From Thiobacillus sp. 65-1059 (lineage in GTDB: Bacteria; Pseudomonadota; Gammaproteobacteria; Burkholderiales; Thiobacillaceae), in assembly GCA_001897675.1 (NCBI GenBank), contig MKUE01000128.1, positions 1 to 42,472 of the forward strand: a stretch of DNA of 42,472 nucleotides, given 5' to 3'. This document shows, piece after piece, positions 1 to 42,472 of this stretch. The position numbers and the translations under genes were made by a program. Under the pieces are notes generated by a model, which saw nothing but the letters and a program-made list of their open reading frames with translations, was not told the DNA's origin and did no database searches. Within the stretch, counting starts at the first letter, position 1. Every line of letters starts with the position of its first letter.

Positions 1-441
1 CTGGCGGAACGCAGCCAGGTGGCGGCGCAGGAGATCGGCGAACTGGCGGGCGGCTCGGTGGACCTGGCGGAGCGGGCCGGCAAGCTGCTCGACGAGATCG
101 TGCCCTCCATCAACAAGACCTCCGACCTGGTGCAGGAAATCACCGCCGCCTCGGAAGAGCAGGCCAGCGGGGTGGGCCAGGTGAACGTCGCCATGAACCA
201 GCTCAACCAGGCCACCCAGCAGAACGCCAGCGCCTCGGAAGAGCTGGCCGCCACCGCCGAGGAAATGAGCGGCCAGGCCGAGCAGTTGCAGCAGCTGATG
301 GCGTTCTTCAAGGCCGGCAACGCGGCTGCCGCGACGATGCGTCAGGCCGCCGTGAAATCCGCCGCGCCCATGAGGCAGTTGGCCAAGACCGTGCAATCCG
401 TCACCGAACCCGTGGGCGAAGCCGAGTTCGTGCGTTTCTGA
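1..441 (+). CDS. Methyl-accepting chemotaxis protein, C-terminal end (5' truncated by window)
   Basis: The reading frame is open from the first base and ends at TGA 439-441, so only the last 146 codons are present. They encode an unbroken, heptad-like alpha helix rich in Ala, Gln and Glu, with the segments EITAASEEQASGVGQV and QQNASASEELAATAEEMS. These are typical of the second methylation helix of chemoreceptors, where Gln/Glu pairs are modified by CheR and CheB. A short, flexible, Ala-rich tail follows and ends in EAEFVRF; there is no NWETF-type CheR-tethering pentapeptide. The sensory part, membrane segments and hairpin tip lie upstream and cannot be described. cheW follows within about 10 bases, so the two are probably co-transcribed. 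The family call is firm; the signal sensed is unknown. Confidence 0.93.
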   Translation: MAERSQVAAQEIGELAGGSVDLAERAGKLLDEIVPSINKTSDLVQEITAASEEQASGVGQVNVAMNQLNQATQQNASASEELAATAEEMSGQAEQLQQLMAFFKAGNAAAATMRQAAVKSAAPMRQLAKTVQSVTEPVGEAEFVRF

Positions 442-451
442 GGGGATGGCC

Positions 452-994
452 ATGAACGCACTGGTCAAGCTTGACAGCCGGGCGGCGGCGCCGTCCGCGG
501 CCGCCCACGAGCCCCGGCAATATCTCACCTTCATGCTGGGAGGCGAGGTGTTCGCCATCGGCATCCTGCACATCAAGGAGATCATCGAATACGGCCAGCT
601 TACCGCCGTGCCGATGATGCCGGAGTTCATCCGCGGCGTGATCAACCTGCGCGGCGCGGTGGTGCCGGTGGTGGACCTGGCCAGCCGCTTCGGCGGCAAG
701 CCCAGCCAGATCACGCGGCGCAGCTGCATCGTCATTCTGGAACTGGAACCCGAGGCGGGCGATCAGGTGATCGGCGTGGTGGTGGACGCGGTCAACGAAG
801 TGCTGGAGATCGCCGCTGCCGACATCGAGCCGCCGCCCTCGTTCGGCACCCGGATCCGTACCGATTTCATCCATGGCATGGGCAAGGTGCAGGAGCGTTT
901 CGTCATCATCCTCAACGTCAACAACGTGCTCTCCACCGAGGATCTGGCGATCCTCGGCCGGGCCGCCGCCGACGGTCAGGAGACGGCGCCCTGA
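452..994 (+). CDS. cheW: Chemotaxis coupling protein CheW
   Basis: CheW is a cytoplasmic SH3-like scaffold that links chemoreceptors to the kinase CheA. The protein (about 180 aa) has a short Ala-rich N-terminal tail, then a complete CheW domain: YLTFMLGGEVFAIGILHIKEI (first strands), the hallmark IRGVINLRGAVVPVVDL, and a C-terminal part with VDAVNEVLEI. ATG 446 and ATG 452 are both in frame. AGGGG at 441-445 touches the first but lies six bases from the second, so 452 is preferred. It follows the receptor gene and precedes two more genes that look chemotaxis-linked. No cheA or cheY is in the window, so this may be an auxiliary coupling protein dedicated to the neighbouring receptor. Confidence 0.95.
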   Translation: MNALVKLDSRAAAPSAAAHEPRQYLTFMLGGEVFAIGILHIKEIIEYGQLTAVPMMPEFIRGVINLRGAVVPVVDLASRFGGKPSQITRRSCIVILELEPEAGDQVIGVVVDAVNEVLEIAAADIEPPPSFGTRIRTDFIHGMGKVQERFVIILNVNNVLSTEDLAILGRAAADGQETAP

Positions 995-1085
995 GCCTTC
1001 ATCACAGCCAGGCCGTGCGCACGAACGCGGCCCGATTTACAACAAGGCCGGGATGCGTTCCGGCCGACCGAAAGGAGCAGCCAGC

Positions 1086-1703
1086 ATGGCGTATCACAGC
1101 AATGAGCCGGCGGCTCGATCGACAGACCTGCATGCCATCGTGCGCATCGGCAACGGCATCAGGGAGGTGGTGGATGCCGCCCGCGAGGTGAATCTGGCGG
1201 CCTTGAATGCCATGCTGTCTTCCCGCCGCGGCGGCGACAGCGCGGTGGGCTTCCGGGTGGCGTCGGCGGAACTGCGCGGGGTTTCCTCCCGCATCGCGGA
1301 GGCCATGCATGGCTTGACCGCGCTGGTGTCCGGCATGGTCGGCGAAGTAGCCCAGCGCCAGCGCAGGCAGCGCAACCAGGCCTGTTTCCAGCGGGCGCGG
1401 GACAAACAGGCGCACGTCGCCGGCCGGCTGTCGGAAATCCTCGGCGAGCAGGAAGCGGAGATGGTCCGCTTGAACCTGTCGCTCGGCCTCCGGCGGCGCG
1501 AACTGCACCTGATGGCAACCCGCGCGCTGCGCCTGTGCGACCTCGGGCTGAGCCTGTCCCGCAGCGCCCTGATCGAGGCCGCGTACGGCGGCGAATCGGC
1601 GCCTGCCTTGAGGCAGGTGGCCGAGCAACTGGCCCAGTCCATCCATTCCGTGGCGAACACGCTGGGCGGCGTGCGCGCCGAAGTGGAGGAGGCAGGCGCA
1701 TGA
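1086..1703 (+). CDS. Soluble protein resembling a degenerate chemoreceptor hairpin tip
   Basis: This is a 205-aa, predicted cytoplasmic, all-helical protein with no signal peptide or membrane segment. The start ATG 1086 is preceded by AGGAG at 1073-1077. Residues around 25-75 include VNLAALNAMLSSRRGGDS followed by AVGFRVASAELRGVSSRI. Their layout matches the chemoreceptor tip consensus TNLLALNAAIEAARAGE...GRGFAVVAEEVRKLAERS, but several normally invariant residues are changed. The rest is amphipathic helix. It sits between cheW and the ODP-like gene and overlaps the latter by ATGA, so translation is probably coupled. I infer a small adaptor that places the ODP sensor in the receptor-CheW array. 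A helical protein of unrelated function is possible; the similarity is judged by eye. Confidence 0.7.
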   Translation: MAYHSNEPAARSTDLHAIVRIGNGIREVVDAAREVNLAALNAMLSSRRGGDSAVGFRVASAELRGVSSRIAEAMHGLTALVSGMVGEVAQRQRRQRNQACFQRARDKQAHVAGRLSEILGEQEAEMVRLNLSLGLRRRELHLMATRALRLCDLGLSLSRSALIEAAYGGESAPALRQVAEQLAQSIHSVANTLGGVRAEVEEAGA

Positions 1704-2470
1704 AAAGGCTGGAAACCCTGTTTTCGGACGGCCCGCATCAATGGCGGGTGATCGCCCGCGACCCGCAGCGCGCCAGCGCGCTGATCGATACCAACGAATA
1801 CCTGGTGGCCCACGGCGACGAGGCCCTGCTCACCGACCCCGGCGGCATGGAGATTTTTCCGGTGGTGTTTTCCGCCCTGGCGGCCGGCTTCGACCCGGGC
1901 CGGGTGAAATGGATATTCGCGTCCCACCAGGACCCCGACGTGGTCAGCAGCCTGAGCCTGTGGCTGGAGTTCAACCCGGCGCTGCGCTGCTATGCCAGCC
2001 GCATCTGGGGCAGTTTTCTGCCGCATTACGGCGGCGACGCAAGCACCTTCATCGGCCTGCCCGACGAAGGCGGGAAGATTCCCCTCGGCGGCATCGAGCT
2101 GGATGCGGTGCCGGCGCATTACCTGCATTCGTCGGGCAACCTGCATCTGTACGACGCCAGGGCGCGGATACTGTTCAGCGGCGACGTCGGGGCGGCCCTG
2201 CAGCCGCCGGAGGAGGACGCACTGTTCGTCGCCGATTTCGACCGCCACATCCGCCATGCGCAGGGCTTCCACCGCCGCTTCATGGGCTCCAGGGCGGCCG
2301 TGCTGGATTGGTGCGAACGCGCCGCCGCCATGGATGTCGACCTGCTCTGCCCCCAGCACGGCTCGATCTACCAGGGGGCGGACGTGATGCGCTTCATCAA
2401 CTGGTTCGCGGAGCTCGAGGTGGGGTCCGGCCTGCAGGCATCGCGGCCGCAATCGAAGAAGGCTGCGTGA
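1700..2470 (+). CDS. Di-iron metallo-beta-lactamase-fold protein, oxygen-sensor (ODP) type
   Basis: The 256-aa protein has the metallo-beta-lactamase fold of flavodiiron proteins but no flavodoxin domain. The expected metal ligands are visible in order: His76-x-Asp78-x-Asp80 (in SHQDPDV), His140 (PAHYLH), Asp162 (SGDVG) and His220 (PQHGSIYQG). Asp78 replaces the second His of hydrolytic family members. This is the di-iron pattern of flavodiiron proteins and of ODP, a bacterial protein known to bind oxygen at a di-iron site and to act with a chemoreceptor. The ATG overlaps the stop of the preceding gene (ATGA), completing a receptor-cheW-adaptor-ODP array. I infer oxygen or redox sensing for taxis. 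A plain oxidoreductase or hydrolase is the main alternative. Confidence 0.82.
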   Translation: MKRLETLFSDGPHQWRVIARDPQRASALIDTNEYLVAHGDEALLTDPGGMEIFPVVFSALAAGFDPGRVKWIFASHQDPDVVSSLSLWLEFNPALRCYASRIWGSFLPHYGGDASTFIGLPDEGGKIPLGGIELDAVPAHYLHSSGNLHLYDARARILFSGDVGAALQPPEEDALFVADFDRHIRHAQGFHRRFMGSRAAVLDWCERAAAMDVDLLCPQHGSIYQGADVMRFINWFAELEVGSGLQASRPQSKKAA

Positions 2471-2731
2471 GGCCGCCATGCCCGATGCCAGGCTCTGCGA
2501 CAATGATTTCACCCGCTGCCGGCAGATGCTCTTCTTCCCGCGGCGAAGATGCCTGCACCCAGGCGATGGTGCTGGCCGAGCGCCCGGGCGAGACGGCGCG
2601 GGACATCCGGGGGGCGGACATCGGCACCCGCGCGCTGTTCCAGCACGCGGCATGACGGCAAGGCGGACGGGAAGATGCCGGCAACGATTCCGGTTTGCCC
2701 TTGAGTGTCGCGATTGAGCGGGGGAAGCGCC
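2471..2731 (+). other. Non-coding gap between the chemotaxis genes and the GGDEF/EAL gene
   Basis: About 260 bases. Short open frames exist on both strands (for example 2478-2717), but none has a good ribosome binding site, a recognisable product or convincing codon use. No clear terminator hairpin with a T-run is seen. The stretch presumably holds the promoter of the downstream gene. Confidence 0.4.
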
Positions 2732-5275
2732 ATGCCTGGCCATGAAGCGGGGAAGCGCGCGGCGCCGGCGGGGAACCTGCACGTCGCCGGCGTGGCGTTC
2801 CTGGTTCTGGCTGCGGCCCCGCTGATCTGGCAGGCCGTGCCGGCGGGCCGGTTTGCCCTCGACACGGCCTTCTTCCTGCCGTTCCACATCGTGGTGGAGA
2901 TGTTCGCCGTTGTGGTGGCTGCGATGGTGTTCATCACCGGCTGGCATATCCACGACAAGAAACGTCCGGCCGCTTCGATGGTGCTGGCCTGCGCGTTCCT
3001 GGCCGTGGCAGTGCTGGATTTCCTGCATGCCATGTCCTACCCCGGCATGGCGGATTTCATCACCCGCAACACGCCCGGCAAGGCCACGGTCTTCTGGCTG
3101 GCGGCGCAATACGCCGCCGCGTTCGCGTTGCTGGCCTTCGTCCTGATGCCCTACCGGCGCATGGGCGGCGCCCCCCGGCGCGGGTGGCTGGCCGCGAGCC
3201 TGCTGTATGTGCTGCTGGCGGGGTACGTGGGGATGTGGCACGCGGACTGGCTGACGGACGGCGTCCGCGGCGCGCCTTTCACTGCCGGTCTGGTGGCCGG
3301 GGCGGTGGCGGCGAATCTCGTTACGCTGGGCCTTCTGCTCTGGCGCCGGCACGAATTCAACCGCCTTTGCCACCATGCCTTGATCTATGCGGCGGCATTC
3401 CTGCTGGCGAGCGAAGCTTTCTTCATGCTGCATCCGCAGGCCGCCAGCATGGCCAATGCACTGAGCCATGCCTACAAGGCGCTGGCCTACCTGTTCCTGT
3501 ACCGTGCCATTTTCCAGAACAGCGTCCTGGCGCCGATCGAGCGCTTCCGGCGGGCGCGCGCAGAGATGGCCGAAATCGAGCGGCGCCACCGCGAACTGCT
3601 GGAAACCGCGCCCGATGCCATCATGGTGGTGGATGCGCAAGGACAGATCCAGATGGTGAACGGGCGCCTGGAGCAGATGTTCGGATATGCCCGCACGGAG
3701 CTGCTGGGCCAGAAAATGGAGATGCTGGTGCCGGACCGGCATCGTGCGCAGCACCATGGCCATCGGCAGCATTTCATCCAGGCCCCAGCCGTTCGCGCCA
3801 TGACCAGCAAGCTCGACCTGGTCGGACGCCACAAGAACGGCAGCGAGGTGCCGGTGGACATCGCCCTCAGCACGTTTCAATCCGATGCCGGCATCCAGGT
3901 CACGGCATTCATCCGCGACATGAGCGAGCGCCGGCGCATGGAGGCGGATTTTCTCCATCAGGCCACGCACGATGCCCTGACCGGCCTGCCCAATCGCACG
4001 CTGTTCCAGGACCGCCTGGTCCAGACCATGATCCAGGCCCGCCGCCATGACCGGCTGATGGCGCTCATCATGCTGGGGCTGGACAATTTCAAGGTCATCA
4101 ACGACGGGCTGGGGCACCACTACGGCGACCTGCTGCTGAGCGAGGCGGCGCAGCGCCTGACGGCGGTGCTGCGCCCGGACGACACCGTGGCCCGCCTGGG
4201 CGGGGACGAGTTCGCGCTGCTGCTGAACGACCTCGGCCACGTCGAGGACGTGGGGCAGGTGGCGGACAAGGTGCTGCAGGCGTTTTCGCGGCCGTTTCGC
4301 GTCGGCGACAACGAGGTGTTCGCCAGCGCCAGCCTCGGCGTCACGGTGTTTCCGGTGGATGGCGGGGACGTGACCACCCTGCTGCGCAATGCCGGCGTGG
4401 CCATGAACCGGGCCAAGGCGGAGGGGCGCGGCTGCATGCGCCTGTACACCCAGGACCTGAATACGCTCATCCGCGAAAACCTGCTGCTCCAGACCTGTCT
4501 TCGCCGCGCCGTGGAGGAGGGGCAGTTCCAGCTGCACTATCAGCCCCAGATCGAGATGGCCAGCCACAGGATTTGCGGCGTCGAGGCCTTGTTGCGCTGG
4601 AGCCATGAAGAACTGGGCGAGGTGAGCCCGGCGCGTTTCATTCCGGTTGCCGAGGCGAGCGGCCTGATCGTCCCGATCGGAACCTGGGCGATCCATGCCG
4701 CCTGCCGCCAGATCAAGGTCTGGCAGGACGCAGGCCTGCCGACCAAGGTGGCGGTCAACCTGTCGGCCCATCAGTTCCGCCATGGCAATCTGGTGGGCGT
4801 GGTGAAGGCGGCTCTGGCGGAAAGCGGCGCATCGCCGGGCCTGCTGGAGCTCGAACTGACGGAAAGCGCGCTGATGGGGGAACCGATGGCGGCGGCGCAG
4901 GCGCTGGAAGAACTGGAGGAACTGGGGATCACCATCGCCATCGACGATTTCGGCACGGGCTATTCCTCCCTGGCCTATCTGAAGATGTTCTCGCTTCACA
5001 AGCTCAAGATCGACCGTTCCTTCGTCAAGGACGTGGCCCACGACGCGGACGACGTCGCCATCGTGCGCGGCCTGGTCGGCCTCGCCCACAGCCTCGAGCT
5101 GCGGGTCATCGCCGAGGGCGTGGAAACCGAGGCGCAGCGGGCTGTGCTGGCCGGTTTGGGCTGCAACGGATTCCAGGGCTGGCTATACAGCCGCGCGGTG
5201 CCGGGGGAGGAATGCGGCAGGATGCTGGCGGGGGAGGTCCGTGCCCGCTGCGGCTGGCCCGCCGCCGGGGGCTGA
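2732..5275 (+). CDS. Membrane cyclic-di-GMP enzyme: MASE3-PAS-GGDEF-EAL
   Basis: The 847-aa protein has both cyclic-di-GMP synthesis (GGDEF) and breakdown (EAL) domains. Residues about 15-270 form a multi-pass membrane sensor with the MASE3-like signatures DFLHAMSYPGM and HAYKALAYLFLYRAIF. A PAS domain follows (about 290-405, ETAPDAIMVVDAQGQI), then GGDEF (about 410-575) with an intact RLGGDEF motif at about 489 and an RPDD inhibitory site five residues before it. The EAL domain (about 585-835) has EALLRW, NLSAHQFR, ELTES, IDDFGTGYSS and LKIDRSFVKD, so its metal and catalytic residues look intact. Start ATG 2732 is chosen because GGGGGAAG lies just upstream; GTG 2705 is also in frame. Which activity dominates cannot be read from the sequence. 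It is the only visible source or sink of the messenger read by the riboswitch near 31.3 kb. Confidence 0.95.
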   Translation: MPGHEAGKRAAPAGNLHVAGVAFLVLAAAPLIWQAVPAGRFALDTAFFLPFHIVVEMFAVVVAAMVFITGWHIHDKKRPAASMVLACAFLAVAVLDFLHAMSYPGMADFITRNTPGKATVFWLAAQYAAAFALLAFVLMPYRRMGGAPRRGWLAASLLYVLLAGYVGMWHADWLTDGVRGAPFTAGLVAGAVAANLVTLGLLLWRRHEFNRLCHHALIYAAAFLLASEAFFMLHPQAASMANALSHAYKALAYLFLYRAIFQNSVLAPIERFRRARAEMAEIERRHRELLETAPDAIMVVDAQGQIQMVNGRLEQMFGYARTELLGQKMEMLVPDRHRAQHHGHRQHFIQAPAVRAMTSKLDLVGRHKNGSEVPVDIALSTFQSDAGIQVTAFIRDMSERRRMEADFLHQATHDALTGLPNRTLFQDRLVQTMIQARRHDRLMALIMLGLDNFKVINDGLGHHYGDLLLSEAAQRLTAVLRPDDTVARLGGDEFALLLNDLGHVEDVGQVADKVLQAFSRPFRVGDNEVFASASLGVTVFPVDGGDVTTLLRNAGVAMNRAKAEGRGCMRLYTQDLNTLIRENLLLQTCLRRAVEEGQFQLHYQPQIEMASHRICGVEALLRWSHEELGEVSPARFIPVAEASGLIVPIGTWAIHAACRQIKVWQDAGLPTKVAVNLSAHQFRHGNLVGVVKAALAESGASPGLLELELTESALMGEPMAAAQALEELEELGITIAIDDFGTGYSSLAYLKMFSLHKLKIDRSFVKDVAHDADDVAIVRGLVGLAHSLELRVIAEGVETEAQRAVLAGLGCNGFQGWLYSRAVPGEECGRMLAGEVRARCGWPAAGG

Positions 5276-5365
5276 CGCGACGGGCAGGCCGGCGTCGGGA
5301 TGGCCTTGCGCGGCGCCCGACAGGCCCCGTCCGCCCGCTCTACGCCCCCATGCTGCGGTCGCCGG

Positions 5366-5695
5366 TCATCGCGATGGCGTGTCGCCGTCCTCTTCGGGGG
5401 CGGGGGCGAGCGAGCGCAGCTTGAGGTGCAGCGCCGCCTTGGCCAGCAGGTGGGCAGAGACCGGCGCGGTCATGAACAGGAACAGGGCCACCAGGATCTC
5501 GTGCAGGCTCAGGTCGCCGTCGAAACTGAAATAGATCGACGAGGCGGCCAGCAGGCAGCCGACGCCGAGGGTGGTGGCCTTGGTGGGGCCGTGCAGGCGG
5601 GTGTAGAAATCCCTGAAGCGGACGAGGCCGAGCGAACCGACGAAGGTGAAGGCGGCGCCGACGAGGATGAGGATGGACAGCAGGATCTCCGGCAT
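5366..5695 (-). CDS. mrpG: Na+/H+ antiporter subunit MrpG
   Basis: The 109-aa inner-membrane protein has three hydrophobic segments and ends the Mrp operon. The family hallmark FRDFYTRLHGPTKATTLGVG is present at about residues 27-46, followed by a second membrane segment and HEILVALFLFMTAPVSAHLLAKAA. Length and layout are normal for MrpG/MnhG/PhaG. The C-terminus is short, acidic and soluble. It starts 9 bases after the stop of mrpF, consistent with one transcript. Confidence 0.95.
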   Translation of the reverse strand: MPEILLSILILVGAAFTFVGSLGLVRFRDFYTRLHGPTKATTLGVGCLLAASSIYFSFDGDLSLHEILVALFLFMTAPVSAHLLAKAALHLKLRSLAPAPEEDGDTPSR

Positions 5696-5704
5696 GGCGC
5701 GCCC

Positions 5705-5974
5705 CTATTCGATGATGTCGCCGCGCAGCAGGTATTTGCACAGCGCGACGGTGCCGACGAAGCCCATCATCGCGATCAGCAGCGCCGCCTCGAAATAGAT
5801 CGGGCTGTCGAGGTCGATGCCGAGCAGCACCAGCAGCGCGACGGTGTTCACGTACAGCGTGTCGAGGCCGAGGATGCGGTCGGGCGCGTCGGGGCCGACG
5901 ACGAGCCGGAAGAAACTGAACAGGAAGGCGAACGCGACCAGCGCGTAGGCGATCGGGATGACGGTATTCAGCAT
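5705..5974 (-). CDS. mrpF: Na+/H+ antiporter subunit MrpF
   Basis: The 89-aa protein has three membrane helices. The typical MrpF core FFRLVVGPDAPDRILGLDTL is followed by VNTVALLVLLGI, ending in GTVALCKYLLRGDIIE. The start ATG (5972-5974 on the complement) overlaps the end of mrpE by seven bases, indicating coupled translation. MrpF is a small structural subunit of the hetero-oligomeric antiporter. Length and sequence are normal. Confidence 0.95.
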   Translation of the reverse strand: MLNTVIPIAYALVAFAFLFSFFRLVVGPDAPDRILGLDTLYVNTVALLVLLGIDLDSPIYFEAALLIAMMGFVGTVALCKYLLRGDIIE

Positions 5975-6459
5975 GATTCGAAAATCGCCTTCAGCGGCGC
6001 CTCGTAGCGGTGCTTGATCTCGGCCACCGCCGCCGCCGCATCCTCGGTGTCGAGGCTGTGGACGGTGAGGCTGCGGCGGTCTTCGCTCAGCAGCGCCGAG
6101 ACGGTGCCGGGGGTGAGCGAGATGGTGTTGGCCAGCAGGCTGATCGCGAGATCGCTCGTCAGGTCCAGCGGCACGACGATGAAGGCCGGGCGCAGGCGCG
6201 ACGGCCGGCCGAGAATCAGCCGCGCCACGCGGAAGCTGCCGACCACGATGTCGTACATGACCACGGCGAGATAGCGCAGCAGCATCGGCACGTTGCGGAT
6301 GCACACCGATTGCGGCCAAAGCGAGGCAGTGGCGAACGGTATCAGCCAGCCCAGCAGCAGGCCCAGCGCGACGTGGCCGGCGGAGACGGTGTTGACCAGC
6401 AGCAGCCACAGGATGGCGAGCGTCAGCGTCAGCAGCGGATGCGGCAGCATGCGCGTCAT
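5968..6459 (-). CDS. mrpE: Na+/H+ antiporter subunit MrpE
   Basis: The 163-aa protein has two N-terminal membrane helices (MLPHPLLTLTLAILWLLLVN, then GHVALGLLLGWLIPFA). A cytoplasmic domain follows with the family motifs VVGSFRVARLILG, ANTISLTPGTVSALLSEDRR and VHSLDTED. MrpE is required for assembly of a fully active complex. The ATG at 6457-6459 overlaps the mrpD stop (ATGA); a second in-frame ATG lies three codons on. Confidence 0.95.
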   Translation of the reverse strand: MTRMLPHPLLTLTLAILWLLLVNTVSAGHVALGLLLGWLIPFATASLWPQSVCIRNVPMLLRYLAVVMYDIVVGSFRVARLILGRPSRLRPAFIVVPLDLTSDLAISLLANTISLTPGTVSALLSEDRRSLTVHSLDTEDAAAAVAEIKHRYEAPLKAIFESC

Positions 6460-7970
6460 GGACGCGCTCCCAGCACGGCATCGATATAGGCCTGCGGTGC
6501 GAGCAGTTGCGCGGCGGTGGCCGTCGCATAGCGGGCCAGCGGGTCGGCCCACACGACCATGCCGGCGAGCAGCAACAGCAGTGCGCCTGCCGGCAGCCAG
6601 TCGGCCGCACGCGGCACCGGCAGCACTTCGGCGCTCGACTGGGTGCGGTAGAACAGCAGGCTGCCGCTGCGCGCCAGCGCGATCACGCCGGCCAGGCCGG
6701 CGGCGAGCACCGCGCCCCACATCCAGATCAGCCATGGCGATTCCAGGGCGGCGCGCAGCAGCATGAACTTGCCGAGAAAGCCCGACAGCGGCGGCAGCCC
6801 GGCCATTGCCATCGCCGCGACGAAGAACAGGCCGCCGAGGACGGCGGCGCCGGGCATGGCCGGGCCGGGCTCGAAGCGGTCGGCGCATGCGCCGCGCGCG
6901 CGGGCAATCGGTTCGGCGAGGAGGAACAAGGCGGCGGTGGCGAACGTGGTGTGCGGCAGGTAGTAGAGGCCGGCTGCGATGCCGTCGACGCTGCCGAGGG
7001 CGAAGGCGGCGAGCAGGGTGCCGACCGAGGCGATCGTCAGGTAGGCGATCTGCTGGCGTAGCGCGGTGCTGGCGAGCGCGCCGAGCATGCCGGCGACGAG
7101 GGTGGCGAGCGCCAGCGGCATCAGCCAGCCGGCGAGCAGGTTGGCGAGCGCGCCGGCGTCGGCGCCGAACATCAGGCTGGTTACGCGCAGGATGCTGTAG
7201 GCGCCGACCTTGGTCATGATCGCGAACAGCGCCGCCACCGGCGCGCTGGTGTGGGCGTAGGCGGCGGGCAGCCACAGGTGCAGCGGCAGCAGCGCCGCCT
7301 TCAGCGCGAACACGCCGAACAGCAGCAGGCCGGCCGTCTCGACCAGCGCCAGATTGCCGGGCGGCGTGCGCGCCAGCTTGACCGCGAGGTCGGCCATGTT
7401 GAGCGTGCCGGCGACGCCGTACAGCGTGCCGACGGCGAACAGGAACAGGGTCGAGCCGGCCAGGTTGATCACCACGAAATGCAGCCCGGCCTTGACCCGC
7501 AGCCGCCCGCCGCCATGCAGCAGCAGGCCGTAGGAGGCGAGCAGCAGGATCTCGAAGAACACGAACAGGTTGAACAGGTCGCCGGTGAGGAAGGCGCCGT
7601 TGAGGCCGAACAGCTGCAGCTGGTATAGCACGTGGAAATGGCGGCCTTGCGTGTCGCTGCCGCGCAGCGCATGCAGCAGCGCGAACAGCGCCACCAGCGC
7701 GGTGGCCATCAGCATCCAGGCGGCGAGGCGGTCGGCCACCAGCACGATGCCGAAAGGCGCGTCCCAGTTGCCGAGCTTGTAGACGAGCTGGGTGCCGTCG
7801 GCGGCGCCCGCCAACAGCGCAAACGCCAGCGGCACCAGCGCCGCCGTCGCGGCGAGGCTGAGGCCGCGCTGCAGCGCGAGCGGCGCGTTGCGCAGCGCCA
7901 GCAGCACGATGCCGGCGACTAGCGGCAGCAGCACCGGCAGGATGGGCAGATGCATCGCGAGGCCGTTCAT
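6456..7970 (-). CDS. mrpD: Na+/H+ antiporter subunit MrpD
   Basis: The 504-aa polytopic membrane protein is homologous to the complex I subunits NuoM/NuoN and is one of the two putative ion-translocating subunits. Recognisable blocks are NLFVFFEILLLASYGLLLHGG (the Glu-bearing helix), KAGLHFVVINLAGSTLFLFA, and KAALLPLHLWLPAAYAHTSA followed by VAALFAIMTKVGAYSILR with the conserved Lys residues. Length is normal. It overlaps mrpC by four bases at the start and mrpE by four at the end. Confidence 0.95.
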   Translation of the reverse strand: MNGLAMHLPILPVLLPLVAGIVLLALRNAPLALQRGLSLAATAALVPLAFALLAGAADGTQLVYKLGNWDAPFGIVLVADRLAAWMLMATALVALFALLHALRGSDTQGRHFHVLYQLQLFGLNGAFLTGDLFNLFVFFEILLLASYGLLLHGGGRLRVKAGLHFVVINLAGSTLFLFAVGTLYGVAGTLNMADLAVKLARTPPGNLALVETAGLLLFGVFALKAALLPLHLWLPAAYAHTSAPVAALFAIMTKVGAYSILRVTSLMFGADAGALANLLAGWLMPLALATLVAGMLGALASTALRQQIAYLTIASVGTLLAAFALGSVDGIAAGLYYLPHTTFATAALFLLAEPIARARGACADRFEPGPAMPGAAVLGGLFFVAAMAMAGLPPLSGFLGKFMLLRAALESPWLIWMWGAVLAAGLAGVIALARSGSLLFYRTQSSAEVLPVPRAADWLPAGALLLLLAGMVVWADPLARYATATAAQLLAPQAYIDAVLGARP

Positions 7971-8308
7971 CGCGGTGTGTCCTCGTCGCTGTGCAGGCCG
8001 TCGACGTGGTCGTTGCCGAGCTCGGCGCGCGCCTTCAGCGCGAGCACGATGACGAACGCGGTCATGCCGAAGCTGATGACGATGGCGGTGAGCACCAGCG
8101 CCTGCGGCAGCGGGTCGGTGTAGGCGGCGGCGTCGGCGATCACCGGCGGCACGCCGATGGCGAGCCGGCCCATGACGAACAGGAACAGGTTGACCGCATA
8201 GGACAGGAAGGTGAGGCCGAGCACCACCGGGAAGGTCTGGCCGCGCAAGGCGAGGAACACGCCGCAGGCAGTGAGCACGCCGATGGCGAGAGCGATGAGC
8301 GCTTCCAT
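7967..8308 (-). CDS. mrpC: Na+/H+ antiporter subunit MrpC
   Basis: The 113-aa protein is a NuoK homologue with three membrane helices. Signatures are RGQTFPVVLGLTFLSYAVNLF and DPLPQALVLTAIVISFGMTA. It is tightly coupled at both ends: its ATG overlaps the mrpAB stop by one base (ATGA) and its stop overlaps the mrpD start. The C-terminal tail (about 25 aa) is hydrophilic. Confidence 0.95.
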   Translation of the reverse strand: MEALIALAIGVLTACGVFLALRGQTFPVVLGLTFLSYAVNLFLFVMGRLAIGVPPVIADAAAYTDPLPQALVLTAIVISFGMTAFVIVLALKARAELGNDHVDGLHSDEDTPR

Positions 8309-11106
8309 CAGGGCGCCGCCTTGCGCTGGCTGCGGCTGTCGTGCAGCGCGCCGAGATTGACCAGGATCAGCAGGGTGGCGCCGACGACGACGAGGAAGAC
8401 GCCGAGGTCGAACGCCATCGCCGAGGCGAGCTCGAATTCGCCGACCAGCGGCCAGCGCAGGTGGCCGAAGCTGGAGGTGAGGAAGGGATGGCCGAACGCC
8501 CAGCTGGCCAGGCCGGTGAAGGTGGCGAGCCCGAGCCCTGCGGCGATCACCGGCTGGGTGGCGCCGGACAGCCGCTCGCGCATCCATGCGCTGCCGTGGG
8601 CGAGATACTGCACGATCAGCGCCACCGCCGTCACCAGGCCGGCGATGAAGCCGCCGCCCGGCTGGTTGTGGCCGCGCAGCAGGATGAACACGGCGACCAG
8701 CAGCGCCAGCGGCAGCAGCAGCTGGGTCAGCGTGGCCATGATCACGGGATGGGGATCGCGGTTCCAGGCGCGCCCGGCGGCGTCGGCATCGGGTGCGTCG
8801 AGGCGCAGGTTCTCCAGCAGGGCGTAGATGCCGAGGCCGGCGAGCGCCAGCACGGTGATCTCGCCCAGGGTGTCGTAGCCGCGGAAGTCGACCAGGATGA
8901 CGTTGACGACGTTCTTGCCGCCGCCGCCCGGCACGCTGTTCTCCAGGAAATAGCCGGCGATGGTGTCGTAGGGCCGCGTCAGCACCGCCCACGCCAGCAG
9001 CGCGGTGCCGCCGCCGGCGGCCAGCGCGATCGCGCCGTCGCGCCAGACGCGGCCGCGGTCGCGTTCGCGCGCGGCATGCTGCGGCAGGAAATGCAGCGCC
9101 AGCAGCAGCAGCACGATGGTGACGACCTCCACCGACAGCTGGGTCAGCGCGAGGTCGGGTGCGGAGAACCTGACGAAGGCGAGCGATACCACCAGCCCGA
9201 CCACGCCGATGGTGATCAGCGCGGCCAGACGCTGGCGATGCAGCCACACGGTGGCGAGCGAGGCGACGATCAGGGTGGCGCCGGCCAGCAGGCTGACCGG
9301 GTCGAGCGGCAGGCCGGCGCGGCTGCCGGCGAGCGGCGTGTCGCTGCCGAGCCACGGCGCGAAGCCGAGCGCCAGCGCGGCCGCCAGAAACAGCAATACC
9401 TGCCGCTGCAGCGAGCCGCTGTCGATGCGGCGGGTGAGCCAGCCCGACACGACGAACAGGGCGTCGAGCAGCGCGTTGTAGGCCGCCCGCGCGTCGAGAC
9501 GGCCGAGGCCGCGTTCATGCAGCGCGAACAGCGGGCGGCGCAGCGCGTAGATCGCCGCGCCGCCGGCCAGCGCGACGAGGCTCATCGCCAGCGCCTGGTT
9601 GAAGCCGTGCCACAGCGCCAGACGGTATTCCGGCGGCGGCGCCTGCAGCGTATCCGCCGCCACCACCGCCAGCAGCGGCGCGACGGTGAGCGCCGGCGCG
9701 ATGCCGACCACCAGGCACAGCACCACCAGGATTTCCACCGGCAGCTTCATCCAGCGTGGCGGCTCGTGCGGCGTGCGCGGCAGGTCCACCGGTTCGCCGT
9801 TGAAGAATACGTCGTGAATGAAGCGGATCGAGTAGGCCACCGCCAGCGCGCCGGCCAGCGTCACCAGTGCGGGCAGCAGCCAGCCGCCGACGAGGCTTGC
9901 GGAAATCTGCGCCGCCTCGGCAAAGAACATTTCCTTGGAGAGGAAACCGTTCAGCAGCGGCACCCCGGCCATCGCCGCCGCCGCCACCATCGCCAGCGTC
10001 GCGGTGTAGGGCATGAACTTCCACAGGCCGTGCAAGCGCCGCATGTCGCGGGTGCCGGCCTCGTGGTCGATGATGCCGGCGGCCATGAACAGCGAGGCCT
10101 TGAAGGTGGCGTGGTTGATGATGTGGAACACGCCGGCGACTGCCGCGAGCGGGGTCGACAGCCCGAACAGGAGGGTGATCAGGCCGAGATGGCTGATGGT
10201 CGAATACGCCAGCAGCCCTTTCAGATCGTGCTTGAACAGCGCGACGTAAGCCCCGAGCAGCAGCGTGGCGAGGCCGGCGCCGGAGACCAGCCAGAACCAT
10301 TCCGGGGTGCCGGACAGCGCCGGGTAGAGGCGCGCCAGCAGGAATACCCCGGCCTTCACCATGGTCGCTGAATGCAGGTAGGCCGACACCGGGGTGGGCG
10401 CCGCCATCGCGTGCGGCAACCAGAAATGGAAGGGAAACTGCGCCGACTTGGTGAACGCGCCGAGCAGGATCAGCAGCAGCGTCGGCACATAGAGCGGATG
10501 GTCGCGGATCAGGTCGCCGGCGGCGAACACGTCGGACAGTTCGTAGCTGCCGACGATGTGGCCCAGCAGCAGGAAGCCGCCCAGCATCGCGAAGCCGCCC
10601 AGGCCGGTGACTGCCAGCGCCATGCGCGCGCCCTGGCGCGCTTCCTCGCGGTGCTGCCAGTAGCTGATCAAGAGGAAGGACGACAGGCTGGTGAGTTCCC
10701 AGAAGATCAGCAGCTGGATCAGGTTTTCCGACAGCACGATGCCGAGCATCGAACCCATGAACAGCATGAGACAGGCATAGAAGCGCCCCATGCTGTCGCG
10801 CTCGGACAGGTAGTAGCGCGCGTACAGCACGATCAGGAGACCGATGCCAAGAATCAGCCCGGCGAACAGCAGCGCCAGGCCGTCGAGGCGGAAGGCGAGC
10901 TTGAGGCCGAGCGCCGGCATCCAGTCGTGCTGCTGGATCAGCGTGCTGCCGGCGAACGGCAGGGGGAAAGCGGGCGCCAGCCACAGCAGCGCGGCCAGCG
11001 TCACCGCGCCCGCCGCCCAGGCGGCATGCGAACGTCCGCGGCGGGATGCCAGCGCAACCAGAGCTGCGCCCACGAATGGAGTCAGGACAGCGAAGAACAG
11101 CGTCAT
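8308..11106 (-). CDS. mrpA: Fused Na+/H+ antiporter subunit MrpA-MrpB
   Basis: The 932-aa polytopic membrane protein is the first gene of the operon. The N-terminal two thirds are NuoL-like: LIFWELTSLSSFLLISYW with the key Glu, and KSAQFPFHFWLPHAM followed by VSAYLHSATMVKAGVFLLAR. Next comes the MrpA-specific region ending with LTQLSVEVVTIVLLLLALHF. From about residue 790 the MrpB domain follows, with FILLRGHNQPGGGFIAGLV and LFLVVVGATLLILVNL-like segments. MrpA-MrpB fusion (PhaAB) is common in proteobacteria. The complex exchanges cytoplasmic Na+ (or K+) for H+ and supports pH and salt tolerance. The start is supported by length and homology; its ribosome binding site is weak. Confidence 0.95.
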   Translation of the reverse strand: MTLFFAVLTPFVGAALVALASRRGRSHAAWAAGAVTLAALLWLAPAFPLPFAGSTLIQQHDWMPALGLKLAFRLDGLALLFAGLILGIGLLIVLYARYYLSERDSMGRFYACLMLFMGSMLGIVLSENLIQLLIFWELTSLSSFLLISYWQHREEARQGARMALAVTGLGGFAMLGGFLLLGHIVGSYELSDVFAAGDLIRDHPLYVPTLLLILLGAFTKSAQFPFHFWLPHAMAAPTPVSAYLHSATMVKAGVFLLARLYPALSGTPEWFWLVSGAGLATLLLGAYVALFKHDLKGLLAYSTISHLGLITLLFGLSTPLAAVAGVFHIINHATFKASLFMAAGIIDHEAGTRDMRRLHGLWKFMPYTATLAMVAAAAMAGVPLLNGFLSKEMFFAEAAQISASLVGGWLLPALVTLAGALAVAYSIRFIHDVFFNGEPVDLPRTPHEPPRWMKLPVEILVVLCLVVGIAPALTVAPLLAVVAADTLQAPPPEYRLALWHGFNQALAMSLVALAGGAAIYALRRPLFALHERGLGRLDARAAYNALLDALFVVSGWLTRRIDSGSLQRQVLLFLAAALALGFAPWLGSDTPLAGSRAGLPLDPVSLLAGATLIVASLATVWLHRQRLAALITIGVVGLVVSLAFVRFSAPDLALTQLSVEVVTIVLLLLALHFLPQHAARERDRGRVWRDGAIALAAGGGTALLAWAVLTRPYDTIAGYFLENSVPGGGGKNVVNVILVDFRGYDTLGEITVLALAGLGIYALLENLRLDAPDADAAGRAWNRDPHPVIMATLTQLLLPLALLVAVFILLRGHNQPGGGFIAGLVTAVALIVQYLAHGSAWMRERLSGATQPVIAAGLGLATFTGLASWAFGHPFLTSSFGHLRWPLVGEFELASAMAFDLGVFLVVVGATLLILVNLGALHDSRSQRKAAP

Positions 11107-11429
11107 CGATAGGGAATCGGGATGGCCGGCCGGTGGCCGGAAGACGCGGCCATTCTAACGTGAGTCGGAGACGCGCAGAACCTGCGGTGGCCATGCGCCG
11201 CCGGCCATTGCCTGCGGGCATCACGGGCAGCCCTGAAGCGGGGGCAGGCAACGCCGGCGCCGCGGCAAATCCATGTCAACCCGCGCCTGCGGCAATCCCG
11301 TCGCCTGCTCGTGGCATCGGCTCCACGGGCTTTCTCGCACATGAGACAGGCGGGCGTTTCGCAAGGGCTTGAATGTAAGCGCATGACTTTAAATGATTAT
11401 TTCTCAATGCGGCATTGCCTCTCATCCGG

Positions 11430-11451
11430 GCTGTCCGGAAGTTGGGACAGC
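11430..11451. promoter_or_regulatory. 22-bp inverted repeat, candidate upstream activator site
   Basis: GCTGTCC and GGACAGC form a perfect 7-bp inverted repeat around an 8-base spacer. It lies about 75-95 bases upstream of the -24/-12 promoter at 11526, a normal position for an enhancer site bound by a sigma-54 activator dimer. The nearest candidate activator is the VpsR-like protein encoded at 19482-20846. Binding is inference. Confidence 0.55.
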
Positions 11452-11525
11452 TTTCATGCGGATGTTCGCCTCCCAGCCCGGCTTTTTTCAGGAAAAACCC
11501 ATTCCATTCAATTGGATAGATGTGC

Positions 11526-11541
11526 TGGTACGCCCCTTGCT
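11526..11541 (+). promoter_or_regulatory. Sigma-54 (RpoN) -24/-12 promoter of the giant glycine-rich protein operon
   Basis: TGGTACGCCCCTTGCT differs from the consensus TGGCACG-N4-TTGCT at one position. GG (11527-11528) and GC (11539-11540) are separated by exactly ten bases, as sigma-54 requires. A start site near 11553 would give a leader of about 60 bases before ATG 11612. Confidence 0.8.
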
Positions 11542-11611
11542 GTTGGGCTGTCGAAGTCGGTGTTCCGTGGCTTCGCCGTTTTGATTTCTCAACTGCCTAG
11601 TGGAGGTTATG

Positions 11612-13780
11612 ATGAACAAAAGTCTCATTTCTACGGCTCTAGCCCTGGCTTTCGGTATGTCGGCCCAGGCCTGGGCCAATCCCACCAATACCGCCGATAC
11701 ATTCGACAACAACGGCGACGCCACGCAGACGGCCACGGCGGAGTCCAACCAGTCCGGCCAGTCCGGTGCCGCGGCCAACGAGTACTCACGCACCAGCCAG
11801 AACTCGAAGAACCGCAGCGCCACCCAGTCCGCCAACACGGGCGCGACGGCCAACGACGGTTCCAGCGCGTACCAGTACAACGACTCCTACAACGACACCT
11901 CTTCCTACAACGACGATTCCTTCAACACCCAGTCCCAGAACAAGCATTCCTTCAATACCGACGTTTCGGCCACAACTGTGCTCGAGGGCAAGGTTTTCGA
12001 CAACCAGGTTCATGACATCGGCAATTACGCCGAAGGCGGCAGCCGCGCAGGCGATGGCGCCCGAGGCGGCAACGGCGGGGATTCCAGCCAGCACACCTTC
12101 AGCATGTCCATCGGCGCCGACGGCGGCGATGCGGGCTCCGGCGGCGACGGCCATGCCTTTGCCGTTGGAGGCGATTCCAAGGCGGGCGACGGCGCCAAAG
12201 GCGGCTCCGGCGGCGACGGCGGCATGGCCTGGGGCGGCATCGGCGGCAAGGGCTATGGCGGCGACGGCGGTTCCGGCGGCAATGGCGGCAGCGCCTCCGG
12301 CGGTTCCGGCGGTTCCGGCGGCGACGGCGGCAAGGGCTATGGCGGCGACGGCGGCTCCGGCGGCGGTTCTGGCTCGGCCATCGGCGGCTCCGGCTTTGGC
12401 GGCAAGGGCTATGGCGGTTCCGGCGGCGACGGCGGCAGCACGGCCGACGCCAGCGGCGGCAGCGGTTATGGCGGCAAAGGCTATGCCGGCTCCGGCGGCG
12501 ATGGCGGCAGCAATGGCGACGCCAGCGGCGGCAGCGGCTACGGTGGCAAAGGCATCGGCGGCGACGGCGGCGCCGGCGCCAGCGGCGGCAAGGGCTACGG
12601 CGGCGACAGCGGCGCCCTGGCCGCGACCGGCTCCGGCGGCAAAGGCTCCGGCGGCGACAGCGCGGCCTTGTCGGCGACCGGCAACGGCGGCAAAGGCTAT
12701 GCCGGCGACAGCAGCAATGGCGCGAGCGGCGGCAACGCTTTTGAGGTGGGCGGCATTTCGGTCGGCAACAGCGGCCTGGTGAGCCAGAATCCCGACACCA
12801 CGAATGGCCAGGCCGGCGCGACCAATACGCCCTCCGAAGGCAGCGACGACTCCGCTGCCCACGCCGGCAACACGGCCAGCCCCTCCAACTCCAGCACAAC
12901 CGGTGCGGCCACGTCGGGCGCCGGAACCGGCGGCACCGCCACGGCGGGCGCGGCAACCGGGACGTCGACCGCCGGCAATGCCGCGGGCGGCGCCAGCGGC
13001 AGCACCAATGACGTCAGCGGCGGCGGCGCCGGCACCGGCGGCGGCAGCGGGACCGCCAGCGGAACCAGCACGGCAGGCGCAGGCACGGGCGGCGCGGGCG
13101 GCTCGGGTGCCGTCGGCGCTGCCGGAACCGGCGCTGCCGGCAGCGGTGCCGCGGGCACCAACACTGCCGGTAACGGCGCTGCCAGCGGCAACGGCACCGG
13201 CGCTGCGGGTACCGGCGCTGCCGGCACCAACACCGCTGGCAACGGTGCCGCGGGCGCGACGGGTACCGGCGCTGCCGGAAATGGCGCGACCGGCAACAGC
13301 CTGGGCGGCGCGGGCGCGGTTGGCGCCGTCGGCAATGGCGGCGCAGGCGGCGCAGGCGCCGTCGGCGCGGCCGGCAGCAGCACCGGCGGCGCCGGCGCAG
13401 CGGGCGCGACCGGCACCGGCGGGACCGGCGAAGGCGGCGTCGCGGGCGCCGGAGGAGTCGGTGCCGCCGGCGGCAACGGCGGTGCCGGCGGAACGGGCGG
13501 GGCGGCCACGGCGAACGGGCCTGGCGGCAATGGCGGCAACGGCGGACTCGGCGGCGCTGCCAGCAGCAGCGCCATCGCGTCGGCCACCACCGGCTATGGC
13601 GGGGTGGGCGGCAACGGTGGCGATTCGCTGGGCGGCAACGCGGGCACCTTCAATGCCTCCAACAACATGTCCGGCAGCGTGACCAATGGCGCCGGCATCA
13701 TCTCCCTGTCGCAGAACACGGGAGCGAATGCCCTGACCCAGATCGGCGTGACGGTACAGGCCAACCTGACGGTTCAGTGA
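11612..13780 (+). CDS. Giant secreted glycine-rich (PGRS-like) protein, copy 1
   Basis: The 722-aa protein starts at ATG 11612 (GGAGG at 11602-11606; ATG 11609 is also possible). It has a clear Sec signal peptide cut after MSAQAWA. Residues about 23-140 are rich in Asn, Gln, Ser, Thr and Asp (SYNDTSSYNDDSFNTQSQN), ending in a block shared with copy 2 (VLEGKVFDNQVHDIGNYAEG). Then come about 240 residues of GGxGG repeats (GGKGYGGDGGSGG), a short polar linker and about 230 residues of Gly-Ala repeats (GTGAAGTNTAGNGAAG). The C-terminal 60 residues lose the repeats and end in SQNTGANALTQIGVTVQANL. There is no Cys in the mature part. The repeats recall mycobacterial PGRS and silk-like polyglycine; the ends recall amyloid subunits. 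I infer a matrix or fibre protein; no enzyme domain is present. Confidence 0.88.
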   Translation: MNKSLISTALALAFGMSAQAWANPTNTADTFDNNGDATQTATAESNQSGQSGAAANEYSRTSQNSKNRSATQSANTGATANDGSSAYQYNDSYNDTSSYNDDSFNTQSQNKHSFNTDVSATTVLEGKVFDNQVHDIGNYAEGGSRAGDGARGGNGGDSSQHTFSMSIGADGGDAGSGGDGHAFAVGGDSKAGDGAKGGSGGDGGMAWGGIGGKGYGGDGGSGGNGGSASGGSGGSGGDGGKGYGGDGGSGGGSGSAIGGSGFGGKGYGGSGGDGGSTADASGGSGYGGKGYAGSGGDGGSNGDASGGSGYGGKGIGGDGGAGASGGKGYGGDSGALAATGSGGKGSGGDSAALSATGNGGKGYAGDSSNGASGGNAFEVGGISVGNSGLVSQNPDTTNGQAGATNTPSEGSDDSAAHAGNTASPSNSSTTGAATSGAGTGGTATAGAATGTSTAGNAAGGASGSTNDVSGGGAGTGGGSGTASGTSTAGAGTGGAGGSGAVGAAGTGAAGSGAAGTNTAGNGAASGNGTGAAGTGAAGTNTAGNGAAGATGTGAAGNGATGNSLGGAGAVGAVGNGGAGGAGAVGAAGSSTGGAGAAGATGTGGTGEGGVAGAGGVGAAGGNGGAGGTGGAATANGPGGNGGNGGLGGAASSSAIASATTGYGGVGGNGGDSLGGNAGTFNASNNMSGSVTNGAGIISLSQNTGANALTQIGVTVQANLTVQ
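12040..13600 (+). repeat. Glycine-rich repeat region of copy 1, part of a tandem gene duplication
   Basis: Degenerate GGC-GGC-N3 repeats encode GGDGGSGG/GGKGYGG units (about 12040-12760) and GGC-GC-rich units encode GAAGTGAAG-type repeats (about 12890-13600). The whole gene (11612-13780) and the next one (13866-16031) are tandem paralogues. They are nearly identical at the signal peptide, at the FDNQVHDIGNYAEGGS block (about 11995-12045 and 14250-14300) and at the C-terminus, while the repeat cores have drifted. Confidence 0.85.
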
Positions 13781-13791
13781 ACCAGGGACTG

Positions 13792-13820
13792 CCCCGGAAC
13801 GGCGATGAGCGGTTCCGGGG
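13792..13820 (+). terminator. Intergenic stem-loop after giant copy 1 (no T-run)
   Basis: CCCCGGAAC (13792-13800) pairs perfectly with GTTCCGGGG (13812-13820) around an 11-base loop, twelve bases after the stop codon. No run of T follows, so it is more likely an mRNA-stabilising or attenuating hairpin than a full terminator. A related hairpin follows copy 2. Confidence 0.6.
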
Positions 13821-13865
13821 GGCCTGAAACAAGCGCAGCGTTGACCCCCTATTCAGGAGAGTGAA

Positions 13866-16031
13866 ATGAACAAGAGTTTGCTATCCACAGCCATCGCCCT
13901 GGCGCTGGGCATGTCGGCCCAGGCCTGGGCCAATCCGACCAACACCACCGGCACATTCGACAACAATGGCAATGCCGATCAGGCGGCCACGGCGACCAAC
14001 AATCAGGCCGACCAGACGGGCGCGGCAGCCAACGAGTTCTCGACCGCCAACCAGAACGTGAAAAACCGCACCGCTGCCCAGGACGGCAACACCGGCGCGG
14101 CGGCCAATGACGAATCGGAGGCGAGCCAGTACAACGGTTCGTACAACGAGACCTCCTCCAACAACCACGACTCGTTCAACAACCAGTCGCAGAACTACGG
14201 CTCCTTCAATACCGATGTGTCGGCCAAAACCATGCTCGAGGGCAAGGTCTTCGACAACCAGGTTCATGACATCGGCAATTACGCCGAAGGCGGCAGCAAA
14301 GCCGGCGACGGCGCCACAGGCGGAAACGGCGGCGATGCCTGGCAGGATACGGCGAGCAAGGCCTGGGGCGCCAACGGCGGCTCGGCCGGCGACGGCGGCA
14401 ATGGCTCGGCCAAGGCGATCGGCGGCGACACCTACGCCGGTGACGGCGCCCGGGGCGGCCATGGCGGTGACGGCGGCAATGCCGTCGGCGGGATCGGCGG
14501 CATGGGCGCCGGTGGCTCCGGCGGTTCCGGCGGCGACGGCGGCAGCGCCTATGGCGGCAATGGCGGCAATGGCGGTAATGGCGGCACCGGCGCCGGTGGC
14601 GACGGCGGCAGCGGCGGCTATTCCGGCATGGCCAAAGGCGGCTCCGGCTTCGGCGGCAGCGGTTCCGGCGGCGACGGCGGCAGCGGCGGCAGCACCGGAG
14701 ACGCCTATGGCGGTTCCGGCAGCGGCGGCAAAGGCTATGCCGCCGCCGGCGGCGATGGCGGCAGCAACGGCAATGCCAGCGGCGGCAGCGGCAGCGGCGG
14801 CATCGGTGTCGGCGGCGACGGCGGCTCCGGTGCCCACGGCGGCACCGGCGTCGGCGGCGACAGCTTTGCCAAGGCCTTCAGCGGTCCCGGCGGCAGAGGC
14901 TACGGCGGCGACAGCGCCGCAGCCTCGATCACCGGCGACGGCGGCAAGGGCGCGGGCGGCGACGGCAGCAACGTTTCGGATGGCGGCAACGCCAGCGGAA
15001 TAGGCGGCATTTCCGGCGCCAGCAGCGGACTGGTCAGGCAGCAGCCTTACACCTCGAACGGCGATGCCAACGCAAACAACAATCCGATCGACAGCAACGA
15101 CTCGTCCGCCAGCGCCGGCAATACGGCCAATCCCGGCAACAGTTCCAGCACGGGCAGCGCCGGTTCCGCTGCGGCCAGCGGCGGCGCGGCCACGGGCGGC
15201 GCTGCCGACGGCATGGCCGCAGGTGGCAGCGGCAGCGGTGGCGCGAGCGGCAGCACCGCCGGCGCCAGCGCCGGCGGCGCAGGCAGCGGTGGCGCCAGCG
15301 GCGCGGCCAACGACAGCAGCACGGCAGCCGCAGGCAATGGCGGCGGCGGCGGCTCGGGTGCCGCAGGCGCGGCCGGCACCGGCGCGGCCGGCAGCGGCGC
15401 GGCAGGCAGCAACACCGCGGGCAACGGCGCATCCAGCGGCAACGGTACCGGCGCCGCCGGCACCGGCGCGGCCGGCACCAATACCGCGGGCGCCGGGGCG
15501 GCCGGCGCGACCGGCAGCGGCGCCACCGGTACCGGCGCGGCCGGCACCAGCGCCGGCGGCAATGGCGCGGTTGGCGCAGTCGGCAATGGCGGCGCCGGCG
15601 GTGCCGGCGCGGTCGGCGCGACGGGCACCAGCACCGGCGGCAATGGCGCGGTCGGCGCCACGGGAACCGGCGGCACCGGCCAGGGCGGACTGGCGGGCAA
15701 CGGCGCAAGCGGCGGTGCCGGCGGTGAAGGCGGTGCCGGCGGCGCCGGCGGGACGGCCACGGCAAACGGCAACGGCGGCGCCGGCGGGCTGGGCGGCAAT
15801 GGCGGCAGCGCAAGCAGCGAAGCCATGGCTTCCGCCACCACCGGCTATGGCGGCGCGGGCGGCAACGGGGGGCACTCGTACGGCGGAAATGCCGGAGACT
15901 TCAACGTCTCCAACAATATGTCCGGCAGCCTGACCAATGGCGCCGGCATCATCTCCGCGTCGCAAAACACCGGCATCAATGCGCTGACCCAGATCGGCGT
16001 GACGGTGCAGGCCAACCTGACGGTTCAGTGA
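13866..16031 (+). CDS. Giant secreted glycine-rich (PGRS-like) protein, copy 2
   Basis: This 721-aa tandem paralogue of the preceding gene has the same layout. The signal peptide (MNKSLLSTAIALALGMSAQA-WA) is followed by an Asn/Gln/Ser-rich region (YNETSSNNHDSFNNQSQN), the shared FDNQVHDIGNYAEGGS block, GGxGG repeats, a polar linker, Gly-Ala repeats, and the C-terminus SQNTGINALTQIGVTVQANL followed by TVQ. AGGAGAG lies just upstream of ATG 13866. The 85-base gap to copy 1 holds a hairpin, so both probably share the sigma-54 promoter at 11526. Nearly equal length with diverged repeats suggests selection for overall dimension. A structural matrix or fibre role is inferred from composition, the signal peptide and the peptidase/barrel neighbours. 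Confidence 0.88.
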   Translation: MNKSLLSTAIALALGMSAQAWANPTNTTGTFDNNGNADQAATATNNQADQTGAAANEFSTANQNVKNRTAAQDGNTGAAANDESEASQYNGSYNETSSNNHDSFNNQSQNYGSFNTDVSAKTMLEGKVFDNQVHDIGNYAEGGSKAGDGATGGNGGDAWQDTASKAWGANGGSAGDGGNGSAKAIGGDTYAGDGARGGHGGDGGNAVGGIGGMGAGGSGGSGGDGGSAYGGNGGNGGNGGTGAGGDGGSGGYSGMAKGGSGFGGSGSGGDGGSGGSTGDAYGGSGSGGKGYAAAGGDGGSNGNASGGSGSGGIGVGGDGGSGAHGGTGVGGDSFAKAFSGPGGRGYGGDSAAASITGDGGKGAGGDGSNVSDGGNASGIGGISGASSGLVRQQPYTSNGDANANNNPIDSNDSSASAGNTANPGNSSSTGSAGSAAASGGAATGGAADGMAAGGSGSGGASGSTAGASAGGAGSGGASGAANDSSTAAAGNGGGGGSGAAGAAGTGAAGSGAAGSNTAGNGASSGNGTGAAGTGAAGTNTAGAGAAGATGSGATGTGAAGTSAGGNGAVGAVGNGGAGGAGAVGATGTSTGGNGAVGATGTGGTGQGGLAGNGASGGAGGEGGAGGAGGTATANGNGGAGGLGGNGGSASSEAMASATTGYGGAGGNGGHSYGGNAGDFNVSNNMSGSLTNGAGIISASQNTGINALTQIGVTVQANLTVQ
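14290..15840 (+). repeat. Glycine-rich repeat region of copy 2
   Basis: Degenerate GGC-rich repeats encode GGNGGNGGNGGTGAGG-type units (about 14290-15010), then Gly-Ala units such as GTGAAGSGAAGSNTAGNG (about 15120-15790). The strand bias of GGC/GCC codons leaves the opposite strand open for nearly 700 codons (13881-15965); that frame is an artefact. Confidence 0.85.
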
Positions 16032-16038
16032 ACCGCCA

Positions 16039-16068
16039 CCCCGGAACCGCCGTGCGGCGGTTCCGGGG
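16039..16068 (+). terminator. 13-bp perfect stem-loop after giant copy 2 (no T-run)
   Basis: CCCCGGAACCGCC (16039-16051) pairs with GGCGGTTCCGGGG (16056-16068) around the tetraloop GTGC. It begins 8 bases after the copy 2 stop and has no T-run. It resembles the hairpin at 13792-13820 (shared CCCCGGAAC). It may stabilise the giant-protein mRNA or reduce read-through into the smaller downstream genes. Confidence 0.65.
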
Positions 16069-16088
16069 ATTTCCGGAAGGAAGACGCC

Positions 16089-16436
16089 ATGAATGACTTT
16101 CTCGCATTACTGAAACCCGTTTCGTTTCTGGCCTGCGCGCTGGCCGTCCAGCTGGCCTGGGCCGCGCCCGATGAAACCATTCCCGGCAACGACGCGTTCG
16201 ACGCGGCGATTGCCGACGACATGCTCGACGGCCAGCGCGGCATGGCGCTGATCACCAACACCAATGACCTGGATGGCGCCGTGTACGCAAACAGTGCGAA
16301 CGACCTGGTTACCGGCTACAACCTGGTGAGCGACGGCTCGCTGATCAACAACTCCGGCTTCAATACCGTCATCCAGAATTCGGGCAACAACGTGCTGATC
16401 CAGAACGCAGTGATTCTGAATATCCAGATGCAATAA
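16089..16436 (+). CDS. Small secreted protein with LDxxRG motif and Asn/Gln-rich C-terminus
   Basis: The 115-aa protein has a Sec signal peptide (to about residue 25, AVQLAWA). The mature part begins acidic and carries DDMLDGQRGM at residues 43-52. The remainder is Asn/Ser-rich with beta-prone strands and ends NTVIQNSGNNVLIQNAVILN followed by IQMQ. That tail resembles the C-termini of the giant proteins and of the 17140 product. GGAAGGAAG lies ahead of the ATG, and the C39 peptidase gene starts 9 bases after its stop. I infer a minor fibre, nucleator or chaperone-type component of the secreted assembly. I do not recognise the family by name. Confidence 0.8.
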   Translation: MNDFLALLKPVSFLACALAVQLAWAAPDETIPGNDAFDAAIADDMLDGQRGMALITNTNDLDGAVYANSANDLVTGYNLVSDGSLINNSGFNTVIQNSGNNVLIQNAVILNIQMQ

Positions 16437-16445
16437 GGAGTTCCC

Positions 16446-17129
16446 ATGCGCAATGCCGCGCTGTTCCTGATGGCCGTGCTGGTTGCGATGCCCGCCGCGC
16501 GGGCGGGCATGGTCGAGATCCCGGGCGCCGGCTCCGGCTCCTTCAGCGTCAAAGCCATGAGCATGAAGGAGCGGCAGTTCCGCTACACCGAACGCCAGCA
16601 GTACGATTTCAGTTGCGGCTCCGCCGCGCTTTCCACCCTGCTCACCCATCACTACGGCGACCCGGTCAAGGAAGAGGCGGTGTACACCGCCATGTGGGAA
16701 AAGGGCGACCAGGCCAAAATCCGCAAGGAAGGCTTTTCCATGCTCGACATGAAGCGTTTCCTCGAATCGCGCGGCTATGCGGCCGACGGTTACAACGCCA
16801 GCCTGGAAAAGCTGGGCAAGGCGGGCATTCCTGCCATCGTGTTGATTCGCGATGGCGCCTACAACCATTTCGTCGTCGTCAAGGGGGTTCGCGACGGCAA
16901 AATCGCTTTCGGCGATCCCGCGCAGGGTGCGCGGGTCATGGATCAGGCGCCATTCGAGCGCATGATGATCAACCGCATCCTGTTCGTCATCAACGGGCGC
17001 AATGCCGGAGTGGTGTTCAACGACCCGAAGGACTGGAAAGTCCGCGAAAAAGCCCCCGTCGGCATGGCTTCAGGTCCCAACGATCTGGCCAACGTCACGC
17101 TGATGCGCCGGCCGGCAGGTGATTTTTGA
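16446..17129 (+). CDS. Periplasmic C39-family cysteine peptidase (FapD-like)
   Basis: The 227-aa protein has a Sec signal peptide (about residues 1-22, VAMPAARA) and one peptidase C39 domain. The triad is visible: Cys57 in YDFSCGSAALSTLL, with Gln a few residues before it, His141 in AYNHFVVVKG and Asp157 in FGDPAQGARV. C39 peptidases of bacteriocin exporters cut after double-glycine leaders. Here no ABC transporter or membrane domain is fused, so the enzyme acts alone in the periplasm, as FapD does in the Fap amyloid system. AAGGAG precedes ATG 16446. Likely substrates are the flanking secreted proteins, both with an LDxxRG motif; this is inference. Confidence 0.93.
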   Translation: MRNAALFLMAVLVAMPAARAGMVEIPGAGSGSFSVKAMSMKERQFRYTERQQYDFSCGSAALSTLLTHHYGDPVKEEAVYTAMWEKGDQAKIRKEGFSMLDMKRFLESRGYAADGYNASLEKLGKAGIPAIVLIRDGAYNHFVVVKGVRDGKIAFGDPAQGARVMDQAPFERMMINRILFVINGRNAGVVFNDPKDWKVREKAPVGMASGPNDLANVTLMRRPAGDF

Positions 17130-17139
17130 GGAGGTGGCG

Positions 17140-17898
17140 ATGTCCAGCCTGCGTCTGGTTTTTTTACTGCTTGCCCTCTTGTCGGGCGGGCTCGCTCACG
17201 CATCGTCCGCCTTCGATGACGCGCCGCGCGCCAGCGACGAGGAACTCGACCGCATGCGCGGCGGATTTGTCGTCAACTGGAACGGCCAGGAGTTCCTGCT
17301 GCCATTTTCCATCGACGGCATCGAACGCCTGACCCAGATCAATGGCCAGACCTTCGTCAACGGCGAACTGGTGGCGCCCAGGGTCAACCCGCAGGCGCTC
17401 GTTCCCTTCTCGCAGAATGGCCAGATCGGCGTGAATGTACCAACCTTGCCCGCACTCGACGGCACCGTGCCGGCGGGTTTGCCGGCCGCATCCGCGGATG
17501 CGAATGCCGGCTCGGGTGCAAGCGTGGCGGCAGGTCCGGCGCCGCTCGAACAAGCCGCAAGCGGATCGCCTGCGAATCCTCCGGCTTCGCTGCCCGCGAC
17601 GCAGACCGCGCAATCCTCCGGCAACCTCGATACGGCAGCGCCGGCATCCGCCAGCCCCGGCACGGCGGCTGCGCAGGTGACCACGCAAGGCGCGTTGATC
17701 GTCATCCAGAATGGTGCGGCCAACGCGTTCGTGGTGCCGTCGGGCGCTGCGCTCGATTCGCTGGCCACGATCATACAAAACTCGGTGAACGACCAGGTCA
17801 TCCGCAATATCACGACCCTCAACATCACCATCGATGCCCAGATGCTGGCGGCGCAGGCGCGGCTCAACGCCATCCTCGACCAGCATGGCCTGCGTTAA
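17140..17898 (+). CDS. Secreted protein with double-glycine (LDRMRGG) motif, candidate C39 substrate
   Basis: The 252-aa protein starts at ATG 17140 (GAGGAGG at 17128-17134; an upstream GTG at 17119 is not favoured). The Sec signal peptide ends at about Ala21. A short acidic stretch then leads to SDEELDRMRGGF at residues 32-43, which looks like a bacteriocin-type double-glycine leader processed by C39 peptidases. Next come NWNGQEFLLPFSIDGIERLT and INGQTFVNGELV, an Ala/Pro/Ser-rich linker (about 105-185), and a C-terminal part with two IQN motifs (VIQNGAANAF and IIQNSVNDQVIRNITTLNIT). Eleven bases separate it from the peptidase gene. It may be a FapE-like accessory or plug protein, but I do not recognise the family with certainty. 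Confidence 0.82.
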   Translation: MSSLRLVFLLLALLSGGLAHASSAFDDAPRASDEELDRMRGGFVVNWNGQEFLLPFSIDGIERLTQINGQTFVNGELVAPRVNPQALVPFSQNGQIGVNVPTLPALDGTVPAGLPAASADANAGSGASVAAGPAPLEQAASGSPANPPASLPATQTAQSSGNLDTAAPASASPGTAAAQVTTQGALIVIQNGAANAFVVPSGAALDSLATIIQNSVNDQVIRNITTLNITIDAQMLAAQARLNAILDQHGLR

Positions 17899-17916
17899 GG
17901 CCGCTACGCGCAATCG

Positions 17917-17960
17917 GCGCAGCGAAAAGCCGGGCATCCCAGCCCGGCTTTTCGCTGTGC
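17917..17960. terminator. Bidirectional terminator between convergent genes
   Basis: AGCGAAAAGCCGGG (17921-17934) pairs with CCCGGCTTTTCGCT (17943-17956), and the stem can be extended at its base to 17917/17960. Runs of A and T within the stem suit both directions. It separates the plus-strand secretion operon from the minus-strand barrel gene. Confidence 0.85.
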
Positions 17961-17972
17961 CGCGATCAAGGC

Positions 17973-19256
17973 TCAGAACCTGATCGGGAGGCGCAAGGTG
18001 ACGGTGGTGTCCGGTGTATCGTCGGTCAGCCCGGCGCCGATCGACAGATTAAAGTTGGTGCGCTTGTTCAGACGATAGGAAAACCCCGCCTGCAGGGTGG
18101 CCAGCTGAACCCACATCGATCCATCCGCCACTTTGCCATCGAGCCTGGTCTTGTCGATCCAGGTATGCTCGTAGCTCAGGCTGAACGAACTGCGCTCGTT
18201 GAGCCCCAGCCCCATGCCGACGTTGAGGCCGAGCGAGTCGCCGGGATCGACTTCGCCTATGGACCGGGTTGTGACCGTGCCCGAAGAGTTGGTGAAGGGG
18301 ATCGAGGCATTGACGTCGCGCTTGATGTTCCACGTGTAATTGATGCCGCCGAAAAACACCACCGGATCGGCGGGCAGCACCATGCTCAGGCTGGGCTGCA
18401 GGCTGTAGAAGCCGGAGCCGGTCGGCAGCTCCTTCGGCAGGTTGAAGTCGGTATCGTAGGCGACCTCGTACTGGTCCTTGCCGGTGCGGGTCTTGAGGCG
18501 CAGGCCCGCAACATAGAAGGGGGCGTCGCCCGTGGGCACATTGAGCTGGTAGCGCGCGGCCAGTTCGATGTCGCCGATGCCGCTGCCGTCCGAATTGAAT
18601 GATTCATCTATTGCACTGCCGGAAATTCGCCGCGACAGCGAATCATCGCGGCGATAGATATACGGCACCCGGGCTTCGATCTCCAGCCGGTTGGTCAGCC
18701 CGTAGCGTCCGCCCAGGGTCGCAATCAAGTTGTTGCGATTGACGCTGCGCACGTCGATGGCCCCGATCAGCACCGCGTTCAGCACGCTGAAACCGACCAC
18801 CGTCACGCGGTCCGACGAACTGAAGGAATACTGCAGCGAGGGATCGAAAACGAAGGTGCCCTTCGGCGTCAGGATGCTGGGCTGGGAAAACACGGTCGCC
18901 ACATCCAGGGTGGTGCTGTCCACCCGCCCGGCCTCGTCGCCGCGGCCGCGGAACGTCGACTCGTCAGCCTGGGCAAGGCGCTGCGGGTTGATCTCCGCGG
19001 GCATGCCCAACTGCCCCTGCATCGCCTGGATGCGGCGCTGGGCCTCTTCCAGCTTCTTCATCTCCTGCGCCAGCCGTTGCTGCTGCTCGGCCAGGCTCTT
19101 CGCCTGTTCGGCCAGCTGCTGGCGCAGGGCCGGGTAATCGGCGTCGGCCGGCGCATCCCGGCCCGTCTGGCGCAAGGTTTCAGCGTAGGCCACGTGCGTG
19201 CTCAACATCATCGCCAGGCTGGCGTGTAACCAGGTTCCCTTCTTCGGCATTCTCAT
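17973..19256 (-). CDS. Outer-membrane beta-barrel with N-terminal coiled coil (FapF-like exporter)
   Basis: The 427-aa protein starts at the ATG complementary to 19254-19256, preceded by GGGAGGGG. A signal peptide ends at about residue 25 (THVAYA). Residues about 37-80 are a Leu/Gln/Glu coiled coil (LAEQAKSLAEQQQRLAQEMK). After a linker, about 300 residues of alternating strands form a transporter-type barrel (GTFVFDPSLQYSFSSSDR, RLEIEARVPYIYRRDD, LPTGSGFYSLQPSLSMVLPA), ending in TVTLRLPIRF with the terminal Phe typical of outer-membrane proteins. FapF, the amyloid exporter of the Fap system, has this same coiled coil plus barrel layout. Convergent with the C39 and giant-protein operon, it is the likely outer-membrane exit for those proteins. 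Confidence 0.85.
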   Translation of the reverse strand: MRMPKKGTWLHASLAMMLSTHVAYAETLRQTGRDAPADADYPALRQQLAEQAKSLAEQQQRLAQEMKKLEEAQRRIQAMQGQLGMPAEINPQRLAQADESTFRGRGDEAGRVDSTTLDVATVFSQPSILTPKGTFVFDPSLQYSFSSSDRVTVVGFSVLNAVLIGAIDVRSVNRNNLIATLGGRYGLTNRLEIEARVPYIYRRDDSLSRRISGSAIDESFNSDGSGIGDIELAARYQLNVPTGDAPFYVAGLRLKTRTGKDQYEVAYDTDFNLPKELPTGSGFYSLQPSLSMVLPADPVVFFGGINYTWNIKRDVNASIPFTNSSGTVTTRSIGEVDPGDSLGLNVGMGLGLNERSSFSLSYEHTWIDKTRLDGKVADGSMWVQLATLQAGFSYRLNKRTNFNLSIGAGLTDDTPDTTVTLRLPIRF

Positions 19257-19335
19257 GATCCCCTCCCTGTCGTGACTGGATGCGATGCTTCGAGCCTGGC
19301 AAGCCTGCGATGGCTCGGATTCAACGATGCGTGCC

Positions 19336-19353
19336 GGCAATCTGAAAACCTCA
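19336..19353 (-). promoter_or_regulatory. Weak sigma-54-like element upstream of the barrel gene
   Basis: Read on the minus strand, TGAGGTTTTCAGATTGCC has GG and GC exactly ten bases apart and a TTGC box, but the -24 half matches the consensus poorly. It is about 80 bases upstream of the ATG at 19256. Suggestive only. Confidence 0.3.
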
Positions 19354-19481
19354 CCCCGATGGCGGCTCAAGCGATGGTTTTTTCGCGGATATTGTCCCCC
19401 GGAATCCGGAAAGACCGGGCGCGCAGCGGCAGGGCCGGGCCGCGTCAAGACGTTCTTTCATTGCCATCGGCGTTGCGGCGA

Positions 19482-20846
19482 TCATGCCGGCTCCCGGGCG
19501 GCTTTTTCCTTGTGCGGGCCGCACAGTGCGTGGCGCTCCAGCAGGCGATACAAGGTGGCGCGCGAGACGCCCAGTTCCCGGGCCGCTTCGGAAACGTTGT
19601 GCTGGCAGCGGCGCAATGCCGAGCGGATCGCATCAAGTTCGGCTTTGGCACGCGCCCCGTCGAGCGTCGGGTGTCCGGCGTACGATGCGCGCCGTTCCAT
19701 CCCCAGGTCGTCCGGAGTGAGATAGGGGCGCTCGGCCATGACCACGCCCTGGCGGATGCGGTTGCTCAATTCCCGCACATTGCCGGGCCAGGAATACTGG
19801 TTCATCGCACGCAATGCCTGCTGGTTGAAGCCCTTGACCTTGCCGCTGGTTTCGCGGGAAAAGCGCTCCAGCAAAGCCTGCGCCAACAGTTCCACATCGC
19901 CCTGCCGGTCGCGCAGCGGCGGCGCCGTCAGGTTGATGACGTTCAGGCGGTAGTAAAGGTCTTCCCTGAAATGGCCTTTGGCAACGGCCTCCTGAAGATT
20001 GATATGGGATGCGGCGATGATCCGGATGTCCAGCTGTATCGGCTGGCTGGAGCCCAGGCGTTCGATCACCTTGTCTTGCAGGACGCGCAGCAGGGTGGCC
20101 TGGAGGTTGAGCGGCAGGTCGGCGATTTCGTCCAGAAAGAGGGTGCCGCCCTGGGCCGCTTCCAGGCGCCCGATTTTGCGTTGGTGCGCCCCGGTGAACG
20201 CGCCTTTCTCATGGCCGAACAATTCGCTTTGGATGAGATGGGGCGGCAAGGCCCCGCAATTGACCGCCACGAAGGCTTTCGTGCCGCGGGCGGACATGTC
20301 GTGGATGGCGTGGGCGGCCAGTTCCTTGCCGGTGCCGCTCTCCCCGCCGATCAGCACGGGCGCGTCAGCCTTGCTGGCTTTGCGCAATGCCTGGCAGAAA
20401 GCCAGCATCGCCGGGCTGCTGCCCACGATGCCATGCTGTTCCAGGGTGTCGGGACGCGGCGGCGGCTGCTTGAGCAGCCGGCCCTTGCCCCAGGCATGTC
20501 CCAGGGAGACGGACAGCCGGTCCTGGTCGACCGGCAGGGTATGGAAATCGTACACCCCCGCCAGAAAATTGCGGTGCTGCGGGGTGGGCCGCCAAAACGC
20601 ATGGTCCATCAGCGCAATCCATTGCAGGGATTGCTGCCGTCCCACCAGGTCATACAGCTTGCTGCTGCCGGTGCGCTGCAACTGCAGCAGCCCAGCATGG
20701 AAGTCCTGCCGTTCGAAGAGCGCGGCCAATTCATCCGTATTGGCCGCCCGGTGCAGTTTCCAGCCTCTCTCCCGCAGGCAGCCGAGGAGCTTGCCGTGCA
20801 ATGCGTCGTCCACCAGCGCCACGACGTCCCGGTCAACCGAAACCAT
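19482..20846 (-). CDS. VpsR-like sigma-54-dependent transcriptional activator
   Basis: The 454-aa protein has a receiver-like N-terminal domain (about 1-120), an AAA+ domain and a Fis-type helix-turn-helix. The AAA+ part has Walker A GESGTGKE (168-175), the sigma-54 contact loop GAFTGA (215-220), Walker B GTLFLDEIADLP and FREDLYYRLNV. The helix-turn-helix is NVSEAARELGVSRATLYRLL. Where a receiver would carry its phosphorylated Asp (HAGLLQLQ, about 50-57) there is no Asp. It is therefore probably not a normal response regulator, like the VpsR group, some of which bind cyclic di-GMP. GGAGGAG precedes the ATG. It lies just upstream of the barrel gene on the same strand, with 225 bases between. 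It is the best candidate to act on the sigma-54 promoter at 11526. Confidence 0.93.
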   Translation of the reverse strand: MVSVDRDVVALVDDALHGKLLGCLRERGWKLHRAANTDELAALFERQDFHAGLLQLQRTGSSKLYDLVGRQQSLQWIALMDHAFWRPTPQHRNFLAGVYDFHTLPVDQDRLSVSLGHAWGKGRLLKQPPPRPDTLEQHGIVGSSPAMLAFCQALRKASKADAPVLIGGESGTGKELAAHAIHDMSARGTKAFVAVNCGALPPHLIQSELFGHEKGAFTGAHQRKIGRLEAAQGGTLFLDEIADLPLNLQATLLRVLQDKVIERLGSSQPIQLDIRIIAASHINLQEAVAKGHFREDLYYRLNVINLTAPPLRDRQGDVELLAQALLERFSRETSGKVKGFNQQALRAMNQYSWPGNVRELSNRIRQGVVMAERPYLTPDDLGMERRASYAGHPTLDGARAKAELDAIRSALRRCQHNVSEAARELGVSRATLYRLLERHALCGPHKEKAAREPA

Positions 20847-20953
20847 TCAGTGTCTCCTCCCAGACTTGCAAAGCGCCCGCCCGATGTAGGTGATGCCGGC
20901 CACCCCACGCGTCCGGCGACGGCTCTTGCCGCGGGGCGATCGTGAAACAGCGT

Positions 20954-21014
20954 CTGCCGGCAGTATTTGTTTGCGACGTGTAAAGTGTAGAACATTGCAG
21001 CCGGCTGTCGGCAG
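20954..21014. repeat. Two copies of a 10-bp near-palindrome, 51 bases apart, upstream of the VpsR-like gene
   Basis: CTGCCGGCAG (20954-20963) and CTGTCGGCAG (21005-21014) are spaced about five helical turns apart. The second overlaps another palindrome, CAGCCGGCTG (20998-21007). They lie 108-168 bases upstream of the regulator's start. They may be operator sites; GC-rich palindromes also arise by chance. Confidence 0.35.
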
Positions 21015-21117
21015 GTTTCGATGCCGCTGGCGGCGTTTCCCGGCAAATCGGCCTGGGCCGGGGCTCGCCGGTACGCGGGGCGTTGGGGCTTCGGTACGCC
21101 CGCTGCGGCGGCGCTGC

Positions 21118-22194
21118 CTAGGGGGCGGTCGCCGCGACCGGCTCGTCGGCGTAGCGCCAGATGTTCACGTCGAGCCCGGCTTCGCGGATATGCTCGGTCT
21201 TGGCGGCAAGAAAGCGCTGGAAGCTGGGTTCCTTGCGGTAGGCGCCGGACGTCAGGTAGTCGAACATGCCCAGGGTATGGAACACGCGGAAGGACGATTC
21301 CCAGCGGATGACCTCCTGCCCGGCGGAGTCGAACAGGACGATGCCGGGCGCGTAGTTGACGCCGAGCTGGCGGACCCAGTCGCGCACCGCCATGCGCTTG
21401 CCTTGCGGCGTGGTGATCGGCTCGCGCGACCACATGTCGAGCTGCACGTTGTCGAACTTCGCGATCGCGGCGCGGGTTTCCGGGTCGGCCAGCACGCGGC
21501 GGTGCAGCACCTCGCAGTCGGGGCAGTCCTTCTGCTCGAAGAACACCGCGAGCGGCCTGGCGGACTTGCCGCGGCGCCGCAGGTCGACGGCGTTTTTCAG
21601 GAAGAAGTCCTGCTGGATCATCTCGCCGGAGGCCTGCTTCGGCACCTCGCGCGCGGCGACGAAGTCGCGGAAGGCGGTCTTGTTTTCATGGCGCCCGCCG
21701 ACCCAGTCGAGCGCGGCCTGCAGGCGTGCCGGCGGCACGTAGCCGTTGAGGCGCAGCAGGGTTTTGCCGGCCTCGTCGAAAAACAGCAGGCTGGGGGTGA
21801 ACTGGATCTTCTGCGCCGCGCTGTAGGTTTTTTCCGTGTAGCGCTTGCCGTCCAGTCCCACGACTTCGCGGTCGCCCCAGATGTTGACCGCGATCACGTC
21901 GAACTTTTCCTTCATCGTGGCCTCGATCTCGCGCTGCGACAGATTGCGCTCCACCAGCGCCGAGCAATACGGGCAGCCGTCCTGGGTGAACATCAGGATG
22001 ACGCGCTTGCCATTGGTTCGCGCCTCGTCGATGTCCTCCTTCAGGTGCAGGAAGCTGTTCTTGAACCAGGCGGGATACTCGGTCGTCCTGGCGCCGTAGT
22101 AGGTGCCCATCCTGGCCGCCGCAGCCGGCTCTGCGGCGTGCAGTGAAAATGCGGCGAGCAAGCCGAGCAGGGCCGGCAGGGAGCGAATGGTCAT
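21118..22194 (-). CDS. Periplasmic protein with two thioredoxin-like domains (SoxW-like)
   Basis: The 358-aa protein has a signal peptide (about 1-20, LLAAFSLHA). The first thioredoxin-like domain has Cys74-Pro-Tyr-Cys77 and the cis-Pro motif FTPSLLFFD. The second has Cys224-Pro-Asp-Cys227 and the motif APGIVLFDSAGQEVIRWES. Both redox Cys pairs are intact, so it may pass electrons or oxidise/reduce thiols in the periplasm. AAGGAG precedes the ATG. Single-domain relatives include SoxW-type thioredoxins; the tandem arrangement is less usual. Neighbours are a universal stress protein and the matrix regulator, and no partner such as a DsbD-type protein is in the window. The substrate is unknown. 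Confidence 0.85.
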   Translation of the reverse strand: MTIRSLPALLGLLAAFSLHAAEPAAAARMGTYYGARTTEYPAWFKNSFLHLKEDIDEARTNGKRVILMFTQDGCPYCSALVERNLSQREIEATMKEKFDVIAVNIWGDREVVGLDGKRYTEKTYSAAQKIQFTPSLLFFDEAGKTLLRLNGYVPPARLQAALDWVGGRHENKTAFRDFVAAREVPKQASGEMIQQDFFLKNAVDLRRRGKSARPLAVFFEQKDCPDCEVLHRRVLADPETRAAIAKFDNVQLDMWSREPITTPQGKRMAVRDWVRQLGVNYAPGIVLFDSAGQEVIRWESSFRVFHTLGMFDYLTSGAYRKEPSFQRFLAAKTEHIREAGLDVNIWRYADEPVAATAP

Positions 22195-22243
22195 GGCGGT
22201 CTCCTTCGTCGTCGTTAATGCCGAGGCCTATCGTAGCAGGCGA

Positions 22244-23140
22244 TCAGGCGGGCTGGCCGGCAATGAGGACGTCGCTGCTGGAATGCGCCAGCACGTGCTT
22301 GGTGACGCTGCCGAGCAGCAGCTCCTCCATGACCGACCGGCCGTGCTTGCCGATGACGATCAAGTCGGCGTCGATCGTCTGCTCCTGTTCAAGAATCCGC
22401 AGCGTGGCCGCACCGTGAACGAACTGGCGCGACAGCTGGCTGGCCGGCACCTGCAGCTTGCCGATGAAGTCTTCCATTTCGGTCTGCGCCGCGTTGCGTG
22501 CCTGAATCCGGTATTGATGAATCTGGTTGTCGTCCATGCCGGCGAGGCGGAAAGTGCTTTCCAGCTCCACTTCGAACGCATGCAGCAGCACAAAGTCGGC
22601 ATCGGGCAGCCAGGCATGGGCGGCGTTGATGGCGGCGGCGGCATGATCGGAAAAGTCGACCGGTGCGAGGATGCGCCGATACGGGGAGTAGGGGCGTTGC
22701 TTGACCGCGAGCAGCGGGCGGCGCGACGTGCGCAGCACGCGTTCGATGGTCGATCCGAGCAGATGTTCGCGCACGAAATGCATGCCGCGCGCGCCCATCA
22801 CCAGCAAATCGGCGTGCTGTTCTTCGGCGAGCCTGACGAGGGCGGCCTGCGCCGAACCCTGCGTCAGCACGGCGTCAATCGCGACGGGGTGGCGGGCCGC
22901 CAGGCGTTCCGCCTGTTCGCCCAGGGTGCGCTCCGTCTGTTCGAGCAGGCGGGCCTCCTGCTCGGCGGCGTCTTGGCCGAGCAGGCGCCGCAGGCTGTCG
23001 AGCGCGGAACTGCTGACGACATGCGCCAGGATCAGCCGGGTGTCCGGGTGCGCCTGCGCAAGCAGCGCCGCGCGTTCCAGCGCATGCCGGGCGGGTGCCG
23101 AAAAGTCGGTGGCGGCGAGAATTTTCCTGGATTGGGTCAT
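22244..23140 (-). CDS. Tandem universal stress protein (UspA family)
   Basis: The 298-aa cytoplasmic protein consists of two Usp domains (about 1-145 and 150-298). Each begins with the family strand (KILAATDFS; RILAPVDFS). Each ends with an intact ATP-binding loop G-x2-G-x9-G-S/T (GARGMHFVREHLLGST; GKHGRSVMEELLLGSV), so both halves probably bind ATP. AGGAG precedes the ATG. It is divergent from the cation ATPase gene, and the thioredoxin-like gene follows 49 bases downstream on the same strand. The role is general stress tolerance; no specific partner can be read from the sequence. Confidence 0.93.
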   Translation of the reverse strand: MTQSRKILAATDFSAPARHALERAALLAQAHPDTRLILAHVVSSSALDSLRRLLGQDAAEQEARLLEQTERTLGEQAERLAARHPVAIDAVLTQGSAQAALVRLAEEQHADLLVMGARGMHFVREHLLGSTIERVLRTSRRPLLAVKQRPYSPYRRILAPVDFSDHAAAAINAAHAWLPDADFVLLHAFEVELESTFRLAGMDDNQIHQYRIQARNAAQTEMEDFIGKLQVPASQLSRQFVHGAATLRILEQEQTIDADLIVIGKHGRSVMEELLLGSVTKHVLAHSSSDVLIAGQPA

Positions 23141-23544
23141 GACGGCTCCTGGGCGGGGAACGGTTCAGCGGAGGACATGCCGGCGACGGGATGCGGTGGG
23201 GCAAGGCCGGACGCGGGCCGCCGTGCCGGGTAGCAGGACAAGTGTGTTTTTCATTCCCGCTCAGCCTACACGATCATGCCGGATGAAACACCGAATCGCT
23301 GGTTTGCAAAATCCAGGAGACGCCATCCGCATGGCCAGGGTTCCGCTGCGGCGCCATTTCGGCTGCCGGCAGGTGCGTCGTCGCAGGGATGGAGATGGCG
23401 TATTCTTGAGTATCCACGGATCGAACTGGAGGCGGCGGGGCTCATCATGCAAGACTGCGTCATTGCCACCCCCCGTCTGCTCCGGCGCAATCGGCGCCGC
23501 AGGCGTCCTGTCTTCGCCGCAGGCCGCATTTCCGTGTCCGCATC
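23141..23544. other. Divergent intergenic region between usp and the cation ATPase
   Basis: About 400 bases containing the promoters of both divergent genes. A 90-codon plus-strand frame (23276-23548) touches the ATPase start through ATGA, but its codon third positions lack the strong G/C bias of the surrounding genes and its product is not recognisable. I see no terminator and no clear promoter match. Confidence 0.4.
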
Positions 23545-26187
23545 ATGACGCCTGATTCCCGCGATTCCCAGCCGCACTGGCACCGTCTGAGCAGCGCAGA
23601 TGCCGTCGCCCGCCTGGGCAGCGACCCGCAGCAGGGCATGTCGGCGGCGGCCGCTTCTGTCGGGCTGTCGCGATATGGCCCCAACGCCATGCAGGAGGCC
23701 GGCAGGCGCCATCCGCTTGCCATGCTGGCGTCGCAATTCACCGATTTCATGATCCTGGTGCTGATCGCCGCCGCCGTCGTCGCCGGCTTTGTCGGCGAGC
23801 CGCAGGACAGCGTCGCCATCGTGGTCATCGTGCTGCTCAACGGCATCATGGGATTCGTCCAGGAGTATCGCGCCGAGCGTGCCATGGCGGCGCTGAAACG
23901 GATGGCCGCGCCAGCGGCCGCCGCGATCCGCGATGGCGCGGTCCGGAAAATCCCGGCGGCCGAGCTGGTGCCGGGCGATATCGTCCTGCTCGAAGCCGGT
24001 GACGTGGTGCCGGCCGACCTGCGCCTGCTGGAGTTGTCGGCGCTCAAGGTGGATGAGTCAGCGCTGACCGGCGAATCGCAGGCGGCCGAGAAACGGGTGG
24101 CGCAACTGGAAGAGACCGCCCTGCCGCTGGGCGACCGCCTCAACATGGCCTACAAGGGAACGGTCGTCAGCCACGGCCGCGCGCGCGGCCTGGTGGTGGC
24201 CACCGGCATGCAGACCGAACTGGGGAAAATTGCCTCGCTGCTGTCCGGCGAAGCCGGCAAGACGCCGCTGCAGAAGCGGCTGGCGCGCTTCGGCAAGCAT
24301 CTGGCGCTGGCGGTGCTGGCGCTTTGCGCGATCTTCTTCGTGGCCGGCTGGTTGCGCGGCGAACCGCTGTTGCCGCTGCTGCTCACCGCGATCAGCCTGG
24401 CTGTCGCTGCGATTCCCGAAGCGCTGCCGGCGGTGGTCACCATCTCGCTCGCCCTGGGGGCGGCGCGCATGGTCCGGCAGAACGTGCTGATCCGCCGTCT
24501 GCCCGCAGTGGAAACGCTCGGCTCGGTGACCTATATCTGTTCCGACAAGACCGGCACGCTCACCTTGAACCGGATGCAGGTCGACTGCGTGCAGGCCGCG
24601 GGCGAGACCCGGCCGGGGCTGCAGGAGGCGGAAAATGCGCCCTGGCGCGAACTGGGCGTGGCGATGCTGCTGTGCAACGATGCCGTCGCCGACGCCGACG
24701 GAAAACTGAGCGGCGACCCCACCGAGACGGCGTTGCTCGAAGCCGCGCAAGCCGCCGGCTTCAGCCGGCCTGAATGGCAGGCAGCGCTGCCGCGCCTGGC
24801 CGAGCTTCCCTTCGATTCCGAACGGGCGCGCATGAGCACGCTGCATCGCGACGGCGAGGCGGTGCTGGTGCTGGTGAAAGGCGCGCCCGAAGGGGTGCTG
24901 TCGCTGTGCGTCGACCGGCTCGTCGCCGCCGGCACGGCACCCGTCGACCAGGCGGCGCGGCGCGACGAAGCCGAGCAGCTGGCCGCGCAGGGCCTGCGTG
25001 TGCTGGGTTTCGCGCTGAAACGGCTGCCGCGCCTGCCGGACGCGCTCGATGCGGCCACGCTGGAAAGCGGCCTGACCTTCGTCGGCCTGGCCGGCCTGAT
25101 CGATCCGCCGCGCCCCGAGGCGGCCGAATCGGTTGCCGCCTGCAAGGCCGCCGGCATCATCCCCGTCATGATCACCGGCGACCATCCCGCCACCGCGCGC
25201 GCCATCGCAAGCCGGCTCGGCATCATCGACGAAGGCGGCAAGGTGCTCGCCGGCAGCGAGCTGGCGCGGCTGAGTCTGGCGGAATTCGAGCGCGAGGCGG
25301 AATCGGTGCGGGTGTACGCGCGCACCAACCCGGAACAGAAGATCAAGATCGTGCGGGCGCTGCAGGATCGCGGTGAATTCGTCGCCATGACCGGCGACGG
25401 CGTGAACGACGCGCCCGCATTGAAAATGGCCGACATCGGCGTGGCGATGGGCCGTGGCGGCACCGACGTGGCGCGCGAGGCCGCCCACATGACGCTGCTG
25501 GACGACAACTTCGCCAGCATCGTCCAGGCGGTGCGCGAAGGACGGCGCATCTACGACAACATCCGCAAGTTCGTCAAATACACCATGACGAGCAATTCGG
25601 GCGAGATCTGGACCCTCTTCCTCGCACCCTTCATGGGGCTGCCGATCCCGCTGCTGCCGATCCACATCCTGTGGATCAACCTGGTGACGGATGGATTGCC
25701 CGGGCTCGCACTTGCCGGCGAGGGGGCCGAGCGCAACGTCATGCAACGGCCGCCGCGGCCGCCGCAGGAAAGCATCTTCGCCCGCGGCATGTGGCAGCAC
25801 ATCCTGTGGGTCGGGCTGCTGATGGGCGGGGTGTCGCTGCTGACGCAGGCGTGGGCGATCCACAGCGGCTCGGCGCACTGGCAGAGCATGGTGTTCACCG
25901 TGCTCACGCTGTCGCAGTTGGGCCACGTGCTGGCGATCCGCTCCGAACGCGAATCGCTGTTCAGCCAGGGCGTGCTGTCGAACCGGGTGCTGATCGGCGC
26001 GCTCGTGCTGACCTTCGCGCTGCAGATGGCGGTGCTCTACGTGCCCTGGCTCAACCCCGTCTTCCGCACCGCACCGCTCAGCCCGGGCGAGCTGGCCGCG
26101 TGCCTGGCGCTGTCCTCGGTGGTGTTCATCGGCGTGGAGATCGAGAAGGCGCTGGTGCGGCGGGGGATGCTTTACCGCAGCGTCTAG
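23545..26187 (+). CDS. P2A-type cation-transporting ATPase (probable Ca2+ exporter)
   Basis: The 880-aa membrane pump has an N-terminal cation-ATPase domain (HWHRLSSADAVARLGSD), an actuator domain with LTGES at about 174, the phosphorylation motif CSDKTGTLT with its Asp at about 333, a nucleotide domain with KGAPEG, and the hinge MTGDGVNDAPALKMADIGVA at about 615. In the membrane, IPEALP (helix 4), TSNSGE (helix 5) and NLVTDGLPGLAL (helix 6) match the Ca2+-binding residues of SERCA-type pumps, so Ca2+ (or Mn2+) is favoured. The ribosome binding site before ATG 23545 is weak. Its stop overlaps that of the convergent glnE within CTAG. Confidence 0.92.
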   Translation: MTPDSRDSQPHWHRLSSADAVARLGSDPQQGMSAAAASVGLSRYGPNAMQEAGRRHPLAMLASQFTDFMILVLIAAAVVAGFVGEPQDSVAIVVIVLLNGIMGFVQEYRAERAMAALKRMAAPAAAAIRDGAVRKIPAAELVPGDIVLLEAGDVVPADLRLLELSALKVDESALTGESQAAEKRVAQLEETALPLGDRLNMAYKGTVVSHGRARGLVVATGMQTELGKIASLLSGEAGKTPLQKRLARFGKHLALAVLALCAIFFVAGWLRGEPLLPLLLTAISLAVAAIPEALPAVVTISLALGAARMVRQNVLIRRLPAVETLGSVTYICSDKTGTLTLNRMQVDCVQAAGETRPGLQEAENAPWRELGVAMLLCNDAVADADGKLSGDPTETALLEAAQAAGFSRPEWQAALPRLAELPFDSERARMSTLHRDGEAVLVLVKGAPEGVLSLCVDRLVAAGTAPVDQAARRDEAEQLAAQGLRVLGFALKRLPRLPDALDAATLESGLTFVGLAGLIDPPRPEAAESVAACKAAGIIPVMITGDHPATARAIASRLGIIDEGGKVLAGSELARLSLAEFEREAESVRVYARTNPEQKIKIVRALQDRGEFVAMTGDGVNDAPALKMADIGVAMGRGGTDVAREAAHMTLLDDNFASIVQAVREGRRIYDNIRKFVKYTMTSNSGEIWTLFLAPFMGLPIPLLPIHILWINLVTDGLPGLALAGEGAERNVMQRPPRPPQESIFARGMWQHILWVGLLMGGVSLLTQAWAIHSGSAHWQSMVFTVLTLSQLGHVLAIRSERESLFSQGVLSNRVLIGALVLTFALQMAVLYVPWLNPVFRTAPLSPGELAACLALSSVVFIGVEIEKALVRRGMLYRSV

Positions 26188-28910
26188 CCGTTGCGCGCGC
26201 CGAAGACCCGCGTCCACAGGGCCCCGACCGCGCCGCGCACGCTTTCCACGGCGGCTGGCGGCACCCGGGCGTAGGCTGCGCCGGAGAGCTTGATCGCGTG
26301 CTGCTGGCGGCGCAGCTCGCGGTAGGCATCGGCAGCGGCTTGCGCGATGTCGGCGGGGATCAGCCCGGCCGTGCCTGCGCGTCCGAGCAGGGCGATGTTG
26401 CCGAAGTTGTCGGCCAGTTCGGGATGCGCATGGCAATGCCTCAGCACCAGGTACTGCACGCAGAATTCGACGTCGACGATGCCGCCGCTGTCATGCTTGA
26501 GGTCGAATAGATCGCTGTGGTTGACGTGGCCGGCGTGCATTTTTTCGCGCATCGCCAGCACCGCTTCGCGCAGCGTTCCGGCGTCGCGCGGCAGCCCCAG
26601 CACATCGCGGCGCAGCGCCTCGAAAAATGCGCCGATATCGAGGTCGCCGCAGACGAAGCGCGCCCGCGTCAGCGCCTGGTGTTCCCATACCCAGGCGTGG
26701 TGCAGCTGGTAGTCGCGGAAGGCTGCGGTCGAACTGACCAGCAGGCCCGATGCGCCGTCCGGCCGCAGACGCAGGTCGGTCTCGTAGAGGATGCCGGCCG
26801 GAGTGGGGGTGCCGAGCCAGGTGTTGATGCGCTGGGCGAGGCGCACGTAGATTTGCTGGGCGCGTTCGTCGGCGTCGTCGTAGAGGAACACCAGATCGAG
26901 GTCGGAGGCATAGCCCAACTCCTTGCCGCCGAGCTTGCCGTAACCGATGACGGCGAATCGCGGGGTGTCGCGGTGGCGCGTCTTCAGCCCGGCCCAGCAG
27001 CGTGCCAGGGTTTCGGCGAGCAGCGTGTCGGCCAGATACGACAGGTGATCCGACAGCGACTCCAGCGTCAGCCGGCCCGCCACGTCCTGCGCCAGCAGGC
27101 GCAGCGTCTGCACCTGCTTGAAGCGGCGCATCGCATCCATCTGCGCTTCGGTGTCGCCGGGGTGGGCGTCGAGTTCCGTGCGCAACTGCTCGGCCAGCTG
27201 TGCCCAGTCGGGCACGCTCAGCAGGGATTGCGGGGCGATCAGTTCGTCGAGCAGCTGCGGCTGCTGCGTGATCATCTGCGCCGCCCACGGGCTCGCCGCC
27301 AAGAGGCGCACCAGCTGGCGCAGCGCCGCCGGGTATTCGGTCAGCAGCGCCAGATAGGTGGAACGCCGCGCAATCGCCTGCACCAGCGCGGCAAAGCGCT
27401 CCAGCGTGGCCGCCGGGTCGGGCTGGCGGCCGATGATTTCGAGCGCAGGCGGCAGCAGCGCGTTGAGCCGCAGCTGCGTCGACTCGGCCAGCCGTGCGCT
27501 GTTCTGGCGCAGCGCGTCGAGTATCGCCAGCACCTGCGACGGATCGCCGTAGCCGGCATTTTCCAGCAGCGCGTGGGTGGCGGCGGCGTCCGCCGTGCCG
27601 CTGCAGACGACGGTGAGCGGATGGCTGTTCTGGTCGGTCTGCGGCGCGGCGAACACCTGCTCGAAATGGCGCGTGACCTTGTTGCGGTGGCGGTCGAGCG
27701 CGGCAAGGAGCGCGGCATGGTCGGGAAACCCCATCGCCTCGGCGAGCATCGCCTGCGATTCGGCGTCGTCGGGCAGCAGCTGGGTCTGCGCGTCGTCGAG
27801 GTACTGGATGCGGTGCTCCAGCCGGCGCAGGAAGCCGTAGGCGGCGGCAAGCTCCTGCTGCGCGTCCGCCGTCATCAGTCCGTTCTTCACCAGTTCGGCC
27901 AGCACCGTCAGCGTCGGCCGCTGCTGCAGGGCGGCGATCTGGCCGCCGCGGATGAGCTGGAACACCTGCGCGGTGAACTCGATTTCGCGGATGCCGCCCG
28001 GCCCCAGCTTGATGTCGTGCGCCATCTCGCGGCGCGCGACCTCGCGGCGGATCTGCACGTGCAGGTCACGGATCGCCGCGAAGGCGCCGAAGTCGAGATA
28101 TTTGCGGAACACGAAGGGCCGCACGATGCTGGCCAGTTCGTCGTGGCGGGCGCCGGTGAGCGGACGTGCCTTGATCCAGGCATAGCGTTCCCACGGCCGT
28201 CCCTGCGCCACCAGATAGTCCTCCAGCATCGCGAAGCCCATCGCGAAGGGGCCCGAGTCGCCCCACGGGCGCAGCCGCAGGTCGACGCGGAACACGTAGC
28301 CGTCGGCAGTGTTCTCCCCCAGCGCGGCGGTCAGCTTGCGGCCGAGGCGGACGAAGAATTCGTGGTTGCTGATCGATTTGCCCGTCTGGATACCATCGCT
28401 GCGGGACGTAATCGCGGCGGCGGGATCGTCGGTCGCGGTGTCGCCCTCCTCGGGGTAGAGGTAGACGAGGTCGATGTCGGACGATACGTTGAGTTCGCCG
28501 CCGCCGAGCTTGCCCATGGCCACGACGACCATCCGCTGCGGACGGCCGTGCTCGTCGCGCGGCTCGCCGTGGCGCGCAGCGAGTGCGGTGTGGTGGAAAT
28601 CCAGTGCGGCGGCGATGCACACCTCGGCCAGCGTGCTCCAGGCGGCGACGACTTCGGCGAGGTCGGCGCTGCCGGCGAGGTCGCGCGCAGTGACGGCCAG
28701 CCACACCCGCTGGCGCAGCTGCCTTAAACGTTGATGCAGCGCGGCTTCATCGGCGCACGGCGGCTCGGCGAGAAACGCCTGCATCGCCGCGCGGGTGAAG
28801 GGATGGCCGAGTTGCCCGGCCACGGCATCGGCCAGCTGCGGCTGCGCCGCCTGCAGGCGGCGGCCGTAGCGGGAACAGCGGGCGACACGGTCGAGTGCGG
28901 GGTTGCTCAT
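26184..28910 (-). CDS. glnE: Bifunctional glutamine synthetase adenylyltransferase/deadenylase GlnE
   Basis: The 908-aa cytoplasmic enzyme adds AMP to glutamine synthetase or removes it, under control of PII and glutamine. Two nucleotidyltransferase domains are visible. The N-terminal deadenylase has GGGELNVSSDIDLVYLY at about 138-155; the C-terminal adenylylase has GGKELGYASDLDLVFLYDD at about 660-680. Each is followed by a GlnE-specific helical region (LGPGGIREIEFTAQVFQLIR; HDSGGIVDVEFCVQYLVLRH). Length is slightly below the 946 aa of E. coli and normal for betaproteobacteria. It is divergent from acs with only 82 bases between. Confidence 0.97.
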   Translation of the reverse strand: MSNPALDRVARCSRYGRRLQAAQPQLADAVAGQLGHPFTRAAMQAFLAEPPCADEAALHQRLRQLRQRVWLAVTARDLAGSADLAEVVAAWSTLAEVCIAAALDFHHTALAARHGEPRDEHGRPQRMVVVAMGKLGGGELNVSSDIDLVYLYPEEGDTATDDPAAAITSRSDGIQTGKSISNHEFFVRLGRKLTAALGENTADGYVFRVDLRLRPWGDSGPFAMGFAMLEDYLVAQGRPWERYAWIKARPLTGARHDELASIVRPFVFRKYLDFGAFAAIRDLHVQIRREVARREMAHDIKLGPGGIREIEFTAQVFQLIRGGQIAALQQRPTLTVLAELVKNGLMTADAQQELAAAYGFLRRLEHRIQYLDDAQTQLLPDDAESQAMLAEAMGFPDHAALLAALDRHRNKVTRHFEQVFAAPQTDQNSHPLTVVCSGTADAAATHALLENAGYGDPSQVLAILDALRQNSARLAESTQLRLNALLPPALEIIGRQPDPAATLERFAALVQAIARRSTYLALLTEYPAALRQLVRLLAASPWAAQMITQQPQLLDELIAPQSLLSVPDWAQLAEQLRTELDAHPGDTEAQMDAMRRFKQVQTLRLLAQDVAGRLTLESLSDHLSYLADTLLAETLARCWAGLKTRHRDTPRFAVIGYGKLGGKELGYASDLDLVFLYDDADERAQQIYVRLAQRINTWLGTPTPAGILYETDLRLRPDGASGLLVSSTAAFRDYQLHHAWVWEHQALTRARFVCGDLDIGAFFEALRRDVLGLPRDAGTLREAVLAMREKMHAGHVNHSDLFDLKHDSGGIVDVEFCVQYLVLRHCHAHPELADNFGNIALLGRAGTAGLIPADIAQAAADAYRELRRQQHAIKLSGAAYARVPPAAVESVRGAVGALWTRVFGARNG

Positions 28911-28923
28911 GGCTTGGATCGGG

Positions 28924-28948
28924 GCGCTTTGAATGAGGCGCTTTGAAT
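28924..28948. repeat. 11-bp direct repeat in the glnE-acs divergent promoter region
   Basis: GCGCTTTGAAT occurs at 28924-28934 and 28938-28948 (period 14). TAGAAT at 28949-28954 could be a -10 box for acs. The repeat may be an operator, or a chance duplication in the only 82 bases available to both promoters. Confidence 0.4.
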
Positions 28949-28992
28949 TAGAATCAGGCGGTTATCAAACACTCTATCAGTGGGGAGAGCAT

Positions 28993-30960
<1,968 letters not shown>

Positions 30961-31134
30961 ACGGCGGCCGCCCGCCCGTAGATCGGCCGTTCTGGTGCGA
31001 AACCATGGAGCACGGGACGGCGCCATGGCCATTCTGATCGCCGGCCCCCCGGGGCCGATCAGGCCCATCCATTCCCGCGACCATTGGTTGAACCCCGGCG
31101 ATGAAGCCTTGCGTTCATTGCGCAGCGGGAATGG

Positions 31135-31170
31135 AAAACGAAAGCCCCCGAACGGGGGCTTTCGTTTTTT
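31135..31170 (+). terminator. Rho-independent terminator of acs
   Basis: AAAACGAAAGCCCCC (31135-31149), loop GAAC, GGGGGCTTTCGTTTT (31154-31168), ending in a six-base T-run. The stem is perfect over 15 bp. Confidence 0.92.
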
Positions 31171-31267
31171 GCGACAGGGCGGGATGTTTTGGTAACCCAT
31201 TGATAGATATGGGGATCATTTTTTGTTCAAGCGCTCAAGTGTGGCGAAAAATCGTCGTTACTGTTGA

Positions 31268-31350
31268 TAACCTGTACAAGGGCAAACCCGTTGCGAAGCG
31301 GGGACGCAAAGCTTCCGGCCTGTGAAAAGGCAGCGGGGCCGCCGTGGTGT
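31268..31350 (+). promoter_or_regulatory. Cyclic-di-GMP-I (GEMM-I) riboswitch ahead of the subtilase gene
   Basis: The conserved aptamer blocks are present in order: ACAAGGGCAAACC (31276-31288), a short P2 hairpin closed by a GCGAAG-like loop, GGGACGCAAAGC (31301-31312), TTCCGGCCT (31313-31321), and AGGCAGCGGGGCCGCCG (31328-31344). They correspond closely to the Vibrio cholerae Vc2 aptamer. The position equivalent to ligand-contacting G20 is G (31281), which favours cyclic di-GMP over cGAMP; the stacking A47 equivalent is 31308. GGCCGCC (31337-31343), inside the aptamer's 3' helix, can instead pair with GGCGGCC (31361-31367), giving a plausible alternative fold. The gene starts at 31418. Confidence 0.9.
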
Positions 31351-31417
31351 GAGGCCGTTTGGCGGCCGCTGCGTTGTGCGCCCTGATTCAGGCAGTTTAT
31401 TCGATCGAGGACCCACC

Positions 31418-33262
31418 ATGCCGCACCATTGCCCGTTTCCAGTCCAGCTTTCCGACCATCGCCGTTGCTACCGCAGCGGCAGTGCATCGGGTTTTTCATT
31501 GAGCCTGTTGCTGCTTGCCCTGTTGGCGGGGTATGCCGGCTTCGGCGAAGCGGCCCCGGCATCGGCATCGGCGCAGGGCAACAAGCCCCCGGCGGTGGTC
31601 GAAAAAGCCGCGCCGTATGTCGGCTGGGCGCGCGGGCGGCTGCTGGTTGCGCCGCGTGCCGGCTTGTCCGCGGGCCAGTTCGAGCAGGCGCTGAAATCCG
31701 TGAATGGACGCTCGAAGGGCTATATCCGGCAATTGAATACGCACGTGGTCGAATTGTCCACGGGCGCCGATGAAGCCGCGGCGATGCGCGAGTTGCGCAA
31801 GAACCGCAAGCTGAAATACGTCGAGCTCGATATGGCGGTCGCGCCCGCCGCCAGCGTGTCCGATCCCGCCTACGGCAACAGCTGGGCACTGCCCAAGATC
31901 CAGGCTCCCGCCGCCTGGGACAGCGCCAACGGCAGCGGCGTGACCATCGCCATTCTGGATACCGGCATCGACAGCGCCCATCCCGATCTCGCGCCCAACC
32001 TGGTGCCGGGCTGGAACGTCTACGACAACAACTCGAATACCGCCGATGTCAACGGCCACGGCACCTGGGTGGCCGGCGTGGCGGCGATGGCGGCGAACAA
32101 CGCCAAGGGCAGCGCGGGGGTGGCCTGGGGCGCGAAGATCATGCCGGTGCGCATTGCCGACGCCAACGCCTATGCCTACTGGAGCACGGTTGCGCAGGGG
32201 ATCTACTGGGCTGCCGACCATGGCGCCAAGGTGGTGAACGTCAGCTACAACGGCGTGTCCGGGAGCGCCACCGTGCAGTCGGCAGCGCAATACCTGCGCA
32301 GCAAGGGCGGCGTGGTGGTGGTGGCCGCCGGCAACAGCGGCGGACTCGAGAGCATTGCGGCCAGCGACGCCCTGCTGAGCGTCGCCGCCACTGACCAGAA
32401 CGACGCGCGCGCCAGCTTTTCGAGCTACGGCGCCTATGTCGACCTGGCGGCGCCGGGGGTGAGCGTGTACACCACCACCGTCGGCGGCGGCTATTCCAAC
32501 GCCTCCGGCACCTCGTTTTCCAGCCCGGTGGTTGCCGCCACCGCAGCGCTGATGCTGTCCGCCAACGGCAAGCTGACTCCGGCCGACGTCGACCGCATCC
32601 TGAAAACGACTTCGCTCGATCTCGGCGCGGCCGGCTACGACCAGTACTATGGCTCCGGCCGCGTCAATGCCGCAGCGGCGGTGCTGAACGCCAAGCAGAC
32701 CGTCGCCGCCGACACCCAGGCGCCCTCAGTCAGCATTGCTTCGCCCACCGGCGGTCGCGTATCCGGCGTGGTGCCGGTCGATGTCAATTATTCCGACAAC
32801 GTCGGCGTAACCCGTGCCGATTTTTACGTCAACGGCCAGCTGGCCGCCAGCGACAGCCTGGCGCCCTTTGCTTTCGCCTGGGACACCGCCGGCAAGGCGG
32901 ACGGCAGCTACACCCTCAGCGTGCAGGCCTATGACGCGGCGGGCAACCGCGGCACGTCGCCGTCGGTGGCGGTTACGGTCGGCAACGACAGCATCGCGCC
33001 CACCATCGGCAGCTTCAGCCTGACCGACGGCATGACGATTTCGCCCAGCAAGCAGACGGTCAGCGTGAGCGCCACCGACAATCAGGGCGTCGCCAAAATC
33101 TCGCTGGTCATCGACGGCAAGGAAGTGGCTCTCGCCTACGGCGGCACGCTCAGCTACAACTGGAACACCCGCAAGCTGGCCAAAGGCGCGCATACGGTCA
33201 CCGTGCGCGTTACCGATAACGCCGGCAACGCGACGAGCAGGACGGTGACGGTTTACAAGTAG
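31418..33262 (+). CDS. Secreted subtilisin-like serine protease (S8) with C-terminal Ig-like domains
   Basis: The 614-aa protein starts at ATG 31418. The N-terminus is long and basic, with a hydrophobic segment at about 28-48 (GFSLSLLLLALLAGYAG). A propeptide follows (about 65-145, VGWARGRLLVAPRAGLS to LKYVELDMAV). The S8 domain has the triad Asp181 (AILDTGID), His214 (NGHGTWVAG) and Ser366 (GTSFSSP), with oxyanion Asn306 (AAGNSGG). Two Ig-like beta domains end the protein (about 435-520 and 525-614; VTRADFYVNGQLAASDS, KISLVIDGKEVALAY). It should be exported and self-processing. A cyclic-di-GMP riboswitch precedes it, so its output probably tracks the sessile/motile switch; matrix or adhesin processing is a reasonable guess. 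A relic of its 5' end lies at 34374. Confidence 0.94.
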   Translation: MPHHCPFPVQLSDHRRCYRSGSASGFSLSLLLLALLAGYAGFGEAAPASASAQGNKPPAVVEKAAPYVGWARGRLLVAPRAGLSAGQFEQALKSVNGRSKGYIRQLNTHVVELSTGADEAAAMRELRKNRKLKYVELDMAVAPAASVSDPAYGNSWALPKIQAPAAWDSANGSGVTIAILDTGIDSAHPDLAPNLVPGWNVYDNNSNTADVNGHGTWVAGVAAMAANNAKGSAGVAWGAKIMPVRIADANAYAYWSTVAQGIYWAADHGAKVVNVSYNGVSGSATVQSAAQYLRSKGGVVVVAAGNSGGLESIAASDALLSVAATDQNDARASFSSYGAYVDLAAPGVSVYTTTVGGGYSNASGTSFSSPVVAATAALMLSANGKLTPADVDRILKTTSLDLGAAGYDQYYGSGRVNAAAAVLNAKQTVAADTQAPSVSIASPTGGRVSGVVPVDVNYSDNVGVTRADFYVNGQLAASDSLAPFAFAWDTAGKADGSYTLSVQAYDAAGNRGTSPSVAVTVGNDSIAPTIGSFSLTDGMTISPSKQTVSVSATDNQGVAKISLVIDGKEVALAYGGTLSYNWNTRKLAKGAHTVTVRVTDNAGNATSRTVTVYK

Positions 33263-33288
33263 ACATGCCGTACAGGCCGTACAGTAAG

Positions 33289-33315
33289 AAAGCGCCCGTC
33301 GGGGCGCTTTTTTTT
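33289..33315 (+). terminator. Rho-independent terminator of the subtilase gene
   Basis: AAAGCGCCC (33289-33297), loop GTCG, GGGCGCTTT (33302-33310), then a run of T to 33315. Confidence 0.9.
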
Positions 33316-33427
33316 GTCGGGTTTTTTTACGGATTAGATATCGAAAGTCCTGGGAATTGCCCGGGAGGAAGTTATTTCCCTTTTTATTTCAATGCACAGC
33401 GGGTGGTTTTGATTTTGTTTTGCTTGA

Positions 33428-33443
33428 TGGAATGGAACTTGCT
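33428..33443 (+). promoter_or_regulatory. Sigma-54 -24/-12 promoter of the PEP-CTERM gene
   Basis: TGGAATGGAACTTGCT has GG (33429-33430) and GC (33441-33442) exactly ten bases apart and a perfect TTGCT. The distance to ATG 33478 gives a leader of about 25 bases. RpoN control of PEP-CTERM genes, with the PrsK/PrsR pair, is known in related bacteria. An imperfect palindrome at 33348-33369 could be the activator site. Confidence 0.65.
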
Positions 33444-33477
33444 GTTTTTCTTGATGTGTATGTTTTAGGAGTCCATC

Positions 33478-34326
33478 ATGACCCCCTCCCGCATTTCCCT
33501 ATCCGCTCTCGCATCCGCCTCTGCGCTTGTCCTGCTGGCGGCCACCAGCGCGCAGGCCGCAGTGATGGCGGTGGACCTGACGGCGAACAATAGCGGCACC
33601 ATCAGCGATGGAACCAATACGGTCACGTTCGTGTTCGACAAGCAGCAACCCTCCGGCACCGGTGTGCTCGACCCTTTCCTGCGTATTCAACAAAACGGAA
33701 CGGAGCAGGGCTACAACACCACGCTTGCCAATGCAGGGCAGCTGCCTTTCGAGGAAAAGTTTGGCAACTGGACCCATGACCTGCCTTTCAGCGCCCTGCA
33801 GATCGTCAATGGAGCCTATAACTTCGTGCTGGACATCGGCGAGCCGGTCAGCACGGCCCAAGGCGCGCAACAGAGCCTGCTGTCGCTGGATGGCCTGAAG
33901 CTCTATGTCACGAATACCCCGGGGCAGAGCAGCGATTCGGTCGCGGGGAACGGCGATGCGAACGGCATTCTGGGAACCCTGCTTTGGGACATGGATGCGC
34001 TTGCCGACAATTACATCCTGCTCGACGCCAACCGCGATGGCAACCCGGGCAATGGTGTCAGCGATATGTTGATGCAGGTGCCGACGAGCGTTTTTGCCAA
34101 TGTGACAAGCTCCCAGTACATCATTCTGTGGTCGCGTTTCGGTCTGCAGAATGCTGCAAATGCCGGCTCGGAATCCTTCGGTACGTTTGAGGAATGGGCG
34201 CATCTTGGCACGGGCGATGACGGCGGCGGCGGTGGCGGTGGCAACATCCCCGAACCTGCCAGCCTCCTGCTGATGGGCGCGGGTCTGGTCGGCTTTGGTT
34301 TGGCGCGTCGCCGCAAGTCGGCCTGA
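33478..34326 (+). CDS. PEP-CTERM sorting-domain protein
   Basis: The 282-aa protein has a Sec signal peptide cut at about residue 26 (LLAATSAQA), a beta-rich extracellular domain of about 220 residues with no recognised enzyme motif, a Gly/Asp spacer (DDGGGGGGGN), and a C-terminal sorting signal IPEPASLLLMGAGLVGFGLA followed by RRRKSA. Such signals are processed by an inner-membrane exosortase and are linked to exopolysaccharide and floc formation. TTAGGAG precedes ATG 33478. The exosortase (EpsH family) must be encoded elsewhere in the genome. A degenerate copy of its C-terminal signal lies in the downstream pseudogene. Confidence 0.93.
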   Translation: MTPSRISLSALASASALVLLAATSAQAAVMAVDLTANNSGTISDGTNTVTFVFDKQQPSGTGVLDPFLRIQQNGTEQGYNTTLANAGQLPFEEKFGNWTHDLPFSALQIVNGAYNFVLDIGEPVSTAQGAQQSLLSLDGLKLYVTNTPGQSSDSVAGNGDANGILGTLLWDMDALADNYILLDANRDGNPGNGVSDMLMQVPTSVFANVTSSQYIILWSRFGLQNAANAGSESFGTFEEWAHLGTGDDGGGGGGGNIPEPASLLLMGAGLVGFGLARRRKSA

Positions 34327-34373
34327 GTGGTGTCGTGTCCTGATTCAGGACGTTCTTGACCTTGGGAGCCGTG

Positions 34374-34663
34374 ATGTCGAAACAATGTCCATTTCCCATC
34401 CGCTCAACCGACAGCCGCTGCTGTTACCGCACAGGAAGCGCGCCGGGGTTTACCCTGTGCCTGGCCCTGGTGGCCGCCTTGTCGGGCTATGCAGGCATCA
34501 GCCACGCTGCCTCTGGTGCCCAGGGGGACAAGCCGGTCGCGATGCCCGCCGTCGCCGCACCCGTCCAGGCACGTCTGTAGGTATTTTCGAACCCGTCAGT
34601 CAGCTCCGGTTGGACGCGGGGCTGGCCGGCTGGGGCGGGGGGAGCCGTCGCAAGGCGGCCTGA
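34374..34663 (+). pseudogene. Chimeric relic: subtilase leader joined to a decayed PEP-CTERM tail
   Basis: From ATG 34374 the frame encodes SKQCPFPIRSTDSRCCYRTG, then SAPGFTLCLALVAALSGYAG. This matches the start of the subtilase at 31418 (HHCPFPVQLSDHRRCYRSG, SASGFSLSLLLLALLAGYAG), and the bases before it (CTGATTCAGG) also match. The frame stops at TAG 34578. In another frame, from about 34580 to TGA 34661, lies IFEPVSQLRLDAGLAGWGGG followed by SRRKAA. That aligns with the PEP-CTERM tail IPEPASLLLMGAGLVGFGLA/RRRKSA of the preceding gene. I infer that a subtilase/PEP-CTERM pair was duplicated in tandem, then lost its middle by deletion and frameshift. A short secreted peptide could still be made from the first part. 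Confidence 0.75.
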
Positions 34664-34686
34664 GATCGCAGTCGCTCATTGCAGGC

Positions 34687-34712
34687 AAAACGCCGGTCAG
34701 CCGGCGTTTTTT
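34687..34712. terminator. Rho-independent terminator, probably bidirectional
   Basis: AAAACGCCGG (34687-34696), loop TCAG, CCGGCGTTTT (34701-34710), with T to 34712 on the plus strand and A at the left. It lies between the pseudogene and the convergent FMN reductase gene. Confidence 0.88.
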
Positions 34713-34770
34713 CTGGATGGCGTGCGGGAAGGGCCGGGGGCGGGGTGCCCTGTTTCTTGTGTGCGCCCGG

Positions 34771-35343
34771 TCATTTGTCGGCCGCCAACAGGTTGGTCGA
34801 GCGCACCAGTTCCACCACCAGGGTATGCAGCCGCGCCGGCGATTTCAGCGCGCCGTTCTCCTCGTCGAACGCCTGGTCGGCGTGGGGCAGCGAGAACTGG
34901 CCGGGCAGCACCAGCACGCCCAGGGTATTCAGGATCTGCCGCAGGTGCGGCAGCATGCGCATTCCGCTAAACGTGCCCGGCGAAGCCGCCATGATGGCGG
35001 CGACCTTGTTCTGGTAGGGCGCCAGTCCCGATTCGCCCTGCCATTCGCGCGATACCCAGTCGATCGTGTTTTTCAGCAGCGGCGGAATCGAGCTGTTGTA
35101 TTCCGGGCTGGCGATCAGAAAGGCGTCGTGCCCCTTGAACAGCGCTTTCAGGCGCAGCGCGTTGTCGGGCAGGCCGTCCCTGTCTTCCAGGTCGCCGTTG
35201 TATAGCGGCAACGGATAGTCTGCCAGGTCGATCAGCGTGACGTCGCCGCCCGCGGCACGGGCGGCTCCCACCGCCACCTGGATGAGCTTGCGGTTCCAGG
35301 CGTCGCGGCGAATGCTGCCGGAAAAAGCGAGAATCTTGGGCAT
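34771..35343 (-). CDS. NAD(P)H-dependent FMN reductase family protein
   Basis: The 190-aa cytoplasmic flavodoxin-fold protein carries the FMN phosphate-binding loop GSIRRDAWNRKL at residues 9-20, the family motif SPEYNSSIPPLLKNTIDWVS, and SPGTFSGMRMLPHLRQIL near the flavin. Relatives reduce quinones, chromate, azo dyes or FMN; the substrate here cannot be told. It lies 42 bases downstream of the pirin gene on the same strand, and the two are often neighbours in proteobacteria, probably as a redox/quinone-response pair. Confidence 0.93.
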   Translation of the reverse strand: MPKILAFSGSIRRDAWNRKLIQVAVGAARAAGGDVTLIDLADYPLPLYNGDLEDRDGLPDNALRLKALFKGHDAFLIASPEYNSSIPPLLKNTIDWVSREWQGESGLAPYQNKVAAIMAASPGTFSGMRMLPHLRQILNTLGVLVLPGQFSLPHADQAFDEENGALKSPARLHTLVVELVRSTNLLAADK

Positions 35344-35385
35344 GAGTGTCCTTGCGTTTGCAAAACGGATGATTGTATCGGGCCT

Positions 35386-36084
35386 TCAGGCCAGATCGAA
35401 AACGACGAGCTCGCTGGCCTCCAAGGCCTCGATTTCGACGCCGGATTCGAAACGGATCGCCACCGCATCGCCGGCTTCCAGCGGGAAGCCCTTCAGCTTG
35501 ATCCGTCCGCCCGCCACCTGCAGCCAGATTCGCCGCCCGGGTGCGGGCGCCAGGGCGACGCGTTCGCCGGCCGCCAGCCGCCCCGCATAAATCGCCGCAT
35601 CCTGATGAATCGTCACCGAACCTTCGCGGCCATCGCTGGAGGCGATCAACCGCAGCCGGCCCTGCAGGCTGTCGGCTGCGAAAGCGATCTGTTCGTAGCC
35701 CGGTTCCAGTCCATGGACGTCCGGCTCGATCCAGATTTGCAGCAGATGCACCGGTTCGCTGGCCGATGCGTTGTACTCGCTGTGGGCGATGCCGTGTCCG
35801 GCGCGCATGCGCTGCACCTCGCCGGGACGGATCACGCTGCCGTTGCCGAGCGAATCCTTGTGTTCGAGCGCGCCGGCGAGCACCCAGGTGACGATTTCCA
35901 TATCCTGATGGCGGTGGGTGGGGAAGCCGGCACCCGGTGCGATACGGTCTTCGTTGATGACGCGCAGCGGGCCGAAGCCCATCCACTCGGGATCGCGGTA
36001 GCCGGCAAAGGAAAAGGTATGGAAGCTGTCGAGCCAGCCGTGGTTGGCGTGGCCGCGTTCGGACGATTTGCGCACGGTCAGCAT
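35386..36084 (-). CDS. Pirin family protein
   Basis: The 232-aa bicupin starts at the ATG complementary to 36082-36084, with GCAGGAG just before it; a longer frame to 36162 lacks support. Metal ligands match human pirin in position: His57, His59 (THRHQDME), His101 and Glu103 (GHGIAHSEYN). The N-terminal block SFHTFSFAGYRDPEWMGFGP is characteristic. Bacterial pirins of this length (YhhW type) can act as quercetin dioxygenases; the physiological role is uncertain. It is co-directional with the FMN reductase. Confidence 0.94.
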   Translation of the reverse strand: MLTVRKSSERGHANHGWLDSFHTFSFAGYRDPEWMGFGPLRVINEDRIAPGAGFPTHRHQDMEIVTWVLAGALEHKDSLGNGSVIRPGEVQRMRAGHGIAHSEYNASASEPVHLLQIWIEPDVHGLEPGYEQIAFAADSLQGRLRLIASSDGREGSVTIHQDAAIYAGRLAAGERVALAPAPGRRIWLQVAGGRIKLKGFPLEAGDAVAIRFESGVEIEALEASELVVFDLA

Positions 36085-36194
36085 GATGTCTCCTGCGGGT
36101 TGGCCCGGCATTCGGGCGATGGGCTGACTATAGGCGTGGTTCCCCGCGGATAAAACCGGCACAATTGGACCGACTCATTCAAGGTGACCCGAAC

Positions 36195-36332
36195 ATGCCC
36201 CTGCTCCCGGATGTCCCGGCCATTCCCGCCGCCACCGACGGCAAGCTGCGCGAAATCCGGCGTCCGGCCTGGCGCGGCGGCGGGGCCGGGCGGGTGCCCG
36301 ACAGGTTTGCCGGAGAGTCCGGTGCCGCCTGA
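36195..36332 (+). CDS. Possible 45-codon leader ORF ahead of hslR
   Basis: ATG 36195 is preceded at good spacing by AAGGTGA and opens 45 codons to TGA 36330. Nearly all third positions are G or C, as in real genes here. The product (MPLLPDVPAIPAATDGKLRE...) has no recognisable domain. Its end overlaps the proposed GTG start of hslR by 11 bases, so it could couple translation, or it may be the remnant of a larger gene. Confidence 0.35.
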   Translation: MPLLPDVPAIPAATDGKLREIRRPAWRGGGAGRVPDRFAGESGAA

Positions 36333-36720
36333 GCAAGCGCCGCCCGACAAAATGCGGCTGGACAAGTGGCTGTGGGCGGCGCGCTTTTTCAAGACACGCA
36401 GCCTTGCGACCCAGGCGATCGAGCATGGCCGCGTGAAGCTCGCCGGCGAGCGCGTCAAGCCTGCGCGCGAAGTCAGGCCGGGCGACCGGCTGGACATCCG
36501 CATTGGCGAATTCGTCTGGATGCTGACGGTGCGCGCGCTGGCGATGCAGCGCGGCCCGGCGCCGCTGGCGCAGGCCTTGTACGAGGAAGACCCGGACAGT
36601 CATGCGCGGCGCCAGCAGCAGGCGCGCGACCGCAAGCTGGCAGCCAGCCCGGCGGCGGCGATCAAGGGGCGCCCCACCAAGCGCGACCGGCGGCAGATCC
36701 ATCGTTTCACCGGCGAATGA
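36322..36720 (+). CDS. hslR: Heat-shock ribosome-associated protein Hsp15 (S4 domain)
   Basis: The 132-aa protein has an S4 RNA-binding domain: MRLDKWLWAARFFKTRSLA, then IEHGRVKLAGERVKPAREV and RPGDRLDI. A basic C-terminal tail (GRPTKRDRRQIHRF) follows. Hsp15 binds free 50S subunits that carry a nascent chain and helps recycle stalled ribosomes. I choose GTG 36322 with GGAGAG four bases upstream, giving ten residues before RLDKWLW, close to E. coli Hsp15 (133 aa). ATG 36352 is the alternative start. yhdP begins 80 bases downstream. Confidence 0.9.
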   Translation: MPPEQAPPDKMRLDKWLWAARFFKTRSLATQAIEHGRVKLAGERVKPAREVRPGDRLDIRIGEFVWMLTVRALAMQRGPAPLAQALYEEDPDSHARRQQQARDRKLAASPAAAIKGRPTKRDRRQIHRFTGE

Positions 36721-36800
36721 AACGCAAGAATCTACCACGGCCCTTTTCGCGCAATACGCGGGCAAACGCATAGAATCGGGGCTTCCGAGAGCAGCAAGTT

Positions 36801-39800
36801 ATGATCGTTTTCCCTGCCTTGTCGTTGTTCCTGCGCCGTGCCGCGCGCTGGCTGGCGGCCCTGGCTGCGCTTGCCGCGCTCGGCTTCGCGACCGCCGCGG
36901 CGCTGATGTTTTTCTGGGTGCTGCCCAATATCGCCGAGCATCGCGACACGGTGGCGAATCTGATGTCGCGCGCGCTGGGACAGCGCGTGACGCTCGAAGC
37001 CGTGTCCGGGACGTGGCAGCAGGCACGCCCCGAGTTCCGGCTGCAAGGCGTGCGCCTGCACGATCAGCAGGGCCACCCGGTCCTTTATTTGCCCGAGCTC
37101 GAGGCCGCCTTTGCCTGGCGTTCGCTGCTGTTTCTGGAGCCGCGCTTCAGCCGGATCGAGCTGCAGGGATTGGCGCTGGGGGTGCGGCGTGCGCGCGACG
37201 GGCACTTTTATGTCGGCGGCATTCCGATCAATCCGGCTGCGCCCGACAGCGGTTTTTCCGACTGGCTGCTGCGGCAGGGGCGGGTGCATGTGGGCAAGGC
37301 CACGCTGACCTGGCTGGACGAAGTGCGCGATGCGCCGCCGCTGATCCTGACCGCGGTCGACTTCACGCTGACCAATGTGCGCCATACCCATCGCCTGCAA
37401 TTGCGCGCCACCCCGCCGGCCAGCCTGGCGCGGCCGTTGACGATCGAGGCGAAGCTGAGTGCGCGCAATGCGAACGACCTCAAAACCTGGAACGGCACCA
37501 TCGGCGTCACGGTCGCCGGGGTGTCGTTCCCGCGTCTCGCCGCCTGGCTGGCCTTGCCGTATCAGCCGCAACAGGGCTGGGGCGCGCTGAGCCTGCAGCT
37601 CGACGTGGCGCACGGCGCGCTCGCCGGGGTCGCCGCAGGGCTGGATTTGCGCGCGGTCGAGGCCGTGCTCGGCGACGGTCTGCCCGCGCTGCGGCTGGCG
37701 CAGCTGCGCGGGCAGGCCAGGTGGCAGCGCAGCGGCGACGGCCAGCGGGTGACGTTTGAAAATCTGCGCGTGGCGCGGCCGGGTGCAGCCTTGGGCGCGC
37801 CGTTCAACGCCGGACTGGCCTGGAATGCCGCGTCGCACGAGATCACCGCGCAAGCCCTCAGCCTGGGCGGCTGGCAGTCGCTGCTGCCGAGCCTGCCGAT
37901 GGATCCCGAACTGCGCGCGCGCCTGCAAACCCTGCAGCCCCAAGGGCGCTTCGACACCTTACGGTTCCGTTGGAGCGGAGCGCAGCCGGGGCTGGACAAT
38001 TTCAGCATTGCCGCCCGTTTTACCGGCCTGGGGGTGACGGCAGCCGGCAATCAGCCCGGGCTGCTCAATCTTTCCGGGCGCATCGAGGGCGATGCGCGCG
38101 AAGGCGCGTTCGAGATCGACTCGGACCGCCTGAAACTCGATTTTCCCGGCCTGTTCCGCGAGCCTGTTTTTGAGTTTGCCGGCCTGCGTGCGCGCGGCAA
38201 CTGGCAAAAAACGCCGCGCGGCCGGCGCTTGACGCTGGACGATCTGGCTTTCGCCAACAAGGATATGGCAGGCACAGCCAGGGGGCGCTACGAGTTGATT
38301 CCGGGCCAGCGCGGCGTGATCGATCTGAGCGCGCATCTGAGCCGTGCCGATGGTACTGCGGTGTACCGCTACCTGCCGAAAACAATCGGCGATCACACCG
38401 TCAACTGGGTGAAGCAGGGTGTCGTGGCCGGCGATTCCGACGATGTGCGGCTGGCCTTGAAAGGCGACCTGGCCCGGTTTCCGTTCGATCAGGGCGACGG
38501 CGTGTTCCGCGTCGATGCGCAGGTCAAGGATGCGGTGATCGACTATGTGCCGGGCTGGCCGCGCATCGAGGGCATCCAGGCGCGCCTGTCGTTCCACGGC
38601 AAGATCATGGAAGTGACCTCCAGCCAGGCGCGGATTTACGGCGTGGCGCTGTCGCCGGTGAAAGCCGTCATCCCGGATCTGCTGCACCAGGAAGAACAGT
38701 TGAACATCGAAGGCCAGGCCAATGGCCCGATCCGGGACTTCATCCGTTTTGCCAACTTCAGCCCGGTGGGCGAGCGTCTGCGCGGTTTCACCGACGAGCT
38801 GGACGGCAGCGGGCCGATGCGGCTCGCCCTGAAGCTGCAGGTGCCGCTGCGCTACAGCCACAACACCGCGCTGGCCGGCACCCTGTCCTTCCTGGGCAAT
38901 ACCCTGCTGCCAGCCGGCTTGCCGCAGCTCAACCAGGTGCGCGGCGACATCGATTTCACCGGCGACAGCCTGAGCGCGAAAAGCATCGCCGCGCAGCTTC
39001 TGGGCGGACCGGTGCGCATCGATACCGCCACCCGCAACGGTCAGGTGCAGATTCAGGCGCAGGGACGGGCTACCGCGGCGGGCATGGCGCCGTGGCTCAA
39101 TGCGGCGTGGAGCAAGCATCTGTCGGGACAGGCCATGTGGCGCGGCCAGATCGACCTTGAGCCCGAAGGGGAGCGGATCCGCATCGAATCCGATCTGGCC
39201 GGGCTGGGTTCCAGCCTGCCGGCGCCGCTCGCCAAAGCGGCCGCCCAGACGCTGCCGCTGCTGGTGCTCCGCCAGCCGCAGGGCGATGCCCGGCTGAACG
39301 AAGTCCGGCTGGGCCGAACCCTCAGCGCGCTGTGGCGCAGCACCGTAGCAGGCGGCTTCGGCCGCGGCGAAATCCGTTTTGGCGGGCAGGCGGCCATGCC
39401 GAGCGAACCCGGCCTGCGTCTGGCCGGCAGTGGGCGCGGTCTGGATGTCTCCGGCTGGATGGCGCTGTTGCCCGTGGGCGGAGGCGGTGCCAGCGTACCG
39501 CTATCGTCCATCGATCTCAGCTTCGATGCATTCGACCTGATGGGGCGGCGCTATCAGGATGTGCGCCTGCTGGGGCGCACCCGCAGCGGCTTGTTGCGAA
39601 CCCAGGTGAGTGGGCGTGAGATGAGCGGCGTGCTGACCTATCGTCCGGCCGGCGCATACGATTCCACCGGCGCTTCGGCCCGCGGCGGGCCGGAATCCCT
39701 GAGGGAGCAGCCCGCCCGCGTGTCGGCGCAGTTCAGGCAGCTGACCATCCCCGCCAGAATGCCGGCGAGCGGGCCGGCCGATGAAATGAACATGAAGGCA

Positions 39801-40634
39801 GCGGATTTTCCGATGCTGGATCTGGCGGTGGAGGACTTCCGGCTGCAGGACCATGCCCTGGGACGGCTGGAAGCGGTGGCGCGCGGCACGCCGCAGGGCC
39901 TGATGATCGACACCCTGCAGCTCACGCATCCCGACAGCGTGTTTCGCATGAGCGGCCTGTGGCGCGACAGCGGCCTGGGCGAAACCCGGGCGGAACTGAG
40001 CCTGAATGTGCTCGATGCGGGCAGGTTTCTGGCCCGCTTTGGCTACCCCGATGCGCTCAAGCGCGGCAGCGCCGAGGTCCAGGGCAATGCCGCGTGGGAA
40101 GGCTCGCCCGCCGATTTCGCGTTTGGCACGCTGGCGGGACAACTCGATTTCAAGGCCAGAAGCGGGCAGTTCCTCAAGATCGACCCAGGCGTCGGCAAGC
40201 TGCTCGGCGTGTTGAGCCTGCAATCGCTGCCGCGCCGGCTGAACTTCGATTTCCGTGATATCTTCAATGAAGGCTATGCCTTCGACGACATCGGCGCCAC
40301 CCTGCGCATTGCGCGCGGCGTGGTCTACAGCGATGACTTCAGGATGCGCGGGCCGGCCGCCAAGGTCAACATGTCGGGACTGGCCGACCTCAACCAGGAA
40401 ACCGTGCAGCTCAGGGTCAAGGTGATTCCGAAACTGTCCGAAGGCGTGGCCGTGGCAGGCGCCCTGCTCGGTGGGCCGCTGGCAGGCGTGGGCGCGCTGG
40501 CCGCGCAGAAACTGCTGCGCGATCCGTTCGAAGAGGTCATCAGCCAGGAATACATGGTGACCGGGGCGTGGCAGGCACCCGATGTCAAACGACTGCCCAA
40601 GGCCAAAGCCGAAACCCCAGTGTCCGAACCCTGA
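36801..40634 (+). CDS. yhdP: YhdP-family (AsmA-like) envelope protein
   Basis: The 1277-aa protein has an N-terminal membrane anchor (ALAALGFATAAALMFFWVLP) and a very long beta-rich periplasmic part. It ends in the conserved C-terminal block KLLGVLSLQSLPRRLNFDF, EGYAFDDIGATLRIARGVVY and AKVNMSGLADLNQETVQLRV. E. coli YhdP is one of the AsmA-like proteins that bridge the envelope and help phospholipids reach the outer membrane; this length is normal for the family. The start ATG 36801 has a modest ribosome binding site, and TAGAAT at 36771 may be a -10 box. nit and tldD follow closely, an order common in betaproteobacteria. Confidence 0.95.
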   Translation: MIVFPALSLFLRRAARWLAALAALAALGFATAAALMFFWVLPNIAEHRDTVANLMSRALGQRVTLEAVSGTWQQARPEFRLQGVRLHDQQGHPVLYLPELEAAFAWRSLLFLEPRFSRIELQGLALGVRRARDGHFYVGGIPINPAAPDSGFSDWLLRQGRVHVGKATLTWLDEVRDAPPLILTAVDFTLTNVRHTHRLQLRATPPASLARPLTIEAKLSARNANDLKTWNGTIGVTVAGVSFPRLAAWLALPYQPQQGWGALSLQLDVAHGALAGVAAGLDLRAVEAVLGDGLPALRLAQLRGQARWQRSGDGQRVTFENLRVARPGAALGAPFNAGLAWNAASHEITAQALSLGGWQSLLPSLPMDPELRARLQTLQPQGRFDTLRFRWSGAQPGLDNFSIAARFTGLGVTAAGNQPGLLNLSGRIEGDAREGAFEIDSDRLKLDFPGLFREPVFEFAGLRARGNWQKTPRGRRLTLDDLAFANKDMAGTARGRYELIPGQRGVIDLSAHLSRADGTAVYRYLPKTIGDHTVNWVKQGVVAGDSDDVRLALKGDLARFPFDQGDGVFRVDAQVKDAVIDYVPGWPRIEGIQARLSFHGKIMEVTSSQARIYGVALSPVKAVIPDLLHQEEQLNIEGQANGPIRDFIRFANFSPVGERLRGFTDELDGSGPMRLALKLQVPLRYSHNTALAGTLSFLGNTLLPAGLPQLNQVRGDIDFTGDSLSAKSIAAQLLGGPVRIDTATRNGQVQIQAQGRATAAGMAPWLNAAWSKHLSGQAMWRGQIDLEPEGERIRIESDLAGLGSSLPAPLAKAAAQTLPLLVLRQPQGDARLNEVRLGRTLSALWRSTVAGGFGRGEIRFGGQAAMPSEPGLRLAGSGRGLDVSGWMALLPVGGGGASVPLSSIDLSFDAFDLMGRRYQDVRLLGRTRSGLLRTQVSGREMSGVLTYRPAGAYDSTGASARGGPESLREQPARVSAQFRQLTIPARMPASGPADEMNMKAADFPMLDLAVEDFRLQDHALGRLEAVARGTPQGLMIDTLQLTHPDSVFRMSGLWRDSGLGETRAELSLNVLDAGRFLARFGYPDALKRGSAEVQGNAAWEGSPADFAFGTLAGQLDFKARSGQFLKIDPGVGKLLGVLSLQSLPRRLNFDFRDIFNEGYAFDDIGATLRIARGVVYSDDFRMRGPAAKVNMSGLADLNQETVQLRVKVIPKLSEGVAVAGALLGGPLAGVGALAAQKLLRDPFEEVISQEYMVTGAWQAPDVKRLPKAKAETPVSEP

Positions 40635-40649
40635 TCGTGGAACCCGTAC

Positions 40650-41597
40650 ATGACGACAAAAAAACCCGCAAAAACCACCGTGGCCCCCTCCCGGGGCGCG
40701 CAAGTCAAAAAATCCGCGCCGCAGGCAGGCACTGTGCGCGTGGCGGCCATCCAGATGGCATCCGGCCCCAACGTGCCGGCCAACCTGGCTGAAACCGAGC
40801 GGCTCATCGAACTGGCGGTCGAGGGGGGCGCACGCCTGGTCGTGCTGCCGGAGTTTTTCTGCATCATGGCCATGAAAGACGCCGACGTGGTGAAGGCGCG
40901 CGAGGCGGAGGGCCACGGCCCGATCCAGTCCTTTCTGTCGCGCATGGCGAAGAAGCATCACGTCTGGCTGGTCGGCGGTTCGGTGCCGCTGGAGGCCAGC
41001 GCGGCGAACAAGGTGCGCAACAGCTGCCTGGTGTATGACGAGCGCGGCAAGCTGGTGGCGCGCTACGACAAGATTCACCTGTTCGGTCTCGATCTCGGCA
41101 ACGAGCATTACCAGGAAGCCAAGCTGATCGAGCCGGGCGACAAGGTGGTCGTCCTCAACAGCCCGTTCGGCCGCATCGGCCTGTCGGTCTGCTACGACCT
41201 GCGCTTCCCCGAGCTGTACCGCGCCATGCCCGAGGTCGACATCATCGTGGTGCCGGCGGCGTTCACCGCCACCACCGGGCGCGCGCATTTCGAAACCCTG
41301 ATTCGCGCACGCGCCATCGAAAATCTCGCCTACGTGATCGCCCCGGCGCAGGGCGGCTACCATCTGTCGGGCCGCGAGACCCACGGCGACAGCATGATCG
41401 TCGATCCCTGGGGCGTGGTGCTCGACCGCCTGCCGCGCGGCTCCGGCGTGGTCATCGCCAACATCAACCCGGCCTATCAGGCCAGTCTGCGCAAGAGCCT
41501 GCCCGCGCTCAAGCACCGCCACATCCAGTGCCAGCAGATCGAAGTCGACGTGGTCGAGCGCCGGGTGCCGGCCAAGCGCGAACCCGCCACCAAATAA
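40650..41597 (+). CDS. Nitrilase-superfamily amidase (Nit1/deaminated-glutathione amidase type)
   Basis: The 315-aa cytoplasmic carbon-nitrogen hydrolase has the catalytic triad Glu68 (VLPEFF), Lys141 (RYDKIHLFGLDL) and Cys181 (GLSVCYDLRFPELYRA). The sequence around Lys and Cys fits the Nit1 branch, which removes the toxic side product deaminated glutathione. Residues 1-27 are an unusual Lys/Ala/Thr-rich extension ahead of the core (VRVAAIQMASG); an internal start is possible, but ATG 40650 is the only good one upstream. It begins 15 bases after yhdP. Confidence 0.94.
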   Translation: MTTKKPAKTTVAPSRGAQVKKSAPQAGTVRVAAIQMASGPNVPANLAETERLIELAVEGGARLVVLPEFFCIMAMKDADVVKAREAEGHGPIQSFLSRMAKKHHVWLVGGSVPLEASAANKVRNSCLVYDERGKLVARYDKIHLFGLDLGNEHYQEAKLIEPGDKVVVLNSPFGRIGLSVCYDLRFPELYRAMPEVDIIVVPAAFTATTGRAHFETLIRARAIENLAYVIAPAQGGYHLSGRETHGDSMIVDPWGVVLDRLPRGSGVVIANINPAYQASLRKSLPALKHRHIQCQQIEVDVVERRVPAKREPATK

Positions 41598-41626
41598 TTT
41601 TGAATCCAGCAGGATCAGGACCAGCC

Positions 41627-42472
41627 ATGAACCCAAGCGACGCCTTCGTTCCCATCCAAACCGCCGAGCAGCTGTTTCATTCCGCCGAAGCCACGCTGCT
41701 GACCCCGAACGGGCTGGGCGCCGACAAGCTGGCGCCGGTGTTCGGCCGTCTGCTGACGCACGACGTCGACTACGCCGACCTGTATTTCCAGTATTCGCGC
41801 TCCGAAGGCTGGAGCCTGGAAGAAGGCCAGGTCAAATCCGGCAGCTTCAACATCGACCAGGGCGTCGGCGTGCGCGCGATCTCGGGCGAGAAGACCGCGT
41901 TCGCCTATTCCGACGACATCAGCCTCGACGCGCTCGGCGCCGCCGCCGACGCCACCCGCGCCATCGCGCGCGCCGGACAGAACCGCAGCTTCGGCGTGGT
42001 GCGGCGCGGCGAAGGCCGCCTGCTGTACAACGCGGTCGATCCGCTGGTTTCGCTGGCCGACGCCGACAAGGTCGCGCTGCTGGAACGGCTGGAGAAGAAG
42101 GCGCGCGCCATGGACCCGCGCGTGATCCAGGTGATGGCGAGCCTCGCCTCCGAATACGAAGTGATCTTCATCGCCCGTTCCGACGGCCACCTCGCCGCCG
42201 ACGTGCGTCCGCTGGTGCGTCTGTCGCTGCAGGTCATCGCCGAGCAGGACGGCCGCCGCGAACAGGGCAGCGGCGGCGGCGGCGGCCGCTTCGACTACAG
42301 CTACTTCAGCGACGACATTCTGGAAAAATACGCCCGCCAGGCGGTGCACCAGGCCATGGTCAACCTCGACGCGCGTCCTGCGCCGGCCGGCAGCATGACC
42401 GTCGTGCTCGGTTCCGGCTGGCCCGGCATCCTGCTGCACGAAGCGATCGGCCACGGCCTCGAAGGCGACTTC
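41627..42472 (+). CDS. tldD: Metalloprotease TldD, N-terminal part (3' truncated by window)
   Basis: The frame opens at ATG 41627 (AGGATCAGGA upstream) and runs off the window after 282 codons. Features are YADLYFQYSRSEGWSLEEGQ, VKSGSFNIDQGVGVRAISGE, a Gly-rich loop (GSGGGGGRFDY) and the zinc motif HEAIGHGLEGDF with His271, Glu272 and His276. TldD works with TldE/PmbA as a heterodimeric protease that trims unfolded peptides, for example microcin B17 and CcdA. The rest of the gene and its partner are outside the window. Confidence 0.95.
   Translation, partial: MNPSDAFVPIQTAEQLFHSAEATLLTPNGLGADKLAPVFGRLLTHDVDYADLYFQYSRSEGWSLEEGQVKSGSFNIDQGVGVRAISGEKTAFAYSDDISLDALGAAADATRAIARAGQNRSFGVVRRGEGRLLYNAVDPLVSLADADKVALLERLEKKARAMDPRVIQVMASLASEYEVIFIARSDGHLAADVRPLVRLSLQVIAEQDGRREQGSGGGGGRFDYSYFSDDILEKYARQAVHQAMVNLDARPAPAGSMTVVLGSGWPGILLHEAIGHGLEGDF

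Follow-up and report, generated by a model that had tools for sequence, protein, structure and literature searches.

Large glycine-rich subunits in a predicted sister of the Fap export system from Thiobacillus

Gene content of the locus

The window analyzed here, a stretch of 42,472 nucleotides, is part of the 2.9-Mb genome of the sulfur bacterium Thiobacillus sp. 65-1059. Its open reading frames place G1, G2, S3, C39 and P5 in that order on the forward strand and, on the reverse strand, the activator gene followed by the barrel gene (Table 1). Sec-type signal peptides were identified by eye on all five forward-strand products and on the barrel. G1 and G2 each consist of 32% Gly over the whole protein. 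A sequence-only reading of this DNA had listed seven genes and elements, and the ORF list and profile searches recovered all of them where it had placed them.

Table 1 Features of the locus in the window
Feature	Position	Strand	Basis
Sigma-54 (-24/-12) promoter-like site, TGGTACGCCCCTTGCT	11526..11541	+	86 nt before G1 start; 11/12 consensus positions; similar spacing in relatives
G1, large secreted Gly-rich subunit, 722 aa	11612..13780	+	ORF and homologues
G1 anchor A1, first half of terminal unit	11945..12061	+	A1 model 60.7 bits; shuffled proteins never reach 10 bits
G1 Gly-rich insertion, 525 aa, 41% Gly, no Cys	12062..13636	+	Between anchors A1 and A2
G1 anchor A2, C-terminal half of terminal unit	13637..13777	+	A2 model 67.7 bits
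G2, paralogue of G1, 721 aa, 73% identical	13866..16031	+	ORF and comparison with G1
G2 anchor A1	14199..14315	+	59.1 bits
G2 Gly-rich insertion, 524 aa	14316..15887	+	Between anchors A1 and A2
G2 anchor A2	15888..16028	+	66.8 bits
S3, 115-aa secreted protein with signal peptide, C39-type leader and one predicted terminal unit without insertion	16089..16436	+	Homologue in 79/80 loci; profile match to un-inserted ends
S3 leader motif LDGQRGM, degenerate double-glycine motif	16224..16244	+	L46 and G51 invariant in 35 aligned S3
Periplasmic C39 peptidase, FapD-like	16446..17129	+	PF03412; C57, H141, D157 invariant in 15 aligned sequences
P5, FapE-like secreted protein, 252 aa	17140..17898	+	Homologues in 80/80 loci; profile match to FapE
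P5 double-glycine leader motif LDRMRGG, residues 36-42	17245..17265	+	[LM]x3RGG in 81/81 P5 homologues
FapF-like outer-membrane barrel; N-terminal coiled coil and two PTG motifs (both by eye)	17973..19256	-	PDB 5o67; NCBIfam FapF
Sigma-54 activator with VpsR-type N-terminal domain	19482..20846	-	Pfam; homologue near 38/80 loci

Conservation of the gene set

We surveyed the best 80 loci of at least 576 C39 relatives encoded in genome contigs, a choice that makes the sample lean towards close kin. The earlier reading had named the co-occurrence of these genes in other genomes as a check, and they do travel together: beside the C39 gene lay an S3 homologue in 79 of the 80 loci, a P5 homologue in all 80 and a barrel gene in 78, which is more than chance. 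Of the 78 barrel genes, 35 lie downstream in the same orientation, 32 downstream in the opposite orientation and 11 elsewhere. Counting the window, 77 of 81 loci yielded a large subunit: a pattern gave 66, a profile added five partial ones and inspection of Gly-rich frames six more. None was found in L035, L056, L058 and L066, with the C39 gene of L035 and L066 lying near a contig end. Cupriavidus metallidurans CH34 (L136) has all of large subunit, S3, C39, P5 and barrel. One annotated record labels the proteins at the positions of the large subunit, S3 and P5 as hypothetical.

The closest named locus among the matches listed belongs to Thiobacillus sp. 65-1402 (L015), with a C39 peptidase 98% identical to that of the window. 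Within the genus the C39 match is patchy, occurring in nine of 36 genomes including the source genome, with one weak match (E 6e-21). Across all 60 genomes searched, a match at E<=1e-3 turned up in 13, in some cases with a different C39 protein. In the class sample of 369 genomes, S3 occurred in at least 13 with up to 11 candidates scored per genome, a FapD match of at least 196 bits in 15 and a FapD-type C39 at E<=1e-20 in 43. The Fap-sister family is about as frequent in this sample as canonical-looking Fap, and a Gly-rich subunit is typical of one large clade instead of being peculiar to Thiobacillus.

Peptidase, barrel and regulation

The C39 peptidase matches Pfam PF03412 (E 1.5e-18) and the FapD-type model NF058616 (E 1.7e-36, 125.6 bits). 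Its score is below the NCBI FapD equivalog cut-off of 330 bits, which 0 of the 369 class genomes pass, canonical-looking fap loci included. Residues 117-427 of the barrel match the FapF crystal structure (PDB 5o67/5o65, E 1.1e-35), and the NCBIfam FapF model scores 172 bits (E 1.8e-50, below its equivalog cut-off of 700). FapF consists of a coiled coil and a 12-strand barrel. It likewise has PTG motifs (PMC5557850). These matches bear out the kinship with Fap that the sequence-only reading had proposed. Together with the co-occurring genes, they indicate that the locus is a real and widespread export system and a sister of Fap.

The activator contains PF00158 (E 5.6e-70) and a VpsR domain (E 5.3e-12), the latter suggesting biofilm-type control. 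At E<=1e-80, 38 of the 80 loci have a similar activator nearby. A sigma-54 site matching at least 10 of 12 consensus positions precedes the first large subunit in 25 of 62 loci, compared with 1.4% of letter shuffles. All 25 sites fall 75-96 nt ahead of the estimated start; the site in the window scores 11. Before the barrel gene there was no enrichment, with one site in 78 at the same threshold against 1.7% of shuffles.

A glycine-rich insertion within a conserved terminal unit

Two anchors bracket the Gly-rich domain of the large subunits. Anchor A1, with the core L-x-G-x-V...GN, reaches at least 10 bits in 66 of 76 large subunits (from 56 loci), and anchor A2, GI..SQN-x-G....QQ-x-V-x-VQAN, is present in 76 of 76, with one A2 unit per subunit. 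None of 1520 letter-shuffled proteins reached 10 bits with either model; since the models were built from the same proteins, the counts measure conservation and not discovery. Among the ten large subunits without A1 at this threshold, those of L018, L022, L031 and L075 are incomplete or masked and that of L023 is a weak case. The gap between A1 and A2 spans 139-698 residues of 29-47% Gly in the 66 subunits and is 525 residues in G1 and 524 in G2. The 66 inserts comprise 21,702 amino acids with 91 Pro and no Cys, and a Gly-Gly spacing of three is enriched 1.32-fold.

The insert is absent from the large subunits of L025, L033, L040, L047 and L050. In these five the L-x-G-x-V core lies 12-20 residues from A2, compared with 550 by the same pattern measure in G1. 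Un-inserted large subunits also occur in L125, L126, L128, L131-L134 and the alphaproteobacterial L137, and the subunits of L123 and L124 contain four copies of the terminal unit in one protein. The A1 model had no hmmsearch match in the un-inserted loci at 1e-3. In profile-profile comparisons, each run with 30 column-shuffled decoys, the A1 profile aligned with un-inserted ends over 18 columns at the L-x-G-x-V core (probability 74.3, score 28.4, best decoy 12.3), and the un-inserted ends matched the inserted ends (probability 98.4, score 77.6, decoys 22.6). The un-inserted set held the last 110 residues of 12 subunits and the inserted set the last 60 residues, cut by distance from the C-terminus only. 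Earlier profile windows had been chosen by motif on both sides and were partly circular; the main comparisons held with rows chosen by position or distance. From these alignments, the Gly-rich domain is predicted to sit inside one conserved terminal unit with A1 and A2 as its halves, and these halves appear almost adjacent in relatives outside the inserted clade. The earlier reading had the amyloid subunits replaced by, or fused to, polyglycine-repeat proteins. The Gly-rich giants are indeed the main subunits of the Fap-sister system, but neither replacement nor simple fusion describes a domain that lies inside the terminal unit.

The full-length S3 profile also matched the un-inserted subunit ends (probability 97.4, score 69.9, decoys 22.6; 97.5 with motif-chosen windows). 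S3 therefore looks like a one-unit relative of the large subunit, and its role may be comparable to that of FapB. The profile-profile match between A1 and S3 was weak (probability 22.3, score 20.9, decoys 13.9). With motif-chosen windows, the P5 C-terminus gave 88.6 against S3 and 0.15, no match, against the un-inserted unit.

These features could also describe a non-amyloid matrix protein or adhesin, with A2 as a mere export signal for the barrel and S3 and P5 as signals or accessory peptides. Such a reading would fit the position of A2 at the extreme C-terminus, the similar unit at the end of S3 and the composition of the insert, with 41% Gly, little Pro and no Cys; the AlphaFold models (mean pLDDT 33 for G1, pLDDT 57 for S3) also lend no structural support to a cross-beta fold. 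However, the four unit copies in the L123 and L124 proteins fit a structural repeat better than a terminal signal, and A1 is conserved far upstream. We consider the non-amyloid reading unlikely and favor a terminal unit that takes part in assembly.

Relationship to FapC repeats and history of the insertion

The impression from the sequence alone that the fiber proteins do not look like FapB or FapC is supported by a repeat search. A FapBC repeat model built here from 28 canonical repeats detected repeats in 0 of 76 large subunits and matched neither S3 nor P5 at E<=1e-3 (lowest value for S3, E 0.0014), whereas it recovers 14 of 14 canonical FapC, which are its own sources. The model thus misses the Fap-sister family. 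With motif-chosen windows, the terminal unit is weakly similar to canonical FapC repeats (probability 22.7, score 22.3, decoys 12.7).

In a tree of 109 C39 sequences, a branch with 100/100 support parts 14 canonical FapD and L120 from 94 Fap-sister sequences. With FapD as outgroup, L025, L033, L040 and other un-inserted loci fall outside a 78-member clade (98/88) to which the window belongs. Gly-rich subunits were observed in 74 of the 78 rows of this inserted clade and in none of the other four. The tree favors one insertion of the Gly-rich domain as the simplest history.

Two loci blur a single insertion. L130, on a long branch inside the inserted clade, encodes a Gly-rich subunit that ends differently, and the subunit of L122, a locus outside the clade, is 20% Gly. 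For L129, no subunit was seen in the short stretch available.

The locus might instead be an ordinary Fap operon in which the Gly-rich proteins are divergent FapB and FapC with expanded linkers. Counterparts of FapD, FapE and FapF are present, FapC linkers are highly variable (Dueholm et al. 2013, PMC3792158), and the weak resemblance of the terminal unit to FapC repeats points the same way. The failure of the repeat model on every large subunit, the C39 split with 100/100 support and the differing gene order argue against it, as does the single A2 unit in 76 of 76 subunits, where three repeats are almost invariable in Fap according to a 2025 review (PMC12822426). We regard an ordinary Fap operon as quite unlikely and treat the locus below as a sister system.

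A double-glycine leader on P5 and S3

All 81 P5 homologues contain the motif [LM]x3RGG, as do 58 of 80 S3. As background, there are 12 sites in the 56,436 residues of 160 C39 and barrel proteins and none in 76 large subunits. In a motif-blind alignment of 35 S3, L46 (Leu) and G51 (the first Gly) are invariant; S3 of the window has RGM in place of RGG. The double-glycine leader consensus has a hydrophobic residue at -12, Leu at -7, a hydrophobic residue at -4 and Gly-Gly at -2/-1. In the column counts, for which -7 (L/M) and -2 were fixed by the pattern and are not independent, the leaders have V/L/I/A at -12 and R at -3, and P5 mostly has M/L/I/V/A at -4 and F/Y at +1. For S3, the column counts rest on the highest-ranking match to a pattern that required L/M at -7 and G or A followed by G at -2, with preference for RG. 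Judged by these columns, P5 and S3 carry a double-glycine leader of the classical type.

A related pattern occurs in canonical Fap. The genes after the peptidase in nine canonical loci (L103, L108, L110, L113, L115, L116, L118, L119 and L121; L117 was left out) contain a pattern ending in RG[KR][YF] in 9 of 9, with the peptidase located without use of the motif. L110 and L115 have two overlapping frames after the peptidase, and we used the longer one. Column counts for FapE are circular, as the 13 sequences behind them had been selected with the motif pattern. A full-length P5 profile, built from 65 rows of at most 350 aa, aligned with the nine position-chosen FapE over 52 columns around the motif (probability 88.8, score 45.6, decoys 17.8); the alignment is limited to the N-terminal region and the rest did not align. 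The Lx3RGG of P5 aligns with [MIL]RG[KR] of canonical FapE, which does not have the GG end.

Rouse et al. (PMC5557850) report that FapE alone showed complete N-terminal processing, with no peptides in the first ~70 residues, and that a FapD C38A mutant abolished FapC secretion; they state that Fap proteins lack canonical C39 sequences. A 2018 review (PMC6173800) calls the FapD substrate undetermined, and a 2025 review (PMC12822426) says no more than that FapE and FapF are "thought" to fill this role. The P5-FapE alignment points to the processing site of FapE, and the double-glycine leader is a testable candidate for the FapD substrate site. Lx3RGG gives a single-site prediction for FapD cleavage that can be tested in a Fap strain, which makes these leaders the most useful testable point of the locus.

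The textbook spacing of the leaders would also suit a bacteriocin- or peptide-signal-type system in which C39 would process S3 or P5 into secreted peptides, with the Gly-rich genes as mere neighbors, but a Pfam scan found no ABC transporter among eight proteins, the C39 protein is free and has a signal peptide, and a FapF-like barrel and large subunit co-occur with it, making this reading highly improbable.

Proposed mechanism

We think it likely that the locus builds an extracellular fiber or matrix by a Fap-like route, with a Gly-rich loop displayed from a split unit. The sigma-54 activator would drive G1-G2-S3-C39-P5 as one transcript from the promoter-like site at 11526. All products would reach the periplasm by Sec, consistent with their signal peptides. 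The C39 peptidase may then cut P5, and S3, at L-x-x-x-R-G-G, and leader cleavage would license export through the FapF-like barrel, a step suggested by homology. Outside the cell, G1 and G2 would assemble via the single terminal unit A1 + A2 and, we infer, form amyloid. S3, which appears to carry a terminal unit of its own, may act as a one-unit partner that nucleates or caps the fiber. The 525-residue Gly-rich stretch between A1 and A2 would loop out on the fiber surface and give it a Gly-rich coat.

A broader proposal combines these elements: a widespread, unnamed sister of Fap would form fibers from one split cross-beta unit, a Gly-rich domain of ~140-700 residues would have been inserted once so that each layer displays a Gly-rich loop, and the FapD recognition code would be a double-glycine leader on FapE-like and one-unit partners, degenerate as RG[KR] in canonical FapE. 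As a whole this is tentative, and we put it slightly below an even chance. To our knowledge, a mid-unit insertion of 500 residues would be unusual among functional amyloids. If true, a fiber unit that tolerates such an insertion would be a useful display scaffold.

Comparison with known systems

C39 bacteriocin exporters are similar in the leader, as the spacing in P5 and S3 fits the consensus. However, the C39 peptidase here is free in the periplasm instead of part of an ABC transporter, and its candidate substrates have Sec signal peptides as well.

PE_PGRS proteins of mycobacteria contain long runs of GGX, as do the Gly-rich subunits. They belong to a different phylum and use a different export route. 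The subunits had been described as PGRS-like, a likeness that extends to composition but not to family kinship: no Pfam family, the N-terminal PE domain included, matched G1 or G2 at E<=1, and PE_PGRS membership was rejected.

The Fil system of Acinetobacter (FilA-FilF, "putative pilus") shares the C39 family (FilB, 116 bits) and the barrel family (FilC, 77 bits) with the window. Only these two families are common to both, and the FilA-F gene set is not matched. In the one Fil locus compared (L151; one strand, stretches >110 aa, FilF cut off), S3, P5 and a Gly-rich subunit were not seen, and the single match of the Lx3RG type falls within the barrel protein.

Wider families around Fap have been noted before. 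Models of FapD and FapF match far more proteins than Fap operons explain, with 70 of 1594 and 68 of 217, respectively, being curated Fap, and larger FapD and FapF families were suggested (Dueholm et al. 2013, PMC3792158). Co-localized fapD and fapF homologues were reported in five additional phyla (2018 review, PMC6173800), and 1602 Fap clusters almost invariably have three repeats (2025 review, PMC12822426). The window locus appears to lie outside the catalogued Fap clusters and within the wider FapD/FapF families. We found no description of the Fap-sister family among the listed titles and abstract starts of open-licence papers.

Fap itself (fapABCDEF, Pseudomonas and others) is similar in its secreted subunit genes, periplasmic C39 peptidase, FapE-like protein and FapF barrel. 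A canonical fap operon from a bacterium of the same order (L103) also has a sigma-54 activator gene upstream. The differences lie in gene content, arrangement and subunit design. No FapA-like gene was recognized in the window locus, as judged without a FapA model, while S3 is extra in window-type loci. The order is large subunit-S3-C39-P5 with the barrel on either strand, compared with fapABCDEF or fapBCDEF, and in 43 of 78 window-type loci the barrel gene lies on the opposite strand or at another place. One split unit with a Gly-rich insert takes the place of about three FapC repeats, and the C39 peptidases form a separate clade. Membership in ordinary Fap was rejected on the repeats, gene order and C39 tree. 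By these defining repeats, gene order and C39 phylogeny, the predicted system is not a member of Fap but its sister.

The Gly-rich sister system in other genomes

The Gly-rich version of the sister system is also found in a well-studied strain, Cupriavidus metallidurans CH34, where its megaplasmid encodes a large subunit, the small secreted protein S3, the C39 peptidase, P5, and the barrel. The megaplasmid gene table has zero genes entered within the coordinates of this locus. Large subunits vary elsewhere. In L123 and L124, the terminal unit is present in four tandem copies rather than one, and the L130 subunit is 34% Gly with a C-terminal sequence unlike anchor A2. The L122 subunit is 20% Gly, and its locus falls outside the inserted clade of the C39 tree.

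Coordinates of the comparison features
Feature	Location	Detail
Gly-rich sister system (L136)	CH34 megaplasmid, 63307-75897	
Canonical Fap-type operon	L103, 1645-9338	same order as the window's organism
Croceicoccus S3 counterpart	L137, 5516-5911	LQATAGREGI
Acinetobacter FilA	L151, 4693-5532	LSAATGQDGI
Two C39 sites of genome G071	contig C11, near 249 kb and near 338 kb	~89 kb apart

Comparison with canonical Fap and FilA

Downstream of their signal peptides, the Croceicoccus S3 counterpart and Acinetobacter FilA carry short motifs that resemble each other, possibly another C39 tag. In the canonical Fap-type operon of L103, the putative FapA contains LQKVTGRG, which is similar to the double-glycine leader motif Lx3RGG. 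A sigma-54 activator gene lies upstream of this operon, and a GGDEF-motif gene sits between fapE and fapF. A single contig of G071 encodes a FapD that looks canonical (E 1.2e-77) as well as another C39 (E 9.8e-40), which is accompanied by a sister-system S3 gene (E 6.6e-27).
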